From Leclercia adecarboxylata (GTDB lineage: Bacteria; Pseudomonadota; Gammaproteobacteria; Enterobacterales; Enterobacteriaceae): DNA of 64,000 nt. Position numbers and translations under genes: made by a program. Shown here piece after piece: positions 1 to 64,000 of the stretch (its first letter is position 1; each line of letters opens with the position of its first letter). Where the stretch lies: NCBI RefSeq assembly GCF_006171285.1, contig NZ_CP040889.1, forward strand, positions 3,472,001 to 3,536,000, read 5' to 3'. Under the pieces are notes generated by a model. The model saw only the letters and a program-made list of their open reading frames with translations, was not told where the DNA came from and searched no databases.

Positions 1-1
1 G

Positions 2-502
2 CTGTTCCGCCAGGCTGACCTGCGCGAAATGCGCGACCAGTCTCAGGAAGATCCACGTGAAGCGCAGGCTGCACAGTGGGAACTGAACTACGTAGCACTC
101 GATGGCAACATCGGCTGCATGGTTAACGGTGCGGGCCTGGCAATGGGCACCATGGACATCGTTAAACTGCACGGCGGCGAGCCGGCAAACTTCCTGGATG
201 TGGGCGGCGGTGCAACCAAAGAGCGCGTGACCGAAGCATTCAAAATCATCCTCTCCGATGACAATGTGAAAGCCGTTCTGGTTAACATCTTCGGCGGTAT
301 CGTACGTTGCGACCTGATCGCTGACGGTATCATCGGCGCGGTAGAAGAAGTGGGCGTGAACGTCCCGGTTGTTGTCCGTCTGGAAGGTAACAACGCTGAA
401 CTCGGCGCGAAAAAACTGGCTGACAGCGGCCTGAATATTATTGCAGCGAAAAGTCTGACGGATGCAGCTCAGCAGGTTGTTGCCGCAGTGGAGGGGAAAT
501 AA
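2..502 (+). CDS. sucC: Succinate-CoA ligase beta subunit, C-terminal part (cut by window start)
   Basis: ADP-forming succinyl-CoA synthetase beta subunit of the TCA cycle, which couples succinyl-CoA cleavage to ATP synthesis. The reading frame is open from base 2, so about 166 C-terminal residues remain of a protein that is normally 388 aa. They hold the end of the ATP-grasp region and the CoA-ligase-like domain, including [13 protein letters not shown] and IFGGIVRCD. The stop overlaps the sucD start by one base (TAATG), which indicates translational coupling. The upstream genes of the operon (sdhCDAB-sucAB in relatives) lie outside the window. Identity is secure from the sequence and from sucD next door. 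Confidence 0.97.
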
Positions 503-1371
503 TGTCCGTTTTAATTAATAAAGATACCAAGGTTATCTGCCAGGGCTTCACCGGTAGCCAGGGTTCATTCCACTCTGAGCAGGCGATTGCTTACGGTACG
601 CAGATGGTTGGCGGCGTAACCCCAGGTAAAGGCGGCACCACGCACCTGGGCCTGCCAGTGTTCAACACCGTGCGTGAAGCGGTAGAAGCGACTGGCGCAA
701 CTGCCACCGTGATCTACGTTCCGGCTCCGTTCTGCAAAGACTCCATCCTGGAAGCGATCGACGCAGGCATCAAACTGATCATCACCATCACCGAAGGTAT
801 CCCGACGCTGGATATGCTGACCGTGAAGGTGAAGCTGGACGAAGCGGGCGTGCGCATGATCGGGCCAAACTGCCCGGGCGTGATCACCCCAGGCGAATGC
901 AAAATCGGCATCATGCCGGGCCACATTCATAAGCCGGGCAAAGTGGGTATCGTCTCCCGTTCCGGTACGCTGACCTATGAAGCGGTTAAGCAGACCACCG
1001 ACTACGGTTTCGGCCAGTCCACCTGTGTGGGCATCGGCGGCGACCCAATCCCGGGCTCTAACTTCATCGACATCCTGAAGCTGTTCCAGGAAGACCCGCA
1101 GACTGAAGCGATCGTCATGATCGGTGAAATCGGCGGTAGCGCGGAAGAAGAAGCGGCTGCTTACATCAAAGATCACGTGACCAAGCCAGTGGTTGGCTAC
1201 ATCGCGGGTGTCACCGCGCCGAAAGGCAAGCGTATGGGCCACGCAGGCGCCATCATCGCGGGCGGCAAAGGTACTGCGGACGAGAAATTCGCAGCGCTGG
1301 AAGCAGCAGGCGTGAAAACCGTTCGCAGCCTGGCTGACATCGGTGAAGCACTGAAATCCATCATTAAGTAA
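502..1371 (+). CDS. sucD: Succinate-CoA ligase alpha subunit
   Basis: Alpha subunit of succinyl-CoA synthetase, the partner of SucC. It binds CoA and carries the histidine that is phosphorylated during catalysis. Full length at 289 aa. The N-terminal Rossmann region has [26 protein letters not shown] lies near residues 120-132, and the active-site His is at position 247 in [15 protein letters not shown]. The start is fixed by the one-base overlap with sucC. It is the last gene of the operon, and its 3' UTR has the features of the SdhX sRNA. Confidence 0.98.
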
Positions 1372-1457
1372 ATCCTCTCTGCTCCCCGTGCGGGGAGCTT
1401 TGACATAATAAATGTCCGTTTCGACATGGTTGGCCATCGTAAGATGGCCTTTTTTTA
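1372..1457 (+). ncRNA. sdhX: SdhX (RybD)-type sRNA region in the sucD 3' UTR
   Basis: The segment after the sucD stop has a hairpin at 1381-1398 (GCTCCCC/GGGGAGC), then a second hairpin at 1432-1449 (GGCCATC, gtaa, GATGGCC) followed by eight T. In E. coli the 3' UTR of the sdh-suc transcript is processed into the Hfq-dependent sRNA SdhX, and the arrangement here matches from memory. The exact 5' end cannot be read from sequence. Confidence 0.55.
1432..1457 (+). terminator. Rho-independent terminator after sucD
   Basis: Perfect 7-bp stem GGCCATC/GATGGCC with a GTAA loop and a run of eight T. It overlaps the mngR stop codon (1455-1457), so the two convergent genes are packed tightly. Confidence 0.85.
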
Positions 1458-2195
1458 TTGCCTGCGCCGGGCGACCAGCGTGAATTTGTAGTCGTCAGTG
1501 TTAAATACGTTGCGGCTGTATTCGAACACCCGACCATCTTTCAAAAATCCACGAGATATTTTCTCCAGGATCGGTTTTGCCGGATCGAGCCCCAGCGTGG
1601 AGATCGCCTCCTGTGATGGCATGATCGGCACCAGCTCCTGCTCGCTGCGATCGATAACCATCTTTTTGATCTGCTCAATATAGTGATATTTGGAGTTCTC
1701 CATCACTTCCCAGGTGAGGTCAGGGAACATGGTGAGAGGCATCCATGTCTCTTCGAGGTTGACCGGTTTTAGCTTAATGAAGCGCACGCGCTTGACGTGC
1801 CAGACCTTGTCATCCGGACTAAGGGCTAATTTCGCGGCCAGTTTCGCGTCCGCCTTCACCACTTCGAAGATGGTGACATCGCTGTGCGTATCGACGTTGC
1901 GATCCGCCAGTTTTTCGTAAAAGCCGGTGAGCTGGTAAATGTCGTAATTGACGCGCTCTTCTTTTACATAGGAGCCGCTGCCCTGAATGCTTTCGATGAT
2001 CTGCTCATCGGCGAGCAGTTTTAAAGCCTGCCGCACGGTGACCCGGCTAACGTTAAACGCCTCCTGAAGGCTGGATTCCGTCGGCAATGCGTCGCCAGGT
2101 TTCAACTCTCCGGCGCTAACTTTCTCGCGGAACGCATCGGCTATCTGCCGGTACATCGGTTTATTACCCATTTTGTTATGCCTGTTTAATACCAT
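1455..2195 (-). CDS. mngR: GntR/HutC-family repressor of the mng genes
   Basis: Transcription factor of 246 aa with an N-terminal winged helix-turn-helix (GDALPTESSLQEAFNVSRVT, about residues 38-57) and a C-terminal UTRA effector domain. In E. coli MngR (FarR, 240 aa) represses the mannosyl-glycerate genes and its own promoter, and it also responds to fatty acids. It is divergent from mngAB and separated from mngA by about 150 bp of AT-rich DNA with an inverted repeat. The ATG at 2195 gives a family-length protein, although a start a few codons inside (MGNKPMYRQIAD) is also possible. Confidence 0.93.
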   Translation of the reverse strand: MVLNRHNKMGNKPMYRQIADAFREKVSAGELKPGDALPTESSLQEAFNVSRVTVRQALKLLADEQIIESIQGSGSYVKEERVNYDIYQLTGFYEKLADRNVDTHSDVTIFEVVKADAKLAAKLALSPDDKVWHVKRVRFIKLKPVNLEETWMPLTMFPDLTWEVMENSKYHYIEQIKKMVIDRSEQELVPIMPSQEAISTLGLDPAKPILEKISRGFLKDGRVFEYSRNVFNTDDYKFTLVARRRQ

Positions 2196-2224
2196 TACCG
2201 GGAATTATGCCTTTAGCGGACAAG

Positions 2225-2239
2225 TTGTAAATAATACAA
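2225..2239. promoter_or_regulatory. Candidate MngR operator
   Basis: Perfect inverted repeat TTGTA-N5-TACAA in the mngR-mngA intergenic region, with a second TACAAATTGT element just downstream (about 2246-2255). The shape suits a HutC-subfamily GntR repressor. Assignment to MngR rests on position only. Confidence 0.5.
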
Positions 2240-2343
2240 ATAAAATACAAATTGTGATTGTTATTGAAAGTGATCACATAAATGTATTGTTCGTTCTGCC
2301 AGAATTCACGTCAGACAATAACAACGTAAGGGTAAGGATCTTT

Positions 2344-4260
2344 ATGAACCTGACGACTCTGACTGATTACCGTGCTGTCTGCGTGCAGGCACAGTTTACT
2401 GACCGCGATCGCGCCATCCGCGAGCTCGCGATGCGACTGGTGGATCTGGGTAAAATTAGTGACGCGGATGCTTTTCTGGCGGAGGTTATCCATCGGGAAT
2501 CACTTGGCCCGACCGCGCTGGGAGAAGGGCTGGCTGTGCCACATGGCAAATCGGCAGCCGTGAAAGAAGCAGCCTTTGCCGTGGCAACCCTCAGCGAACC
2601 GCTGGAATGGGAAGGGGTGGACGGTCCGGAGAATGTGGAGCTGATTTTTCTGCTCGCCATTCCTCCTGCTGAAGCCGGGTCAACGCATATTGAGATACTG
2701 ACGGAGCTGACGTCTCGTCTGGCGAATGATGCCCTGCGGGCACGCATGATGGCGTCCACGACGGCAGAAGAGTTGCTGGCCGCGCTGGACGATACGCCGC
2801 AGGCTGAGGAGAGCGCAATATCGTCCAGCGCAGCGACCATCGTCTGCGTGACGGCTTGTCCCGCTGGGATCGCCCATACCTATATGGCAGCAGAATATCT
2901 CGAAAAAGCCGGGCGTAAGCTGGGCGTAAACCTGGTGGTTGAAAAGCAGGGCGCGAACGGCATCGAAGGGCGTATTACTGCTCAGCAGTTGCAGGATGCA
3001 AAAGCCTGCATCTTTGCCGCAGAGGTGGCAATTAAAGAGAGCGAGCGCTTCGAAGGTCTCCCCACCATTTCCGTTCCCGTTGCGGAACCCCTGCGCCACG
3101 CTGAAGCCTTAATTGAGCGTGCGCTGGCATTAAAGCCTGCTTCCGCTGCGCGCCAGGTACAGGTTGAAACCGAAGCTAAAAAGAGGATCAAAACAGAACT
3201 CAAGCAGGCGCTCCTCAGCGGTATCTCCTTTGCGGTACCGCTGATTGTCGCGGGAGGCACAGTGCTGGCCGTGTCGGTTCTGCTGGCACAAACTCTCGGT
3301 CTGCAGCACCTGTTTGATCAGGAAAACTCATGGCTGTGGATGTACCGCAAACTGGGCGGCGGCATGCTGGGCATATTGATGGTGCCCGTCCTTGCGGCCT
3401 ATACCGCCTACTCGCTGGCGGATAAACCGGCTCTGGCACCCGGCTTTGCTGCGGGTCTTGCCGCCAATATGATCGGCTCTGGTTTTCTGGGGGCGATCGC
3501 AGGGGGGCTTATCGCGGGCTACCTGATGCGCTGGGTGAAGCATCACATCCGTCTGAGTAACCGCTACAACGGCTTTTTAACCTTCTATCTCTATCCGGTG
3601 CTCGGCGTGCTGGGTGCCGGTAGCCTGATGCTGTTTGTGATCGGTGAACCGGTGGCCTGGCTCAATAACTCGCTTACCGCCTGGCTGAATGGTCTGTCCG
3701 GTGCGAATGCGTTGTTGCTGGGGGCTATTCTCGGCTTTATGTGCTCGTTCGATTTGGGCGGACCGGTTAACAAAGCCTCTTATGCGTTCTGCCTGGGGGC
3801 GATGGCCAACGGAGTCTATGGTCCCTATGCGATCTTTGCCTCAGTCAAAATGGTCTCGGCCTTCACCGTGACGGCCTCAACAATGCTGGCACCGAAACTG
3901 TTTAAACAGTTCGAAATTGAAACCGGTAAATCAACCTGGCTGCTGGGGCTGGCGGGCATCACCGAAGGGGCCATTCCGATGGCGATTGAAGACCCTTTCC
4001 GGGTGATAGGCTCGTTTGTTCTGGGCTCAATGGTGACAGGGGCGACGATCGGTGCGATGGGTATCGGATTGTCCACGCCGGGCGCAGGCATTTTTTCCCT
4101 CTTTTTACTCCACGATGCCGGGCTTGGCGGTGTCATAGCCGCCGCGGGCTGGCTTGGTGCGGCACTATTGGGTACTGCAATCTCCACGCTCATTTTACTG
4201 CTCTGGCGGCGTCAGGCGGTGAAGAGCGGCCAGTATGTGACTCAGGACATCGCATCTTAA
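2344..4260 (+). CDS. mngA: PTS 2-O-alpha-mannosyl-D-glycerate-specific EIIABC
   Basis: Fructose-family PTS permease of 638 aa that imports and phosphorylates 2-O-alpha-mannosyl-D-glycerate (E. coli MngA is 658 aa). Domain order is A-B-C. EIIA spans about residues 1-150, with the phosphorylated His at 67 in GLAVPHGKS. EIIB spans about 165-265, with Cys172 in VTACPAGIAHT. EIIC, about 280-630, is the membrane part. The frame is open upstream to 2173, but ATG 2344 follows AAGGATC and begins at the conserved MNLTTLTDYR, so it was preferred. mngB follows 23 bp after the stop, in one operon. Confidence 0.95.
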   Translation: MNLTTLTDYRAVCVQAQFTDRDRAIRELAMRLVDLGKISDADAFLAEVIHRESLGPTALGEGLAVPHGKSAAVKEAAFAVATLSEPLEWEGVDGPENVELIFLLAIPPAEAGSTHIEILTELTSRLANDALRARMMASTTAEELLAALDDTPQAEESAISSSAATIVCVTACPAGIAHTYMAAEYLEKAGRKLGVNLVVEKQGANGIEGRITAQQLQDAKACIFAAEVAIKESERFEGLPTISVPVAEPLRHAEALIERALALKPASAARQVQVETEAKKRIKTELKQALLSGISFAVPLIVAGGTVLAVSVLLAQTLGLQHLFDQENSWLWMYRKLGGGMLGILMVPVLAAYTAYSLADKPALAPGFAAGLAANMIGSGFLGAIAGGLIAGYLMRWVKHHIRLSNRYNGFLTFYLYPVLGVLGAGSLMLFVIGEPVAWLNNSLTAWLNGLSGANALLLGAILGFMCSFDLGGPVNKASYAFCLGAMANGVYGPYAIFASVKMVSAFTVTASTMLAPKLFKQFEIETGKSTWLLGLAGITEGAIPMAIEDPFRVIGSFVLGSMVTGATIGAMGIGLSTPGAGIFSLFLLHDAGLGGVIAAAGWLGAALLGTAISTLILLLWRRQAVKSGQYVTQDIAS

Positions 4261-4283
4261 ACACTCACTAACAGGAAACGAAG

Positions 4284-6920
4284 ATGAAAGCTGTATCTCG
4301 CGTTCATATCACGCCACATATGCACTGGGACCGTGAGTGGTACTTCACCACCGAAGAGTCGCGTATTCTTCTGGTCAATAATATGGAGGAAATCCTCACG
4401 CGTCTTGAACAGGATGCGGAGTATAAATTCTACGTACTCGACGGTCAGACGGCGGTGCTGGAAGATTATTTTGCGGTTAAACCGGAAAACAGATCCCGCG
4501 TGAAAGCGCTGGTTAAAGCCGGAAAACTCATTATCGGACCTTGGTATACCCAGACGGATACCACTCTTGTTTCCGGCGAATCTATCGTTCGTAATCTGAT
4601 GTACGGCATCCGTGACTGCATGGCTTTTGGCGAGCCAATGAAAATTGGTTATCTGCCAGACTCCTTCGGCATGTCCTCCCAACTGCCGCACATTTATAAC
4701 GGCTTTGGCATTACCCGCACCCTGTTCTGGCGTGGCTGTTCCGAACGTCACGGCACCGATAAAACGGAGTTTCTGTGGCAAAGCCAGGACGGCAGTGAGG
4801 TCACGGCGCAGGTGCTACCGCTGGGCTACGCGATTGGTAAGTACTTACCGGAGGATGAGAACGGGCTGCGTAAACGCCTCGACGCTTACTTTGATGTACT
4901 GGAAAAAGCCTCCGTGACGAAAGAGATTTTACTGCCTAACGGTCACGATCAAATGCCGCTGCAGCAGAACATTTTTGCGGTGATGGATAAACTGCGTGAA
5001 ATCTACCCGCAGCGTAAATTTGTCATGAGTCGGTTTGAGGAGGTGTTTGACCATATCGACGCACACCGTGATGAACTGGCGACGCTGAAAGGGGAGTTTA
5101 TTGACGGTAAGTACATGCGCGTACACCGGACCATCGGCTCCACGCGAATGGATATCAAAATTGCCCACGCCCGTATAGAGAATAAAATCGTCAACATCCT
5201 TGAGCCGCTGGCGACGCTTGCCTGGACGTTGGGGTTTGAGTACCACCACGGTTTGCTGGAAAAGATGTGGAAAGAGATCCTCAAAAATCACGCTCACGAC
5301 AGTATTGGCTGCTGCTGTAGTGACAAAGTGCATCGTGAGATTATGTCTCGTTTTGAGCTGGCCGAGGATATGGCCGACAACCTGACTCGCTTTTACATGC
5401 GCAAGATTGTCGACAACATGCCGAAAACGGAAGAAGACAAGCTGGTGATGTTCAACCTGACGCCCTGGCCGCGTGAGGAAGTGATTAACACCACGATACG
5501 TCTGCGCGCCAGCCAGTTCCGCCTGCTCGATGACAAAGGCAATGAGATCCCCTATTTCCTCCGCTGCGCGCGTGAAATCGACCCCGGGCTGATCGACCGC
5601 CAGATTGTGCATTACGGAAATTACGATCCCTTCATGGAATTTGACATCCAGATCAGCCAGATCCTGCCCTCCATGGGCTACCGAACGCTCTACATTGAAG
5701 CGCATGCAGCCGGTAAGGTGCTTGCGCCTGGTAAACTCCCCGAGGCGTTACTGGAAAATGCGTTCTGGCAAATAACCTTAAATGACGATGGTACACTGCG
5801 ACTGCTCGACAAAGAGTCCGGGCTAATTTATGACCGTGCGCTGGAAATTGAAGAGAGTTCTGATGATGGAGACGAGTACGATTACTCGCCGTCACGCGAG
5901 GAGTGGAGGCTCACTTCAGCTCACGCAGAGCATAATGTCGAGGTGATCCATGAAGCCTGGCAGAGCAGGGCGGTGCTCCACTATCGTATGGCCATTCCAG
6001 CGAATCTGAAGGAACGATCCGCGCGCCAGCAAACGGGCTCTCTCAGCGCTCAAATGACCATTACGCTGAGCCACAACAGCCGACGTATCGACGTTGAGGT
6101 GCATCTGGACAATCAGGCGGATGACCATCGCATTCGGGTTCTGATCCCAACGCCATTCGTGACGGACGAAGTCTTAGCCGATACCCAGTTTGGTTCTCTG
6201 ACGCGTCCCGTACAGGACGAAGCGATGGCTAACTGGCAGGAAGAGGGGTGGAAGGAAGCGCCGGTGCCGGTGTGGAATCTGCTCAATTATGCGGTGCTTC
6301 ATGAAAGACGTAACGGCATAGCGCTTTTCACCGAGGGACTTCGCGAATTCGAAATAACGGGGGAGCGTCAAAAAACCTTTGCCCTGACGTTGCTGCGTGG
6401 CGTGGGGGTGCTTGGAAAAGAGGATTTACTTCTTCGTCCAGGCAGACCGTCAGGGATCAAAATGCCGGTCCCTGATTCCCAGATGCGCGGTCGGTTAATC
6501 TGTCGCTTTAGCCTGATGAGTTTTAATGGTACGCCCGTAAGTGCAGGCATCGCCCAGCAGGCGAAGGCATGGCTTACTCCCGTGCACTGTTATAACAAGA
6601 TCCCCTGGGACGCAATGAAACTCAACAGCGCAACCTTTACGACGCCGGGTAGCTATAGCCTGTTAACGCTGGCGCCGAATGAGTGTGTGCTCAGCGCGCT
6701 TAAAAAGGCTGAAGATCGTGACGAAATGATTATTCGTCTGTACAACCCGTCGGAGACCCACTCCTGCAATGTTGCTTTATCCTTGAATCGCGCGATTAAT
6801 ACGTGTTTTGAGACGGACATGAATGAGCGAATCAATGCACTGAATCAGGAGGGACGGGGCATTGTCGGGGCGTTCAGACCAGGACAGTCGCGAACATTTA
6901 GCGTTAAGATAGAGAAATAA
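4284..6920 (+). CDS. mngB: Mannosylglycerate hydrolase (alpha-mannosidase, GH38)
   Basis: Cytoplasmic GH38 enzyme of 878 aa (E. coli MngB 877) that cleaves 6-phospho-mannosyl-glycerate delivered by MngA into mannose-6-phosphate and glycerate. The N-terminal catalytic domain has the zinc-site motif HMHWDREW (residues 12-19) and [13 protein letters not shown] with the expected nucleophile Asp. The C-terminal half is beta-rich. The start follows AGGAAACGAAG. No strong terminator follows, and the region runs straight into the cyd regulatory DNA. Confidence 0.97.
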
Positions 6921-7587
6921 CGCGCAACATACTGGAAGGCTGCAGACACTGTGGCCTTTATTCATCAAATAGTCACACAGTGGTGTTAATTTAAAGTTTC
7001 TTAAAGTGAAGGAAGTGTAATTTCGCGAATAACAGAGTAATAAAAAATACTGTGAGGCGGATAACACTCTATACTTATTTGCCTCCAAACCTTCTTTTCT
7101 CTTTCTGCGTTAATAAAAATCACATCTGCTTATATTATCCCCTGTCTTTTATAACTAATAACACCCCCTTATATACATATTTTTAACATGGATTTTACTA
7201 TCGCTCTCACAAGTACACATCTTTAACAGCTGTGTTTGTTTGTTGATTTAAATCAATGTTTAATCCTTGGAAAAAGGCTCCAAAAAGCGTTAAATTGTTC
7301 CGGATCAAAATGGCCGAAAAGTGGTAGTTTTGCTATAAATTGATCACCGTCGAAAAACGTAAATCTGATTGAATAAAAACCTGTTTATTGTAAGGGTTTT
7401 GCAGCGTATTATATTTACGGGATCAATTTGGGTTTTTTTAACGTATTTGTAACCTTACGTCATCAGTTTATCCTCTCTCGGGGTAAAGCGACGATAAAGT
7501 TGCGAATAATTTGTATTGGGGCATGCGTGTGAATCCTTATTTAAGGTTTCACTCTCGGAGTCTTCATGCGATGAGCAAGGAGTCATA
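6921..7587 (+). promoter_or_regulatory. cydA upstream regulatory region
   Basis: A 667-bp AT-rich stretch without a credible gene. It contains an FNR-like box at 7243-7256 and ArcA-like GTTAA elements such as GTTTAAT near 7258 and GTTAAATTGTT near 7289. In E. coli the cyd operon has several promoters controlled by ArcA (activation) and FNR (repression) in a region of similar size. The individual promoters here were not resolved. Confidence 0.6.
7243..7256. promoter_or_regulatory. FNR box upstream of cydA
   Basis: TTGAT-TTAA-ATCAA matches the FNR consensus TTGAT-N4-ATCAA exactly. In E. coli FNR represses cydAB under strict anaerobiosis. The role here is inferred from position. Confidence 0.7.
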
Positions 7588-9156
7588 ATGTTAGACGTAG
7601 TCGAACTGTCGCGCTTACAGTTTGCCTTGACCGCGATGTACCACTTCCTGTTTGTGCCACTGACGCTCGGTATGGCGTTCCTGCTGGCAATCATGGAAAC
7701 GGTTTACGTCCTTTCCGGCAAACAGATTTATAAAGATATGACCAAGTTCTGGGGCAAGTTGTTTGGTATCAACTTTGCGCTGGGCGTGGCAACCGGTCTG
7801 ACCATGGAGTTCCAGTTCGGGACTAACTGGTCTTACTATTCCCACTATGTAGGGGATATCTTCGGTGCGCCGCTGGCCATTGAAGGTCTGATGGCCTTCT
7901 TCCTCGAATCCACCTTTGTAGGTCTGTTCTTCTTCGGTTGGGACCGTCTGGGTAAAGTCCAGCATATGGCTGTGACCTGGCTGGTGGCATTAGGCTCTAA
8001 CCTGTCCGCGCTGTGGATCCTTGTGGCTAACGGCTGGATGCAGAACCCAATCGCGTCTGATTTCAACTTCGAAACCATGCGTATGGAGATGGTCAGCTTC
8101 TCCGAGCTGGTGCTGAACCCGGTTGCACAGGTGAAATTCGTTCACACTGTAGCATCCGGCTATGTCTGCGGCGCGATGTTCGTGCTGGGCATCAGCGCCT
8201 ACTACATGCTGCGTGGTCGTGACTTCGCCTTTGCCAAGCGCTCTTTCGCCATCGCGGCGAGCTTCGGTATGGCAGCAATCCTCTCCGTTATCGTGCTGGG
8301 TGATGAATCCGGTTACGAGATGGGCGACGTGCAGAAAACCAAACTGGCAGCGATCGAAGCAGAGTGGGAAACCCAGCCTGCACCGGCCGCCTTCACCCTG
8401 TTTGGTATTCCCGATCAGGATGCGCAGGAAAACCACTTTGCTATTCAGATCCCTTATGCGCTCGGCATCATTGCCACCCGCTCTGTGGATACGCCGGTTA
8501 TCGGCCTGAAAGACCTGCTGGTGCAGCATGAAGAGCGTATCCGTAACGGGATGAAAGCTTACACCCTGCTGGAGGAGCTGCGTGCCGGTTCCACCGATCA
8601 GTCCGTTCGCGATCAGTTTAACGACGTGAAAAAAGACCTCGGCTATGGCCTGCTGCTGAAGCGCTATACCCCGAACGTCTCTGACGCGACGGAAGAGCAG
8701 ATCCAGCTGGCGACCAAAGACTCCATTCCACGCGTAGCGCCGCTGTACTTCGCGTTCCGTATCATGGTTGGCTGCGGCATCATCATGCTGTTGATCATCG
8801 GCGCCTCCTTCTGGTCGGTCATTCGTAACCGTATCGGTCAGCGTAAATGGCTGCTGCGTGCTGCGCTGTACGGCATCCCACTGCCGTGGATCGCCATCGA
8901 ATCCGGCTGGTTTGTTGCCGAGTACGGCCGTCAGCCGTGGGCAATCGGTGAGGTACTGCCAACCGCCGTGGCGAACTCATCCCTGACCGCAGGGGATCTG
9001 ATCTTCTCCATGCTGCTGATTTGTGGCCTGTACACGCTGTTCCTGGTGGCTGAACTGTTCCTGATGTTCAAGTTTGCGCGCCTTGGCCCAAGCAGCCTGA
9101 AAACCGGTCGCTACCACTACGAGCAGTCCACCGTGGCTTCTCAGCCGGCACGCTAA
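7588..9156 (+). CDS. cydA: Cytochrome bd-I ubiquinol oxidase subunit I
   Basis: Membrane subunit I of the high-affinity terminal oxidase. It carries the quinol site and hemes b558, b595 and d. Full length at 522 aa, with heme-ligand His19 in [15 protein letters not shown], the second His in [10 protein letters not shown], and the Met ligand in FRIMVGCG. The frame opens 24 codons earlier at 7516, but ATG 7588 is preceded by AAGGAGT and matches the conserved [15 protein letters not shown]. First gene of cydAB-cydX-ybgE. Confidence 0.98.
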
Positions 9157-9171
9157 GACAGGAGTCGTCAA

Positions 9172-10311
9172 ATGATCGATTATGAAGTATTGCGTTTTAT
9201 CTGGTGGCTGCTGGTCGGGATCTTACTGATTGGTTTTGCGGTCACTGACGGTTTCGACATGGGGGTGGGCATGCTCACCCGCTTCCTCGGTCGTAATGAT
9301 ACCGAGCGTCGAATTATGATTAACTCCATCGCCCCGCACTGGGACGGTAACCAGGTGTGGCTCATCACCGCAGGCGGCGCGCTGTTCGCTGCCTGGCCGA
9401 TGGTCTACGCGGCTGCGTTCTCCGGCTTCTATGTGGCGATGATCCTGGTGCTGGCGTCCTTGTTCTTCCGTCCGGTTGGTTTTGACTACCGCTCGAAGAT
9501 CGAAGACACCCGCTGGCGCAACATGTGGGACTGGGGCATCTTCATCGGGAGCTTCGTGCCGCCGCTGGTAATCGGCGTGGCGTTCGGCAACCTGCTGCAG
9601 GGCGTGCCGTTCCACCTCGATGAATACATGCGCCTGTACTACACCGGCAACTTCTTCCAGCTGCTGAATCCGTTCGGTCTACTGGCGGGCGTGGTCAGCG
9701 TGGCGATGATCCTCACTCAGGGTGCAACCTATCTGCAGATGCGTACCGTGGGTGAACTGCACCTGCGCTCCCGCGCGGTATCACAGATTGCGGCTCTGGT
9801 GACGCTGGTTGGCTTCGCGCTGGCAGGTGTTTGGGTCATGTTTGGTATCGACGGTTACGTGGTGACCTCAGCGATTAACCATACTGCGCCATCGAACCCG
9901 CTGACTAAAGAAGTGGCTCGTCAGGCAGGCGCCTGGCTGGTGAACTTCAACAACACCCCAATTCTGTGGGCCATTCCGGCGCTGGGCGTGGTGCTGCCGC
10001 TGCTGACTCTGCTGACGTCTCGCATGGAAAAAGGCGCACTGGCATTCATCTTCTCTTCACTGACGCTGGCGTGCATTATCCTGACCGCCGGTATCGCGAT
10101 GTTCCCGTTCGTGATGCCATCCAGCACCATGATGAACGCCAGTCTGACGATGTGGGATGCCACCTCCAGTCAGATGACGCTGAATCTGATGACGTTTGTG
10201 GCGGCCGTGTTCGTACCGATCATTCTGGCTTACACCGCATGGTGTTACTGGAAAATGTACGGTCGTATCACGAAAGAACATATCGAAAGCAACACTCACT
10301 CTATGTATTAA
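9172..10311 (+). CDS. cydB: Cytochrome bd-I ubiquinol oxidase subunit II
   Basis: Structural membrane subunit of cytochrome bd-I, 379 aa, with multiple transmembrane helices and the family start MIDYEVLRFIWWLLVG. The motif FAVTDGFDMGVGML is typical of the family. It lies 15 bp after cydA with AGGAG before the start and is followed by cydX at 14 bp. Confidence 0.98.
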   Translation: MIDYEVLRFIWWLLVGILLIGFAVTDGFDMGVGMLTRFLGRNDTERRIMINSIAPHWDGNQVWLITAGGALFAAWPMVYAAAFSGFYVAMILVLASLFFRPVGFDYRSKIEDTRWRNMWDWGIFIGSFVPPLVIGVAFGNLLQGVPFHLDEYMRLYYTGNFFQLLNPFGLLAGVVSVAMILTQGATYLQMRTVGELHLRSRAVSQIAALVTLVGFALAGVWVMFGIDGYVVTSAINHTAPSNPLTKEVARQAGAWLVNFNNTPILWAIPALGVVLPLLTLLTSRMEKGALAFIFSSLTLACIILTAGIAMFPFVMPSSTMMNASLTMWDATSSQMTLNLMTFVAAVFVPIILAYTAWCYWKMYGRITKEHIESNTHSMY

Positions 10312-10325
10312 GGAAGGAGCTGAAT

Positions 10326-10439
10326 ATGTGGTATTTCGCATGGATTTTAGGAACGCTTCTGGCCTGTGCATTTGGTGTGATTACCGCCCTGGCGCTTGAG
10401 CACGTTGAAGCGTCCAAAGCCGGTGAAGAAAAACACTGA
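10326..10439 (+). CDS. cydX: Cytochrome bd-I small accessory subunit CydX
   Basis: A 37-codon gene (MWYFAWILGTLLACAFGV...) encoding a one-helix membrane protein that stabilises the bd-I oxidase and its hemes. AAGGAAGGAG lies before the ATG. The stop overlaps the ybgE start by one base (TGATG). Size and sequence match E. coli CydX. Confidence 0.96.
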   Translation: MWYFAWILGTLLACAFGVITALALEHVEASKAGEEKH

Positions 10440-10723
10440 TGATCGCTTATCTCTACGCGATCATGGACAAGCGCCCGTTAAGGGCGCTTTCCTTAGTGAT
10501 GGCTTTACTGCTGGCGGGCTGTATTTTCTGGGATCCGTCGCGCTTCGCGGCGAAGACCAGCGAGCTCGAGATCTGGCACGGTTTTCTTATCATGTGGGCA
10601 GTATGCGCTGGGGTGATCCACGGCGTTGGCTTTCGTCCTAAAGCCGTACACTGGCAGGGCATCTTTTGCCCGCTGATCGCTGATGTGTTCCTGCTGATTG
10701 GACTTATTTTCTTTTTCAGCTGA
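10439..10723 (+). CDS. ybgE: Cyd operon protein YbgE
   Basis: A 94-aa inner-membrane protein with about three hydrophobic segments (residues 16-32, 45-62 and 73-93), translationally coupled to cydX. It is conserved at this place in the cyd operons of enterobacteria. Its biochemical role is not established. Confidence 0.93.
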   Translation: MIAYLYAIMDKRPLRALSLVMALLLAGCIFWDPSRFAAKTSELEIWHGFLIMWAVCAGVIHGVGFRPKAVHWQGIFCPLIADVFLLIGLIFFFS

Positions 10724-10871
10724 ATAAGAATTATCCGTTAAAATTATGGGTCTACCCAGGCCCATAAAAATTTACTCTCCGTTTACTTTCCCCCATTCCA
10801 AACCACCATTCCCGCGCGTATAGTAGCGAAGTTCAAAAGCTCTAAACTTTTTTGCATTACCGGGATGTAAA

Positions 10872-11965
<1,094 letters not shown>

Positions 11966-11968
11966 ACC

Positions 11969-12397
11969 ATGGCCAGACAGCGTGGACGGGGTCGTCGCGA
12001 ACTAAAGTCCGAAATCAACATTGTACCGCTGCTGGACGTGCTGCTGGTGCTGCTGCTGATCTTTATGGCGACAGCACCCATCATTACCCAGAGCGTTGAG
12101 GTTGATCTGCCGGACGCGACAGAATCTCAGGCTGTAAGCACCAATGACGATCCACCGGTCATCATTGAGGTATCCGGGGTTGGACAGTACAGCGTGGTGG
12201 TGGAAAAAGATCGTATGGATCAGCTGCCGCCGGAGCAGGTCATTGCTGAAGCGCAACGACGTCTGCAGTCCAATCCGAAAACAGTCTTCTTAATCGGTGG
12301 TGCGAAAGACGTGCCTTACGATGAAATAATTAAAGCGCTGAACCTGTTGCATAGCGCGGGCGTTAAGTCAGTCGGCTTGATGACGCAGCCTATTTGA
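11969..12397 (+). CDS. tolR: Tol-Pal system subunit TolR
   Basis: ExbD-like protein of 142 aa. It has one membrane helix (about 18-38) carrying the proton-path Asp in VPLLDVLLVLLLIFMATAP and a periplasmic domain ending LMTQPI. It lies directly after tolQ and pairs with it in the stator complex. Confidence 0.98.
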   Translation: MARQRGRGRRELKSEINIVPLLDVLLVLLLIFMATAPIITQSVEVDLPDATESQAVSTNDDPPVIIEVSGVGQYSVVVEKDRMDQLPPEQVIAEAQRRLQSNPKTVFLIGGAKDVPYDEIIKALNLLHSAGVKSVGLMTQPI

Positions 12398-12434
12398 TCA
12401 TCTGCGTACACAACAGAGTTTTTGGGAACCAATA

Positions 12435-13769
12435 GTGTCAAAGGCAACCGAACAAAACGATAAGCTTAAACGGGCGATAATTATCTCGGCGGTGCTGCAT
12501 GTCATTCTTTTTGCAGCACTGATCTGGAGTTCGTTCGATGAGCATCTGGATGCCGCTGCCGGCGGGGGTGGAGGTTCATCCATCGATGCTGTGATGGTCG
12601 ATCCCGGCGCGGTGGTGCAGAACTATAACCGCCAGCAACAGCAGCAGGCGAGTGCGAAACGTGCTGAAGAACAACGCGAAAAGCAGGCGCAACAGCAGGC
12701 GGAGGAGCTGCGTGAAAAGCAGGCCGCCGAGCAGGAACGTCTGAAGCAGCTTGAGAAAGAACGTTTGCAGGCGCAGGAAGCGGCGAAAGAGCAGGCGGAG
12801 CAGCAGAAACAGGCTGAAGCCGCAGCGAAGAAAGCGCAGGAGCAGCAGAAGCAGGCTGAAGAGGCGGCAGCAAAAGCCGCAGCAGATGCCAAAGCGCAGG
12901 CGGAAGCTCAGGCCAAACAGGCTGCTGAAGCGGCAAAACAAGCCGCTGATGCCGCTGCGTTAGCCGCGAAAAAAGCCGCTGCCGATGCCCAGAAACAGGC
13001 TGAAGCCGAAGCAGCAAAAGCGGCTGCTGACGCGAAGAAAAAGGTAGAAGCAGAAGCGGCTAAGAAGGCCGCGGCAGAAGCCCAGAAAAAAGCCGAAGCA
13101 GAAGCCGCTAAGCAAGCTGCTCAGGAAGCCGAGAAGAAAGCGGCTGCCGAAGCAGCTAAAAAAGCCGCCGCAGCAGAAAAAGCCGCAGCCGCTGAAAAGG
13201 CCGCAGCAGAAAAAGCAGCAGCTGATAAGAAAGCCGCTGCTGCAGAAAAAGCAGCCGCAGATAAAAAAGCGGCTGCAGAGAAGAAAGCGGCTGCCGATAA
13301 AGCTGCTGCTGACAAAGCTGCCGCCGCGAAAGCCGCTGCTGCGAAGAAAGCTGCAGCAGAAAAAGCGGCTGCATCTGACGTAGACGACCTGTTCGGTGAT
13401 TTGAGCTCAGGTAAGAATGCGCCGAAAGGCAGCAACAGCGGTAGCGCAGGTGGTGCTTCTCCTGCTAAAGGAAGTAAGCCGGGGCAAGGCGGTGCATCTC
13501 AGGCTGAGATCGCGTCGTACATTGCGCAGGTACAGGCGGCCATTCGTGGGCATCTGTACGACTGGGATAGCTTCAAAGGTAAAACCTGTACGCTTCGGGT
13601 AAATCTGGCCGCGGACGGGACAATCCTCAGCGTGAAGAAAGAGGGTGGGGACGAGGCCTTCTGCCAGCAGATGTTATCTGCAACCAGCAGGATGACGAAA
13701 TTCCCGAAACCGCCTTCACAGGCTGTGTTTGAAACGTTCAAAAATGCACCACTGGACTTCAAACCTTAA
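12435..13769 (+). CDS. tolA: Tol-Pal system bridging protein TolA
   Basis: Periplasm-spanning protein of 444 aa linking TolQR to TolB and Pal. It has an N-terminal anchor helix (about 14-34, containing the SAVLHVILFAALIW type sequence), a long Ala/Lys/Glu-rich helical stalk (about 55-315), and a globular C-terminal domain (about 355-444) with the paired Cys of GKTCTLRV and DEAFCQQML. The start is GTG at 12435. It is longer than the 421-residue E. coli protein, with the extra length in the stalk repeats. The 3' end is followed by a TTTTCCC/GGGGAAAA hairpin before tolB. Confidence 0.97.
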   Translation: MSKATEQNDKLKRAIIISAVLHVILFAALIWSSFDEHLDAAAGGGGGSSIDAVMVDPGAVVQNYNRQQQQQASAKRAEEQREKQAQQQAEELREKQAAEQERLKQLEKERLQAQEAAKEQAEQQKQAEAAAKKAQEQQKQAEEAAAKAAADAKAQAEAQAKQAAEAAKQAADAAALAAKKAAADAQKQAEAEAAKAAADAKKKVEAEAAKKAAAEAQKKAEAEAAKQAAQEAEKKAAAEAAKKAAAAEKAAAAEKAAAEKAAADKKAAAAEKAAADKKAAAEKKAAADKAAADKAAAAKAAAAKKAAAEKAAASDVDDLFGDLSSGKNAPKGSNSGSAGGASPAKGSKPGQGGASQAEIASYIAQVQAAIRGHLYDWDSFKGKTCTLRVNLAADGTILSVKKEGGDEAFCQQMLSATSRMTKFPKPPSQAVFETFKNAPLDFKP

Positions 13770-13902
13770 GTTGAATTTTCCCTGTGCAAACGGGGAAAAA
13801 CAGGCCAGGTTTAGTCTTAGCGTTCTGGTAGTTTTGTTTATTTGGGTTTGTTAACATTCTGCTAAATTATGCGGGTAAGGTTACCCGGAAATGGGAGATA
13901 TG

Positions 13903-15195
13903 ATGAAGCAGGCATTACGTGTTGCAATGAGTTTTTTAATGCTGTGGGCAGCGGTGCTGCACGCAGAAGTGCGTATCGAAATCACCCAGGGGGTGGATTC
14001 GGCACGTCCAATTGGTGTGGTTCCGTTCCAGTGGAAAGGGCCAGGTGCTGCGCCGGAAGATGTGGGTGGCATTGTTGCTGCTGACCTGCGCAACAGCGGT
14101 AAATTCAACCCGTTAGATCGTTCTCGACTGCCACAGCAGCCGGGCACTGCTGCAGAACTGCAACCGGCGGCCTGGTCTGCGCTGGGTATTGATGCGGTCG
14201 TTGTGGGGCAGGTTACGCCTAACCCGGACGGCGGTTATACCGTTGCCTATCAGCTGGTGGATACCGGTGGCGCTCCGGGTACCGTGCTGGCACAGAACAC
14301 CTACAAAGTGAACAAGCAGTACCTGCGCTATGCAGCTCATACTGCGAGTGATGAAGTCTTTGAGAAGCTGACCAGCATCAAAGGCGCATTCCGCACCCGT
14401 ATCGCTTACGTTGTGCAGACCAACGGCGGCCAGTTCCCGTATGAGCTGCGCGTCTCTGACTACGATGGCTACAACCAGTTCACCGTTCACCGTTCACCGC
14501 AGCCGCTGATGTCACCGGCCTGGTCACCGGACGGTTCTAAGCTGGCCTACGTAACCTTCGAAAGCGGTCGTTCAGCGCTGGTTATCCAGACGCTGGCTAA
14601 CGGCGCGGTACGTCAGGTTGCCTCTTTCCCACGTCACAACGGCGCACCAGCGTTCTCGCCTGACGGTTCTAAACTGGCGTTTGCCCTGTCTAAAACCGGT
14701 AGCCTGAACCTGTACGTGATGGATATCGGCTCTGGCCAGATCCGTCAGGTGACCGACGGTCGCAGCAACAACACCGAACCAACCTGGTTCCCGGACAGCC
14801 AGAACCTGGCCTTTACCTCTGACCAGGCAGGTCGTCCACAGGTTTATAAAGTCAATGTTAACGGCGGTGCACCGCAGCGTATCACCTGGGAAGGTTCTCA
14901 GAACCAGGACGCAGACGTGAGCGCTGATGGTAAGTTCATGGTAATGGTTAGCTCGGCCGGTGGTCAGCAGCACATTGCTAAACAAGATCTGGGCGGGGGC
15001 GGCGTACAAGTTCTGTCGTCGACTTTCCTGGATGAAACGCCAAGTCTGGCACCTAACGGCACTATGGTTATCTACAGCTCTTCTCAGGGGATGGGATCCG
15101 TGCTGAATCTGGTTTCTACCGATGGGCGTTTCAAAGCGCGTATTCCGGCAACTGATGGACAGGTAAAATCACCTGCCTGGTCGCCGTACCTGTAA
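13903..15195 (+). CDS. tolB: Tol-Pal system beta-propeller protein TolB
   Basis: Periplasmic protein of 430 aa with a signal peptide (cleavage about after AVLHA, residue 21), an N-terminal alpha/beta domain that binds TolA, and a six-bladed propeller with repeated SPDGSKLA motifs that binds Pal. Two in-frame Met codons precede 13903 (13891 and 13900). ATG 13903 begins the conserved MKQALRVA, follows GGAGA, and gives the E. coli length. Confidence 0.97.
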
Positions 15196-15205
15196 TAATA
15201 ATTAA

Positions 15206-15751
<546 letters not shown>

Positions 15752-15760
15752 GAGAATTGC

Positions 15761-16552
15761 ATGAGCAGTAACTTCAGACATCATCTATTGAGTCTGTCGT
15801 TACTGGTTGGTATAGCGGCCCCCTGGGCCGCTTTTGCTCAGGCACCAATCAGTAGTGTCGGCTCAGGCTCGGTAGAAGACCGGGTCACCCAACTCGAGCG
15901 TATTTCTAATGCTCACAGCCAGCTTTTAACCCAACTTCAGCAGCAGCTCTCTGACAACCAGACCGATATTGACTCACTGCGCGGACAGATTCAGGAAAGC
16001 CAGTACCAGCTCAATCAGGTTGTGGAGCGTCAGAAGCAGATCATGCTGCAGATTGATAACCTGAATAACGGCGGCGCAGCAGCGCAACCGGCAGCAGGGG
16101 ATCAGGGGGCAGCCGGTGCGCAGGCAACACCTCAGGCTGATACGTCAGCCTCGACAGCGGCGCCTGTACAGAGCGGTGATGCGAATACTGACTACAATGC
16201 GGCAATCGCCCTGGTGCAGGATAACTCGCGTCAGGACGAGGCTATGGCGGCGTTTCAGAACTTCGTCAAGAAATACCCCGATTCAACCTATCAGCCAAAC
16301 GCTAACTACTGGCTGGGGCAGTTGAATTACAACAAGGGTAAAAAAGACGACGCGGCATTCTATTTTGCCTCTGTCGTTAAAAATTATCCGAAATCACCGA
16401 AAGCACCTGACGCGATGTACAAGGTCGGGGTGATCATGCAGGACAAAGGCGACACCGCAAAAGCGAAAGCCGTTTTCCAGCAGGTGGTCACTAAGTTTCC
16501 GGGCACCGAAGGTGCAAAACAAGCGCAAAAACGCCTTGCTGCGATGGGTTGA
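15761..16552 (+). CDS. cpoB: Cell-division coordinator CpoB (YbgF)
   Basis: Periplasmic protein of 263 aa with a signal peptide (about 1-26, ending FAQA). A coiled-coil trimerisation segment (about 38-108, Gln-rich) and a low-complexity Ala/Gly/Gln linker follow, and the C-terminal half holds TPR repeats (ANYWLGQLNYNKGKKDDA and similar). In E. coli it links outer-membrane constriction by Tol with septal PBP1B activity. It follows pal by 9 bp and closes the operon. Confidence 0.96.
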   Translation: MSSNFRHHLLSLSLLVGIAAPWAAFAQAPISSVGSGSVEDRVTQLERISNAHSQLLTQLQQQLSDNQTDIDSLRGQIQESQYQLNQVVERQKQIMLQIDNLNNGGAAAQPAAGDQGAAGAQATPQADTSASTAAPVQSGDANTDYNAAIALVQDNSRQDEAMAAFQNFVKKYPDSTYQPNANYWLGQLNYNKGKKDDAAFYFASVVKNYPKSPKAPDAMYKVGVIMQDKGDTAKAKAVFQQVVTKFPGTEGAKQAQKRLAAMG

Positions 16553-16561
16553 TTGCCGCAT

Positions 16562-16589
16562 GACCAGAAATCGCTTTTTTTCTGGTCTT
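16562..16589 (+). terminator. Possible terminator after cpoB
   Basis: A nine-base stem GACCAGAAA/TTTCTGGTC with a loop of eight bases. The following T tract is short (TT), so termination may be weak. Confidence 0.4.
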
Positions 16590-16635
16590 GCAGCATAATT
16601 CGTAAGCAGTTAAGTGATATTCATCAAAATTTTAG

Positions 16636-16664
16636 TTGCGCAGAATTCTTAAATCAGTAATATA
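16636..16664 (+). promoter_or_regulatory. Promoter of the lys-val tRNA cluster
   Basis: TTGCGC at 16636-16641, a 17-bp spacer, and AATATA at 16659-16664 (overlapping TATATG), followed by a GC-rich stretch (GCCGCCG) of the kind seen at stringently controlled stable-RNA promoters. Confidence 0.6.
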
Positions 16665-16714
16665 TGCCGCCGTTGCCAAGGGATATCAAACACCCCGGAA
16701 GCAGCCAAAATAGT

Positions 16715-16790
16715 GGGTCGTTAGCTCAGTTGGTAGAGCAGTTGACTTTTAATCAATTGGTCGCAGGTTCGAATCCTGCACGACCCACCA
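16715..16790 (+). tRNA. lysT: tRNA-Lys (TTT)
   Basis: A 76-nt cloverleaf with encoded CCA end. Acceptor GGGTCGT pairs with ACGACCC, the anticodon TTT is at 16748-16750, and the T arm has GGTTCGAATCC. First gene of the cluster. Confidence 0.97.
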
Positions 16791-16825
16791 CTAACTCAGT
16801 AGTAAGTAGTATCCAGCGTAGTATC

Positions 16826-16901
16826 GGGTGATTAGCTCAGCTGGGAGAGCACCTCCCTTACAAGGAGGGGGTCGGCGGTTCGATCCCGTCATCACCCACC
16901 A
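16826..16901 (+). tRNA. valT: tRNA-Val (TAC)
   Basis: A 76-nt cloverleaf with acceptor GGGTGAT/ATCACCC, anticodon TAC at 16859-16861 in the loop CTTACAA, and an encoded CCA. Confidence 0.97.
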
Positions 16902-16904
16902 CTC

Positions 16905-16980
16905 GGGTCGTTAGCTCAGTTGGTAGAGCAGTTGACTTTTAATCAATTGGTCGCAGGTTCGAATCCTGCACGACCCACCA
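16905..16980 (+). tRNA. tRNA-Lys (TTT), copy 2
   Basis: Identical in sequence to the gene at 16715, only 3 bp after tRNA-Val. The same anticodon TTT and encoded CCA are present. Confidence 0.97.
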
Positions 16981-17022
16981 ATTTTTATTGGTTCCGAGTA
17001 AAAATTTCAGGCGTACCCAAAC

Positions 17023-17098
17023 GGGTCGTTAGCTCAGTTGGTAGAGCAGTTGACTTTTAATCAATTGGTCGCAGGTTCGAATCCTGCACGACCCACCA
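17023..17098 (+). tRNA. tRNA-Lys (TTT), copy 3
   Basis: Third identical 76-nt tRNA-Lys gene. Its spacers differ from those of the other copies. Confidence 0.97.
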
Positions 17099-17126
17099 GC
17101 CTGAAAAAAGTAGTACATCCCGCAAG

Positions 17127-17202
17127 GGGTCGTTAGCTCAGTTGGTAGAGCAGTTGACTTTTAATCAATTGGTCGCAGGTTCGAATCCTGCACGACCCAC
17201 CA
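17127..17202 (+). tRNA. tRNA-Lys (TTT), copy 4
   Basis: Fourth identical tRNA-Lys gene, last of the cluster. Its 3' end plus two following bases recurs exactly 100 bp downstream (see 17285-17304). The E. coli cluster has seven tRNAs (five Lys, two Val) and this one has five. Confidence 0.97.
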
Positions 17203-17284
17203 ATTTTAACATGCTGTTCTGATGTTAAACGTGAAGGATAACGTTGCTTTAGCAACGGCCCGAAGGGCGAGGCGAAGCCGAGTC

Positions 17285-17304
17285 ATCCTGCACGACCCAC
17301 CAAT
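17285..17304 (+). repeat. Duplicated tRNA-Lys 3' end
   Basis: The 20 bases atcctgcacgacccaccaat at 17185-17204 (end of tRNA-Lys copy 4) are repeated exactly here. The intervening DNA has three short hairpins in tandem: GTTGC/GCAAC at 17243-17256, GCCC/GGGC at 17258-17268, and GGC/GCC at 17271-17279. This resembles the tRNA-end repeats behind E. coli tyrT (rtT RNA), or the scar of a deleted tRNA or an excised element. Confidence 0.85.
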
Positions 17305-17306
17305 GT

Positions 17307-17333
17307 AAAAAGGCGCCCTAAAGGCGCCTTTTT
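17307..17333 (+). terminator. Terminator of the tRNA cluster
   Basis: Stem GGCGCC/GGCGCC (17312-17317 and 17323-17328) extended by an A/T pair, with loop CTAAA, followed by five T. A strong Rho-independent terminator. Confidence 0.9.
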
Positions 17334-17364
17334 GCTATCTGTTATTCCTGCGCCTGGAACACAT

Positions 17365-17395
17365 GCCTGATGGCACTGCGCTTATCAGGCCTACG
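17365..17395. repeat. REP element
   Basis: GCCTGATGGC...GCTTATCAGGCC is the classic enterobacterial REP palindrome, with imperfect inverted arms around CACTGC. A single unit between the tRNA terminator and the nadA promoter. Confidence 0.75.
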
Positions 17396-17466
17396 TAAAT
17401 ATCATTCATTCATCAAATGCTACTGTCACGCTTTTGATGTGACTTTTCACATCAAATTCGCTATCT

Positions 17467-17484
17467 TGTTTAGTATATAAAACA
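17467..17484. promoter_or_regulatory. NadR box upstream of nadA
   Basis: TGTTTA-GTATAT-AAAACA differs from the NadR consensus TGTTTA-N6-TAAACA at one base. NadR represses nadA-pnuC when NAD is plentiful in E. coli and Salmonella. It sits about 75 bp before the nadA start. Confidence 0.8.
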
Positions 17485-17556
17485 CAATTGCCGTCACTTT
17501 GGTCATCATCGCTAAAGCATGGCAAATTTGTTAAGCCAGTAAAACGAGAAGCCAAA

Positions 17557-18600
17557 ATGAGTGTGATGTTTGATCCTGAAGCCGCTATCTATCCCTTCCC
17601 GCTAAAGCCTGTTCCGCTGAGCCTGGACGAAAAGCAGTTTTACCGTGAAAAAATTAAGCGCCTTCTAAAAGAGCGAGACGCGGTCATGGTGGCGCATTAT
17701 TACACCGACCCTGAAATTCAGCAGCTGGCAGAAGAGACGGGCGGTTGTATTTCAGACTCCCTTGAAATGGCGCGCTTTGGCGCAAAACATCCTGCTTCAA
17801 CGTTGCTGGTGGCCGGGGTCCGTTTCATGGGTGAGACGGCAAAAATCCTCAGCCCGGAAAAAACCATCCTGATGCCGACCCTGAATGCGGAATGTTCCCT
17901 CGATCTGGGCTGTCCGATCGATCAATTCACCGCCTTCTGCGATGCGCATCCGGACAGAACGGTCGTGGTCTACGCCAACACCTCTGCGGCGGTCAAGGCG
18001 CGTGCCGACTGGGTTGTTACTTCAAGCATAGCCGTCGAACTCATTGAGCATCTCGACAGCCTTGGCGAGAAAATTATCTGGGCACCGGACAAACACCTGG
18101 GTAACTACGTCCAGAAACAGACCGGGGCGGATATTCTGTGCTGGCAGGGCGCCTGTATCGTGCATGACGAATTCAAAACCCAGGCCCTGGCGCGCATGAA
18201 AGGTCTTTATCCGGATGCGGCTATTCTGGTGCATCCAGAATCACCGCAGGCCATCGTCGATATGGCGGATGCCGTTGGCTCAACCAGCCAGCTGATCACC
18301 GCCGCGAAGACGCTGCCGCACAGCCAGCTGATTGTGGCGACCGATCGCGGTATCTTCTACAAAATGCAGCAGGCGGTGCCTGGCAAAGAGCTGCTGGAAG
18401 CGCCGACCGCAGGCGAAGGGGCAACCTGTCGCAGCTGCGCGCACTGTCCGTGGATGGCCATGAACGGGCTGAAGGCGATTGCGGACGGTCTGGAGTCGGG
18501 CGGGGTAGCCCATGAGATCCATGTCGATGCGGCGTTGCGGGAAGGGGCATTAATTCCGCTTAACCGCATGCTCGATTTTGCGGCTACACTACGTCCTTAA
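17557..18600 (+). CDS. nadA: Quinolinate synthase NadA
   Basis: Iron-sulfur enzyme of 347 aa that condenses iminoaspartate (from NadB) with dihydroxyacetone phosphate to give quinolinate for NAD synthesis. The conserved Cys residues are visible in [18 protein letters not shown] and the CRSCAHCPW motif, and three of them bind the [4Fe-4S] cluster in the family. The frame is open from 17488, but ATG 17557 ([10 protein letters not shown]) matches the conserved N-terminus and lies downstream of the NadR-regulated promoter. Operon with pnuC. Confidence 0.97.
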
Positions 18601-18630
18601 ACTACGTAAACGTAACGCTCAGGGGAAAAG

Positions 18631-19350
18631 ATGGATTTTTTTAGCACGCAAAACATTCTGGTACATATACCGATTGGCGCTGGCGGCTATGACTTGTCAT
18701 GGATTGAAGCCGTAGGGACGATTGCAGGTCTGCTCTGTATCTGGCTCGCCAGTCTGGAGAAGATCGTCAACTACGCGTTTGGCCTGGTGAACGTCACGCT
18801 TTTTGCCATTATCTTCTTTCAGATCCAGCTGTACGCCAGCCTGCTGCTGCAGCTGTTCTTCTTCGCCGCCAATATCTACGGCTGGTACGCATGGTCGCGG
18901 CAGAACAGCCAGCAGGAGGCGGAACTGCAGATCCGCTGGCTGCCACTGCCAAAGGCCATCGGCTGGCTGGCCGCCTGCGTGGTGGCGATTGGCCTGATGA
19001 CGATCTATATCGACCCGGTGTTCGCCTTCCTCACCCGCGTGGCGGTCTCGGCGATGAATGCCCTCGGAATGAACGTCACCATGCCGGAGCTACAGCCTGA
19101 CGCCTTCCCGTTCTGGGATTCGTGCATGATGGTGCTCTCCATTGCCGCCATGATCCTGATGACCCGTAAATATGTCGAAAACTGGCTGCTGTGGGTGATC
19201 ATCAACGTCATCAGCGTGGCCATCTTTGCCCTGCAGGGTGTCTATGCCATGTCGCTGGAGTATCTGATCCTCACCTTCATCGCCCTGAACGGCAGCAGGA
19301 TGTGGATTAACAGCGCGCGTGAACGGGGTTCTCACGCGCTGTCGCGTTAA
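18631..19350 (+). CDS. pnuC: Nicotinamide riboside transporter PnuC
   Basis: Inner-membrane facilitator of 239 aa with about seven hydrophobic segments (for example [20 protein letters not shown] and [13 protein letters not shown]). Uptake is driven by cytoplasmic phosphorylation of nicotinamide riboside. It lies 30 bp after nadA under NadR control. Its TAA overlaps the zitB stop on the other strand within the palindrome TTAA. Confidence 0.96.
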
Positions 19351-20285
19351 TGGTGGTGATGATGAGCGTGGCCGGGCTCAATCTCGTTGAGGTGGCAGTC
19401 CGGTCCGTTACAGGGGGTGTATTCCATCTGGATGGTGCTGTGCGCGATGGCGTAGTGGTGCTCCAAAAAGTGCTGGATACGCCCCAGTAATGCATCATGA
19501 TCGTGGGGAGGGATAACCTGAACGTGCAGCGTCATCAACGGTTTTTCGCCCACCATCCAGACATGAATATGATGAACATCGCGCACTTCCGGTATGGAGC
19601 GCGTTAAGTTTCGTTTCAGCGCCGGAATATCCAGCGTCTTCGGTGCCCCTTCCAGCAGCTCATTCACACTCTCCTGCAACAGACGCCAGGCGCTGCGTAG
19701 CACCAGACACGACACTAAAATTGAGAGGATCGGGTCGACCGGCGTCCAGCCTGTCCAGAGGATCACCAGCGCCGCGACGATGGCACCCACCGAGCCCAGC
19801 AGATCCCCCAGCACGTGCAGCGCTGCGGCGCGTACGTTGAGATTTTTCTCTTCGCTGCCGCGATGCAAAAGCCAGAATGCCAGAATATTGGCCACCAGCC
19901 CGGCGACGGCAACCACCATCATTGTCACACCTGCGACAGGCTGAGGATACCGGAAGCGCTGAATGGCTTCCCAGACGATCAGGACAGTGATCAACACCAG
20001 CGCCAGAGCATTGACGAAAGCGGCAAGCGTCGTGAGGCGCAGCCAGCCAAAGGTGCGTCCACTGCTGGGAGGACGACGGGCGAACACCACCGCCAGCAGG
20101 GCAAACAGCAGGGCTGCCGCGTCCGTCAGCATGTGGCCCGCATCGGCCAGCAGCGCCAGCGAGCCTGAAACCAGCCCGCCGATCACTTCGATGACCATAA
20201 AGGTCGCGGTTACGGCAAACGCCAGCATTAAGCGTTTAGCATTTTCATCCTTTGAAGAAGGGGCATGCGTGTGGGTGTGCGCCAT
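19347..20285 (-). CDS. zitB: Zinc exporter ZitB (cation diffusion facilitator)
   Basis: CDF family zinc/proton antiporter of 312 aa. It has six membrane helices, transport-site motifs in [16 protein letters not shown] (helix 2) and [15 protein letters not shown] (helix 5), and a cytoplasmic C-terminal domain with [10 protein letters not shown]. His-rich ends are seen at both termini ([10 protein letters not shown] and GHAHHHHH), fitting a metal-binding role. It is convergent with pnuC and shares its stop palindrome. Confidence 0.96.
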
Positions 20286-20340
20286 GAAAAATTTCCCGGT
20301 TAATTATTATGTTAAGTGTAGAGTTTTTAACATTTTGCAC

Positions 20341-20372
20341 AAAAAATAAAGGAGAGCCTGAGCTCTCCTTCA
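20341..20372 (-). terminator. Terminator of ybgS
   Basis: Stem AAGGAGAGC/GCTCTCCTT with a four-base loop. Read on the minus strand it is followed by TTTATTTTTT, so it ends the ybgS transcript. Confidence 0.85.
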
Positions 20373-20393
20373 TCATATCCGCATTAGCGTTAA

Positions 20394-20885
20394 TTACTGG
20401 GTAGTACCGTCAGTTTTTTGTTCTTGCGGGGTTCGTTCGCTATCGACTTTGCCGGATTGATCCGGACATTTACCGTCTTTACACATCGAGTTCTTGTGCT
20501 GATCGTCCTTGGTCATGCCGTCATTACCCATTTTGCTCGGGTCGTCGTTACCCATGACGGAGTTAGTGCCGCCAGTGGTTGAGCTGTTGCCGGTGCCGTT
20601 GGTCACTCCGGTGCTGCTGGAGTTTGTCCCATCAGGGTTCAGCATGGTGCCGCCTGTACCCGTGGTGCCGGTTGTACCGGATCCGGTATTAATCTGGCTG
20701 TTGCCGGTATTATTTGGCGCAATATTCTGACGTGCATCAGGTGCAACTGCCCCTGCGTCAGCCGCGGCATTTGCCTGGCCATTGTTGCTGCCAGAGCCGG
20801 CGGCGGAATCAGCGGCCAGCGCAGCACCACTTGCCATGGTAAGGGAAGCGGTCAGGAAAAGGGTTGCGAGTTTAGTCATTTTCAT
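20394..20885 (-). CDS. ybgS: Small secreted protein YbgS
   Basis: Periplasmic protein of 163 aa of unknown function. It has a signal peptide [20 protein letters not shown]...ALA (about 1-24), then a Gly/Thr/Ser/Asn-rich low-complexity middle and a charged C-terminus with the conserved pair in [12 protein letters not shown]. coli YbgS is about 126 aa, so the low-complexity part is expanded here. The frame continues 16 codons upstream, but the [10 protein letters not shown] start has AGGAG at the right distance. A Met codon directly before it (20888) is an equal alternative. Confidence 0.9.
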
Positions 20886-21118
20886 CATGCTGCTCCTGTT
20901 CTGGTCGTTATGTTCTGGATAACTTCTTTCCACAGTGCATATGCGAAATCGATATACCGCTCAGTGGTTAAAGATGCCATGATTCAAACTTAGGTCAGTA
21001 TGGAATCGCGATAAAATAAATAAATGCAGTGCATACAGTTAAAAAGTTTAGGGTGTATCTCGTTTTTCGCTACTTTGTGGCGTTTTTTAAGCGAATTCCA
21101 GGATTTATCTGTGCGTAG

Positions 21119-21136
21119 TGTAAAAGCGAGTTTACA
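21119..21136. promoter_or_regulatory. TyrR box upstream of aroG
   Basis: TGTAAA-AGCGAG-TTTACA is a perfect match to the TyrR consensus TGTAAA-N6-TTTACA. It overlaps the putative -35 (TTTACA 21131-21136, then 17 bp to TAGATT at 21154). TyrR with phenylalanine represses aroG in E. coli. Confidence 0.85.
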
Positions 21137-21206
21137 CTTCCTGACTGACAAGATAGATTGGAGGGATTGCATTCATTTATAAAAGTATGGCAACGCTGGA
21201 ACGAAC

Positions 21207-22259
21207 ATGAATTATCAGAATGACGATTTACGTATTAAAGAGATCAACGAGTTATTACCTCCTGTAGCGCTCCTTGAGAAGTTTCCTGCCACCGAAAACG
21301 CCGCCAACACCGTTTCTCATGCCCGTAAAGCGATCCACAAGATCCTGAAAGGCAATGACGATCGTCTTCTGGTGGTGATCGGTCCGTGTTCCATTCACGA
21401 TCCTGCGGCGGCAAAAGAGTACGCGGCACGTCTGTTGACGCTGCGCGAAGCGCTGAAGGATGAGCTGGAAATTGTCATGCGCGTCTATTTTGAGAAGCCG
21501 CGTACCACCGTGGGCTGGAAAGGGCTGATCAACGATCCGCATATGGATGGCAGCTTCCAGATCAACGACGGCCTGCGCATCGCCCGTAAGCTGCTGCTGG
21601 ACATCAACGACAGCGGTCTGCCGGCGGCGGGTGAATTTCTTGATATGATCACCCCGCAGTACCTTGCCGACCTGATGAGCTGGGGTGCTATTGGCGCGCG
21701 TACCACCGAATCTCAGGTTCACCGCGAGCTGGCGTCAGGGCTCTCCTGCCCGGTTGGCTTCAAAAACGGCACCGATGGCACCATCAAAGTGGCTATCGAC
21801 GCCATTAACGCTGCCGGTGCGCCGCACTGCTTCCTCTCCGTCACCAAGTGGGGCCACTCCGCCATTGTGAATACCAGCGGGAATGGCGATTGCCATATCA
21901 TCCTGCGTGGCGGTAAAGAGCCTAACTACAGTGCGGTACACGTTGCCGAAGTGAAAGCGGGCCTGGATAAAGCCGGTCTGGCCGCGCAGGTGATGATCGA
22001 CTTCAGCCATGCCAACTCCAGCAAGCAGTTCAAGAAGCAGATGGACGTAGGCACCGACGTCTGCCAGCAGATTGCCGGCGGTGAGAAGGCGATTATCGGG
22101 GTGATGATTGAAAGCCACCTGGTGGAAGGCAATCAGAATCTGGAAGGCAGCGAGCCGCTGGTTTACGGTAAGAGCGTCACCGATGCCTGCATCGGCTGGG
22201 ACGATACCGAAACCGTGCTGCGCCAGCTGGCGAACGCGGTGAAAGCCCGTCGCGGATAA
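21207..22259 (+). CDS. aroG: Phe-sensitive DAHP synthase AroG
   Basis: 3-deoxy-7-phosphoheptulonate synthase of 350 aa, first step of the shikimate pathway (PEP + erythrose-4-phosphate). Family motifs include VIGPCSIHDPAAAKEYA, RVYFEKPRTTVGWKGLINDP and GKSVTDACIGWDDT. Start ATG 21207, with sequence MNYQNDDLRIKEI as in E. coli. Single-gene unit behind the TyrR-regulated promoter, convergent with gpmA. Confidence 0.98.
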   Translation: MNYQNDDLRIKEINELLPPVALLEKFPATENAANTVSHARKAIHKILKGNDDRLLVVIGPCSIHDPAAAKEYAARLLTLREALKDELEIVMRVYFEKPRTTVGWKGLINDPHMDGSFQINDGLRIARKLLLDINDSGLPAAGEFLDMITPQYLADLMSWGAIGARTTESQVHRELASGLSCPVGFKNGTDGTIKVAIDAINAAGAPHCFLSVTKWGHSAIVNTSGNGDCHIILRGGKEPNYSAVHVAEVKAGLDKAGLAAQVMIDFSHANSSKQFKKQMDVGTDVCQQIAGGEKAIIGVMIESHLVEGNQNLEGSEPLVYGKSVTDACIGWDDTETVLRQLANAVKARRG

Positions 22260-22326
22260 AAAAATGCCGGATAGTTATCCGGCATGCACTCTTTAAGGCC
22301 CGGTCATCACAACCGGGCTTTTTTAT
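22260..22326. terminator. Paired opposing terminators between aroG and gpmA
   Basis: Two hairpins. ATGCCGGATA/TATCCGGCAT at 22264-22285 has its T run only when read on the minus strand and so ends gpmA. GCCCGGT/ACCGGGC at 22298-22318 is followed by TTTTTT on the plus strand and ends aroG. Confidence 0.85.
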
Positions 22327-23078
22327 TACTTCGCTTTACCCTGGTTCGCGACCGCAGCGGCTTTTGCCGCGATCTCGTCAGCGTTACCCAGATAGTAGTG
22401 CTTAACAGGTTTGAAGTTCTCGTCGAACTCGTAAACCAGCGGCACGCCAGTTGGGATGTTCAGTTCGAGGATCTCGTCTTCGCCCATGTTGTCCAGGTAT
22501 TTCACCAGCGCACGCAGGGAGTTACCGTGAGCAGCGATGATCACGCGCTCACCGCTTTTCAGGCGTGGCAGAATGGTTTCGTTCCAGTAAGGCACAACGC
22601 GATCGATGGTCAGCGCCAGGCTTTCGGTGGTTGGCAGCTCAGCGTCGGTCAGGGATGCATAACGCGGATCGTGGCCCGGGAAACGCTCGTCATCTTTGGT
22701 CAGCTCTGGTGGAGTGATAGCAAAACCGCGACGCCACTGTTTAACCTGCTCGTCACCGTATTTTTCTGCGGTTTCGGCTTTGTTCAGACCCTGCAGCGCA
22801 CCGTAGTGACGCTCGTTCAGTTTCCAGGATTTCTCAACCGGCAGCCAGGCCTGATCCAGTTCGTCCAGCACGTTCCACAGAGTGTGGATGGCACGTTTCA
22901 GCACGGAGGTGTAAGCAAAATCGAAGGTGAAGCCTTCCTCTTTCAGCAGTTTGCCTGCTGCTTTCGCTTCGCCAACGCCTTTCTCGGACAGGTCAACATC
23001 ATACCAACCGGTAAAACGGTTTTCGTTGTTCCACTGGCTTTCGCCATGACGTACCAGAACCAGCTTAGTTACAGCCAT
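22326..23078 (-). CDS. gpmA: 2,3-bisphosphoglycerate-dependent phosphoglycerate mutase
   Basis: Glycolytic enzyme of 250 aa that interconverts 3- and 2-phosphoglycerate. The phospho-His is at position 11 in [13 protein letters not shown], and the second active-site His is in [13 protein letters not shown]. The open frame extends far upstream to 23369, but ATG 23078 has GGAGGAG in front and matches the conserved [12 protein letters not shown] start, so the 250-aa form is the gene. Confidence 0.97.
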
Positions 23079-23108
23079 ATTATACTCCTCCAGAACAAGC
23101 ATTATTTG

Positions 23109-23127
23109 AATGATAACAATTCTCATT
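23109..23127. promoter_or_regulatory. Fur-like box upstream of gpmA
   Basis: AATGATAACAATTCTCATT is an imperfect inverted repeat resembling the Fur box GATAATGATAATCATTATC. It lies about 30 bp before the gpmA start. Fur control of gpmA has been reported in E. coli. The assignment here is by similarity. Confidence 0.65.
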
Positions 23128-23257
23128 ATATTGCCGCGGTTATCCCGCGGGCAACGCTTAACCCTAACCATAGCGAAAATAGCGTCGGAGTGTAAGATGC
23201 TTGTGAATGAGGGGTTGTGATTTTGTCGGCGACTGGCGCTATTTTCAGCAAGATGGG

Positions 23258-23286
23258 TAAAAAAAAGCCCTCCTGCAGGAGGGCTC
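23258..23286 (-). terminator. Terminator of the gal operon
   Basis: Ten-bp palindrome AGCCCTCCTG/CAGGAGGGCT (23266-23285) followed on the minus strand by a run of eight T. It ends the galETKM transcript just after galM. Confidence 0.9.
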
Positions 23287-23290
23287 CGTT

Positions 23291-24331
23291 TTATCGTGCG
23301 ATAAAGTGATATTCCGTGACGCTGATATACTCTTCGCCCGGGCGCAGCACGCAGTCGGGCTGCGGCCAATCCGCGTGGTTCGGGCTGTCGGGTAAGAACT
23401 CGCTTTCCAGCGCCAGACCTTGCCAGACACGGTATTCCCCGTCTTCGCGCGCCGGGGTGCCCTCGAGGAAATTGCCGGAATAGAATTGCAGGGCAGGGGC
23501 GGTGGTGTAGACCGTCATCTGCAGCTTTTCATCGGCAGACCAGAGCTGTGCCGCAGGCTTGCTCAGGTCGCCCTCTGCATCCAGCAGGAAAGCATGATCG
23601 TAACCGTTCACTTTGCGCTGATCGTCATCCGCCAGGAAGTCCTGAGCGATGGCTTTGGTGGTGCGGAAATCAAAGCTGGTTCCGTCTACCGCTTTTAACC
23701 CCTCGTGCGGGATCCCCATCTCATCCACAGGCAGATAGCTTTGCGCCAGCAGTTGCAGGCGGTGCTGGCGCACGTCGCTGCAGTTACCGTCGAGGTTGAA
23801 ATACGCGTGGTTGGTCAGGTTGACCGGGCAGGGCTTATCGACGGTGGCGCGGTACTCAATGGCGATACGGTTATCAGCCGTTAAGCGGTAATGCACGGTC
23901 GCCGCGCAGTTGCCCGGAAAACCCTGATCGCCGTCCGGCGAGTCGAGGGCCAGCAGCGCTTCGCCGTCGTTCTGCTGCAGGATGCGCCAGCGACGTTTAT
24001 CAAATCCGTCCGGGCCGCCGTGCAGCTGGTTTTCGCCCTGGCTTGGCAGCAGGTCAAAGCGTACGCCGTCCAGCTCAAAGCGGCTTTTAGCGATACGGTT
24101 GGCATATCGGCCCACTGAGGCGCCAAGGAAGGCCGTTTGCTCAACGTACTGCTCAGGCGACGCGCAGCCGAGCAGGGTTTCACGCACGCTGCCGTCGGTC
24201 ATCGGGACACGGGCGGAGAGCAGCGTCGCGCCCCAGTCCATCAGGGTAACGACCATCCCTGCCTCGTTGCGCAGGGTGATCAGGCGATACGGCAGGCCGT
24301 CAGGGGCAAGAACAGGGGTTTCGTTTAGCAC
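23291..24331 (-). CDS. galM: Aldose 1-epimerase (galactose mutarotase) GalM
   Basis: 346 aa. Interconverts beta- and alpha-D-galactose, supplying GalK. Visible features are [15 protein letters not shown], the catalytic His in [13 protein letters not shown], and the catalytic Glu in [13 protein letters not shown]. It starts at GTG 24331, seven bases before the galK stop, so the two genes overlap. Last gene of galETKM. Confidence 0.97.
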
Positions 24332-25473
24332 TGGCCAGCTCCTTGTGAGGCATTGCAGACGTAGAAGGTCTCTTTGATACCGGTTTTGGCTTCATACTGT
24401 TGTTCAACGGCTTGCTGAACCACCGGCACCAGCTCTTCTGGCACCAGCGCCACCACGCAGCCGCCGAAGCCGCCGCCGGTCATACGCACGCCGCCCTGTT
24501 CGCCAATAGCCGCTTTCACAATCTCCACCAGGGTGTCGATCTGCGGCACGGTGATTTCGAAGTCATCGCGCATGGAGGCGTGCGACTGCGCCATCAACTC
24601 ACCCATCCGCAGCAGATCGCCTTTCTCCAGCGCCGACGCCGCTTCGACGGTGCGGGCGTTTTCGGTCAGGACGTGACGAACGCGTTTTGCCACCACCGGA
24701 TCCAGTTCGTGCGCCACTTTATTGAACTCGGTCAGCGAGACATCGCGCAGGGCGGACTGCTGGAAGAAACGCGCCCCGGTTTCGCACTGCTCGCGGCGGG
24801 TGTTGTACTCGCTGCCGACCAGGGTGCGTTTGAAGTTACTGTTGATAATGATCACCGCCACGCCTTTCGGCAGGGTGACCGCTTTGGTGCCCAGCGAGCG
24901 GCAGTCGATCAGCAGCGCGTGGCCTTTTTTGCCCAGCGCCGAAATCAGCTGATCCATGATCCCGCAGTTACAGCCGACGAACTGGTTCTCTGCTTCCTGG
25001 CCGTTAAGGGCGATCTGCGCGCCGTCCAGCGGCAGATGATACAGCTGCTGGAAGACGGTGCCGACGGCCACTTCCAGCGACGCGGACGAACTCAGACCCG
25101 CACCCTGGGGAACGTTGCCGCTGATCACCAGATCCGCACCGCCGAAGTTTTTGTTGCGCTTCTGCAGATGCTTCACCACGCCGCGAACGTAGTTAGACCA
25201 CTGCTGGCTGTCATGCTCAACAATCGGCGCATCGAGGGAGAATTCGTCGATCTGGTTGTCGTAGTCGGCGGCCATCACGCGCACCTTGCGGTCGTCGCGT
25301 TTCGCGCAGCTGATCACCGTCTGGTAATCAATGGCGCAGGGAAGGACAAAACCGTCGTTGTAATCGGTGTGTTCGCCGATCAGGTTAACGCGGCCTGGCG
25401 CCTGAATGGCGTGAGTGGCGGAATAACCAAATTTTTCAGCAAACAGGGCGTGGGTTTTATCTTTCAGACTCAT
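24325..25473 (-). CDS. galK: Galactokinase GalK
   Basis: GHMP-family kinase of 382 aa that phosphorylates alpha-D-galactose. The three signature motifs are [18 protein letters not shown] (about 27-44), the phosphate loop [13 protein letters not shown], and the C-terminal [17 protein letters not shown]. It lies 2 bp after galT and overlaps galM. In E. coli galK translation is also dampened by the sRNA Spot 42. Confidence 0.98.
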
Positions 25474-25475
25474 TG

Positions 25476-26522
25476 TTATTCTCCGGATTCGCGAAAATGG
25501 ACATCACTCACTGCACGCAGACGCTCTGCGGCCTGTTCAGCCGTCAGGTCACGCTGGGTTTCTGCCAGCATTTCGTAGCCGACCATAAACTTACGCACGG
25601 TGGCGGAACGCAGCAGCGGCGGATAGAAGTGGGCGTGCAGCTGCCAGTGCTGATTCTCTTCGCCGTTAAACGGCGCGCCGTGCCAGCCCATGGAGTAGGG
25701 GAAGGAGCACTGGAACAGATTGTCATAGCGGCTGGTCAGCTTTTTCAGCGCCAGCGCCAGATCGCTGCGCTGGGCTTCGCTCAGATCGGTGATGCGCAGA
25801 ACGTGCGCTTTCGGCAGCAGCAGGGTCTCGAACGGCCAGGCTGCCCAGTAAGGCACCACCGCCAGCCAGTGCTCGGTCTCCACCACGGTGCGGCTGCCAT
25901 CAGCCAGCTCGCGCTGGACATAGTCCAGCAGCATCGGCGACTGCTGCTCGGCGAAATAGCTTTTTTGCAGGCGATCTTCCCGCTCCACTTCGTTCGGCAT
26001 GAAGCTGTTGGCCCACACCTGACCGTGAGGATGCGGGTTGGAGCAGCCCATCGCCGCGCCTTTATTCTCAAAGACCTGTACCCACGGATAGCGCTGTCCC
26101 AGCTCGGCGGTCTGCTCCTGCCAGGTTTTTACCACCTCGGTCAGGGCTTCTACGCTCAACTCCGGCAGGGTTTTGCTGTGATCCGGCGAGAAGCAGATCA
26201 CCCGGCTGGTGCCGCGCGCGCTTTCGCAGCGCAGCAGCGGGTCGTCGCTCTGCGGGGCGTCCGGCGTATCGGTCATCAGGGCGGCGAAGTCGTTGGTAAA
26301 GACGAAGGTGCCTTTGTAGTCAGGATTAATATCGCCCGTGACGCGGGTGTTGCCCGGACAGAGGAAGCAGTCCGGGTCGTGCTGAGGCAGCGTCTCCTGG
26401 GACGGCGTCTCCTGCGCCCCCTGCCAGGGGCGCTTGGCGCGATGCGGGGAGACCAGGATCCACTGCCCGGTTAACGGATTGAAGCGACGATGCGGGTGAT
26501 CGACGGGGTTAAATTGGGTCAT
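25476..26522 (-). CDS. galT: Galactose-1-phosphate uridylyltransferase GalT
   Basis: 348 aa. Exchanges UMP between UDP-glucose and galactose-1-phosphate. The catalytic motif HPHGQVW is in [16 protein letters not shown], the middle His of which is uridylylated in the family. Zn-site Cys are in [13 protein letters not shown]. It sits 9 bp after galE and 2 bp before galK. Confidence 0.98.
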
Positions 26523-26531
26523 GACAGATCC

Positions 26532-27548
26532 TTAGTCCGGATAACCCTGCGGGTGGCGAGACTGCCAGCGCCAGGTATCCTGTGCCATTTCGTCAAGCGT
26601 GCGGGTGACACGCCAGTTAAGCTCTTTATCAGCCTTCGATGCATCAGCCCAGTAGGCCGGCAGATCGCCGTCGCGACGCGGGGCGAAGTGATAGCTCACA
26701 GGCTTGCCGCAGGCCGCGCTGAAGGCATTGACCACATCCAGCACGCTGCTGCCGACGCCTGCGCCGAGGTTGTAGATATGGACGCCCGGTTTATCCGCCA
26801 GCTGCTGCATGGCGGCGACGTGGCCGTCGGCAAGATCCATCACGTGAATGTAGTCGCGAACGCCGGTGCCGTCCGGGGTAGGGTAGTCGTTGCCGAACAC
26901 CGCCAGTGAGTCACGACGACCTACCGCCACCTGGGCGATATACGGCATCAGATTGTTCGGAATACCCTGCGGATCTTCACCCATATCGCCTGACGGATGC
27001 GCGCCAACCGGGTTGAAATAACGCAGCAGGGCGATGCTCCACTCCGGCTGGGCTTTTTGCAGGTCGGCCAGGATCTGTTCCACCATCAGCTTGCTTTTGC
27101 CATACGGGCTTTGCGGGGTGCCGGTCGGGAAGCTTTCGGCGTATGGGATTTGCGGCTGGTCGCCATAAACGGTGGCGGAGGAGCTGAAGATCAGGTTTTT
27201 GACGCCCGCCGCGCGCATGGCGGAGACCAGACGCAGCGTGCCGTTGACGTTGTTATCGTAGTATTCCAGCGGCTTCGCCACGGATTCGCCCACGGCTTTT
27301 AGCCCGGCAAAGTGGATCACCGTATCAATGGCGTGATCGTGGAGGATCTCGGTCATCAGCGCTTCGTTACGAATATCGCCTTCGACAAAGGCAGGCTGTT
27401 TACCGGCCAGGCGTTCCATGACCGGCAGCACGCTGCGTTTACTGTTGCACAGGTTATCAAGGATGATGACGTCGTGGCCATTTTGCAGCAGTTGTACACA
27501 GGTATGACTTCCTATGTAACCGCTACCACCTGTTACCAGAACTCGCAT
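26532..27548 (-). CDS. galE: UDP-glucose 4-epimerase GalE
   Basis: Short-chain dehydrogenase-type epimerase of 338 aa. The NAD-binding motif VTGGSGYIGSHT is at residues 5-16, the catalytic Ser/Tyr/Lys lie in FSSSATVYGD and SPYGKSK, and the sugar-binding region has RYFNPVGAHPSG. The open frame goes on to 27689, but ATG 27548 is the conserved MRVLVTGGSG start and lies downstream of the gal promoter. The OI operator lies inside the first codons. Confidence 0.98.
   Translation of the reverse strand: MRVLVTGGSGYIGSHTCVQLLQNGHDVIILDNLCNSKRSVLPVMERLAGKQPAFVEGDIRNEALMTEILHDHAIDTVIHFAGLKAVGESVAKPLEYYDNNVNGTLRLVSAMRAAGVKNLIFSSSATVYGDQPQIPYAESFPTGTPQSPYGKSKLMVEQILADLQKAQPEWSIALLRYFNPVGAHPSGDMGEDPQGIPNNLMPYIAQVAVGRRDSLAVFGNDYPTPDGTGVRDYIHVMDLADGHVAAMQQLADKPGVHIYNLGAGVGSSVLDVVNAFSAACGKPVSYHFAPRRDGDLPAYWADASKADKELNWRVTRTLDEMAQDTWRWQSRHPQGYPD
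27514..27529. promoter_or_regulatory. Internal gal operator OI
   Basis: On the minus strand this reads GTGGTAGCGGTTACAT, matching the E. coli OI site for GalR/GalS. It lies within galE codons 7-12. With OE about 100 bp away it would allow repression by looping. Confidence 0.85.
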
Positions 27549-27585
27549 ATTTCGCTCCATTAGGCTTATGGTATGAGATAATCCT

Positions 27586-27642
27586 AGCATAACAGAGAGC
27601 AGTAAACTGTGACATGGGATAAAATAGTGGAATCGTTTACAC
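27586..27642 (-). promoter_or_regulatory. gal promoter with CRP site and external operator OE
   Basis: Minus-strand elements, in order of transcription: OE GTGTAAACGATTCCAC (27627-27642), identical to the E. coli operator; a CRP half-site (TGTGA at 27608-27612, site about 27603-27624); and the -10 TATGCT (27586-27591) of P1. The arrangement is the same as in E. coli galE. Confidence 0.85.
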
Positions 27643-27721
27643 TGCCCGTCACGCTGCCACTGTTGCGCTAAAAAAAGATTGTAAATCAAAGAGGCAGGTG
27701 AGGGGTGTTGCGGGTTGTCCG

Positions 27722-27745
27722 AAAAAGAGTGGGGGCGTGGCCCCC
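27722..27745 (-). terminator. Probable terminator of modEF
   Basis: GGGGGC/GCCCCC stem with a three-base loop, then ACTC and five T when read on the minus strand, 10 bp after the modF stop. The gap before the T run makes it less certain. Confidence 0.5.
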
Positions 27746-27754
27746 GGCACGCTA

Positions 27755-29224
27755 TCAGACAGGTCCAGTCTGGTAACGATAGCTGTCGCCCTCGGCGACA
27801 AACTCCAGTCGATGGGTGATACAGGCGGGGGCGTCTTCCGCATGGTGAGAGACGAACAGCAGCTGCGTTTCACCTTCACTGATAAGGACATCAACAAAGC
27901 GGCGAATCAATTGGCGGTTCAGCGGATCCAGCCCCTGCAACGGCTCGTCAAGGATCAGCAGCGTCGGGTGTTTCACCAGCGCACGCACAATCAGCGCCAG
28001 CCGCTGCTGGCCCCACGAAAGACTGCTGAACGGCGCGTCAGCCACCCGGTTATCCATTCCGAGAATATCCAGCCACTGCTGCGCCAGCTTGTGCTGCCGG
28101 TCAGACACCGCCTGGTAAATACCGATAGAGTCGAAATAGCCGGAGAGGATCACGTTGCGAACCGTGGTGCTCACGCGGTAGTCGAGATGCAGGCTGCTGC
28201 TGACATAACCAATATGTTTTTTGATATCCCAGATGGTTTCGCCGCTGCCGCGACGGCGGCCAAAGAGGGTTAAATCGTTGCTGTAACCCTGCGGGTGATC
28301 CCCGGTAATGAGGCTCAGCAGGGTGGATTTACCCGCACCGTTGGGGCCGACAATCTGCCAGTGTTCGCCGGGATTCACCGTCCAGCTTAAATGGTTGAGG
28401 ATCGGACGATCGTTATACGACACCACGCCGTCATTAAGCACAATCCGCGCTTCACCTTCGGGTAAACCGTGGCGCGCCGACGGGGCATCCGGTTCGGGCA
28501 GGGTGACGCCGTTGAGTTTTTCACTGTGCGCCAGCTGGGCAATCAGGGCCTGGTTCAGCAGGGCGGCTTTTTCACCTGACGCCGTCAGGGTGCAGTCGGC
28601 CAGCACGCCGGCGTTCTGGACAAAATCGGGGATCTCGTCAAAACGGTTGAGCACCAGCACCAGGGTATATCCCTGCTGATTGAGCGAGGCCAGCAGATCC
28701 GCCAGCTGCCCCCGGGACTTCACGTCGAGGCCATCAAAAGGTTCATCGAGGATCAGCAGGTCAGGCTCGGCCATCAGCGCCTGGCACAGCAGCGTTTTGC
28801 GGGTTTCGCCGGTGGAGAGGTATTTAAAGCGGCGGTCCAGCAGGTGGGTGATGGCGAACTGTTCCGCCAGCTGGCGGCAGCGGGCATCATCTTTCACCTC
28901 ATCCTGGATGATTTCGGCGGCCGTTCGGCCGGTATCCTCTTCATCGGGGCTGAGCATATCGGTGTTGTTACGCTGCCACTCGTCGCTGACCAGTTTCTGC
29001 AGCTGCTCGAAGGAGAGGCGGGTCACGCGGGTGAACGCGCTCTGGCGTTCGCCTTTCAGCAGCGTCAGTTCCCCGGCCAATGCCCGGGCGAGGGCCGATT
29101 TGCCGCTGCCGTTACTGCCCACGAACGCCCAGCTTTCACCGGCATTCAACGTAAAATCAGCGAGGGTAAGCGTACGCGTGTCGCTAAGACGAAACGTGCC
29201 TTGCGAAATTTGCAATGATGACAT
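27755..29224 (-). CDS. modF: Duplicated ABC ATPase ModF
   Basis: Cytoplasmic protein of 489 aa with two ABC ATPase domains. Walker A is GSNGSGKSALARA (domain 1) and GPNGAGKSTLLSL (domain 2). Walker B is LLILDEPFDGLD and LLILDEPLQGLD. The signatures deviate from LSGGQ (LSTGETRK and LSWGQQRL). It has no membrane segments. It is linked to molybdenum genes by its operon with modE, but its precise function is unsettled. Gap to modE 68 bp. Confidence 0.95.
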   Translation of the reverse strand: MSSLQISQGTFRLSDTRTLTLADFTLNAGESWAFVGSNGSGKSALARALAGELTLLKGERQSAFTRVTRLSFEQLQKLVSDEWQRNNTDMLSPDEEDTGRTAAEIIQDEVKDDARCRQLAEQFAITHLLDRRFKYLSTGETRKTLLCQALMAEPDLLILDEPFDGLDVKSRGQLADLLASLNQQGYTLVLVLNRFDEIPDFVQNAGVLADCTLTASGEKAALLNQALIAQLAHSEKLNGVTLPEPDAPSARHGLPEGEARIVLNDGVVSYNDRPILNHLSWTVNPGEHWQIVGPNGAGKSTLLSLITGDHPQGYSNDLTLFGRRRGSGETIWDIKKHIGYVSSSLHLDYRVSTTVRNVILSGYFDSIGIYQAVSDRQHKLAQQWLDILGMDNRVADAPFSSLSWGQQRLALIVRALVKHPTLLILDEPLQGLDPLNRQLIRRFVDVLISEGETQLLFVSHHAEDAPACITHRLEFVAEGDSYRYQTGPV

Positions 29225-29292
29225 GATTTATCCCGTTTTTTGCAGCAATATGCATCAGGGATAACTCAGTGTCGGCACGAATGTCAATGCGC

Positions 29293-30081
29293 TTAGCACA
29301 ACGTGGCGATAATCACCCGGTCGGCATTAAAATATGCGGTCGCCTCAGCACCTTCTTCTAAATCCCGGCTCTCGGCCAGCGGCACGGTGGCGCAGAGGGT
29401 CTGGCCGTCCGGCAGGGTCATCAGCACTTCACACTGCTCGTCGCCGCGATCGATATGGTTGATAACCCCCTGAAGCTGGTTATCCGCCTCTTTTGCAGCC
29501 TCAGGATCCAGAGTAATGTTCACCCACGGCGCTTTCAGCAGGACCAGCACCTCTTTGCCCTCGTCCAGCCCCAGACGCTTGCCGCTCTGGGCGGTGATGG
29601 CCACTTTCAGGCGGGTAGAGCCATCGGCGAGCAGGATGTCCACATGCTGCTGCACCTGGTCGTTATCCCGGGCGGTGACCGTGCCAAACCACTGGTTACG
29701 GGCGCTGGTTTGCAGAGAGAAACGCGAGATGGCGCCGAGCAGGCTGTCCAGCGGCAGGGCGTCGTCGTCGCTTAAGACATTGAAGGCTTTCTGCTGGATC
29801 TGCGCCAGCAGATCATAGAGCTGGATCAGGCGTTGCCCGTAGCGCGTCAGGATCGCACCGCCGCCGCCTTTGCCGCCGGTGGCACGATCGACCAGAGTCT
29901 GTTCGCTCAGGGTGTTCATCTCGTTGATGGCATCCCACGCGCTTTTATAGCTGATACCGGCATTCTTTGCCCCCTGGCTGATGGAGCCGGTTTGCTCAAT
30001 CTGTTTGAGCAGGGCAATGCGGCGGGGATCGGCGAACAGCTTTTGCGAAAGGCGTAGGGTGAGGAGAATTTCGGCCTGCAT
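29293..30081 (-). CDS. modE: Molybdate-responsive regulator ModE
   Basis: 262 aa. The N-terminal winged helix DNA-binding domain (about 1-110) includes [22 protein letters not shown]. Two Mop-type molybdate-binding domains follow (about 125-190 and 195-260), with [10 protein letters not shown]. Molybdate-bound ModE represses modABC and activates moaA in E. coli, and matching boxes for both are present in this window. Divergent from acrZ. Confidence 0.97.
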
Positions 30082-30208
30082 AACAATGTCCTGGCAAAAG
30101 GGATATTGTGACGTAATTCGTTACATGCGCAAACTGTACCGCACAAAAGGGGATGTAATTCTCGCTTTTCCGGTTAGAATAAGGCATTCACATTGTCTGG
30201 AGAAAGCC

Positions 30209-30358
30209 ATGTTAGAGTTGCTGAAAAGTCTGGTATTCGCCGTGATCATGGTCCCAGTGGTGATGGCTATCATCCTCGGTGCCATCTACGGCCTGGGTGA
30301 GGTGTTTAACATCTTTTCCAATATCGGCCACAGAAAACAGCCGAAAAAGCAGCATTAA
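30209..30358 (+). CDS. acrZ: AcrAB-TolC accessory peptide AcrZ
   Basis: A 49-aa single-helix membrane protein ([20 protein letters not shown]...) with a charged tail HRKQPKKQH. In E. coli it binds AcrB and tunes drug-efflux specificity. The start follows TCTGGAGAAAGCC. The C-terminal tail differs from E. coli but length and helix are conserved. Confidence 0.95.
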
Positions 30359-30366
30359 TTTTCTTT

Positions 30367-30395
30367 AAAAACGCCCGGTTCTACCGGGCGTTTTG
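30367..30395 (+). terminator. Terminator of acrZ
   Basis: Stem ACGCCCGG/CCGGGCGT (30371-30378 and 30384-30391), flanked by AAAA and TTTT. Confidence 0.85.
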
Positions 30396-30491
30396 CTCTC
30401 AAGTTTCCCCCTTCTTCGCCGATATTATTTTCGGTGCAAAATTGATTTACTCCCTGATCGGTAGGATTTAACGCTGGGAAAACCCTACGGT

Positions 30492-30520
30492 TATCGTTAT
30501 ATTTCAATTTATATAACGAC
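30492..30520. promoter_or_regulatory. ModE box of modABC
   Basis: Inverted arms ATCGTTATAT and TATATAACGA, spaced by 7 bp, match the ModE recognition pattern. The site is 18 bp before the modA start, overlapping the promoter, which fits repression by ModE-molybdate. Confidence 0.85.
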
Positions 30521-30537
30521 ACTCAAAGGAGTTAACG

Positions 30538-31314
30538 ATGACACGTACAGGCTTACGCTTTATTGCCGGGGCAACACTGACCCTCTCCCTGACCGGGCAT
30601 GCGCTGGCAGATGAAGGCAAAATCACGGTATTTGCGGCAGCGTCTTTGACCAACGCGATGCAGGATATTGCCACAGCGTATAAAAAGGAGAAAAACGTCG
30701 ACGTCGTGTCGTCATTTGCCTCTTCCTCTACGCTGGCACGTCAGATTGAAGCGGGTGCCCCTGCCGACCTGTTTATCTCTGCCGATCAGAAGTGGATGGA
30801 TTATGCGGCAGAGAAGAAAGCGATTGATACGGCCAGCCGTGAAACCCTGCTGGGCAACAGCCTGGTGGTGGTAGCGCCAAAATCCAGCGTGCAGGGCGAC
30901 ATCACCATCAACAAAGAGACCAACTGGACCAGCCTGCTGAAAGAGGGACGTCTGGCGGTGGGCGACCCCGATCACGTTCCGGCGGGCATTTATGCTAAAG
31001 AAGCGCTGCAGAAGCTGGGGGCCTGGGAGACGCTGTCGCTAAAACTGGCGCCGGCAGAAGATGTGCGCGGCGCGCTGGCGCTGGTTGAGCGCAATGAAGC
31101 GCCGCTGGGAATTGTTTACGGCTCTGATGCCGTTGCCGGTAAAGGCGTGAAGGTCGTGGGTACCTTCCCTGAAGACTCGCATAAGAAAGTGGAATATCCT
31201 GTGGCCATCATTGATGGACATAAAAACGCAACCGTCAGCGCCTTTTACGATTATCTGAAAGGGCCGCAGGCGTCTGCCATCTTTAAACGTTACGGATTTA
31301 CGACTCACGAATGA
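30538..31314 (+). CDS. modA: Molybdate-binding periplasmic protein ModA
   Basis: 258 aa with a signal peptide (about 1-24, ending GHALA). Binding-pocket motifs include FAAASLTNAMQDIA, SFASSSTLARQIEAGAPADLFISAD and VGDPDHVPAGIYAKEAL. It captures molybdate (and tungstate) for ModBC. The start follows AAAGGAG directly after the ModE box. The end overlaps modB by four bases (ATGA). Confidence 0.97.
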   Translation: MTRTGLRFIAGATLTLSLTGHALADEGKITVFAAASLTNAMQDIATAYKKEKNVDVVSSFASSSTLARQIEAGAPADLFISADQKWMDYAAEKKAIDTASRETLLGNSLVVVAPKSSVQGDITINKETNWTSLLKEGRLAVGDPDHVPAGIYAKEALQKLGAWETLSLKLAPAEDVRGALALVERNEAPLGIVYGSDAVAGKGVKVVGTFPEDSHKKVEYPVAIIDGHKNATVSAFYDYLKGPQASAIFKRYGFTTHE

Positions 31315-32000
31315 TATTGACCGATCCCGAATGGCAGGCCGTGCTGCTGAGCCTGAAAGTCTCTTCCCTCGCGGTTGCATTTAGTTTGCCCTTTGGGATC
31401 TTCTTCGCCTGGTTACTGGTTCGCTGTAAGTTTCCAGGCAAAGCGCTCCTCGACAGTATTTTGCACCTGCCGCTGGTGCTGCCGCCGGTGGTGGTCGGTT
31501 ATTTACTGCTGATTGCCATGGGGCGACGCGGGTTTATCGGCGAGCGGCTCTATGAGTGGTTTGGCCTGAGCTTTGCCTTCAGCTGGCGCGGCGCGGTGCT
31601 GGCGGCGGCGGTGATGTCGTTCCCGCTGATGGTGCGGGCGATCCGCCTGGCGCTGGAAGGGGTCGATCTTAAACTCGAGCAGGCGGCCCGCACGCTGGGG
31701 GCCGGGCGCTGGCGCGTCTTTTTCACCATCACGCTTCCCCTGACGCTGCCGGGCATTATTGTTGGCACGGTGCTGGCGTTTGCCCGCTCGCTGGGCGAGT
31801 TCGGCGCCACCATCACCTTTGTTTCCAATATTCCGGGCGAAACCCGCACCATCCCGTCGGCCATGTACACCCTGATCCAGACTCCGGGTGGCGAAGGGGC
31901 CGCTGCGCGTCTGTGCATTATCTCCATCGTGCTGGCGCTGGTCTCGCTGCTGGTGTCGGAATGGCTGGCTCGTCTTAGCCGCGAACGGATGGGGAAATAA
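31311..32000 (+). CDS. modB: Molybdate ABC transporter permease ModB
   Basis: Membrane permease of 229 aa with about five helices. The coupling-loop EAA motif is in [27 protein letters not shown]. Overlaps modA and is followed by modC after 2 bp. Confidence 0.97.
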
Positions 32001-32002
32001 TC

Positions 32003-33061
32003 ATGCTGGAACTCAATTTTACCCAGACGCTGGGCGAACACTGCCTGACCCTCAACGAAACCCTGCCTGCCAGCGGCATTACCGCTATTTTTGGCGTCTC
32101 CGGCGCGGGCAAAACCTCGCTGATCAATGCGATTAGCGGCCTGACCCGGCCCCAGTCAGGGCGGATCGTACTTAACGACCGGGTGCTGAACGACGTTGAA
32201 AAACGCATTTATCTGGCGCCGGAAAAGCGCCGGATTGGCTACGTCTTCCAGGATGCGCGGCTCTTCCCGCACTACAAAGTGCTGGGCAACCTGCGTTACG
32301 GCATGGCAAAAAGCATGGCCGGACAGTTTGATAAGCTGGTGGCCCTGCTGGGTATTGAACACCTGCTTGACCGGCTGCCGTCGTCGCTCTCGGGCGGGGA
32401 AAAACAGCGCGTGGCGATAGGCCGGGCGTTACTCACGGCCCCGGAACTGCTGCTGCTGGACGAGCCGCTGGCCTCCCTCGACATTCCCCGCAAGCGAGAG
32501 CTGCTGCCGTACCTGCAGCGTCTGGCGCGCGAAATCAATATTCCGATGCTCTACGTCAGCCATTCGCTGGATGAGATCCTGCATCTGGCCGATAAGGTGC
32601 TGGTGCTGGAAAACGGCAGCGTGAAGGCGTTTGGTAATCTGGAAGAGGTGTGGGGCAGCAGCGTGATGCATCCGTGGCTGCCGCAGGAGCAGCAGAGCAG
32701 CATTCTGAAGGTGAGCGTGCTGGAGCACCATCCGCACTACGCCATGACCGCGCTGGCCATTGGCGATCAGCATGTCTGGGTCAACAAGCTGGATAAACCG
32801 CTCCAGACCAGTCTGCGCATTCGCATTCAGGCATCCGATGTTTCGCTGGTACTGCAGCCGCCGTTGCAGAGCAGTATCCGTAATATCCTGCGGGCGAAAG
32901 TGGCCCAGTGCTTCGACGATAACGGCCAGGTGGAGGTGCAGCTGGAAATTGGCAGCCGCACGCTGTGGGCCCGCATCAGCCCGTGGGCCAGGGATGAACT
33001 GGGGATCAAACCTGGCCTCTGGCTCTACGCGCAGATTAAGAGCGTGTCGATCACCACCTGA
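32003..33061 (+). CDS. modC: Molybdate ABC transporter ATPase ModC
   Basis: 352 aa. Walker [14 protein letters not shown], signature [15 protein letters not shown], and Walker [13 protein letters not shown] with a downstream switch His (YVSHSLDE). A C-terminal Mop domain (about 290-350) may sense molybdate. It ends immediately next to the convergent ybhA stop, with no spare base between the two. Confidence 0.97.
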
Positions 33062-33880
33062 TCACAGCAGATGGGTATAGATGAATTCGGCGATGCTGTT
33101 CGTGGTGTTATCGCCGATTACCACGTTGGCGCGCGCTTTGACGGCGTCGTCGGCATTACCCATCGCCACCCCGGTGCCTGCCGCTTCCAGCATGCTGATG
33201 TCGTTGTAGTTATCGCCAAATGCAATAACGTCCTTCATTGACCCGCCGATGGATTCCACATACTGCGTGAGGCGTTTGCCCTTGCTGTTGCCTTTGCGGG
33301 CAATATCCACCTGATCGTGCCAGGACCATTCGCACTCCAGCCCCAGGGTCTGCTCGACATGCTTTGCAAAGTCGTTCAGTTTTACGGTGTCCTCGTCGGT
33401 CAGGGCAAATTTCCAGATAGCCTCAACCTCCCGGGCCGCCTGCGCCAGCGAAGGCACCTGAGTGAATACCGGACGCTGGGCTTCCGGCAGCGACTGCGCC
33501 CAGTTGCTGGTGCGGATGACGTGGCCGGTAGGGCGCTCATAAACCATCGCGTTGTCGACATACATCAGGCCGTGAATGGCGTGTTCATCGAGCAGGTCAA
33601 TCAGTTGCAGCGCCTGCGGGACCGGCAGCGGATCGGCTTGCAGAACCTTTTTTGCTTGATAATCATACAAATAGGTTCCATTACAACAAATTGCAGGTGT
33701 ATCCAGCGCCAGTGCCTGATAAAAAGGATGAATAGCAACGTGATGACGACCCGTTACGATGAGGAGCTGGTATCCCACCTCCTGGGCACGTTTCAGTGCT
33801 TCAAGCGAAGAGGGGAGCAGGGTTTTTTGCGGGGTTAACAGCGTACCGTCTAAATCCAGTGCAATCACACGCGAGGTCAT
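33062..33880 (-). CDS. ybhA: HAD-family phosphatase YbhA (pyridoxal phosphate phosphatase)
   Basis: Cof-type HAD hydrolase of 272 aa. Motif I is VIALDLDGTLLTPQ (about 5-18), motif II is LLIVTGRHH, and motif IV is KDVIAFGDNYNDISMLEAAG. In E. coli YbhA dephosphorylates pyridoxal-5'-phosphate and sugar phosphates. Monocistronic, convergent with modC, and divergent from pgl. Confidence 0.95.
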   Translation of the reverse strand: MTSRVIALDLDGTLLTPQKTLLPSSLEALKRAQEVGYQLLIVTGRHHVAIHPFYQALALDTPAICCNGTYLYDYQAKKVLQADPLPVPQALQLIDLLDEHAIHGLMYVDNAMVYERPTGHVIRTSNWAQSLPEAQRPVFTQVPSLAQAAREVEAIWKFALTDEDTVKLNDFAKHVEQTLGLECEWSWHDQVDIARKGNSKGKRLTQYVESIGGSMKDVIAFGDNYNDISMLEAAGTGVAMGNADDAVKARANVVIGDNTTNSIAEFIYTHLL

Positions 33881-34033
33881 TTGATATTCCGGGTTAATGT
33901 TGAAAGTCAGGGATGTGCAGATGGTACACCGCGCAACTATCGCTGCAAAATTCCTGGTTAAAATTCAGCATTCGCCGTTAAAAAAGACTATCCTGGTACA
34001 TTACTTTTACGCGCAGTGAGGAAAGGAGCATTC

Positions 34034-35029
34034 ATGAAACAAACCGTTTATACCGCCAGTCCTGAAAGCCAGCAGATCCATGTCTGGCGTCTGAATCCCG
34101 AAGGTACGCTCACCCTGGTTCAGGTTGTCGATGTTCCCGGCCAGGTTCAGCCGATGGTGATCAGCCCGGATAAACGTTTCCTGTATGTGGGTGTTCGCCC
34201 GGAGTTCCGCGTACTTGCGTACCGTATCTCTCCTGAAGATGGCGCCCTGACGTACACTGCCGAAGCCGCGCTGCCGGGCAGTCCGACGCATATCTCTACC
34301 GATCTGCAGGGACGCTTTATCTTTAGCGGCTCCTACAATGCCGGTTGCGTCAGCGTGACCCGCCTTGACGACGGTATTCCTGCTGAGACCCTTGAGGTGG
34401 TTGAAGGGCTGGAAGGTTGCCACTCGGCCAACATCTCTCCGGATAACCGTACCCTGTGGGTACCGGCGCTGAAGCAGGATCGCATCTGCCTGTTTACCCT
34501 GGGCGATGACGGCAAACTGACCGCGCAAAACCCGGCGGAAGTGACCACCGTTGAAGGTGCGGGCCCGCGTCACATGGCCTTCCATCCGAATCAGAAGTAC
34601 GCCTACGTGGTGAATGAGCTGAACTGCTCGGTAGACGTCTGGGCGCTGAGCGATCCGCACGGTAAGATTGAGTGTGTGCAGACCCTGGATATGATGCCGG
34701 CAGATTTCACCGATACCCGCTGGGGCGCAGACATTCACATCACCCCTGACGGACGTCACCTCTATACCTGCGATCGTACCTCCAGCCTGATCACCATCTT
34801 TAGCGTTTCTGAAGATGGCAGCGTGCTGGCTATCGAAGGCTTCCAGCCGACCGAAACGCAGCCGCGCGGCTTTAATGTCGATCACAGCGGTAAGTTCCTG
34901 ATTGCGGCAGGGCAGAAATCGCACCATATCGCGCTGTATGAAATTCAGGGCGAGCAGGGACTGCTGGAAGAGAAGGGACGTTACGCCGTCGGCCAGGGGC
35001 CAATGTGGGTGGTCGTTAACGCTTACTAA
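34034..35029 (+). CDS. pgl: 6-phosphogluconolactonase Pgl
   Basis: Seven-bladed beta-propeller lactonase of 331 aa (cycloisomerase-2 type), second step of the pentose phosphate pathway. Motifs include [36 protein letters not shown] and the C-terminal [12 protein letters not shown]. The frame starts at a GTG at 34016, but ATG 34034, preceded by AAAGGAG, matches the E. coli start and length. It ends just before the terminator it shares with the antitoxin-like RNA. Confidence 0.97.
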
Positions 35030-35041
35030 GACGGATGAAAT

Positions 35042-35070
35042 AAAAAACCTCGCAGATGCGAGGTTTTTTT
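35042..35070. terminator. Bidirectional terminator shared by pgl and the IstR-like RNA
   Basis: Stem CCTCGCA/TGCGAGG (35048-35054 and 35057-35063) flanked by AAAAAA and TTTTTTT, so it has a T tract on both strands. On the plus strand it ends pgl, and on the minus strand it would end the RNA starting near 35111. Confidence 0.9.
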
Positions 35071-35111
35071 ATGCCCGGTGGTAGCCGGGTGAGCACATCG
35101 GAAACACCAAC
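35042..35111 (-). ncRNA. Candidate IstR-like antitoxin RNA
   Basis: Minus-strand transcription unit inferred from sequence. The promoter has -35 TTTACA (35141-35146), a 17-bp spacer and -10 TAAGAT (35118-35123), placing the start near 35111. The first 21 nt (35111-35091) would be complementary, except for one G-U position, to the toxin mRNA at 35374-35394. A small hairpin CCCGG/CCGGG and then the terminator at 35063-35048 complete an RNA of about 70 nt. E. coli IstR-1 (about 75 nt) has the same design: a 5' antisense stretch and two hairpins. Expression is not demonstrated. Confidence 0.75.
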
Positions 35112-35250
35112 CTCTGTATCTTAATTCCGGCCCGACCCTATGTAAAATCAACTAACGTCGGCTTGAGAGCATACACTTGCAGCATTAATGTTATTTAATT
35201 GAAATATATTAAATTTTGCTGAAATCTAAATGAAATCTTAATCTCCATAA

Positions 35251-35270
35251 AACTGTTTTTATATACAGTT
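35251..35270. promoter_or_regulatory. LexA box upstream of the tisB-like gene
   Basis: AACTGTTTTTATATACAGTT is a near-palindromic CTG-N10-CAG SOS box with the preferred AT core. It lies about 190 bp before the small ORF at 35460 and overlaps a TATATA that could be the -10 (35261-35266). Confidence 0.88.
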
Positions 35271-35373
35271 CCCGAAGACTACAATACCGCCGTTGGTTCG
35301 ATATGAGCAGTTCCGCAAATCAGGTTTCTTAAAGTCCTGGCTGGCGGGTGGTGCCGTCAGTACCTTAACTGTG

Positions 35374-35394
35374 GAGCATATCGGAAACACCAAC
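35374..35394 (+). repeat. Direct repeat forming the antitoxin target in the toxin leader
   Basis: The 21 bases here match 35091-35111 with one change (T for C), sharing ATCGGAAACACCAAC. As the upstream copy is transcribed from the opposite strand, the repeat gives an RNA able to pair with this leader. The site ends 65 nt before the toxin ATG, a standby-site position rather than a direct block of the ribosome binding site. Confidence 0.85.
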
Positions 35395-35459
35395 AACCAC
35401 TGGCGACAGGCAGCGGAAAGGTAAGTCAGTGGAAGTGCTCCTGACCAAAGGAGTGGCGT

Positions 35460-35549
35460 ATGAGCAGTATGGGATGGATGATTCTGTTCCTGCAACTCAT
35501 GGTTGCAGTTCTGCAACTGCTGGATGCGTATCTTAAAACCGGTGCCTGA
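35460..35549 (+). CDS. tisB: TisB-like type I toxin peptide
   Basis: A 29-residue hydrophobic peptide, MSSMGWMILFLQLM then VAVLQLLDAYLKTGA. It aligns without gaps to E. coli TisB (29 aa), sharing the block IL-x-L-x-L-x-VA-x-LQLLDA-x-LK. TisB inserts in the inner membrane and collapses the proton gradient during the SOS response, favouring persistence. AAAGGAG lies 6 bases before the ATG and can pair with an upstream CTCC (35438-35441), so the site is likely masked. It has a LexA box upstream, an antitoxin-like RNA divergently placed and a terminator at 35569. Homology is from memory of TisB and no search was run. Confidence 0.85.
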   Translation: MSSMGWMILFLQLMVAVLQLLDAYLKTGA

Positions 35550-35568
35550 CGCGTTCAGCCGCAGCATC

Positions 35569-35592
35569 AAGGGGGAGTTGCTCCCCCTTTTT
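35569..35592 (+). terminator. Terminator of the tisB-like mRNA
   Basis: AAGGGGGAG/CTCCCCCTT stem with a three-base loop and a run of five T, 20 bp after the toxin stop and 11 bp before the convergent ybhC stop. Confidence 0.9.
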
Positions 35593-35602
35593 GCTAATCA
35601 GA

Positions 35603-36886
35603 TTACTGCTTCGGCTCTGCAATCACCTTGCTGCCCACACCGCGGTTGTTGTATTCCCACATGCGGTTGAAGTTAGCGTCGTTGAGGTTACGCTGCACGT
35701 TGCCTTTATCATCTACCGCACCGGTGTTACCCGCATACGGACGCTGAGAGATGGCGGCGTTGCCCCAGGGTTTTGCCATGTTGAAGCCTTCGTTGATCAC
35801 GCTGTCGCGGATCACCACCTGACCGTTAGTGCCTGAATCGATATCCAGCGAACGGCCCAGCTGCGCTACGCCATCGCCCATTGCGGTAAAGCGGCTGTTT
35901 ACCGCCAGGAAGCCGTAGAACAGGTTGGACTGCGTCGCCGGCGCGAAGACGTAGCCTTCCTGCTGGGTACGGGTATTCATGACGCGGAAATCGGTGTTAT
36001 CAAACACCACGGCACCGCGACCGGAGACAATATCCACATCCCCTTCGATGTAGCTGTTGGTCACCAGCGTACGGGTGATGCGGTTATTTTTCAGGGTGTT
36101 CTCAACGCCGCTGTTGGTGACGAAGAAGGTGTTCTGGCGACCCAGGATATTCACCTTGTCGATTTGCACCTGATCGCCATCGCTGCGCAGAGCCACCGCC
36201 TGGTGGTTACCGGCATCGACGCTGTCGCCCAGATTGTTTTCGATGGTCAGGTTCTGCAGCTGCAGGCCGTTGTTCTGCGACCAGAAGACCGCAGAACACA
36301 TCAGGCCAACGGTGGCGCTGTGCTTGCTCTGGCAACGGTCGAACATATACCAGGCGGGTTTACCCGGCATGTATTTACCACCTGGATTGACCAGATGACG
36401 CCAGGTCGTGGTGTCCATCTCAGAGTCGATTGCCAGACCAATTTTGACATCAATTGGCTTCTCACCCGTACCGTACAGCGTCACGCTGCCCGGTGCGGCA
36501 GGCACATACACGGTACCTTCGTACTCGCCCGGTAAAATAGCGATGTACTGGCGGGAGCTGCTGTGCTTAGCAATGGCTGCATCAACTGCCGCCTGAATGG
36601 TGGTATGGGTAACGCCCTGGGTTCCCGCCGGGCCAACCACAAAGTTGGGTTGCGCAGGCAGGCGGATGGCATAAGGACTCCACGGCGCTGCGTTCGGATC
36701 CATGTCCGTAAAGTAACGCGCCTGCTGGAAGTTTTTCGCTTCATCAGCGGAGAGGATCGGACGGGAAGCCGTGCCCGGCGCGGCCTGCTCTGATGGCAGC
36801 TGATCCGGCGGGGTAGAGCTGCACGCTGACAGCGTCACGCCAAATGCGAGTGCCAGCGCCAGACGAGAAATCCTGGAAATGTTCAA
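35603..36886 (-). CDS. ybhC: Outer-membrane lipoprotein YbhC (pectinesterase family)
   Basis: 427 aa lipoprotein with a right-handed beta-helix of the pectin methylesterase family. In E. coli it is described as an acyl-CoA thioesterase. It starts at TTG 36886: AGGAG lies 6 bases upstream, the product then has exactly the E. coli length, and the signal ends in lipobox LSAC with Cys22. The longer frame from 36901 would swallow the ribosome binding site. Family motifs include GTQGVTHTTIQAAVDAA, SQNNGLQLQNLTIEN, VALRSDGDQVQ and YIEGDVDIVSGRGAVVFDN. Confidence 0.93.
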   Translation of the reverse strand: MNISRISRLALALAFGVTLSACSSTPPDQLPSEQAAPGTASRPILSADEAKNFQQARYFTDMDPNAAPWSPYAIRLPAQPNFVVGPAGTQGVTHTTIQAAVDAAIAKHSSSRQYIAILPGEYEGTVYVPAAPGSVTLYGTGEKPIDVKIGLAIDSEMDTTTWRHLVNPGGKYMPGKPAWYMFDRCQSKHSATVGLMCSAVFWSQNNGLQLQNLTIENNLGDSVDAGNHQAVALRSDGDQVQIDKVNILGRQNTFFVTNSGVENTLKNNRITRTLVTNSYIEGDVDIVSGRGAVVFDNTDFRVMNTRTQQEGYVFAPATQSNLFYGFLAVNSRFTAMGDGVAQLGRSLDIDSGTNGQVVIRDSVINEGFNMAKPWGNAAISQRPYAGNTGAVDDKGNVQRNLNDANFNRMWEYNNRGVGSKVIAEPKQ

Positions 36887-36934
36887 GGGAAGCTCCTGCA
36901 AAGCATATCAATAGGGGGATAACCGAAATAGCCT

Positions 36935-36949
36935 GCTTTTTTATACTAA
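36935..36949. other. attB: Lambda attB core (bacterial attachment site)
   Basis: GCTTTTTTATACTAA is the complete 15-bp core shared by phage lambda attP and E. coli attB. The flanks CCT- and -GTTGAGCGAAACGGGAAG also follow E. coli attB. The right integrase core site reads CAACTTAGT on the minus strand, matching the Int consensus CAACTTNNT. The position between ybhC and the bio side is the E. coli attachment locus. No prophage is present. Confidence 0.88.
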
Positions 36950-37050
36950 GTTGAGCGAAACGGGAAGATTAAAAGGCAGAAAAGTTACTTTTTATTCCCA
37001 TGCTTAGCGGGAAAGTTGTCACAAATAAATAACAATTTCCGTAAAGGCGA

Positions 37051-37090
37051 TTGACAGGGCGGCAGGAATGAAAATAAATGTCTATACAAC
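37051..37090 (+). promoter_or_regulatory. hutIG promoter with HutC operator
   Basis: -35 TTGACA (37051-37056), a 17-bp spacer and -10 ATAAAT (37074-37079). TGTCTATACAA at 37079-37089, identical to the core of the palindrome before hutU, overlaps the start region. This implies that the ATG at 37078 is promoter DNA and not the hutI start. Confidence 0.72.
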
Positions 37091-37110
37091 CCATGACAAG
37101 TGGAAGCCCG

Positions 37111-38334
37111 ATGCTGCAACTTCATCCCGACGATCTAATCTGGCGTAACCTGCGCCTCGCGACCCTGGATCCTGACCACGGCACGCCTTATGGCCTGCTG
37201 GAGAACAGGGCGTTAATCGTGCGTGCAGAGACCATTCTGGCGATTGTCCCCGAATCTGATTTGCCCCTGGATCTGCCCAACGCCGTCGATTTAGAGGGGC
37301 GGCTGGTCACGCCGGGGCTGATCGACTGCCACACGCACCTGGTGTTTGGCGGCGATCGCGCCGCCGAGTGGGAGCAGCGGCTGAACGGCGTCTCCTATCA
37401 GACCATCAGCGCCCAGGGCGGCGGGATTAACGCCACGGTGACCGCCACCCGGGAGAGCTCAGTTGAGCACCTCGAACAGCTGGCGCAGCAGCGCTTAAAC
37501 CGGCTGATGCGCGAAGGGGTCACCACCGTTGAAATTAAGTCGGGTTACGGCCTCAACGACGAAGCCGAAGAGAAGATGCTGCGCGTGGCCCAACACCTTG
37601 CCCGAACCAATCCCGTGGAGATCAGCCCGACGCTGCTGGCGGCGCACGCCGTGCCGAAGGAGTATCGCCAGGATCCGGATGCCTGGGTCGACCATGTTTG
37701 TCGGCACACGCTGCCCGCGCTGTGGGAAAAAGGGCTATTCGAAGCCGTGGATGTGTTCTGCGAGAACGTCGGGTTTACGCCAGAGCAGAGCGAACGGGTG
37801 TTTCAGGCGGCACAGATGCGGGGGATCCCCATTAAAGGCCATGTGGAACAGCTCTCTAACCTCGGCGGCACCGCGCTGGTCAGCCGTTATCACGGGCTGT
37901 CAGCCGATCATATTGAATACCTCGATGAGGCCGGCGTCGACGCGATGGCGCAGAGCGGCACCGTAGCGGTATTACTCCCCGGCGCCTTTTACTTTTTACA
38001 GGAGCGCCAGCGCCCGCCGGTTGCGCTGCTGCGCCAGCGGGGCGTACCGATGGCGGTTGCCACGGATTACAACCCCGGCACCAGTCCGTTTGCCAGCCTG
38101 CATCTGGCGATGAACATGGCCTGCGTCCAGTTTGGCTTAACCCCGGAAGAGGCGTGGGCAGGGGTAACGCGCCACGCCGCTAAAGCGCTGAGCCGCGGCG
38201 AAACCCACGGCCAGCTCAAGGCCGGGTTCGTCGCCGACCTGGCGATCTGGGATGCGAAAAACCCGGTGGAGATGGTTTATGAGCCGGGACGTAACCCGCT
38301 TTATCAGCGCGTATTCAGAGGAAAAACAGCATGA
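37111..38334 (+). CDS. hutI: Imidazolonepropionase HutI
   Basis: Amidohydrolase of 407 aa that opens 4-imidazolone-5-propionate to N-formimino-glutamate, third step of histidine breakdown. Metal motif [20 protein letters not shown], substrate region [13 protein letters not shown], and metal ligands in [10 protein letters not shown] and [10 protein letters not shown]. The frame opens at 37078, but that codon overlaps the promoter and operator. ATG 37111 ([18 protein letters not shown]) gives the 407-aa length seen in Salmonella. The stop overlaps hutG (ATGA). Confidence 0.95.
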
Positions 38335-39269
38335 GTCTTTGGCAGCCGGTTTCACCTGACGTCTGGCAGGGGCGCGACGACAGCAGCGAGGCCAGCAACG
38401 CGCTGCGCCTGTTTCAGACCGTCAGGCAAAGCGACACGCCGCACCCGTCCGGGGAAGGCATTGCACTGCTGGGCTTCGCCTGCGACGAAGGGGTCAGACG
38501 CAATCAGGGCCGCCCCGGTGCCGCGCAGGCGCCGGATGTCCTGCGCCGCGCCCTGGCGAATATGGCGAGCCATCAGGGGCACGATCGATTGATCGACATG
38601 GGCACTATCGGCGTTGATGGCGACGCGCTGGAGGCGGCCCAGCAGGCGCTGAGCGAGACGGTCACCGCCTGTCAGCGGGCGGGCATGCGCACCCTGGTGT
38701 TTGGCGGCGGACATGAAACCGCCTGGGCCCATGGTCGCGGGGTGCTGGATGCGTTTCCCGGCGAGCGGGTGGTGATTATCAATCTCGACGCCCATCTCGA
38801 TCTGCGTCATGCCAGCCAGGCCACCTCTGGTACCCCGTTCCGCCAGCTGGCCCTGTACTGTGCGGAACAGCAGCGTGAATTTCACTATGCCTGCCTGGGC
38901 GTCAGCCTGGCGGCGAATACCCTGGCGCTGTGGGATGAGGCTGCGCGCCTTAACGTCACCCTGGTGGAAGATCTCGATTTTCAGCAGCAGGCGCTGACCG
39001 CTCTCACACCGCTCCTTGAACAGGCGGACCGGGTTTATCTGACTATCGATCTCGACGTCATGCCTGCCGGGGAAATGCCCGCCGTGTCGGCCCCTGCCGC
39101 GCTGGGGGTTCCGGCCCGGGATCTGCTCCCGGTCATTGAAAAGATCTGCCGCAGCGGCAAACTGCAGGCGGCGGATCTGGTGGAGTTCAGCCCCGGCTTC
39201 GATCGCGACGGCCAGGGGGCGAAGCTCGCCGCACGGCTGGCGTGGCAAATCGCTCACTGGTGGGCTTAA
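38331..39269 (+). CDS. hutG: Formimidoylglutamase HutG
   Basis: Ureohydrolase (arginase family) of 312 aa that hydrolyses N-formimino-glutamate to glutamate and formamide. The Mn-binding motifs are [24 protein letters not shown] and [19 protein letters not shown]. Coupled to hutI by a four-base overlap. hutC follows 44 bp later. Confidence 0.96.
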
Positions 39270-39313
39270 AGCGTGTATATACTCGACTTTTTATGACGGC
39301 TTAAGGAATTGCT

Positions 39314-40045
39314 ATGTTCTCTCGCGCTCCGCAGCAGGCCAGTGCGCCAGCCCCTTTCTATGAAAAGGTAAAACAGGCGATCAGTCATCAGATCGCCACC
39401 GGCGTATGGCGCCCGCACGATCGCATCCCGTCCGAGGCCGAGCTGGTTGCCCAGTTCGGCTTTAGCCGGATGACCATTAACCGCGCGCTGCGGGAGCTGA
39501 CCGACGAAGGGCTGCTGGTGCGCCTGCAGGGGGTTGGGACCTTCGTGGCCGAGCCTAAGGGGCAGTCGGCGCTGTTTGAAATTCGCAGCATTGCCGACGA
39601 AATTTCCTCCCGCAACCATCAGCACCGGTGTGAGGTGCTGTTCCTCGAGGAGACGCAGGCCAGCGCCGCCCAGGCCACGGCGCTTAACGTCAAAGAGGGG
39701 ACGCGCATTTTTCACTCCCTGATGCTGCATTACGAAAACGACATCCCGGTGCAGATTGAGGATCGCAGCGTTAACGCTGCCCTGGTGCCGGAGTATCTGC
39801 AGCAGGATTACACCACCACCACGCCTCATGCTTATCTGTCGCTGATCGCCCCGCTGACCGAAGGGGAGCACATCGTTGAGGCGGTGCGCGCCACGCCGAA
39901 GGAGTGCGAGCTGCTGCGCATCAAAGAGCACGATCCCTGCCTGCTGATCCACCGTCGGACCTGGTCAACGTCGCACATCGTCTCCCATGCCCGGCTGCTG
40001 TTCCCCGGCAACCGCTACCGGCTGCAGGGCCATTTCATGTCATAA
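39314..40045 (+). CDS. hutC: Histidine utilization repressor HutC
   Basis: GntR-family repressor of 243 aa. The N-terminal winged helix includes RIPSEAELVAQFGFSRMTINRALRELTDEGLL (about 36-67), and the C-terminal UTRA domain binds urocanate, the natural inducer in this family. Its gene lies between the two hut transcription units, and the palindromes upstream of hutI and hutU are its likely operators. TATATAC-rich DNA before hutC suggests autoregulation. Confidence 0.95.
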   Translation: MFSRAPQQASAPAPFYEKVKQAISHQIATGVWRPHDRIPSEAELVAQFGFSRMTINRALRELTDEGLLVRLQGVGTFVAEPKGQSALFEIRSIADEISSRNHQHRCEVLFLEETQASAAQATALNVKEGTRIFHSLMLHYENDIPVQIEDRSVNAALVPEYLQQDYTTTTPHAYLSLIAPLTEGEHIVEAVRATPKECELLRIKEHDPCLLIHRRTWSTSHIVSHARLLFPGNRYRLQGHFMS

Positions 40046-40115
40046 GCCGAAAAGCGTGATTGCTGACGCAATATAATAAAAATGTATCGTAATTGTTAAA
40101 ACCGGCCTTGTGCGC

Positions 40116-40146
40116 ACTTGTCTATACAAGTATATCTTAGTGTATA
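40116..40146 (+). promoter_or_regulatory. hutUH promoter and HutC operator
   Basis: Perfect arms ACTTGT/ACAAGT around CTAT at 40116-40131. They cover the -35 TTGTCT (40118-40123), which is followed by a 17-bp spacer and -10 TGTATA (40141-40146). The operator placement fits direct repression. In Klebsiella hutUH also needs CRP or NAC for activation, and a clear site was not identified here. Confidence 0.72.
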
Positions 40147-40171
40147 TTCTGTCCCCAACGAGGAGCACACA

Positions 40172-41857
40172 ATGTCGTCAGGTAAGTATCGCCAGCAAGA
40201 GATCCGCGCCCCACGTGGCACCCGGCTGAATGCCAAAAGCTGGCTCACCGAAGCCCCGCTGCGCATGTTAATGAACAATCTCGATCCTGAGGTGGCGGAG
40301 AATCCTCACGAGCTGGTGGTGTACGGCGGTATTGGCCGCGCCGCGCGCAACTGGGAGTGTTACGACGCCATTGTCGCCGCGCTCACCGAACTGGAAAACG
40401 ACGAAACCCTGCTGGTGCAATCCGGCAAACCGGTCGGCGTATTCAAAACCCACAAAAACGCCCCGCGCGTGCTGATCGCCAACTCCAACCTGGTGCCGCA
40501 CTGGGCCACCTGGGAACACTTCAACGAGCTGGATGCGAAAGGGCTGGCGATGTATGGCCAGATGACCGCCGGGAGCTGGATCTACATCGGCAGCCAGGGC
40601 ATTGTCCAGGGCACCTACGAGACCTTCGTTGAAGCGGGTCGTCAGCACTATAACGGCTCCCTGAAAGGGCGCTGGGTACTGACCGCAGGCTTAGGCGGCA
40701 TGGGCGGTGCACAGCCGCTGGCGGCGACCCTCGCCGGTGCCTGCTCCCTGAACATCGAGTGCCAGCAAAGCCGCATCGATTTCCGGCTGCGCACCCGCTA
40801 CGTTGACGAGCAGGCCGAGTCGCTGGATGACGCCCTGGCGCGGATCAAAAAATACACCGACGAAGGTCGGGCAGTTTCCATCGCCCTGTGCGGCAACGCC
40901 GCCGATATCGTGCCGGAACTGGTGGCGCGCGGCGTGCGTCCGGACCTGGTCACCGACCAGACCAGCGCTCACGATCCCCTCCACGGCTACCTGCCAAAAG
41001 GCTGGAGCTGGGAAGAGTATCAGCAGAAAGCGCAGCAGGATCCCGAAGGCACCGTGCTGGCGGCGAAGCGCTCCATGGCCGACCACGTCAACGCGATGCT
41101 GGCCTTCAGCCAGCAGGGCGTGCCGACGTTCGACTACGGCAACAACATTCGCCAGATGGCGAAAGAGATGGGCGTGACCAACGCCTTTGACTTCCCGGGC
41201 TTCGTCCCGGCCTACATCCGCCCGCTGTTTTGCCGCGGCATCGGCCCGTTCCGCTGGGTGGCCCTCTCCGGCGACCCGGAAGACATCTACAAAACCGACG
41301 CCAAAGTGAAAGAGATCGTCGCTGACGATGAGCACCTTCATCACTGGCTGGATATGGCCCGGGAGCGCATTAACTTCCAGGGCCTGCCGGCGCGTATCTG
41401 CTGGGTAGGGCTGGAGTGGCGTCAGAAGCTGGGCCTGGCCTTTAACGAAATGGTCCGCAGCGGAGAAGTCTCTGCGCCCATCGTCATTGGCCGCGACCAT
41501 CTCGACTCCGGCTCGGTCGCCAGCCCGAACCGCGAAACCGAAGCGATGCAGGACGGCTCCGACGCGGTCTCCGACTGGCCGCTGCTGAACGCGCTGCTCA
41601 ATACCGCCAGCGGCGCGACCTGGGTCTCGCTGCACCACGGCGGCGGCGTGGGCATGGGCTTCTCCCAGCATGCCGGGATGGTCATCGTCTGCGACGGCAC
41701 CGATGAAGCCGCGGCGCGTATTGCCCGCGTCCTGCACAACGACCCGGCAACCGGCGTTATGCGCCATGCGGATGCCGGATATGACATTGCCATTGCCTGT
41801 GCGAAAGAGCAGGGGCTGAACCTGCCGATGATCGCTGCTAACCAAGGAAAGCACTGA
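40172..41857 (+). CDS. hutU: Urocanate hydratase HutU
   Basis: NAD-dependent urocanase of 561 aa, second step of histidine breakdown. Characteristic stretches are [41 protein letters not shown] (in part), and the active-site region ending [25 protein letters not shown] with [12 protein letters not shown] 40172 after ACGAGGAGCACACA was chosen over the upstream frame, which runs through the operator. The stop overlaps hutH (TGATG). Confidence 0.97.
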
Positions 41858-43377
41858 TGAATGCCTTAACACTGACGCCCGGCACTCTGACTCTGGCGCA
41901 GCTTCGCCAGGTCTGGCAGCAGCCGCTCCAGCTGACTCTCGACGACGCCGCCCATCAGGCGATTAACGACAGCGTCGCCTGCGTGGAAGCCATTGTCGCC
42001 GAAGGGCGCACCGCCTACGGCATTAATACCGGCTTTGGCCTGCTGGCCCAGACGCGCATCGCCACGCACGATCTGGAAAACCTGCAGCGTTCGCTGGTGC
42101 TCTCCCACGCTGCGGGCGTCGGCGAGCCGCTGGACGACGACATTGTGCGTCTGATGATGGTGCTGAAAATCAACAGCCTGGCGCGCGGTTTTTCCGGCAT
42201 CCGCCTGAGCGTGATCCAGGCGCTGATTGCGCTGGTCAATGCGGGTGTGTATCCGTGGATCCCGGCTAAAGGTTCCGTGGGGGCATCCGGGGATTTAGCC
42301 CCGCTGGCGCACATGTCACTGACCCTGCTTGGCGAGGGTAAAGCCCGCTACCGTGGCGAGTGGTTACCGGCCGCAACCGCCCTGCAAAAAGCGGGGCTGG
42401 CCCCGGTGACGCTGGCGGCAAAAGAGGGGCTGGCGCTGCTGAACGGCACCCAGGCCTCCACCGCCTTTGCCCTGCGCGGCCTGTTTGAAGCTGAAGATCT
42501 GTTTGCCTCGGCGGTGGTCTGCGGAGCGCTGACCACCGAAGCGGTGCTTGGCTCCCGTCGTCCGTTCGATGCCCGTATCCACGAGGTACGAGGCCAGCGC
42601 GGGCAGATCGACGCCGCCGCGCTGTTCCGCCACGTTCTCACCGACACCAGCGCCATTGCCGATTCGCATCACAACTGCGAGAAGGTGCAGGATCCGTACT
42701 CCCTGCGCTGTCAGCCGCAGGTGATGGGGGCCTGCCTGACCCAGCTGCGCCAGGCGGCCGAGGTGCTGCTGGTGGAATCCAACGCCGTTTCCGATAACCC
42801 GCTGGTCTTCGCAGCGGAAAACGAGGTGGTCTCTGGCGGTAACTTCCACGCCGAACCGGTGGCGATGGCGGCAGATAATCTGGCGCTGGCGATTGCCGAG
42901 ATCGGCGCGCTCTCTGAGCGCCGCATCGCCCTGATGATGGATAAACACATGTCCCAGCTGCCGCCGTTCCTGGTGCGTAACGGTGGGGTGAACTCCGGGT
43001 TTATGATTGCTCAGGTGACCGCCGCCGCGCTGGCGAGCGAGAACAAGGCGCTGTCGCACCCGCACAGCGTTGACAGCCTGCCGACCTCGGCCAACCAGGA
43101 AGACCATGTTTCGATGGCGCCAGCGGCAGGTCGTCGTCTGTGGGAGATGACCGGCAATACCCGTGGCGTGCTGGCGGTGGAGTGGCTGGCGGCCGCTCAG
43201 GGTTGCGATCTGCGTGATGGCCTCACCTCCAGCCCGCTGCTGGAGCAGGCGCGTCATATTCTGCGGGAGAAGGTTGCGCACTATGATGATGACCGCTTCT
43301 TTGCCCCGGATATTGATGCGGCGATTGAATTGCTGAGCAAAGGGAGCCTGGTGGGGTTGTTGCCGGGATTCCTGTAA
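41857..43377 (+). CDS. hutH: Histidine ammonia-lyase HutH
   Basis: 506 aa. Deaminates histidine to trans-urocanate. The Ala-Ser-Gly triplet that cyclises to the MIO electrophile lies in [16 protein letters not shown] (about residues 140-155). The active-site Tyr region is [13 protein letters not shown]. Coupled to hutU. It is followed by a REP pair and the convergent ybhB. Confidence 0.98.
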
Positions 43378-43390
43378 AAACACCTATGCA

Positions 43391-43467
43391 AAACCGTAGG
43401 CCGGGTTAGGCGAAGCCGCCACCCGGCAAATGCCCGGCGGCGCTGCGCTTGCACGGGCCTACGGTTT
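43391..43467. repeat. Inverted REP pair (BIME) between hutH and ybhB
   Basis: Two GC-rich REP units in opposite orientation, bounded by AAACCGTAGG and CCTACGGTTT. Each has the GTAGGCCGGGT/ACCCGGCA-type palindrome. The pair can fold into one long stem between the two convergent genes. Confidence 0.8.
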
Positions 43468-43480
43468 CACCCGGCTATTT

Positions 43481-43957
43481 TTACGAATACATCGCCGTAA
43501 TCGACGCACTACCCAGGCTGTGGAAATGGACGTTAAAGCCCACCATTGCACCGCTCGCCTCTTCATTCACCTCGATTTTTTCCACGTTCAGGGCATGCAC
43601 CGTAAAGATATAGCGGTGGGTTTCGCCTTTTGGCGGTGCCGCGCCGCCGTAGCCCGCTTTGCCAAAATCGGTGCGGGTCTGCACCGCGCCGTCCGGCAGG
43701 GCGACCAGCGAAGAGCCGGAACCCTGCGGCAGCACGCGGGTGTCGGCCGGGAGATTGGCGACAACCCAGTGCCACCAGCCGGAGCCGGTCGGGGCGTCCG
43801 GGTCATAACAGGTGACGACAAAGCTTTTGGTGCCCGACGGCACCTCGTCCCAGGCCAGATGCGGAGAGATATTATCCCCCTCATAACCCATGCCGTTAAA
43901 CACGTGGCGCAGGGGGAGTTTATCCCCGTCGCGCAGATCCTGACTGATAAGTTTCAT
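43481..43957 (-). CDS. ybhB: YbhB/RKIP-PEBP-like protein
   Basis: 158-aa protein of the phosphatidylethanolamine-binding/Raf-kinase-inhibitor family, with the ligand-pocket motifs YDPDAPTGSGWWHWVVANLP and GYGGAAPPKGETHRYIFTVHAL. Cytoplasmic, with no signal peptide. Its biological role in enterobacteria is unclear. Start ATG 43957 after GGAGGAAC. It is transcribed away from bioA in the same direction. Confidence 0.95.
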   Translation of the reverse strand: MKLISQDLRDGDKLPLRHVFNGMGYEGDNISPHLAWDEVPSGTKSFVVTCYDPDAPTGSGWWHWVVANLPADTRVLPQGSGSSLVALPDGAVQTRTDFGKAGYGGAAPPKGETHRYIFTVHALNVEKIEVNEEASGAMVGFNVHFHSLGSASITAMYS

Positions 43958-44001
43958 GTTGTTCCTCCGTATTAAGCTCTGCCAGAAGTGTAACGCATAA
44001 A

Positions 44002-45291
44002 CTAAACAGTAAAGTGCGCAGGCTCCTGAACGGCATCCACCACGGCGCGGGTCAGCTTGCTGAGTTGGGCGCGGCTTATCACATACGGCGGCATCAGATA
44101 GATCAATTTCCCGAACGGGCGCACCCAGACCCCGCGCGCCACAAAGAAGCGCTGCAGCGCCGCCATATTCACCGGATGGGTGGTTTCGACGACGCCAATC
44201 GCCCCTAATACCCGCACGTCGGCCACATACTCAGACTCCCGCGCTGCCTCCAGCTCCTCGTTGAGCTGGGTTTCGATGGCGGCGACCTGGGTCTGCCACT
44301 CGCCGCTCTCCAGCAGGGCCAGGCTTTCGCTGGCGACGGCGCAGGCCAGCGGGTTACCCATAAAGGTCGGGCCGTGCATAAAGCAGCCCGCTTCGCCGTT
44401 GCTGATGGTCTCGGCCACCTGGCGGGTGGTGAGGGTGGCGGAGAGGGTCATGGTGCCCCCGGTCAGGGCTTTGCCGAGGCACAGGATGTCCGGGGTAATG
44501 CCCGCGTGCTCGCAGGCAAACAGCTTGCCGGTACGCCCGAAGCCGGTGGCGATCTCATCGGCAATCAGCAGAATGCCTTCCCGGTCGCACATCCTGCGAA
44601 TGCGCTTCAGCCACTCGGGATGGTACATGCGCATTCCGCCCGCGCCCTGCACGATGGGCTCGAGGATCACCGCCGCAATCTCGTGGCGATGGGCGGCCAT
44701 CAGGCGGGCGAAGCTGACCATATCCATTTCATCCCACTCGCCGTCGAAGCGGCTCTGGGGTGCCGGGGCAAACAGGTTTTCCGGCAGATAGCCCTTCCAC
44801 AGGCTGTGCATCGAGTTGTCCGGGTCGCAGGCCGACATCGCCCCGAAGGTATCGCCGTGGTAGCCGTTGCGGAAGGTGAGGAACCGCTGGCGGGATTCGC
44901 CCTTAGCGTGCCAGTACTGCAACGCCATCTTCATCGCCACTTCCACCGCCACCGAGCCTGAATCGGCAAGGAACACGCACTCCAGCGCGTCGGGGGTCAT
45001 CGCCACCAGTCGACGACAGAGGTCCACCGCGGGCGGATGGGTGATCCCGCCGAACATCACGTGCGACATGCGGTCAATCTGCGCCTTCATCGCCGCATTC
45101 AGCCGGGGGTGGTTGTAGCCGTGAATGGCCGCCCACCAGGAGGACATCCCGTCTACCAGCTGCTCGCCGCTGGCCAGGGTCAGCTCGCAGCCGTGGGCTT
45201 CCGTCACCGGATAAACTGGCAGGGGCTGGGTCATGGAGGTGTAGGGATGCCAGATGTGGCGCTGATCGAATGCGAGATCGTCCGTTGTCAT
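44002..45291 (-). CDS. bioA: Adenosylmethionine-8-amino-7-oxononanoate aminotransferase BioA
   Basis: PLP enzyme of 429 aa that makes 7,8-diaminopelargonate for biotin, using SAM as amino donor. The PLP Lys is in [16 protein letters not shown]. Other motifs are [14 protein letters not shown] and [21 protein letters not shown]. The frame continues across the operator to 45411, but ATG 45291 ([17 protein letters not shown]) matches the family start, and transcription begins inside the operator region. Confidence 0.97.
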
Positions 45292-45297
45292 AATCGA

Positions 45298-45333
45298 CTT
45301 GTAAACCATTTTGAAAACATTTAGGTTTACAAG
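45298..45333. promoter_or_regulatory. Bidirectional bio operator (BirA site)
   Basis: Perfect ten-base arms CTTGTAAACC and GGTTTACAAG separated by 16 bp, located between the divergent bioA and bioB. This is the canonical operator for the BirA-biotinyl-AMP repressor and contains the face-to-face promoters. Confidence 0.92.
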
Positions 45334-45378
45334 CATAAACCGAAACCATCCTGAACTAAACCCCTTTGGAGATGCCCC

Positions 45379-46419
45379 ATGGCTCACCAGACTCGCTGGA
45401 CAATGTCGCAAGTCACTGCTTTATTTGAAAAACCCCTTCTTGAACTGCTGTTTGAAGCGCAGCAGATCCACCGTCAGCACTTCGATCCGCAGCAGGTTCA
45501 GGTGAGCACGCTGCTGTCGATCAAAACCGGTGCCTGCCCGGAAGACTGCAAATACTGCCCGCAAAGTGCGCGCTACAAAACCGGCCTCGAATCCGAGCGG
45601 CTGATGGAGGTGGAGCAGGTGCTGGAGTCTGCCCGCCAGGCGAAAAATGCCGGTTCAACCCGTTTCTGCATGGGCGCGGCGTGGAAAAATCCCCACGAGC
45701 GTGACATGCCGTACCTTGAGCAGATGGTGCAGGGCGTGAAGGCGATGGGCCTCGAAGCCTGTATGACGCTCGGCACCCTGGACGACACCCAGGCGCAGCG
45801 CCTGGCCTCGGCGAGGCTGGATTACTACAACCACAACCTCGACACCTCCCCGGAGTTCTACGGCAATATCATCACCACCCGTACCTACCAGGAGCGCCTG
45901 GACACCCTGGACAAAGTGCGCGATGCGGGCATTAAGGTCTGCTCGGGCGGGATCGTGGGCCTGGGTGAAACGGTGACCGACCGTGCCGGTCTGCTGCTGC
46001 AGCTGGCTAATCTCCCGACCCCGCCGGAGAGCGTGCCGATCAACATGCTGGTGAAGGTGAAAGGCACCCCGCTGGCGGATAACGACGACGTCGACGCCTT
46101 TGACTTCATCCGCACCATTGCGGTGGCGCGCGTGATGATGCCAACCTCGTACGTGCGTCTCTCTGCCGGTCGCGAGCAGATGAACGAGCAGACCCAGGCG
46201 ATGTGCTTTATGGCCGGGGCCAACTCCATTTTCTACGGCTGCAAGCTGCTGACCACGCCGAACCCGGAAGAGGACAAAGACGTCCAGCTGTTCCGCAAGC
46301 TGGGGCTGAACCCGCAGCAGACCGCCGTTCTTACAGGCGATAACGAGCAGCAGCACCAGCTGGAACAGCAGCTTTTCAACGCCGATACCGACCAGTTCTA
46401 CAACGCGGCGACGGTATGA
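45379..46419 (+). CDS. bioB: Biotin synthase BioB
   Basis: Radical-SAM enzyme of 346 aa that inserts sulfur into dethiobiotin. The CxxxCxxC motif is in [13 protein letters not shown] (Cys53, 57 and 60). Second-cluster residues are in [16 protein letters not shown] and [15 protein letters not shown] 45379 after TTTGGAGATGCCCC. It overlaps bioF by four bases. Confidence 0.98.
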
Positions 46420-47573
46420 CCTGGCAACAACGTATTGATGCCGCCCTCGATGCCCGTCGGGCGGCAGACGCGCTGCGCGTGCGCACAACGGTGGAGAACG
46501 GCGCAGGCCGTTTTCTCACCCGCGACCAGCGGCGCTACTGCAATTTTTCCAGCAACGACTATCTCGGTCTGAGCCAGCACCCGGCCATTATCCGCGCCTG
46601 GCAGCAGGGGGCGGAGCAGTACGGGGTAGGCAGCGGCGGCTCCGGCCACGTCAGCGGCTATACCACCGCGCATCAGGCGCTGGAGGAGCATCTTGCCGAC
46701 TGGCTTGGCTATCCCCGCGCGCTGCTGTTTATCTCCGGCTTTGCCGCCAATCAGGCGCTGATTGCTGCCCTCACCGATAAAACCGACCGTATTGTCGCCG
46801 ACCGCCTGAGCCATGCCTCCCTGCTGGAGGCGGCCAGCCACAGCCCGGCGCAGCTTCGCCGTTTTGCCCATAACGATGTCGCCCAGCTGGCCTCCCTGCT
46901 GGATAAACCCTGCGACGGCCAGCAGCTGGTGGTGACCGAAGGGATTTTCAGTATGGACGGCGACAGCGCTCCGCTGGCCGATATCCATGCTGCGGCCCGG
47001 CGTCACGGCAGCTGGCTGCTGGTGGACGATGCCCACGGGATTGGCGTCACAGGCCCGCAAGGGCGGGGCAGTGCGGCCAGCCAGGGCGTCAAACCCGAGC
47101 TGCTGGTGGTGACCTTTGGCAAAGGCGTCGGGGTGAGCGGCGCGGCGGTGCTGTGCAGCGATTCTGTCGCCAACTATCTGCTGCAGTTTGCCCGGCATCT
47201 GATCTACAGCACCAGCATGCCGCCTGCCCAGGCGGTGGCGCTGCGGGCGGCGTTTGACCTTATTCGCAGCGACGAAGGGGAGGCGCGTCGGCAGCGACTG
47301 GCGGCCCATATCCACCAGTTCCGCGCAGGCGTGCGTGACCTCCCGGTGGAGGTCACCGCTTCCCAAAGCGCCATTCAGCCGCTGATTGTGGGTGAAAATG
47401 ACCGCGCCCTGCACCTGGCGCAGACCCTCAGGGAACAGGGGATCTGGGTGACGGCTATCCGTCCGCCCACCGTCCCGACGGGAACCGCGCGCCTGCGCCT
47501 GACCCTGACGGCGGCGCATGAAGCGTCCGACATCACCGCGTTACTGGAGGCGCTGCATGGCGCAAGTGAATAA
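46416..47573 (+). CDS. bioF: 8-amino-7-oxononanoate synthase BioF
   Basis: PLP-dependent alpha-oxoamine synthase of 385 aa that condenses pimeloyl-ACP with alanine. Motifs are [39 protein letters not shown] and the PLP Lys in [15 protein letters not shown]. Start ATG overlaps the bioB stop (ATGA). The 3' end overlaps bioC by 17 bp. Confidence 0.97.
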
Positions 47574-48312
47574 ACAGGCGATTGCCGCTGCTTTTGGCCG
47601 GGCGGCGCAGAGCTACTCCCGTCATGACGCGCTCCAGCGGCAAAGCGCTGACGGACTGCGGGCGCTGCTGGCAGACACCACCTTTGCCAGCGTGCTGGAC
47701 GCTGGCTGCGGGCCGGGCAGCAACAGCCTGGCCTGGCGCAGTGCCGGAAGCCTGGTGACGGCGATGGATCTCAGCGCCCCGATGCTGGACGAAGCGCGGC
47801 GCAACCAGGCGGCCGACCACTATCTGCAGGCCGATATCGAAGCCATCCCCCTGGCGGACGGGCAGTTTAGCCTTGTCTGGAGCCATCTGGCGGTGCAGTG
47901 GTGCACCAGCCTGCCGCAGGCGCTGGCCGAGCTCTGGCGGGTGGCGAAACCCGGGGGCAAGGTGGCCTTTACCACCCTGCTGAAGGACTCTCTGCCGGAG
48001 CTGAATCAGGCCTGGCTTGCGGTGGACACGCAGCCGCACGCCAACCGTTTTCTGACCGGGGAACAGGTCGCCGGGGCGTTATCCGGCTGGCGGCACCGCT
48101 CTGCGATCCAGACCGTCACCCTGCTGTTTGACGATGCCCTCAGCGCCATGCAATCCCTGAAGGGGATCGGCGCCACCCATCTGCATGCCGGGCGGGCCGG
48201 GAAGCCGTTAACCCGCGGGCAATTGCAGACGCTGGCGCAGGCGTGGCCGCAGCGTGAAGGCAAATTCCCGCTCTCTTATCAACTTTTTCATGGAATTATC
48301 GAACGTGACTGA
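47557..48312 (+). CDS. bioC: Malonyl-ACP O-methyltransferase BioC
   Basis: SAM-dependent methyltransferase of 251 aa that caps malonyl-ACP to start pimelate synthesis. SAM-binding motif I is [16 protein letters not shown] (about 43-58). Motif IV is [13 protein letters not shown]. The frame opens at 47518, but ATG 47557 ([18 protein letters not shown]) is the conserved start and lies inside the bioF end, consistent with coupled translation. Confidence 0.96.
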
Positions 48313-49009
48313 ACGCTATTTCGTTACCGGCACCGACACCGAGGTCGGTAAAACCGTGGCCAGCACCGCACTGCTGCAGGCGGCGCGGGCGCTGGGCCGC
48401 AATACCGCAGGATACAAGCCGGTCGCCTCGGGGAGCGAGATGACCCCCGAGGGGCTGCGTAACAGCGACGCGCTGGCGCTGCAGCACAACAGCAGCGTGG
48501 CGCTCAGCTATCAGGCGGTAAACCCTTACACCTTCGCGGAGCCCACCTCGCCGCATATCATCAGCGCCGACGAGCAGCGCCCCATCGAATTCAGCGCGCT
48601 CACTGCCGGGCTACGTGCGCTGGAGAGCCAGGCCGACTGGGTGCTGGTGGAAGGGGCTGGCGGCTGGTTTACGCCGCTTTCAGACGAGCAGACCTTTGCC
48701 GACTGGGCGATTGCCGAGCGGCTGCCGGTGATCCTGGTGGTGGGGGTGAAGCTGGGCTGCATCAACCACGCGATGCTCACCGCCCAGGCGATCCGCCAGG
48801 CGGGGCTGCATTTTGCGGGCTGGGTGGCCAACGTGGTGGTGGCCCCCGGCAAACGCCACGGGGAATACATGGCGACGCTTAAACGCGTGCTGCCCGCACC
48901 GCTGCTGGGGGAGATCTCCTGGCTTGGCGACGAGGCCGACACCGCGGACATCGGGCGTTATCTCTCTCTTAACGCGCTGACGCCGTCGGCCCCATCCAGT
49001 GGGCGATAA
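48305..49009 (+). CDS. bioD: Dethiobiotin synthetase BioD
   Basis: ATP-dependent carboxylase of 234 aa that closes the ureido ring of dethiobiotin. P-loop [16 protein letters not shown] (residues 5-20), YKPVASGSE, and [15 protein letters not shown]. Start GTG 48305 lies within the bioC stop (8-bp overlap) and aligns with the E. coli start. An ATG at 48290 is an alternative. The C-terminus, [14 protein letters not shown], is about nine residues longer than in E. coli and runs antiparallel over the last 41 bp of the neighbouring ABC gene. Confidence 0.95.
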
Positions 49010-49673
49010 GCGGGGCATCCAGCTCGCTGACCCGGCCCTGGGCCACGTTGCGCCCGCGATACAGCAGGCAAAAGCGATCTGCCACCCGGCGGATCAGCGA
49101 CAGGTGCTGCTCGGCCAGCAGCACCGATAATCCCAGCTCGCGGCTAAGCCTGAGCAGCAGCTGCGCCAGCTTGACGCTAAACTGCTGGCTGGCGCCACGG
49201 CTGGGCTCGTCGAGGATCAGCAGGCGAGGGCGGGTCACCAGCGCGTTCGCCAGCGCCAGCTGATACTGCTGGTCGTCGTTAAGCCCTGACGCCCGCAGCT
49301 GGCGTAGCGGGTAAAGCTCCGGGAAGAACTCAAAAATATCGCTGCTCACCGGCCCACCTTCGTTCCCTTTCGCCATCCGCGCGATATGCAGATTCTCCTC
49401 TACCGTCAGCTGCGAAAAGATCCGCCGTTCCTGCGGCACAAAGCTAATGCCCGCGCCCGGGCTTAATTCGCAGGGGGAGGCCCCGGCGTCATGCCAGACC
49501 ATCGAGCCGCTGGCGATGGGCAGCAGGCCAGCGATACAGCTTACAAGGGTTGTTTTCCCCATTCCGGGCAGCCCGACCACCCCGGTACAGACGCCGGGGG
49601 GCAGGTCGAGATCAACGTTCCACAGGGTGTGGCGATCCCCGTAATACTGATTCACGGCACGCAGGCTCAACAT
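48969..49673 (-). CDS. Orphan UrtE/LivF-like ABC ATPase with degenerate signature
   Basis: 234-aa ATP-binding protein of the branched-chain amino acid/urea transporter type. It begins MLSLRAVNQYYGDRHTLWNV, with A-loop Tyr in QYYG. Walker A GLPGMGKTTLVS, Q-loop ISFVPQERRIFSQLTVEENL, Walker B LLILDEPSRGAS and switch His in LLAEQHLSL are intact. The signature, normally LSGGQQQ, reads SGLNDDQQYQLALANAL. No permease, binding protein or second ATPase is nearby. The start follows AAGGAG. It is convergent with bioD, overlapping it by 41 bp. The substrate is unknown, and it could be a relic, a regulator or a subunit working in trans. Confidence 0.82.
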   Translation of the reverse strand: MLSLRAVNQYYGDRHTLWNVDLDLPPGVCTGVVGLPGMGKTTLVSCIAGLLPIASGSMVWHDAGASPCELSPGAGISFVPQERRIFSQLTVEENLHIARMAKGNEGGPVSSDIFEFFPELYPLRQLRASGLNDDQQYQLALANALVTRPRLLILDEPSRGASQQFSVKLAQLLLRLSRELGLSVLLAEQHLSLIRRVADRFCLLYRGRNVAQGRVSELDAPLIAHWMGPTASAR

Positions 49674-49998
49674 GGTGTTTCTCCTTAACAGACGTTGATG
49701 ACCTCAGAAACACTGCAAGACTCTTGCCACCGCCCGTAAAAAGGCGATTAAACATCTCTTTTTCGGAATCCACTCAGAAAGCAGCCTCAGCGGGGAGGGA
49801 ACCTGCACTACGTCGGTGCCACGAAGGGTGCGACTGGTGCAGCCACCATTTGAACGAAATGTGAGCAATCTCTCATCAATTCGTTATCTGATTTTCGGCA
49901 TCAGATCGCCAAAATTGGGCGATAAAAATTTTTTACCGTCGCGCTGTGGGCAAAAACCGGGAATTAGCTGAGTCACGCTCCGTATGGCCTGGAAGCAG

Positions 49999-50021
49999 TT
50001 ATCCACTATTCCTGTGGATAA
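49999..50021. promoter_or_regulatory. Inverted pair of DnaA boxes
   Basis: TTATCCACT (one mismatch) at 49999-50007 and TGTGGATAA at 50013-50021, a perfect DnaA box TTATCCACA on the minus strand, 5 bp apart. A DnaA box has been described upstream of E. coli uvrB. The function here is inferred. Confidence 0.7.
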
Positions 50022-50319
50022 CCATGTGCATTAGAGTTAGAAAACACAAGGTAAGCGAGAGAATACGCGGCCTGCGCCTGAATTGATGCGAAACGCGTCT
50101 TTTTGAAAATTTGAAATTGAATCAAAGCGTTAAATAAAATCAATCTCTGTCATTAAACTGTCAACGTAATGCGCTAAAGTCCGGCGTCTCGCCTTGACAA
50201 ATGTTAAAAATTAAAAAGTTCTGGGGATAACCCTGCATTGATGGAATTTTATCCCGTCTCAGCCTAAATTTTGTTCAACTTTGTTTGATTCCTGACCTGA
50301 GTGGCACAAAACAACGTGG

Positions 50320-50347
50320 TTGCCACTGGCTTTATATCCAGTATAAT
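50320..50347 (+). promoter_or_regulatory. uvrB promoter with LexA box
   Basis: -35 TTGCCA (50320-50325), a 16-bp spacer and -10 TATAAT (50342-50347). The SOS box CACTGGCTTTATATCCAGTA (50324-50343, CTG-N10-CAG) fills the spacer, so LexA would block polymerase directly. Confidence 0.88.
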
Positions 50348-50418
50348 TTACTGGCAAAAATAGCCATCCAGAGTAAAATTACTCACCTGCCGTATCAACC
50401 ATCATCAGGTCGCCGTTC

Positions 50419-52434
50419 ATGAGTAAACCGTTCAAACTGAATTCCGCTTTCCGTCCTTCCGGCGATCAGCCTGAAGCGATTCGCCGTCTGAAAGAGGGGC
50501 TGGAGGATGGGCTTGCGCACCAGACGCTGCTGGGGGTGACCGGGTCGGGTAAAACCTTCACCGTCGCCAACGTGATCGCCGATCTGCAGCGCCCGACCAT
50601 GGTGCTGGCCCCTAACAAAACCCTGGCGGCGCAGCTCTACGGCGAGATGAAGGAGTTCTTCCCCGATAATGCGGTGGAGTACTTCGTCTCTTACTACGAC
50701 TATTACCAGCCGGAAGCCTACGTTCCGAGCTCCGATACCTTTATCGAAAAAGATGCCTCGGTGAACGAACACATCGAGCAGATGCGTCTCTCCGCCACCA
50801 AAGCGCTGCTTGAGCGCCGTGACGTGGTGGTCGTTGCCTCGGTGTCGGCGATCTACGGCCTGGGCGATCCGGATCTCTATCTGAAGATGATGCTGCACCT
50901 GACCGTGGGGATGATCATCGATCAGCGCGCCATCCTGCGCCGCCTGGCCGAGCTGCAGTACACCCGTAACGATCAGGCGTTCCAGCGCGGTACCTTCCGG
51001 GTGCGCGGCGAAGTGATCGACATCTTCCCGGCGGAGTCGGACGACTTTGCGCTGCGCGTGGAACTTTTCGATGAAGAGGTGGAGCGGCTGTCGCTGTTTG
51101 ACCCGCTAACCGGGCATGTTGAATCTACCATTCAGCGCTTCACCGTCTACCCGAAAACCCACTACGTCACCCCGCGCGAGCGCATCGTGCAGGCGATGGA
51201 GGACATCAAGGTTGAGCTGGCGGATCGCCGTAAAACGCTGCTGGAGAACAATAAGCTGCTGGAAGAGCAGCGTATCAGCCAGCGTACCCAGTTCGATCTC
51301 GAGATGATGAACGAGCTGGGCTACTGCTCCGGTATCGAAAACTACTCCCGCTATCTCTCCGGTCGCGGGCCGGGCGAAGCGCCGCCAACCCTGTTTGATT
51401 ACCTGCCGGCGGATGGTCTGCTGGTGGTGGACGAATCCCACGTCACCATTCCGCAGATTGGCGGGATGTATCGCGGCGACCGGGCGCGTAAAGAGACGCT
51501 GGTGGAGTACGGCTTCCGCCTGCCGTCTGCGCTGGATAACCGCCCAATGAAGTTTGAAGAGTTCGAGGCGCTGGCCCCGCAAACCATCTACGTGTCGGCA
51601 ACGCCGGGCAACTACGAGCTGGAGAAATCGGGCGACGAAGTGGTGGATCAGGTGGTGCGTCCGACCGGCCTGCTGGATCCGATTATCGAAGTGCGTCCGG
51701 TTGCTACCCAGGTGGACGATCTGCTGTCTGAGATCCGCGCCAGGGCGGCCATCAACGAGCGCGTGCTGGTCACCACCCTGACCAAGCGCATGGCAGAAGA
51801 CCTGACCGAATACCTCGAAGAGCACGGCGAGAAGGTGCGCTATCTGCACTCGGATATCGACACCGTGGAGCGTATGGAGATCATCCGCGATCTGCGCCTG
51901 GGCGAGTTCGACGTGCTGGTAGGGATCAACCTGCTGCGTGAGGGGCTGGATATGCCGGAAGTGTCGCTGGTGGCGATTCTGGACGCCGATAAAGAGGGCT
52001 TCCTGCGCTCCGAGCGATCGCTGATCCAGACCATCGGCCGTGCGGCGCGAAACGTCAACGGCAAAGCGATTCTGTACGGGGATAAGATCACCCCGTCGAT
52101 GGCCAAAGCGATTAGTGAAACCGAACGCCGTCGCGAGAAGCAGCAGCGCTACAACGAAGAGCACGGCATCACCCCGCAGGGGCTGAACAAGAAGGTGGTG
52201 GATATCCTGCAGCTCGGCCAGAACATTGCTAAGACCAAAACCAAGGGCCGCGGCAAGTCGCGCTCACCGGTTGAGGCCGATACCGTGGCGCTGACGCCGA
52301 AAGCGCTGCAGCAGAAAATTCACGAGCTGGAAGGGCAGATGATGCAGCACGCCCAGAACCTCGAGTTCGAGGAGGCCGCGCAGATCCGCGACCAGCTGCA
52401 TCAGCTGCGGGATCTGTTTATTGCGGCGTCGTAG
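50419..52434 (+). CDS. uvrB: UvrABC excinuclease subunit B
   Basis: 671 aa. Damage-verification helicase of nucleotide excision repair, loaded by UvrA and partnered with UvrC. Helicase motif I is [16 protein letters not shown] (about 35-50). The beta-hairpin region is [21 protein letters not shown]. Motif II is VVDESHVT, and motifs V-VI include [16 protein letters not shown] and [12 protein letters not shown]. The C-terminal UVR domain ([24 protein letters not shown]) binds UvrC. Confidence 0.98.
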
Positions 52435-52442
52435 GTAAAAGC

Positions 52443-52470
52443 AAAATGGCAGCCGAAGGCTGCCATTTTT
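52443..52470 (+). terminator. Terminator of uvrB
   Basis: Twelve-base stem AAAATGGCAGCC/GGCTGCCATTTT with a GAA loop and a T tail, 9 bp after the uvrB stop. Confidence 0.9.
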
Positions 52471-52604
52471 AGGGTTTGCACCTTATCTCTGTGGGATGAG
52501 GAATCCCCAGTAATTTTCGTATGTTTACCGCGATGAAATAATTTCAGGATAATAAGGGATTTACAGCGACTACCTCGTCCGGCTGAAAATCGACGAAGCG
52601 TTGA

Positions 52605-52775
52605 CCGCAGGCCGGGGCGAGGCGCAGGGATGCGCCGAGAGGGGGCGACCTACATGGATGTAGGATCGCCCCCGACCCTAAGCCTGCGGGAATAAGCTGA
52701 GTGCACCGCGAAGCGGCGATTTTCCTGGCCGGGAGCCGGGATTGCTAAGGGGGCGGCGGCGAGCCCACTTAGCAC
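52605..52775. repeat. GC-rich multi-hairpin block
   Basis: Nested palindromes. An outer stem CCGCAGGC (52605-52612)/GCCTGCGG (52682-52689) encloses a hairpin GGCGCA/TGCGCC (52621-52636) and a 15-bp arm palindrome at 52641-52673 (GGGGGCGA...TCGCCCCC). A second unit is bounded by GTGC/GCAC (52701-52775) and holds CCGC/GCGG and GCTAAG/CTTAGC hairpins. No coding potential. It looks like a mobile or repeated extragenic element or a structured RNA, but the family was not recognised. Confidence 0.65.
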
Positions 52776-52845
52776 GTTCACGGGTGGCGTGGCTGACAGA
52801 GAAGCACAAAACATACAGTGAACGGAACCACCACCACAGTCACAT

Positions 52846-52975
52846 GCTCCCCCTCACCCCAACCCTCTCCCTGAATGGAGAGGGGGCAGATCCTGCCATT
52901 ATTTTTTGTGGGGATCCCTCACCCCTGTGGGAGAAGGCCGGGATGAGGGCATCAGACCGCACCAGCTTGTAGGTC
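52846..52975. repeat. Extragenic CCCTC-type palindromic element
   Basis: CCCTCTCC/GGAGAGGG hairpin near 52863-52885, followed by CCCTCACCCC...GGGATGAGGG and CATCAGACCGC. Such stretches recur in intergenic DNA of Enterobacter-like genomes. A partial REP sequence (GTAGGTCCGGTAAGCGCAGC) follows at about 52971-52990. Confidence 0.5.
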
Positions 52976-53002
52976 CGGTAAGCGCAGCAATACAAACCGC
53001 AC

Positions 53003-53911
53003 TCAACCCAACGCCTGTACCGCCTTCTCCAGCGCCACGCGCAACAGATGCCGGTCATGGCGATACTTAATGTCGCTGGCCTCAAGCGGCTCCTGCACCA
53101 CCACCCGGCCTTCCATACCTAAGACATCCTCTTTCGGCCCGACCACCACCGCATCGATAATCTTTTTCCCCACGTACTGCTCCATCAGCGCCAGCTTGTC
53201 GGCCAGCGAAAGTCCCGCGGCAGCCGGGCTGAGCTCGCGGCCCAGATTACCGATATAGACCACCGGGGCAGGGGTGCGCCGCATTGCCTGGGCCAGCTCT
53301 TTAATCAGCAGCAGCGGCATCAGGCTGGTGTAAAAACTGCCGGGGCCGATAAGGATCAAATCCGCTTCGCCAATTGCCTCCACCGCTTCGCGGGTCGCCG
53401 GAACGGAGGGATAAAGCATCAGCTCCTTTGGCGGCGTGGGAAGCTGATCGATATTCACCTCGCCATACACTTCATGGTCGTTGCAGTCGATTGCCATCAG
53501 ATCGACCGGAAGTTCGGACATTGGGATTAGAAACGCATCCACTTTAAGCAGGTTGCGAATTAAATTGATCGCCTCCAGAGGCCGCACGCTGAGGTGATCC
53601 AGCGCCTTTAACATCAGGTTTCCGAGGTTATGCCCGGAAAGTTCGCCATTTCCGCCAAAACGATACTCAAACATCGCCGAAGCCACGCTCTGTTCGGTGA
53701 TAAGCTGATTCAGACAGTTGCGCATATCCCCCCAGGCGATACCGCCTTCGGAGCGCCGGATGCGTCCGGTTGAGCCGCCGTTATCGGTGGTGGTGACGAT
53801 CCCGGTCAGGCGGGAGCCAAGCGACGACAACGAGGACATGACCCGGCCCAGTCCGTGGCCTCCGCCGAGAGCGACCACCCGGTCAAGATCCGCAAAAGTG
53901 CGATTGCGCAT
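53003..53911 (-). CDS. ybhK: YvcK/CofD-like protein (YbhK)
   Basis: 302-aa cytoplasmic protein of the YvcK family (CofD-like fold), which binds UDP-sugars and affects envelope growth and carbon metabolism in other bacteria. Motifs are [17 protein letters not shown] (about 13-29), [21 protein letters not shown] and [16 protein letters not shown]. Its role in enterobacteria is not fixed. Start ATG 53911 after TTAAGGAATTTTT. Divergent from moaA. Confidence 0.93.
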
Positions 53912-54050
53912 AAAAATTCCTTAATAAGACCAACGCGTAAACAGTAACTCAACTACTCCTAAATGACGATGCTGCGACCGGCTCAAAATGACGTATATCA
54001 ATGCAAAAGTATGATAATTGAGTATTCTAATTCGAAATTGCACGATTAGC

Positions 54051-54076
54051 TCGCTATATACAAGTTTATATATCGA
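54051..54076. promoter_or_regulatory. ModE box upstream of moaA
   Basis: Arms TCGCTATATA and TATATATCGA spaced by six bases match the ModE pattern also seen before modA. In E. coli ModE activates the moa operon. It lies about 100 bp before the Moco riboswitch. Confidence 0.78.
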
Positions 54077-54147
54077 AAGCCGACGATAGCGAAACTCTGT
54101 TTAACAAGCTAATATCGGCATAACCACGTTTTCATTACTGAAAACAT

Positions 54148-54258
54148 ACACTCTAGCCCTGGCACCTGTGTCGACAGATATGGTGCCCTGGCCGTGGCGG
54201 TTTCGCCACCAGGGTACAGGAAGAAATGACTGTGCCTCCCGTATCAGGAAAGGTGTAC
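54148..54258 (+). ncRNA. Moco (molybdenum cofactor) riboswitch
   Basis: The leader directly before moaA has the conserved outline of the Moco RNA motif. It opens with ACACTCTAGCC, followed by hairpin GGCACC/GGTGCC (54161-54166 and 54182-54187), hairpin GTGGCG/CGCCAC, then the AGGAAGAAATGACT region with GTACAG/CTGTGC pairing and TGCCTCCCGTATC, ending AAAGGTGTAC at the start codon. In E. coli it lowers moaA expression when cofactor is sufficient, at least partly at translation. Confidence 0.9.
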
Positions 54259-55248
54259 ATGGCTTCACAACTTACCGATGCATTCGCGCGTAAGTTTTTT
54301 TACCTGCGTTTGTCGATTACCGATGTGTGCAACTTCCGTTGCACCTACTGCCTGCCGGATGGCTACAAACCCGGCGGCGTCACCAATAACGGCTTTCTCT
54401 CCGTGGATGAAGTGCGCCGCGTCACGCGCGCGTTTGCCGCCATGGGAACCGAGAAGGTCCGTCTTACCGGCGGCGAACCCTCGCTGCGCCGGGACTTCAC
54501 CGATATCATCGCGGCGGTGCGTGAAAATGACGCCATCCGCCAGATAGCGGTCACCACCAATGGCTATCGTCTGGCGCGCGATGTCGCGCAGTGGCGCGAT
54601 GCGGGCCTGACGGCGATTAACGTCAGCGTCGACAGCCTCGATGCCCGTCAGTTTCATGCCATCACCGGCCAGGATAAATTCCACCAGGTGATGGACGGCA
54701 TCGATGCGGCATTTGCTGCTGGCTTCGAGAAGGTGAAGGTCAACACCGTGCTGATGCGCGATGTGAACCATCATCAGCTGGACACCTTCCTGGCGTGGAT
54801 CAAACCCCGCCGCATTCAACTGCGCTTTATCGAGCTGATGGAGACGGGTGAGGGCAGCGATCTCTTCTCCCGCCACCACATCTCCGGCATGGTGCTGCGC
54901 GATGAACTGCTCAGGCGTGGCTGGATCCACCAGCTTCGCCAGCGCAGCGACGGCCCGGCGCAGGTCTTCTGCCACCCCGACTACGAAGGGGAGATCGGGC
55001 TTATCATGCCGTATGAAAAAGACTTCTGCGCCAGCTGTAACCGCCTGCGCGTCTCGTCGGTGGGCAAACTGCACCTGTGCCTGTTTGGCGACGGCGGCGT
55101 CGATCTGCGCGATCTGCTGGCCGATGACGCGCAGCAGGCGGCGCTGGAAGGCCGCATTTCTGACGCGCTGATGCACAAAAAGCAGACCCATTTCCTGCAT
55201 CAGGGCAACACCGGGATCACCCAGAACCTGTCATACATTGGCGGGTAA
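54259..55248 (+). CDS. moaA: GTP 3',8-cyclase MoaA
   Basis: Radical-SAM enzyme of 329 aa that starts molybdopterin synthesis from GTP. The N-terminal cluster motif is [12 protein letters not shown] (CxxxCxxC). The C-terminal cluster is in [23 protein letters not shown]. The C-terminus ends GG, needed in the family. An in-frame ATG at 54226 lies within the riboswitch. ATG 54259 ([13 protein letters not shown]) is the conserved start, placed right at the riboswitch end. First gene of moaABCDE. Confidence 0.97.
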
Positions 55249-55268
55249 TCGCTACAAGGAACCAGAAG

Positions 55269-55781
55269 ATGAGTCAGGTAAGCGCTGAATTTATCCCGAC
55301 GCGTATTGCTATTCTTACCGTTTCCGAACGCCGCGGCGAAGAGGATGACACCTCCGGGCACTGGCTGCGCGATGCGGCCCACGAGGCGGGGCATCACATT
55401 GTCGACAAGGCGATCGTGAAAGAGAACCGCTACGCCATTCGCGCGGAAGTGTCGCGCTGGGTAGCCAGTGACGACGTCCAGGTAGTGCTGATCACCGGCG
55501 GGACCGGTTTTACCCCGGGCGATCAGGCCCCGGAAGCGCTGCTGCCGCTGTTCGATCGCGAAATCGAAGGCTTTGGGGAAGTGTTCCGCATGCTCTCTTT
55601 TGAAGAGATCGGCACCTCCACCCTGCAGTCTCGCGCCGTCGCGGGGATCGCCAACAACACGGTGATTTTTGCCATGCCGGGTTCAACCAAAGCGTGCCGC
55701 ACCGCCTGGGAAAACATCATCGCCCCGCAGCTGGATGCCCGCACGCGTCCCTGTAATTTCCATCCTCATCTGAAGAAGTAA
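55269..55781 (+). CDS. moaB: Molybdopterin biosynthesis protein MoaB
   Basis: 170-aa MogA/MoaB-family protein with LITGGTGFTPGDQAPEAL as the MPT-binding region. In E. coli it is dispensable, and the family member MogA carries the adenylylation role. It lies 20 bp after moaA and 3 bp before moaC. Confidence 0.95.
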   Translation: MSQVSAEFIPTRIAILTVSERRGEEDDTSGHWLRDAAHEAGHHIVDKAIVKENRYAIRAEVSRWVASDDVQVVLITGGTGFTPGDQAPEALLPLFDREIEGFGEVFRMLSFEEIGTSTLQSRAVAGIANNTVIFAMPGSTKACRTAWENIIAPQLDARTRPCNFHPHLKK

Positions 55782-55784
55782 GCT

Positions 55785-56270
55785 ATGTCGCAACTGACCC
55801 ACATTAACGCCGCTGGCGAAGCGCATATGGTGGATGTCTCCGCCAAGGCCGAGACCGTGCGCGAAGCGCGCGCGGAAGCGTTCGTCACCATGCTCCCGGA
55901 AACCCTGGCCATGATCGTTGACGGCAGTCACCACAAAGGGGATGTCTTCGCCACCGCGCGCATCGCCGGGATCCAGGCGGCAAAACGCACCTGGGAACTG
56001 ATCCCGCTGTGCCATCCGCTGATGCTCAGCAAAGTGGAGGTCAACCTGCGGGCAGAGCAGGAGCATAACCGCGTGCGCATTGAGTCGCAGTGCCGCCTGA
56101 CCGGGAAAACCGGGGTGGAGATGGAAGCCTTAACCGCGGCCTCCGTGGCGGCGCTGACCATCTACGACATGTGCAAAGCGGTGCAGAAGGATATGGTTAT
56201 CGGCCCGGTTCGCCTGCTGGCGAAAAGCGGCGGTAAATCGGGTGATTTCAGGGCACAAGAGAATGATTAA
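55785..56270 (+). CDS. moaC: Cyclic pyranopterin monophosphate synthase MoaC
   Basis: 161 aa. Converts the MoaA product to cyclic pyranopterin monophosphate. Conserved motifs are [15 protein letters not shown] and [26 protein letters not shown] with active-site Lys and Asp. The end overlaps moaD by 8 bp. Confidence 0.97.
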
Positions 56271-56508
56271 AGTACTGTTTTTTGCGCAGGTGCGTGAGCT
56301 GGTGAACACCGACAGCCTGACGCTGGATATTCAGGTCGATACCGTAGAAGCGCTGCGGGCGCATCTGGCGGCGCAAAGCGACCGCTGGGCGCTGGCGCTG
56401 GACGCAGAAAAACTGCTGGCGGCGGTAAACCAGACGCTGGTGGAGTTCACCCATCCGGTGAAGCCTGGCGATGAGGTGGCCTTCTTTCCGCCGGTTACCG
56501 GGGGCTAA
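56263..56508 (+). CDS. moaD: Molybdopterin synthase small subunit MoaD
   Basis: 81-aa ubiquitin-like sulfur carrier. The C-terminal FFPPVTGG ends in the Gly-Gly that is thiocarboxylated by MoeB. ATG 56263 ([13 protein letters not shown]) lies within the moaC end. The longer frame from 56242 is not supported by family alignment. Confidence 0.97.
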
Positions 56509-56509
56509 G

Positions 56510-56962
56510 ATGGCAGAGACCAAAATTGTTGTCGAACCGGCGCGTTTTAATGTCGGCGCCGAATACAGCTGGCTGGCGGAGCGTGACGAAGACGGGGCGG
56601 TGGTCACCTTCACCGGCAAAGTGCGCAACCACAATCTGGGCGACAGCGTGAAGGCGCTGACCCTTGAGCACTATCCCGGCATGACCGAAAAGGCGCTGGC
56701 GGAGATCGTCGACCAGGCGCGCGAGCGCTGGCCGCTCGGCCGCGTCACCGTGATCCACCGCATCGGCGAGATGTGGCCGGGCGAAGAGATCGTCTTTGTC
56801 GGCGTGACCAGCGCCCATCGCGGCAGCGCCTTTGCGGCGGGCGAGTTCATTATGGATTATCTGAAAACCCGCGCCCCGTTCTGGAAGCGCGAAGCCACCC
56901 CAGAGGGCGATCGCTGGGTCGAGTCCCGCGACAGCGACAAGGAAGCCGCCAGCCGCTGGTAG
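56510..56962 (+). CDS. moaE: Molybdopterin synthase large subunit MoaE
   Basis: 150 aa. Catalytic partner of MoaD, which inserts the dithiolene sulfurs. Motifs are VTFTGKVRNHNLGD, LEHYPGMTEKAL and MDYLKTRAPFWKRE with the active-site Lys residues. The start, one base after the moaD stop, matches MAETKIVV of E. coli. Last gene of the moa operon. Confidence 0.97.
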   Translation: MAETKIVVEPARFNVGAEYSWLAERDEDGAVVTFTGKVRNHNLGDSVKALTLEHYPGMTEKALAEIVDQARERWPLGRVTVIHRIGEMWPGEEIVFVGVTSAHRGSAFAAGEFIMDYLKTRAPFWKREATPEGDRWVESRDSDKEAASRW

Positions 56963-57020
56963 CCGGATTGCCGGGATGTGTTAGGCTTTAACTGTGTGTC
57001 CACTTAAAAAGGAGTGCGTT

Positions 57021-57728
57021 ATGGACAGATTTCCCCGTTCCGATTCCATCGTTCAGCAGAGCCGTACCGGGCTGCAAACCTACATGGCCCAGGTCTACGG
57101 CTGGATGACCTGCGGTTTGCTGCTCACCGCGTTTGTCGCATGGTTTTCCGCGAACACCCCTGCGGTGATGATGTTTGTCTTCTCCAGCAAGATCACCTTT
57201 TTTGGCCTGATTATCGCCCAGCTGGCGCTGGTGTTTGTCCTCTCGGGGCTGGTGCATAAGCTCAGCGCAGGGATGGCCACCACGCTGTTTATGCTCTATT
57301 CGGCCCTGACCGGCCTGACGCTCTCCAGTATCTTCATCGTCTACACCTACTCCTCGATTGCCAGCACTTTTGTGGTCGCGGGCGGGATGTTCGGCGCGAT
57401 GAGTCTTTACGGCTACACCACCAAACGCGACCTGAGCGGGTTTGGCAATATGCTGTTTATGGCGCTGATTGGGATTGTGCTGGCGTCGCTGGTGAATTTC
57501 TGGCTGAAGAGTGAAGCGCTGATGTGGGCGGTGACCTATATCGGGGTGATTGTCTTTGTCGGACTGACGGCGTATGACACGCAAAAGCTGAAAAACATCG
57601 GTGAGCAGATCGACGTGCGCGACAGTTCAAACCTGCGCAAGTACTCGATTCTTGGAGCGTTAACCCTCTATCTGGACTTCATCAACCTGTTCCTGATGCT
57701 GCTGCGTATTTTCGGCAACCGTCGTTGA
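57021..57728 (+). CDS. ybhL: BAX-inhibitor-1-like membrane protein YbhL
   Basis: Inner-membrane protein of 235 aa with seven hydrophobic helices of the TMBIM/BI-1 family. Conserved residues near the end are VGLTAYDTQKLKNIGEQID and LTLYLDFINLFLMLLRI, where paired Asp residues form the pH/calcium latch in family structures. ATG 57021 after AAAAAGGAGTGCGTT. No physiological role is proven in enterobacteria. Confidence 0.94.
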   Translation: MDRFPRSDSIVQQSRTGLQTYMAQVYGWMTCGLLLTAFVAWFSANTPAVMMFVFSSKITFFGLIIAQLALVFVLSGLVHKLSAGMATTLFMLYSALTGLTLSSIFIVYTYSSIASTFVVAGGMFGAMSLYGYTTKRDLSGFGNMLFMALIGIVLASLVNFWLKSEALMWAVTYIGVIVFVGLTAYDTQKLKNIGEQIDVRDSSNLRKYSILGALTLYLDFINLFLMLLRIFGNRR

Positions 57729-57734
57729 TTGTGG

Positions 57735-57803
57735 TGCCCGGCGGCGCGTTGCTTGCCGGGCCTACAGAACCCGTAGGCCGGGTAAGCGCAGCGCCACCCG
57801 GCA
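57735..57803. repeat. Inverted REP pair between ybhL and ybhN
   Basis: Two REP units, TGCCCGGCGGCG...GCCGGGCCTACA and CCGTAGGCCGGGT...ACCCGGCA, in opposite orientation between the convergent genes. E. coli has ybhM in this interval and no ybhM remnant is visible here. Confidence 0.82.
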
Positions 57804-57813
57804 TAGCCCGCAC

Positions 57814-58776
57814 TTACTTCACCATCTCTCTCTCGTTTTTGGCGCGTAATTTCTTCGCCCGGCTCTCCAGCACCAGATAACAGACCGTTGCCAGCCCCAG
57901 CGGCAGGAAGTAATAGAGCATGCGGTAGGCCAGCAGGGCGGCGATGATGGTGCCGTGAGAAACGTGCTCCCCCGCTAACAGGGCAATAAACACCGCTTCC
58001 AGCACGCCGATCCCGGCCGGGATATGAACAATTACCCCGGCGATACTGCTCACCAGCAGCACCCCCAGCACGAAGAAGTAGTTCACGTCTTCGCCCATCA
58101 ATAGCCAGATAATCGCCCCCATCGCCATCCAGTTGGCGGCGGAAATCCCCATCTGCGCCAGCGCGAAACGCCAGGAGGGAAGCACCAGCTTCTGCCCCTT
58201 GATGGTCATATGACGCCGCTTAGCGAAGGCGCAGGCCCACAGGTAGAAAGCGATTACCAGCAGCAGCACGATGCCGAGAATGCGCAGCGTCGACTGATCG
58301 ATATACCAGTGATCGGGCAACTGCACCACGCCCGCGGTGAAGATCACCCCGCCCAGCAGGATGTAGCCCAGCCAGTTGGTGGTGATACTCAGGGAGAAAA
58401 TGCGGGTGATGGTGCCGCTGGGCAGCCCCAGGCGGGAGTAGAGCCGGTAGCGCATGCCGATGCCGCCAACCCAGGTACTCAGGGTCAGGTTAAAGGCGTA
58501 GCAGATAAACGACACCAGCATGACCTGACGCTTTGCCAGCTTATGCCCGCAGTAGACCCGCCCCAGCAGATCGTAACAGCCATACAGCAGGAAGCTCAGC
58601 ACCACCAGGGCCACTGCGCCCATCAGCGACAGACGGTCGTAGTCGCGGATAACCTTCCATACTTCGGCCCAGTCGACCTTTTTGGCGTAAACCACCAGCA
58701 GCACCGCAACAGCAATGAAGAACACCCAGGTGAGGATCTTCTTTGCCAGATGCCAGCGCGAATGTTTTTTGCTCAT
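57814..58776 (-). CDS. ybhN: Inner-membrane protein YbhN (UPF0104 family)
   Basis: 320-aa protein with about eight membrane helices, related to the flippase/synthase membrane domain of lysylphosphatidylglycerol synthases. Recognisable stretches are TLSTWVGGIGMRYRLYSRLGLP and VIVHIPAGIGVLEAVFIALL. Last gene of ybhP-clsB-ybhN. Its start overlaps the clsB stop by one base. Association with the phospholipid enzyme ClsB suggests a lipid-related role, which is inference. Confidence 0.92.
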   Translation of the reverse strand: MSKKHSRWHLAKKILTWVFFIAVAVLLVVYAKKVDWAEVWKVIRDYDRLSLMGAVALVVLSFLLYGCYDLLGRVYCGHKLAKRQVMLVSFICYAFNLTLSTWVGGIGMRYRLYSRLGLPSGTITRIFSLSITTNWLGYILLGGVIFTAGVVQLPDHWYIDQSTLRILGIVLLLVIAFYLWACAFAKRRHMTIKGQKLVLPSWRFALAQMGISAANWMAMGAIIWLLMGEDVNYFFVLGVLLVSSIAGVIVHIPAGIGVLEAVFIALLAGEHVSHGTIIAALLAYRMLYYFLPLGLATVCYLVLESRAKKLRAKNEREMVK

Positions 58777-60017
58777 CAGGGTTTTACCCCCGTATTGCCT
58801 GCCTCGACGCGATCCTGCGTCTCCATCTCAGGCTGTACCGGCGGCGGCACCTGCGCCAGCTTCGGCGTATGGGCCGGCAACCAGCCGACCAGCGCCGGGA
58901 AGTGGCGCAGGAAGTGGAACACCACCACGCTCTTGCCCAGATTCCACCAGGTGCGTTTCGGCACCATCGACTCATCCACCCGCACGCAGTCTTCGGCGAT
59001 GATGGCGGTGAGGTTGTCGCGCAGGGTCTGGTTAAATTCGCGATCGTGAATGATCAGGTTGGCCTCCAGATTCAGCGACAGGCTGAGGGGATCAAGGTTG
59101 CTGGAGCCGACGGTCACCCAGTGATCGTCCATCAGCGCCACTTTCCCGTGCAGGGGACGGCGGCGATATTCGTAAATCTCGACGCCTCCTTTCACCAGAT
59201 AGTTGTAGAGCAGACGCGCGCCCACCGTGACAATCGGCATATCCGGCTCGCCCTGCACAATCAGCCTGACCCGCACGCCACGCCGCGCCGCGTTGCGCAT
59301 GGCGTGCAGCAGGCGATAGCCCGGGAAGAAGTAGGCGTTGGCGATGATCACTTCGCGCCGGGCATTGGCCAGCATCTTCAGATAGTGGCGCTCAATATCG
59401 TCCCGGTGCTCTTCGTTATCGCGCCAGATAAACAGCGCCTGGGCTTCGCCCGGTTTGGTGTTCTCTTCCGCGCGGTGACGCCGTTTCCACCAGCGACGAA
59501 CCGCCGCTTTGCCGGGGAGATTTTCCACGACAAATTGCAAAATATCCTGCACCACCGGCCCTTCGACCTGGACGGCATAATCCTGCTTGGCCTCCGGGCC
59601 ATAGTCCGACATATGTTCTGCGGAGTAGTTAATCCCGCCGACAAACGCCACCTGCTCATCCACCACCACAATTTTACGGTGCATGCGACGGAAGACGTTG
59701 GTGCGCATACCAAAAAGTGGCGGGCGCGGATCGTAGTAGCGGAATACCACCCCTGCCGAGGTCAGTTCCCCGACGAACTCGTCGCTGAGGTCGGGAGAGC
59801 CGTAGCCGTCGAGCAGCACTTCGATATGCACCCCGCGCTGGGCGGCGCGCAGAAGAACCGCATGCAGCTTTCGCCCTACGTTGTCTTCAAACCAGATAAA
59901 GGTTTCCAGCAGCACCCGGCTCTGGGCTTGCTCAATGGCGGCAAATACCGCCGGGTAATATTGATCGCCATTCTCCAGCAGCTTTATCCGGTTGCCGCTT
60001 TGCCATGAACATTTCAT
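58776..60017 (-). CDS. clsB: Cardiolipin synthase B
   Basis: Phospholipase-D superfamily enzyme of 413 aa with two HKD motifs, HRKIVVVD (about residues 113-120) and HGKVALMD (about 288-295), each followed by the typical GGIN or GSSNLD. It makes cardiolipin (and in E. coli also phosphatidylglycerol by trans-phosphatidylation). Overlaps ybhP by four bases and ybhN by one. Confidence 0.96.
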
Positions 60018-60775
60018 AGATGAATCTCCGCACTTAACGGCGCATGGTCGGAAAGGTGACGCCAGTTGCTCAGGGCCAGCGCGGTGGGGCTGCTGGCATG
60101 AGCGTTTTTGACATAGATCCTGTCCAGACGCAGCAGCGGGAACCTCACCGGGAAGGTGCGGGCAGGCCTGCCGTGGGCGAGGGTGAAGATCTCCTCCAGC
60201 CCGGCCTCCGCTTTTAGCGGATGGTTGGCGCGCTGGCGCCAGTCGTTAAAATCGCCCGCCACCACCACCGGCTCCCCTTCGGGCAGGCCGTTGACCCACT
60301 CGGACATCATCTGCAGCTGCGCCTGGCGATGCGCTTCGCGCAGGCCAAGGTGAACCGAAGCCACGTGCAGCGGCCTGTTCAGCTCCGGTATGCCGATCCG
60401 GCAGTAGAGCAGCCCGCGCTTTTCGCTCTCGCCCACCGACACATCATGATTTTCATAGTGTTCGATCGGGTAGCGGGAGAGAACGGCATTGCCGTGATGC
60501 CCCTCGGGATAGACGGCGTTGCGCCCGTAGGCATAATCGCTCCACATGGTGTCGGCGAGAAATTCGTAGTGGCTGGTATCGGGCCAGTTTTCCACATGCA
60601 GGGGATGCACTTCGTGCGCGCCCATCACTTCCTGCAGGCAGACAATATCCGCGCTGACGGTGCGCACGGCGTCACGCAGTTCGGGCAGAATGAAACGGCG
60701 GTTAAACGCCGCGAATCCTTTATGAATGTTGATCGTTAACACTTTAAGCGAAAAATGCCGGGTTTGTTGGGCCAT
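60014..60775 (-). CDS. ybhP: Endonuclease/exonuclease/phosphatase-family protein YbhP
   Basis: 253-aa protein with the EEP fold. Motifs are LTINIHKGF (Asn), [14 protein letters not shown] (metal Glu), [23 protein letters not shown] and [11 protein letters not shown]. Its substrate is unknown, though the operon with clsB hints at phospholipid headgroups or a nuclease role. Start ATG 60775 lies behind GGAAGGAGTGT. First gene of the operon. Confidence 0.93.
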
Positions 60776-60907
60776 ACACTCCTTCCCGCGTCACTATCCT
60801 GATGAAAATAAAGTGTAGTCGTCGTCACAAAAAGGTGCTGTGTTACGGAATTTTCCGTAAAGTGCGATAGTCTGAACATGCAGAGTAAAATCCTTCAGGA
60901 GAGTGCC

Positions 60908-61318
60908 ATGAAGTGGCAACAACGCATACGCGTCGCAACCGGCCTGAGTTGCTGGCAGATTATGTTGCATTTATTGGTCGTGGCCGTACTGGTAATGGCC
61001 TGGATGAGCGGGACCCTGGTGCGGGTCGGCTTAGGATTATGCGTGCTGTACGGCGTGACCGTCCTGTTGATGCTCTTTTTACAGCGTCATCATGAAGAGC
61101 GCTGGCGCGAAGTGGCGGATGTGCTCGAAGAGCTCACCACCACCTGGTATTTCGGTGCGGCACTGATTGTGCTGTGGCTGCTCTCCCGCGTGCTGCAAAA
61201 CAACCTGCTGCTGGCCCTGGCAGGTCTGGCTATCCTCGCAGGACCGGCGGTCGTTTCCCTGTTAGCGAAAGACAAAAAGCTACGCGATATTGCGTCTAAA
61301 CATCGCGTACGCCACTGA
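60908..61318 (+). CDS. ybhQ: Inner-membrane protein YbhQ
   Basis: 136-aa protein with about four membrane segments and the conserved middle [28 protein letters not shown]. Unknown function. The frame opens at 60878, but ATG 60908 ([17 protein letters not shown]) after TCAGGAGAGTGCC gives the E. coli start and length. Its last 39 bp overlap the ybhR 3' end on the other strand. Confidence 0.92.
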
Positions 61319-62386
61319 GCCCGTCACGGCCGCTATCACCAGTAGCGGCCACAAACTCCCCCACACAATATCCAGACTCGCATCCTTCAGATAGATCTGC
61401 TTGGTGATATCGGTAAAGTGCCGGATCGGGTTCACCCAGGTTAAATTCTGCAGCCACACCGGCATGTTCTCTACCGGCGAGACATAGCCCGAGAGCAAAA
61501 TGGCGGGCATCATAAAGACGAACACCCCGATAAACGCCTGCTGCTGGGTCGAGCAGAGCGCCGAGATCAGCAGCCCAAACCCCACCAGCGACAGCCCGTA
61601 AATCACCATCGTGAAGTAGAAAAGCAGCAGCGATCCGGCAAAGGGAATGTGATAGGCCCAGATGCCAATCGCCAGCACGATGCTGGCCTGGAAGGTGGCG
61701 ACAATCAGGGCCGGAACCGCCTTGCCGACGAAGATTTGCCAGGTGGACAGCGGGGAGACCAGCAGCTGATCGAAGGTGCCCTGTTCGCGCTCGCGGGCCA
61801 CCGACAGCGAGGTGACGATCATCACCCCGATGGTGGTGATCATGGCGATCAGCGATGGCACCACAAACCATTTGTAGTCGAGGTTCGGGTTATACCAGTT
61901 GCGCACCACCAGCTCGCTGTTGTTCGGTTTCGGTTTGCCCTCCATCAGCTCCTGCTGATAATCCTTCACCACCTGTTGCAGGTAGTTGGCGGCAATCTGC
62001 GCGCTGTTGGAGTTACGCCCGTCGAGGATCAGCTGCATCGGCGCCGTCTGCAGGGTGTCGAGATTGCGCGAAAAATCGGCCGGGAAGCGCACCAGCAGCA
62101 GCGCCTTTTGCGTGTCGATGGTGGGCTGGATCTCCTGCGGGCTCTTCAGGAGCAGCACATGGGTAAAGGCTTTGGCGCGGGCAAAGCGCTGGGTCAGCTC
62201 CACCGAGTGTTTGCCGTTATCTTCGTTATAGATGGCGATGGTGGCGTTCGTCACCTCCAGCGTCGCCGCCCACGGGAACAGCAGCACCTGGATCAGCACC
62301 GGCAGAATCAAAATCGCCCGGGTCTGCGGCTCGCGCAGCAGCGACTGCAGCTCTTTGCGGATCAATGTCCATAAACGGTGAAACAT
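61280..62386 (-). CDS. ybhR: ABC exporter permease YbhR
   Basis: 368-aa ABC-2 type permease with an N-terminal helix, a large periplasmic loop (about 45-175) and five C-terminal helices. The family motif [22 protein letters not shown] is present. It works with YbhS and YbhF in a drug or sodium/lithium exporter controlled by CecR (YbiH) in E. coli. Convergent overlap with ybhQ. Confidence 0.95.
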
Positions 62387-62421
62387 AATAGCTCCTCAAA
62401 ACGCCACAAAATCAACAGGCC

Positions 62422-62454
62422 CCGTAGGCCCGGTAAGCGCAGCGCCACCGGGCA
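62422..62454. repeat. REP element between ybhS and ybhR
   Basis: CCGTAGGCCCGGT...ACCGGGCA, a single REP palindrome within the ybhFSR operon. It might stabilise the upstream mRNA segment. Confidence 0.75.
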
Positions 62455-62471
62455 CAACCGGTGCACAACGC

Positions 62472-63605
62472 CTAATCCAGCCGCCGTTTGGTTTTCATCC
62501 ACGTCAGCCCAATAAACATCACCGCTGACGCAATCAAAAACAGCAGGTTCACAATCAACACCACCGGGATATTGCCCGCCAGGAACAGGCTTTGCAGGGT
62601 GCTGACGAAATAGCGCGCCGGGATGATGTAGGTCACCGCGCGGATCACCGCCGGCATACTGTCGATCTGGAAAATAAAACCGGACAGCATAATCGACGGC
62701 AGAAACGCGGCGTTCAGCGCCACCTGGGCGGCATTAAACTGGTTGCGGGTGATGGTGGAGATAAGCAGCCCCATCCCCAGGGTGCTGAGTAAAAACAGGC
62801 TGGTGATGACGAACAGTATGAGCAGCGAGCCGCGATAAGGTACGCCGAGAATAAAGACTGACACCAGCATGCAGAGCAGCATCGCCAGCATCCCGAGGAA
62901 GTAGTAGGGGATCAGCTTGCACAGCAGCAGCTCCGTGCGCGTCACTTCGGTGGAGAGCAGCGCCTCCATGGTGCCGCGCTCCCACTCGCGGGCGATCACC
63001 AGCGAGGTCAGAATAGCGCCGATCACCGTCATGATAATGGTCACCGCGCCGGGGATAATAAAGTGCTGGCTGATGGCCGCCGGGTTAAACCAGTACCGGG
63101 TCTGGACGTCGATTAATGGCTCGAATTTTTCGCCGCGATCTTCCGCCCGCTGCATCTGCCACAGCTGCCAGATCCCTTCCGTATAGCCCTGCACAAAGTT
63201 GGCGGTGTTGGGCTCGCTGCCGTCGGTGATTACCTGGATGGGGGCGGTGTCGTTCGCCTGCGCCATGCGGGCCGCGAAATCCACCGGGATGACAATCAGG
63301 CCGCGAATGCGCCCGGCCTGCATCATCTGGGTTAACTGCTGGCGATCGTCGCTGATGGTGGCGTCGATATAGGGCGAGCCGGTCAGAGTATGGGTAAAGT
63401 CGAGCGCCTCTTCGCTGTGCTGCTCCAGCAGAATGCCGACCCGCAGCTTGCTGGAGTCGAGGTTAATCCCGTAGCCAAAGATAAACAGCAGCAGCAGGGG
63501 GATCACCACCGCAATCAGCCAGCTGCTGGGGTCGCGGACGATCTGCCGCGTCTCTTTGATGCACAGGGCGCGGACCCGACGCCAGGAGAGGGCGGTATCA
63601 GACAT
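62472..63605 (-). CDS. ybhS: ABC exporter permease YbhS
   Basis: 377-aa ABC-2 type permease paired with YbhR, with [22 protein letters not shown] as the family motif and [24 protein letters not shown] in the membrane domain. The frame reaches 63722, but ATG 63605 ([15 protein letters not shown]) gives the E. coli length and overlaps the ybhF stop by 8 bp. Confidence 0.95.
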
Positions 63606-64000
63606 GGCCGTGCTCCTTATCCCAGTCGTTGATGAGCGTAATAAACGCCTGTTCCATGGTGGGGTCGGGCTGCTGCTCGTCTGCCACCTGAGCCTTAAGA
63701 TCGTCCGGCGTGCCGTGGGCAATCAGCTTGCCGCGATAGACCAGCCCAATCCGGTCGCAGTACTCCGCCTCATCCATAAAGTGGGTGGTGACCATCACCG
63801 TCACCCCTTTTTCCACCATGCTGTTGATATGCAGCCAGAACTCCCGGCGGGTGAGGGGATCGACGCCGGAGGTGGGTTCGTCGAGAAACAGAATGTCCGG
63901 CTCATGCATCAGGGAGCAGGCCAGCGCCAGCCGCTGCTTGAACCCGAGTGGCAGCGCGTCGGTGGCCTGGCCAGCCACCTGGCGCAGGCCAAAGGCCTCG
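63598..64000 (-). CDS. ybhF: ABC exporter ATPase YbhF, C-terminal part (cut by window end)
   Basis: The last 134 or so residues of a protein that in E. coli has two fused ATPase domains. Seen here from the second domain are the degenerate signature region [19 protein letters not shown], Walker [20 protein letters not shown] and the switch His in [16 protein letters not shown]. The frame stays open to the window edge. It forms an operon with ybhS and ybhR, with overlapping starts. Confidence 0.93.

Follow-up and report, generated by a model that had tools for sequence, protein, structure and literature searches.

The gap between pgl and ybhC in Leclercia adecarboxylata (positions 35030-35602 of the window, the whole 64,000-nt stretch of DNA analysed) contains all the elements that a sequence-only reading had named there, at the same positions. 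They and their flanking genes are arranged as follows.

34034..35029, + strand: pgl (6-phosphogluconolactonase), upstream flank (NCBIfam NF008258, 566.1 bits, cut-off 370)
35042..35070, both strands: bidirectional intrinsic terminator (13-bp perfect inverted repeat, 35042-35069)
35042..35111, - strand: IstR-1-like antitoxin RNA, predicted length about 70 nt (covariance model R1, 95.7 bits; alignment)
35091..35111, - strand: 5' end of the antitoxin, whose first 21 nt are the pairing region (direct repeat D1)
35118..35146, - strand: sigma-70-like antitoxin promoter, TTTACA-17-TAAGAT (promoter scan)
35251..35270, + strand: candidate LexA (SOS) box AACTGTTTTTATATACAGTT, with a CTG-N10-CAG core at 35253-35268 (from sequence only)
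35280..35285, + strand: -10-like TACAAT of the toxin promoter (TTTATA-16-TACAAT)
35293..35459, + strand: leader of the toxin mRNA, about 167 nt from the predicted start
35374..35394, + strand: antitoxin target and presumed ribosome standby site (direct repeat D1), ending 65 nt before the start codon
35448..35453, + strand: Shine-Dalgarno sequence AAGGAG, mostly paired in the predicted fold (unpaired 0.34)
35460..35549, + strand: TisB-like toxin ORF of 29 aa with Q12 (PF13939 and TIGR04459 above cut-off)
35563..35595, + strand: terminator after the toxin ORF (inverted repeat I2; terminator scan)
35603..36901, - strand: ybhC, downstream flank (NCBIfam NF007822, 685.3 bits, cut-off 436)

The sequence-only reading had interpreted this arrangement as a tisB/istR-like, SOS-controlled type I toxin-antitoxin locus. 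The hydrophobic ORF of 29 codons to which it had pointed passes both TisB models. The SOS box it had placed at 35251 is confirmed: the pattern CTGTWWWWWWWWMCAG occurs at a single place in the whole window (listed on both strands) and is absent from 100 shuffles (mean 0.00). The minus-strand promoter was recovered at 35146-35118, as one of three promoter-like sites in the region, where 0.9 were expected. The 21-base direct repeat, held to make the minus-strand RNA complementary to the leader of the ORF, is identical at 20 of 21 positions, and the pair co-varies between species. Both terminators were found as described, the one at 35563-35595 as an inverted repeat. The other, at 35042-35070, is in addition the pgl terminator, and would end pgl on the plus strand and the antitoxin RNA on the minus strand. 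The toxin mRNA would start near 35293, judging by promoter spacing. The antitoxin RNA is laid out as a 5' pairing region, a CCCGG-CUACCA-CCGGG stem-loop and the terminator, and the predicted duplex between its 5' end and its own target has an energy of -36.7 kcal/mol. Since the ORF passes the TisB models and the repeat pair co-varies between species, the locus stands beyond chance, and its parts, the TisB models and the co-varying repeats support a tisB/istR-like type I locus of SOS type as the best reading. Elsewhere in the window, Rfam models match a molybdenum cofactor riboswitch (54137-54271, + strand, RF01055, 93.7 bits) and a CpoB/ybgF RNA thermometer (15652-15790, + strand, RF02782, 142.1 bits).

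Among SOS-induced type I toxins, TisB has been studied intensively. The window ORF scores 37.1 bits against PF13939 TisB_toxin (cut-off 25) and 39.7 bits against TIGR04459 (cut-off 38), and misses the narrower NF011340 (29.3 bits, cut-off 53). No Pfam or NCBIfam model other than those of TisB matched the peptide. The antitoxin scores 28.0 bits against Rfam istR (RF01400), below the gathering score of 45, so that a default Rfam scan of the window omits it. Judged by curated models, the pgl-ybhC locus belongs to the TisB family, and its predicted anatomy is that of tisB/istR-1; it is set apart from canonical tisB/istR-1 by its place, its RNA family score and its lack of K12, a residue considered below.

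The only other TisB match in the same genome, C2:2097753-2097830, is 58% identical. It sits between emrD and ilvB (NCBIfam NF008654 and NF006016 above cut-off), and its surroundings match Rfam istR at 111.8 bits. The sequence-only reading had regarded the pgl-ybhC locus as a member of the tisB/istR system at a different chromosomal location, and had suggested looking for an ilvB-side copy. The kind of system holds, and a canonical tisB/istR is indeed present on the ilvB side, which makes the pgl-ybhC copy a paralogue and rules out the mere relocation of a single tisB copy. A recent duplication is likewise unsupported. In a tree of 31 hand-picked canonical loci and 13 of the 15 intact second loci (14 from the genus and one from Trabulsiella odontotermitis), the second and canonical lineages separate with 100/100 support. 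The window thus holds a second, paralogous and apparently insulated system, not a moved copy.

TisB matches over the cut-off were found in 59 of the 61 genus genomes and in 78 of 392 genomes sampled from the family. At the pgl-ybhC site, 17 of the 61 genus genomes (that of the window, G000, and 16 others) carry a TisB coding sequence, always flanked by both genes; 14 of these loci are intact and one, L018, has an internal stop. Outside the genus, T. odontotermitis (G453, locus L148) is the sole case of a second copy beside pgl and ybhC among the family loci with fetched flanks. A scan reaching close relatives identified whole or broken loci in Leclercia sp., Silvania confinis, Enterobacter cloacae, E. 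chuandaensis, E. sichuanensis, T. odontotermitis, and Lelliottia sp. The site was read in 43 of the other 44 genus genomes, G033 having no pgl match. No second TisB over the cut-off was found in these 43 of the 60 genus genomes with the site read; at three of these sites (L121, L123, and L127) no ybhC was detected shortly after pgl. The pgl terminator is kept at 43 of 43 sites without the system, which indicates that the antitoxin borrows an older pgl terminator. On the ybhC tree (18 present and 40 absent rows, the three absent sites just named having no usable ybhC), this distribution requires 12 changes, at least 11 of them forced by the starred branches. Such a patchy spread would reflect either an old locus that was lost often or a locus that moved between relatives together with its flanks.

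The antitoxin gives a similar distribution. Model R1, a covariance model built from 15 antitoxin RNAs including that of the window, matches 19 of the 61 genus genomes at 74.5 bits or more, the other listed matches reaching at most 53.3 bits. These correspond to the 17 holders and to two genomes (G055 and G014) with antitoxin remains and no whole toxin ORF. Above 70 bits, the family list contains just G000, G028, and G453, the next match scoring 48.5. At low scores the model is non-discriminating: it matches all 61 genus genomes at an E value of 0.01 and 189 of the 392 family genomes at 0.001, which we attribute to its terminator part, and the genus calls are defined only by the gap between 74.5 and 53.3 bits. 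A locus carried as mobile or phage cargo is disfavoured, pgl and ybhC flanking all 17 genus loci. In viral contigs, 165 stretches matched a pattern and none was confirmed as a relative. Five records of a phage collection (two named Salmonella and three named phages) match over at most 24% of the query each, and none of 17 matching plasmid records reaches 80% query coverage.

The second-copy antitoxins share a GUUGG start, a changeable core of several nucleotides, a conserved GUGC, a CCGG-type stem, an ACCA-containing loop, and the terminator. Between species, the leader target changes along with the antitoxin core: of 331 cells from the 15 intact loci, 318 pair, and two-sided changes occur in 7 of 23 columns. 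Predicted duplexes with the locus's own target average -33.1 kcal/mol, against -24.6 kcal/mol with those of the others. When each of the seven core types was represented by one hand-chosen locus, the own assignment was the best of 5040. L015, L016, and L018 lie outside these pairing tests; the target of L010, from which an insert separates the start codon, was found only with a search span wider than 130 nt. One further locus, L164, gave no ORF under the filter used. The CTG-N10-CAG box is present in 15/15 intact loci, and box, target, ORF, and antitoxin are retained together in 14 of the 17 genus loci. Among 17 aligned antitoxin promoters, 14 have an exact TTTACA and 16 a TANNAT; L006 and L008 lack TTTACA. 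Between the SOS box and the antitoxin promoter, a stretch that bears on an SOS-controlled longer IstR-2, the alignment shows no conserved columns. Random drift of the ORF and of the repeat pairing in close relatives, named beforehand as an outcome at odds with a tisB/istR-like system, is not what we observed: two-sided changes keep the pairing and pN/pS is about 0.2-0.4, some loci being broken.

Gene conversion between the repeats, in place of selection for RNA pairing, might also account for their match. They lie 280-291 nt apart in most intact loci and could recombine, and in L018 a single repeat is left, the stretch between the repeats being gone. However, the window repeats resemble each other only up to the predicted RNA start and the flanks are untouched, which disfavours this explanation, and several columns show one-sided changes that preserve a G-U pair. 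We consider gene conversion quite improbable.

Canonical pairs were collected by a repeat scan. Their core, close to CACACTGTGTTACGTCAAC, is near-invariant in the family loci scanned; no convincing canonical repeat pair was found in L019, L032, L062, L064, L137, L140, and L161. A divergent TisB group characterized by E22 (L021 and L149-L151) has its own, largely self-matching antitoxin cores. Pairing between the two systems of the same cell was computed in 12 of the 14 genomes tried: own duplexes range from -29.4 to -39.7 kcal/mol and cross duplexes from -8.1 to -21.3 kcal/mol. The result leaves out L005 and L013, where insertions interrupt the canonical loci and no canonical pair was found, and the test excludes L007, where the canonical copy is absent. 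As duplex energies ignore folding and concentration, the insulation is a prediction. Within this frame, each of the two TisB toxins of SOS type seems to be silenced by an RNA insulated from the other system.

The pgl-ybhC locus is thus very probably a second type I system of tisB/istR kind, working in parallel to the canonical one and insulated from it. LexA would repress the toxin promoter until DNA damage lifts the repression. In the long leader, ribosomes would use as their standby site the stretch whose end lies about 65 nt upstream of the start codon. A constitutive antisense RNA of about 70 nt, transcribed divergently and ended by the pgl terminator, would pair with this stretch through its first 21 nt and block translation. 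Under SOS conditions the mRNA would outnumber the antisense RNA, and the 29-aa peptide would reach the inner membrane. We infer LexA binding, expression, SOS induction, processing, the standby mechanism, silencing, and membrane toxicity without K12 from the genomic evidence.

The E. coli tisB mRNA is described as having to lose its 5' end first; ribosomes then load at a single-stranded standby site, and IstR-1 competes with them for this site (PMC4147584). The second locus shares this geometry, with a target end 62-69 nt upstream of the start codon in 14 of the 15 intact loci, the fifteenth, L010, having an insert. In the window, the predicted mRNA fold leaves the start codon largely paired (unpaired 0.09), and removal of 42 nt makes the predicted target more open in 12 of 14 rows. 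Hiding of the Shine-Dalgarno sequence fails in 5 of 14 rows (L009, L011, L012, L013, and L017, unpaired 0.52-0.87 in predicted folds). A 5' cis element pairing with the standby site looked plausible by eye, but its own-pairing was not significant (3582 of 40320 assignments as good or better).

Several loci have lost parts of the system. In L015 and L016 the target and the Shine-Dalgarno sequence are gone and the antitoxin is whole; the SOS box and a -10-like TATACT lie directly upstream of the start codon, and the toxin transcript may be nearly leaderless. L018 has lost, with the stretch between the repeats, the promoter and the SOS box, and its ORF is interrupted by an internal TAG. In these three loci, a small number, target loss goes with damage to toxin expression, as would be expected if an unsilenced toxin were harmful. 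L010 carries about 125 nt, presumably an ERIC-like element, between target and Shine-Dalgarno sequence, and is otherwise intact.

The canonical copy has been lost or interrupted as well. In G046 (L168) there is no canonical TisB match: the region before ilvB holds other sequence, including an ORF that we take to be Hcp-like, and the second copy is the only TisB match. In G039 (L170), an insert starts right at one edge of the canonical tisB LexA box; its 495-aa ORF seems similar to group II intron maturases. In G023 (L171), an insert with a 406-aa ORF, which we assume to be transposase-like, splits this box and duplicates 8 bases. Two unrelated insertions are thus located at the same canonical SOS box in two genomes.

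The broken second loci, the antitoxin remains of G055 and G014 and the many changes required on the ybhC tree would also fit a decaying relic, an old duplicate being lost whose parts are still good in some species. Yet the joint retention of box, target, ORF, and antitoxin in most genus loci and a pN/pS similar to that of canonical tisB make such a relic very unlikely. For the second copies, pN/pS is 0.37 and 0.20 in two subgroups and 0.43 over all, against 0.41 for 19 canonical loci. These ratios indicate that the second-copy ORF is under purifying selection, and the simplest interpretation would be that the peptide has retained some function worth both preserving and silencing.

The second peptides differ from canonical TisB at several positions. 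Tallied over 17 sequences (16 from the genus and that of Trabulsiella; L018, because of its stop, is out of the residue and pN/pS tallies), they have Q12 and W6 in 17/17, Y or F at position 24, and never a basic residue at position 29. Among 90 distinct canonical loci, position 12 is K in 85 and R in 5, and position 29 is R in 67 and K in 23. In E. coli TisB, K12 and Q19 are reported to be essential, the variants K12L, K12R, and K12D being non-functional, and a basic residue to be mandatory in at least one of positions 26 and 29 (Leinberger and Berghoff, PMC11449926). Q19 is present in 17/17 second-copy peptides and K12 in none. The window peptide has its basic residue at 26, as K26, which is shared by 16 of the 17 tallied; L014 is basic at neither 26 nor 29. 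R12 occurs in the canonical peptides L022, L033, L042, L043, and L066 (5/90), despite the loss of function reported for K12R in E. coli (PMC11449926). The alignment presented in PMC11449926 names six canonical hosts, and how the charged residues of TisB work is described there as unsettled.

We tentatively propose, as a serious possibility, that TisB has split within one genome into two lineages. In the first, old and near-frozen, position 12 is K or R and the antitoxin core hardly varies. The second would be insulated through an RNA code that evolves, and its peptide would act on the membrane without K12, perhaps via a glutamine stripe formed by Q12 and Q19. It is rather unlikely, but conceivable, that the second peptide is instead no longer a depolarising toxin, being either a milder relative that would enter TisB oligomers and dampen them or a peptide with another membrane role, the RNA setting only its dose. 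The uniform Q12, the lack of K or R at position 29 and the behaviour of the E. coli K12 variants (PMC11449926) agree with this alternative, as does net charge: the three second-copy peptides for which it was computed have 0, -1, and -1, and the canonical peptide of the window's genome has +1. However, the 15 intact loci have all retained matched antitoxins, suggesting that unsilenced translation is costly, and in G046, with the second copy only, the TisB partner is absent.

Compared with tisB/istR-1 of E. coli, of the family and of its own genome, the second system has the same SOS box, long leader and target about 65-70 nt before the start codon, the same divergent antitoxin gene with GUUG start, ACCA loop, and terminator, and a 29-aa peptide with Q19 and D22. 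It differs in its pgl-ybhC site, in forming a clade of its own, in its other and changeable pairing core, in its peptide (Q12 for K/R12, a non-basic position 29, W6, and Y or F at 24), and in an antitoxin that falls under the Rfam threshold and uses the pgl terminator. The zor/orz, shoB/ohsC, and dinQ/agrB systems of E. coli are likewise described as having a divergent antisense RNA that pairs inside a long toxin leader, off the start site (PMC4147584), but their peptides belong to other families. Two related type I pairs per chromosome are also described for zorO-orzO and zorP-orzP of E. coli O157:H7 (PMC3919570); these are of another family, whereas the TisB copies are unlinked and form separate lineages. 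Copy-number variation of tis/istR has been reported within E. coli (Shore et al., PMC11264685). Judged by titles and the openings of abstracts, our literature search found no earlier report of a second tisB copy.

The second system offers a natural series for following how an antisense RNA co-evolves with its target and remains separate from a paralogue present in the same cell. Work on tisB in Enterobacter, Leclercia, and Lelliottia may meet this second locus. A TisB lineage free of K12 and under purifying selection would either break the strict-lysine rule or reveal a second role.
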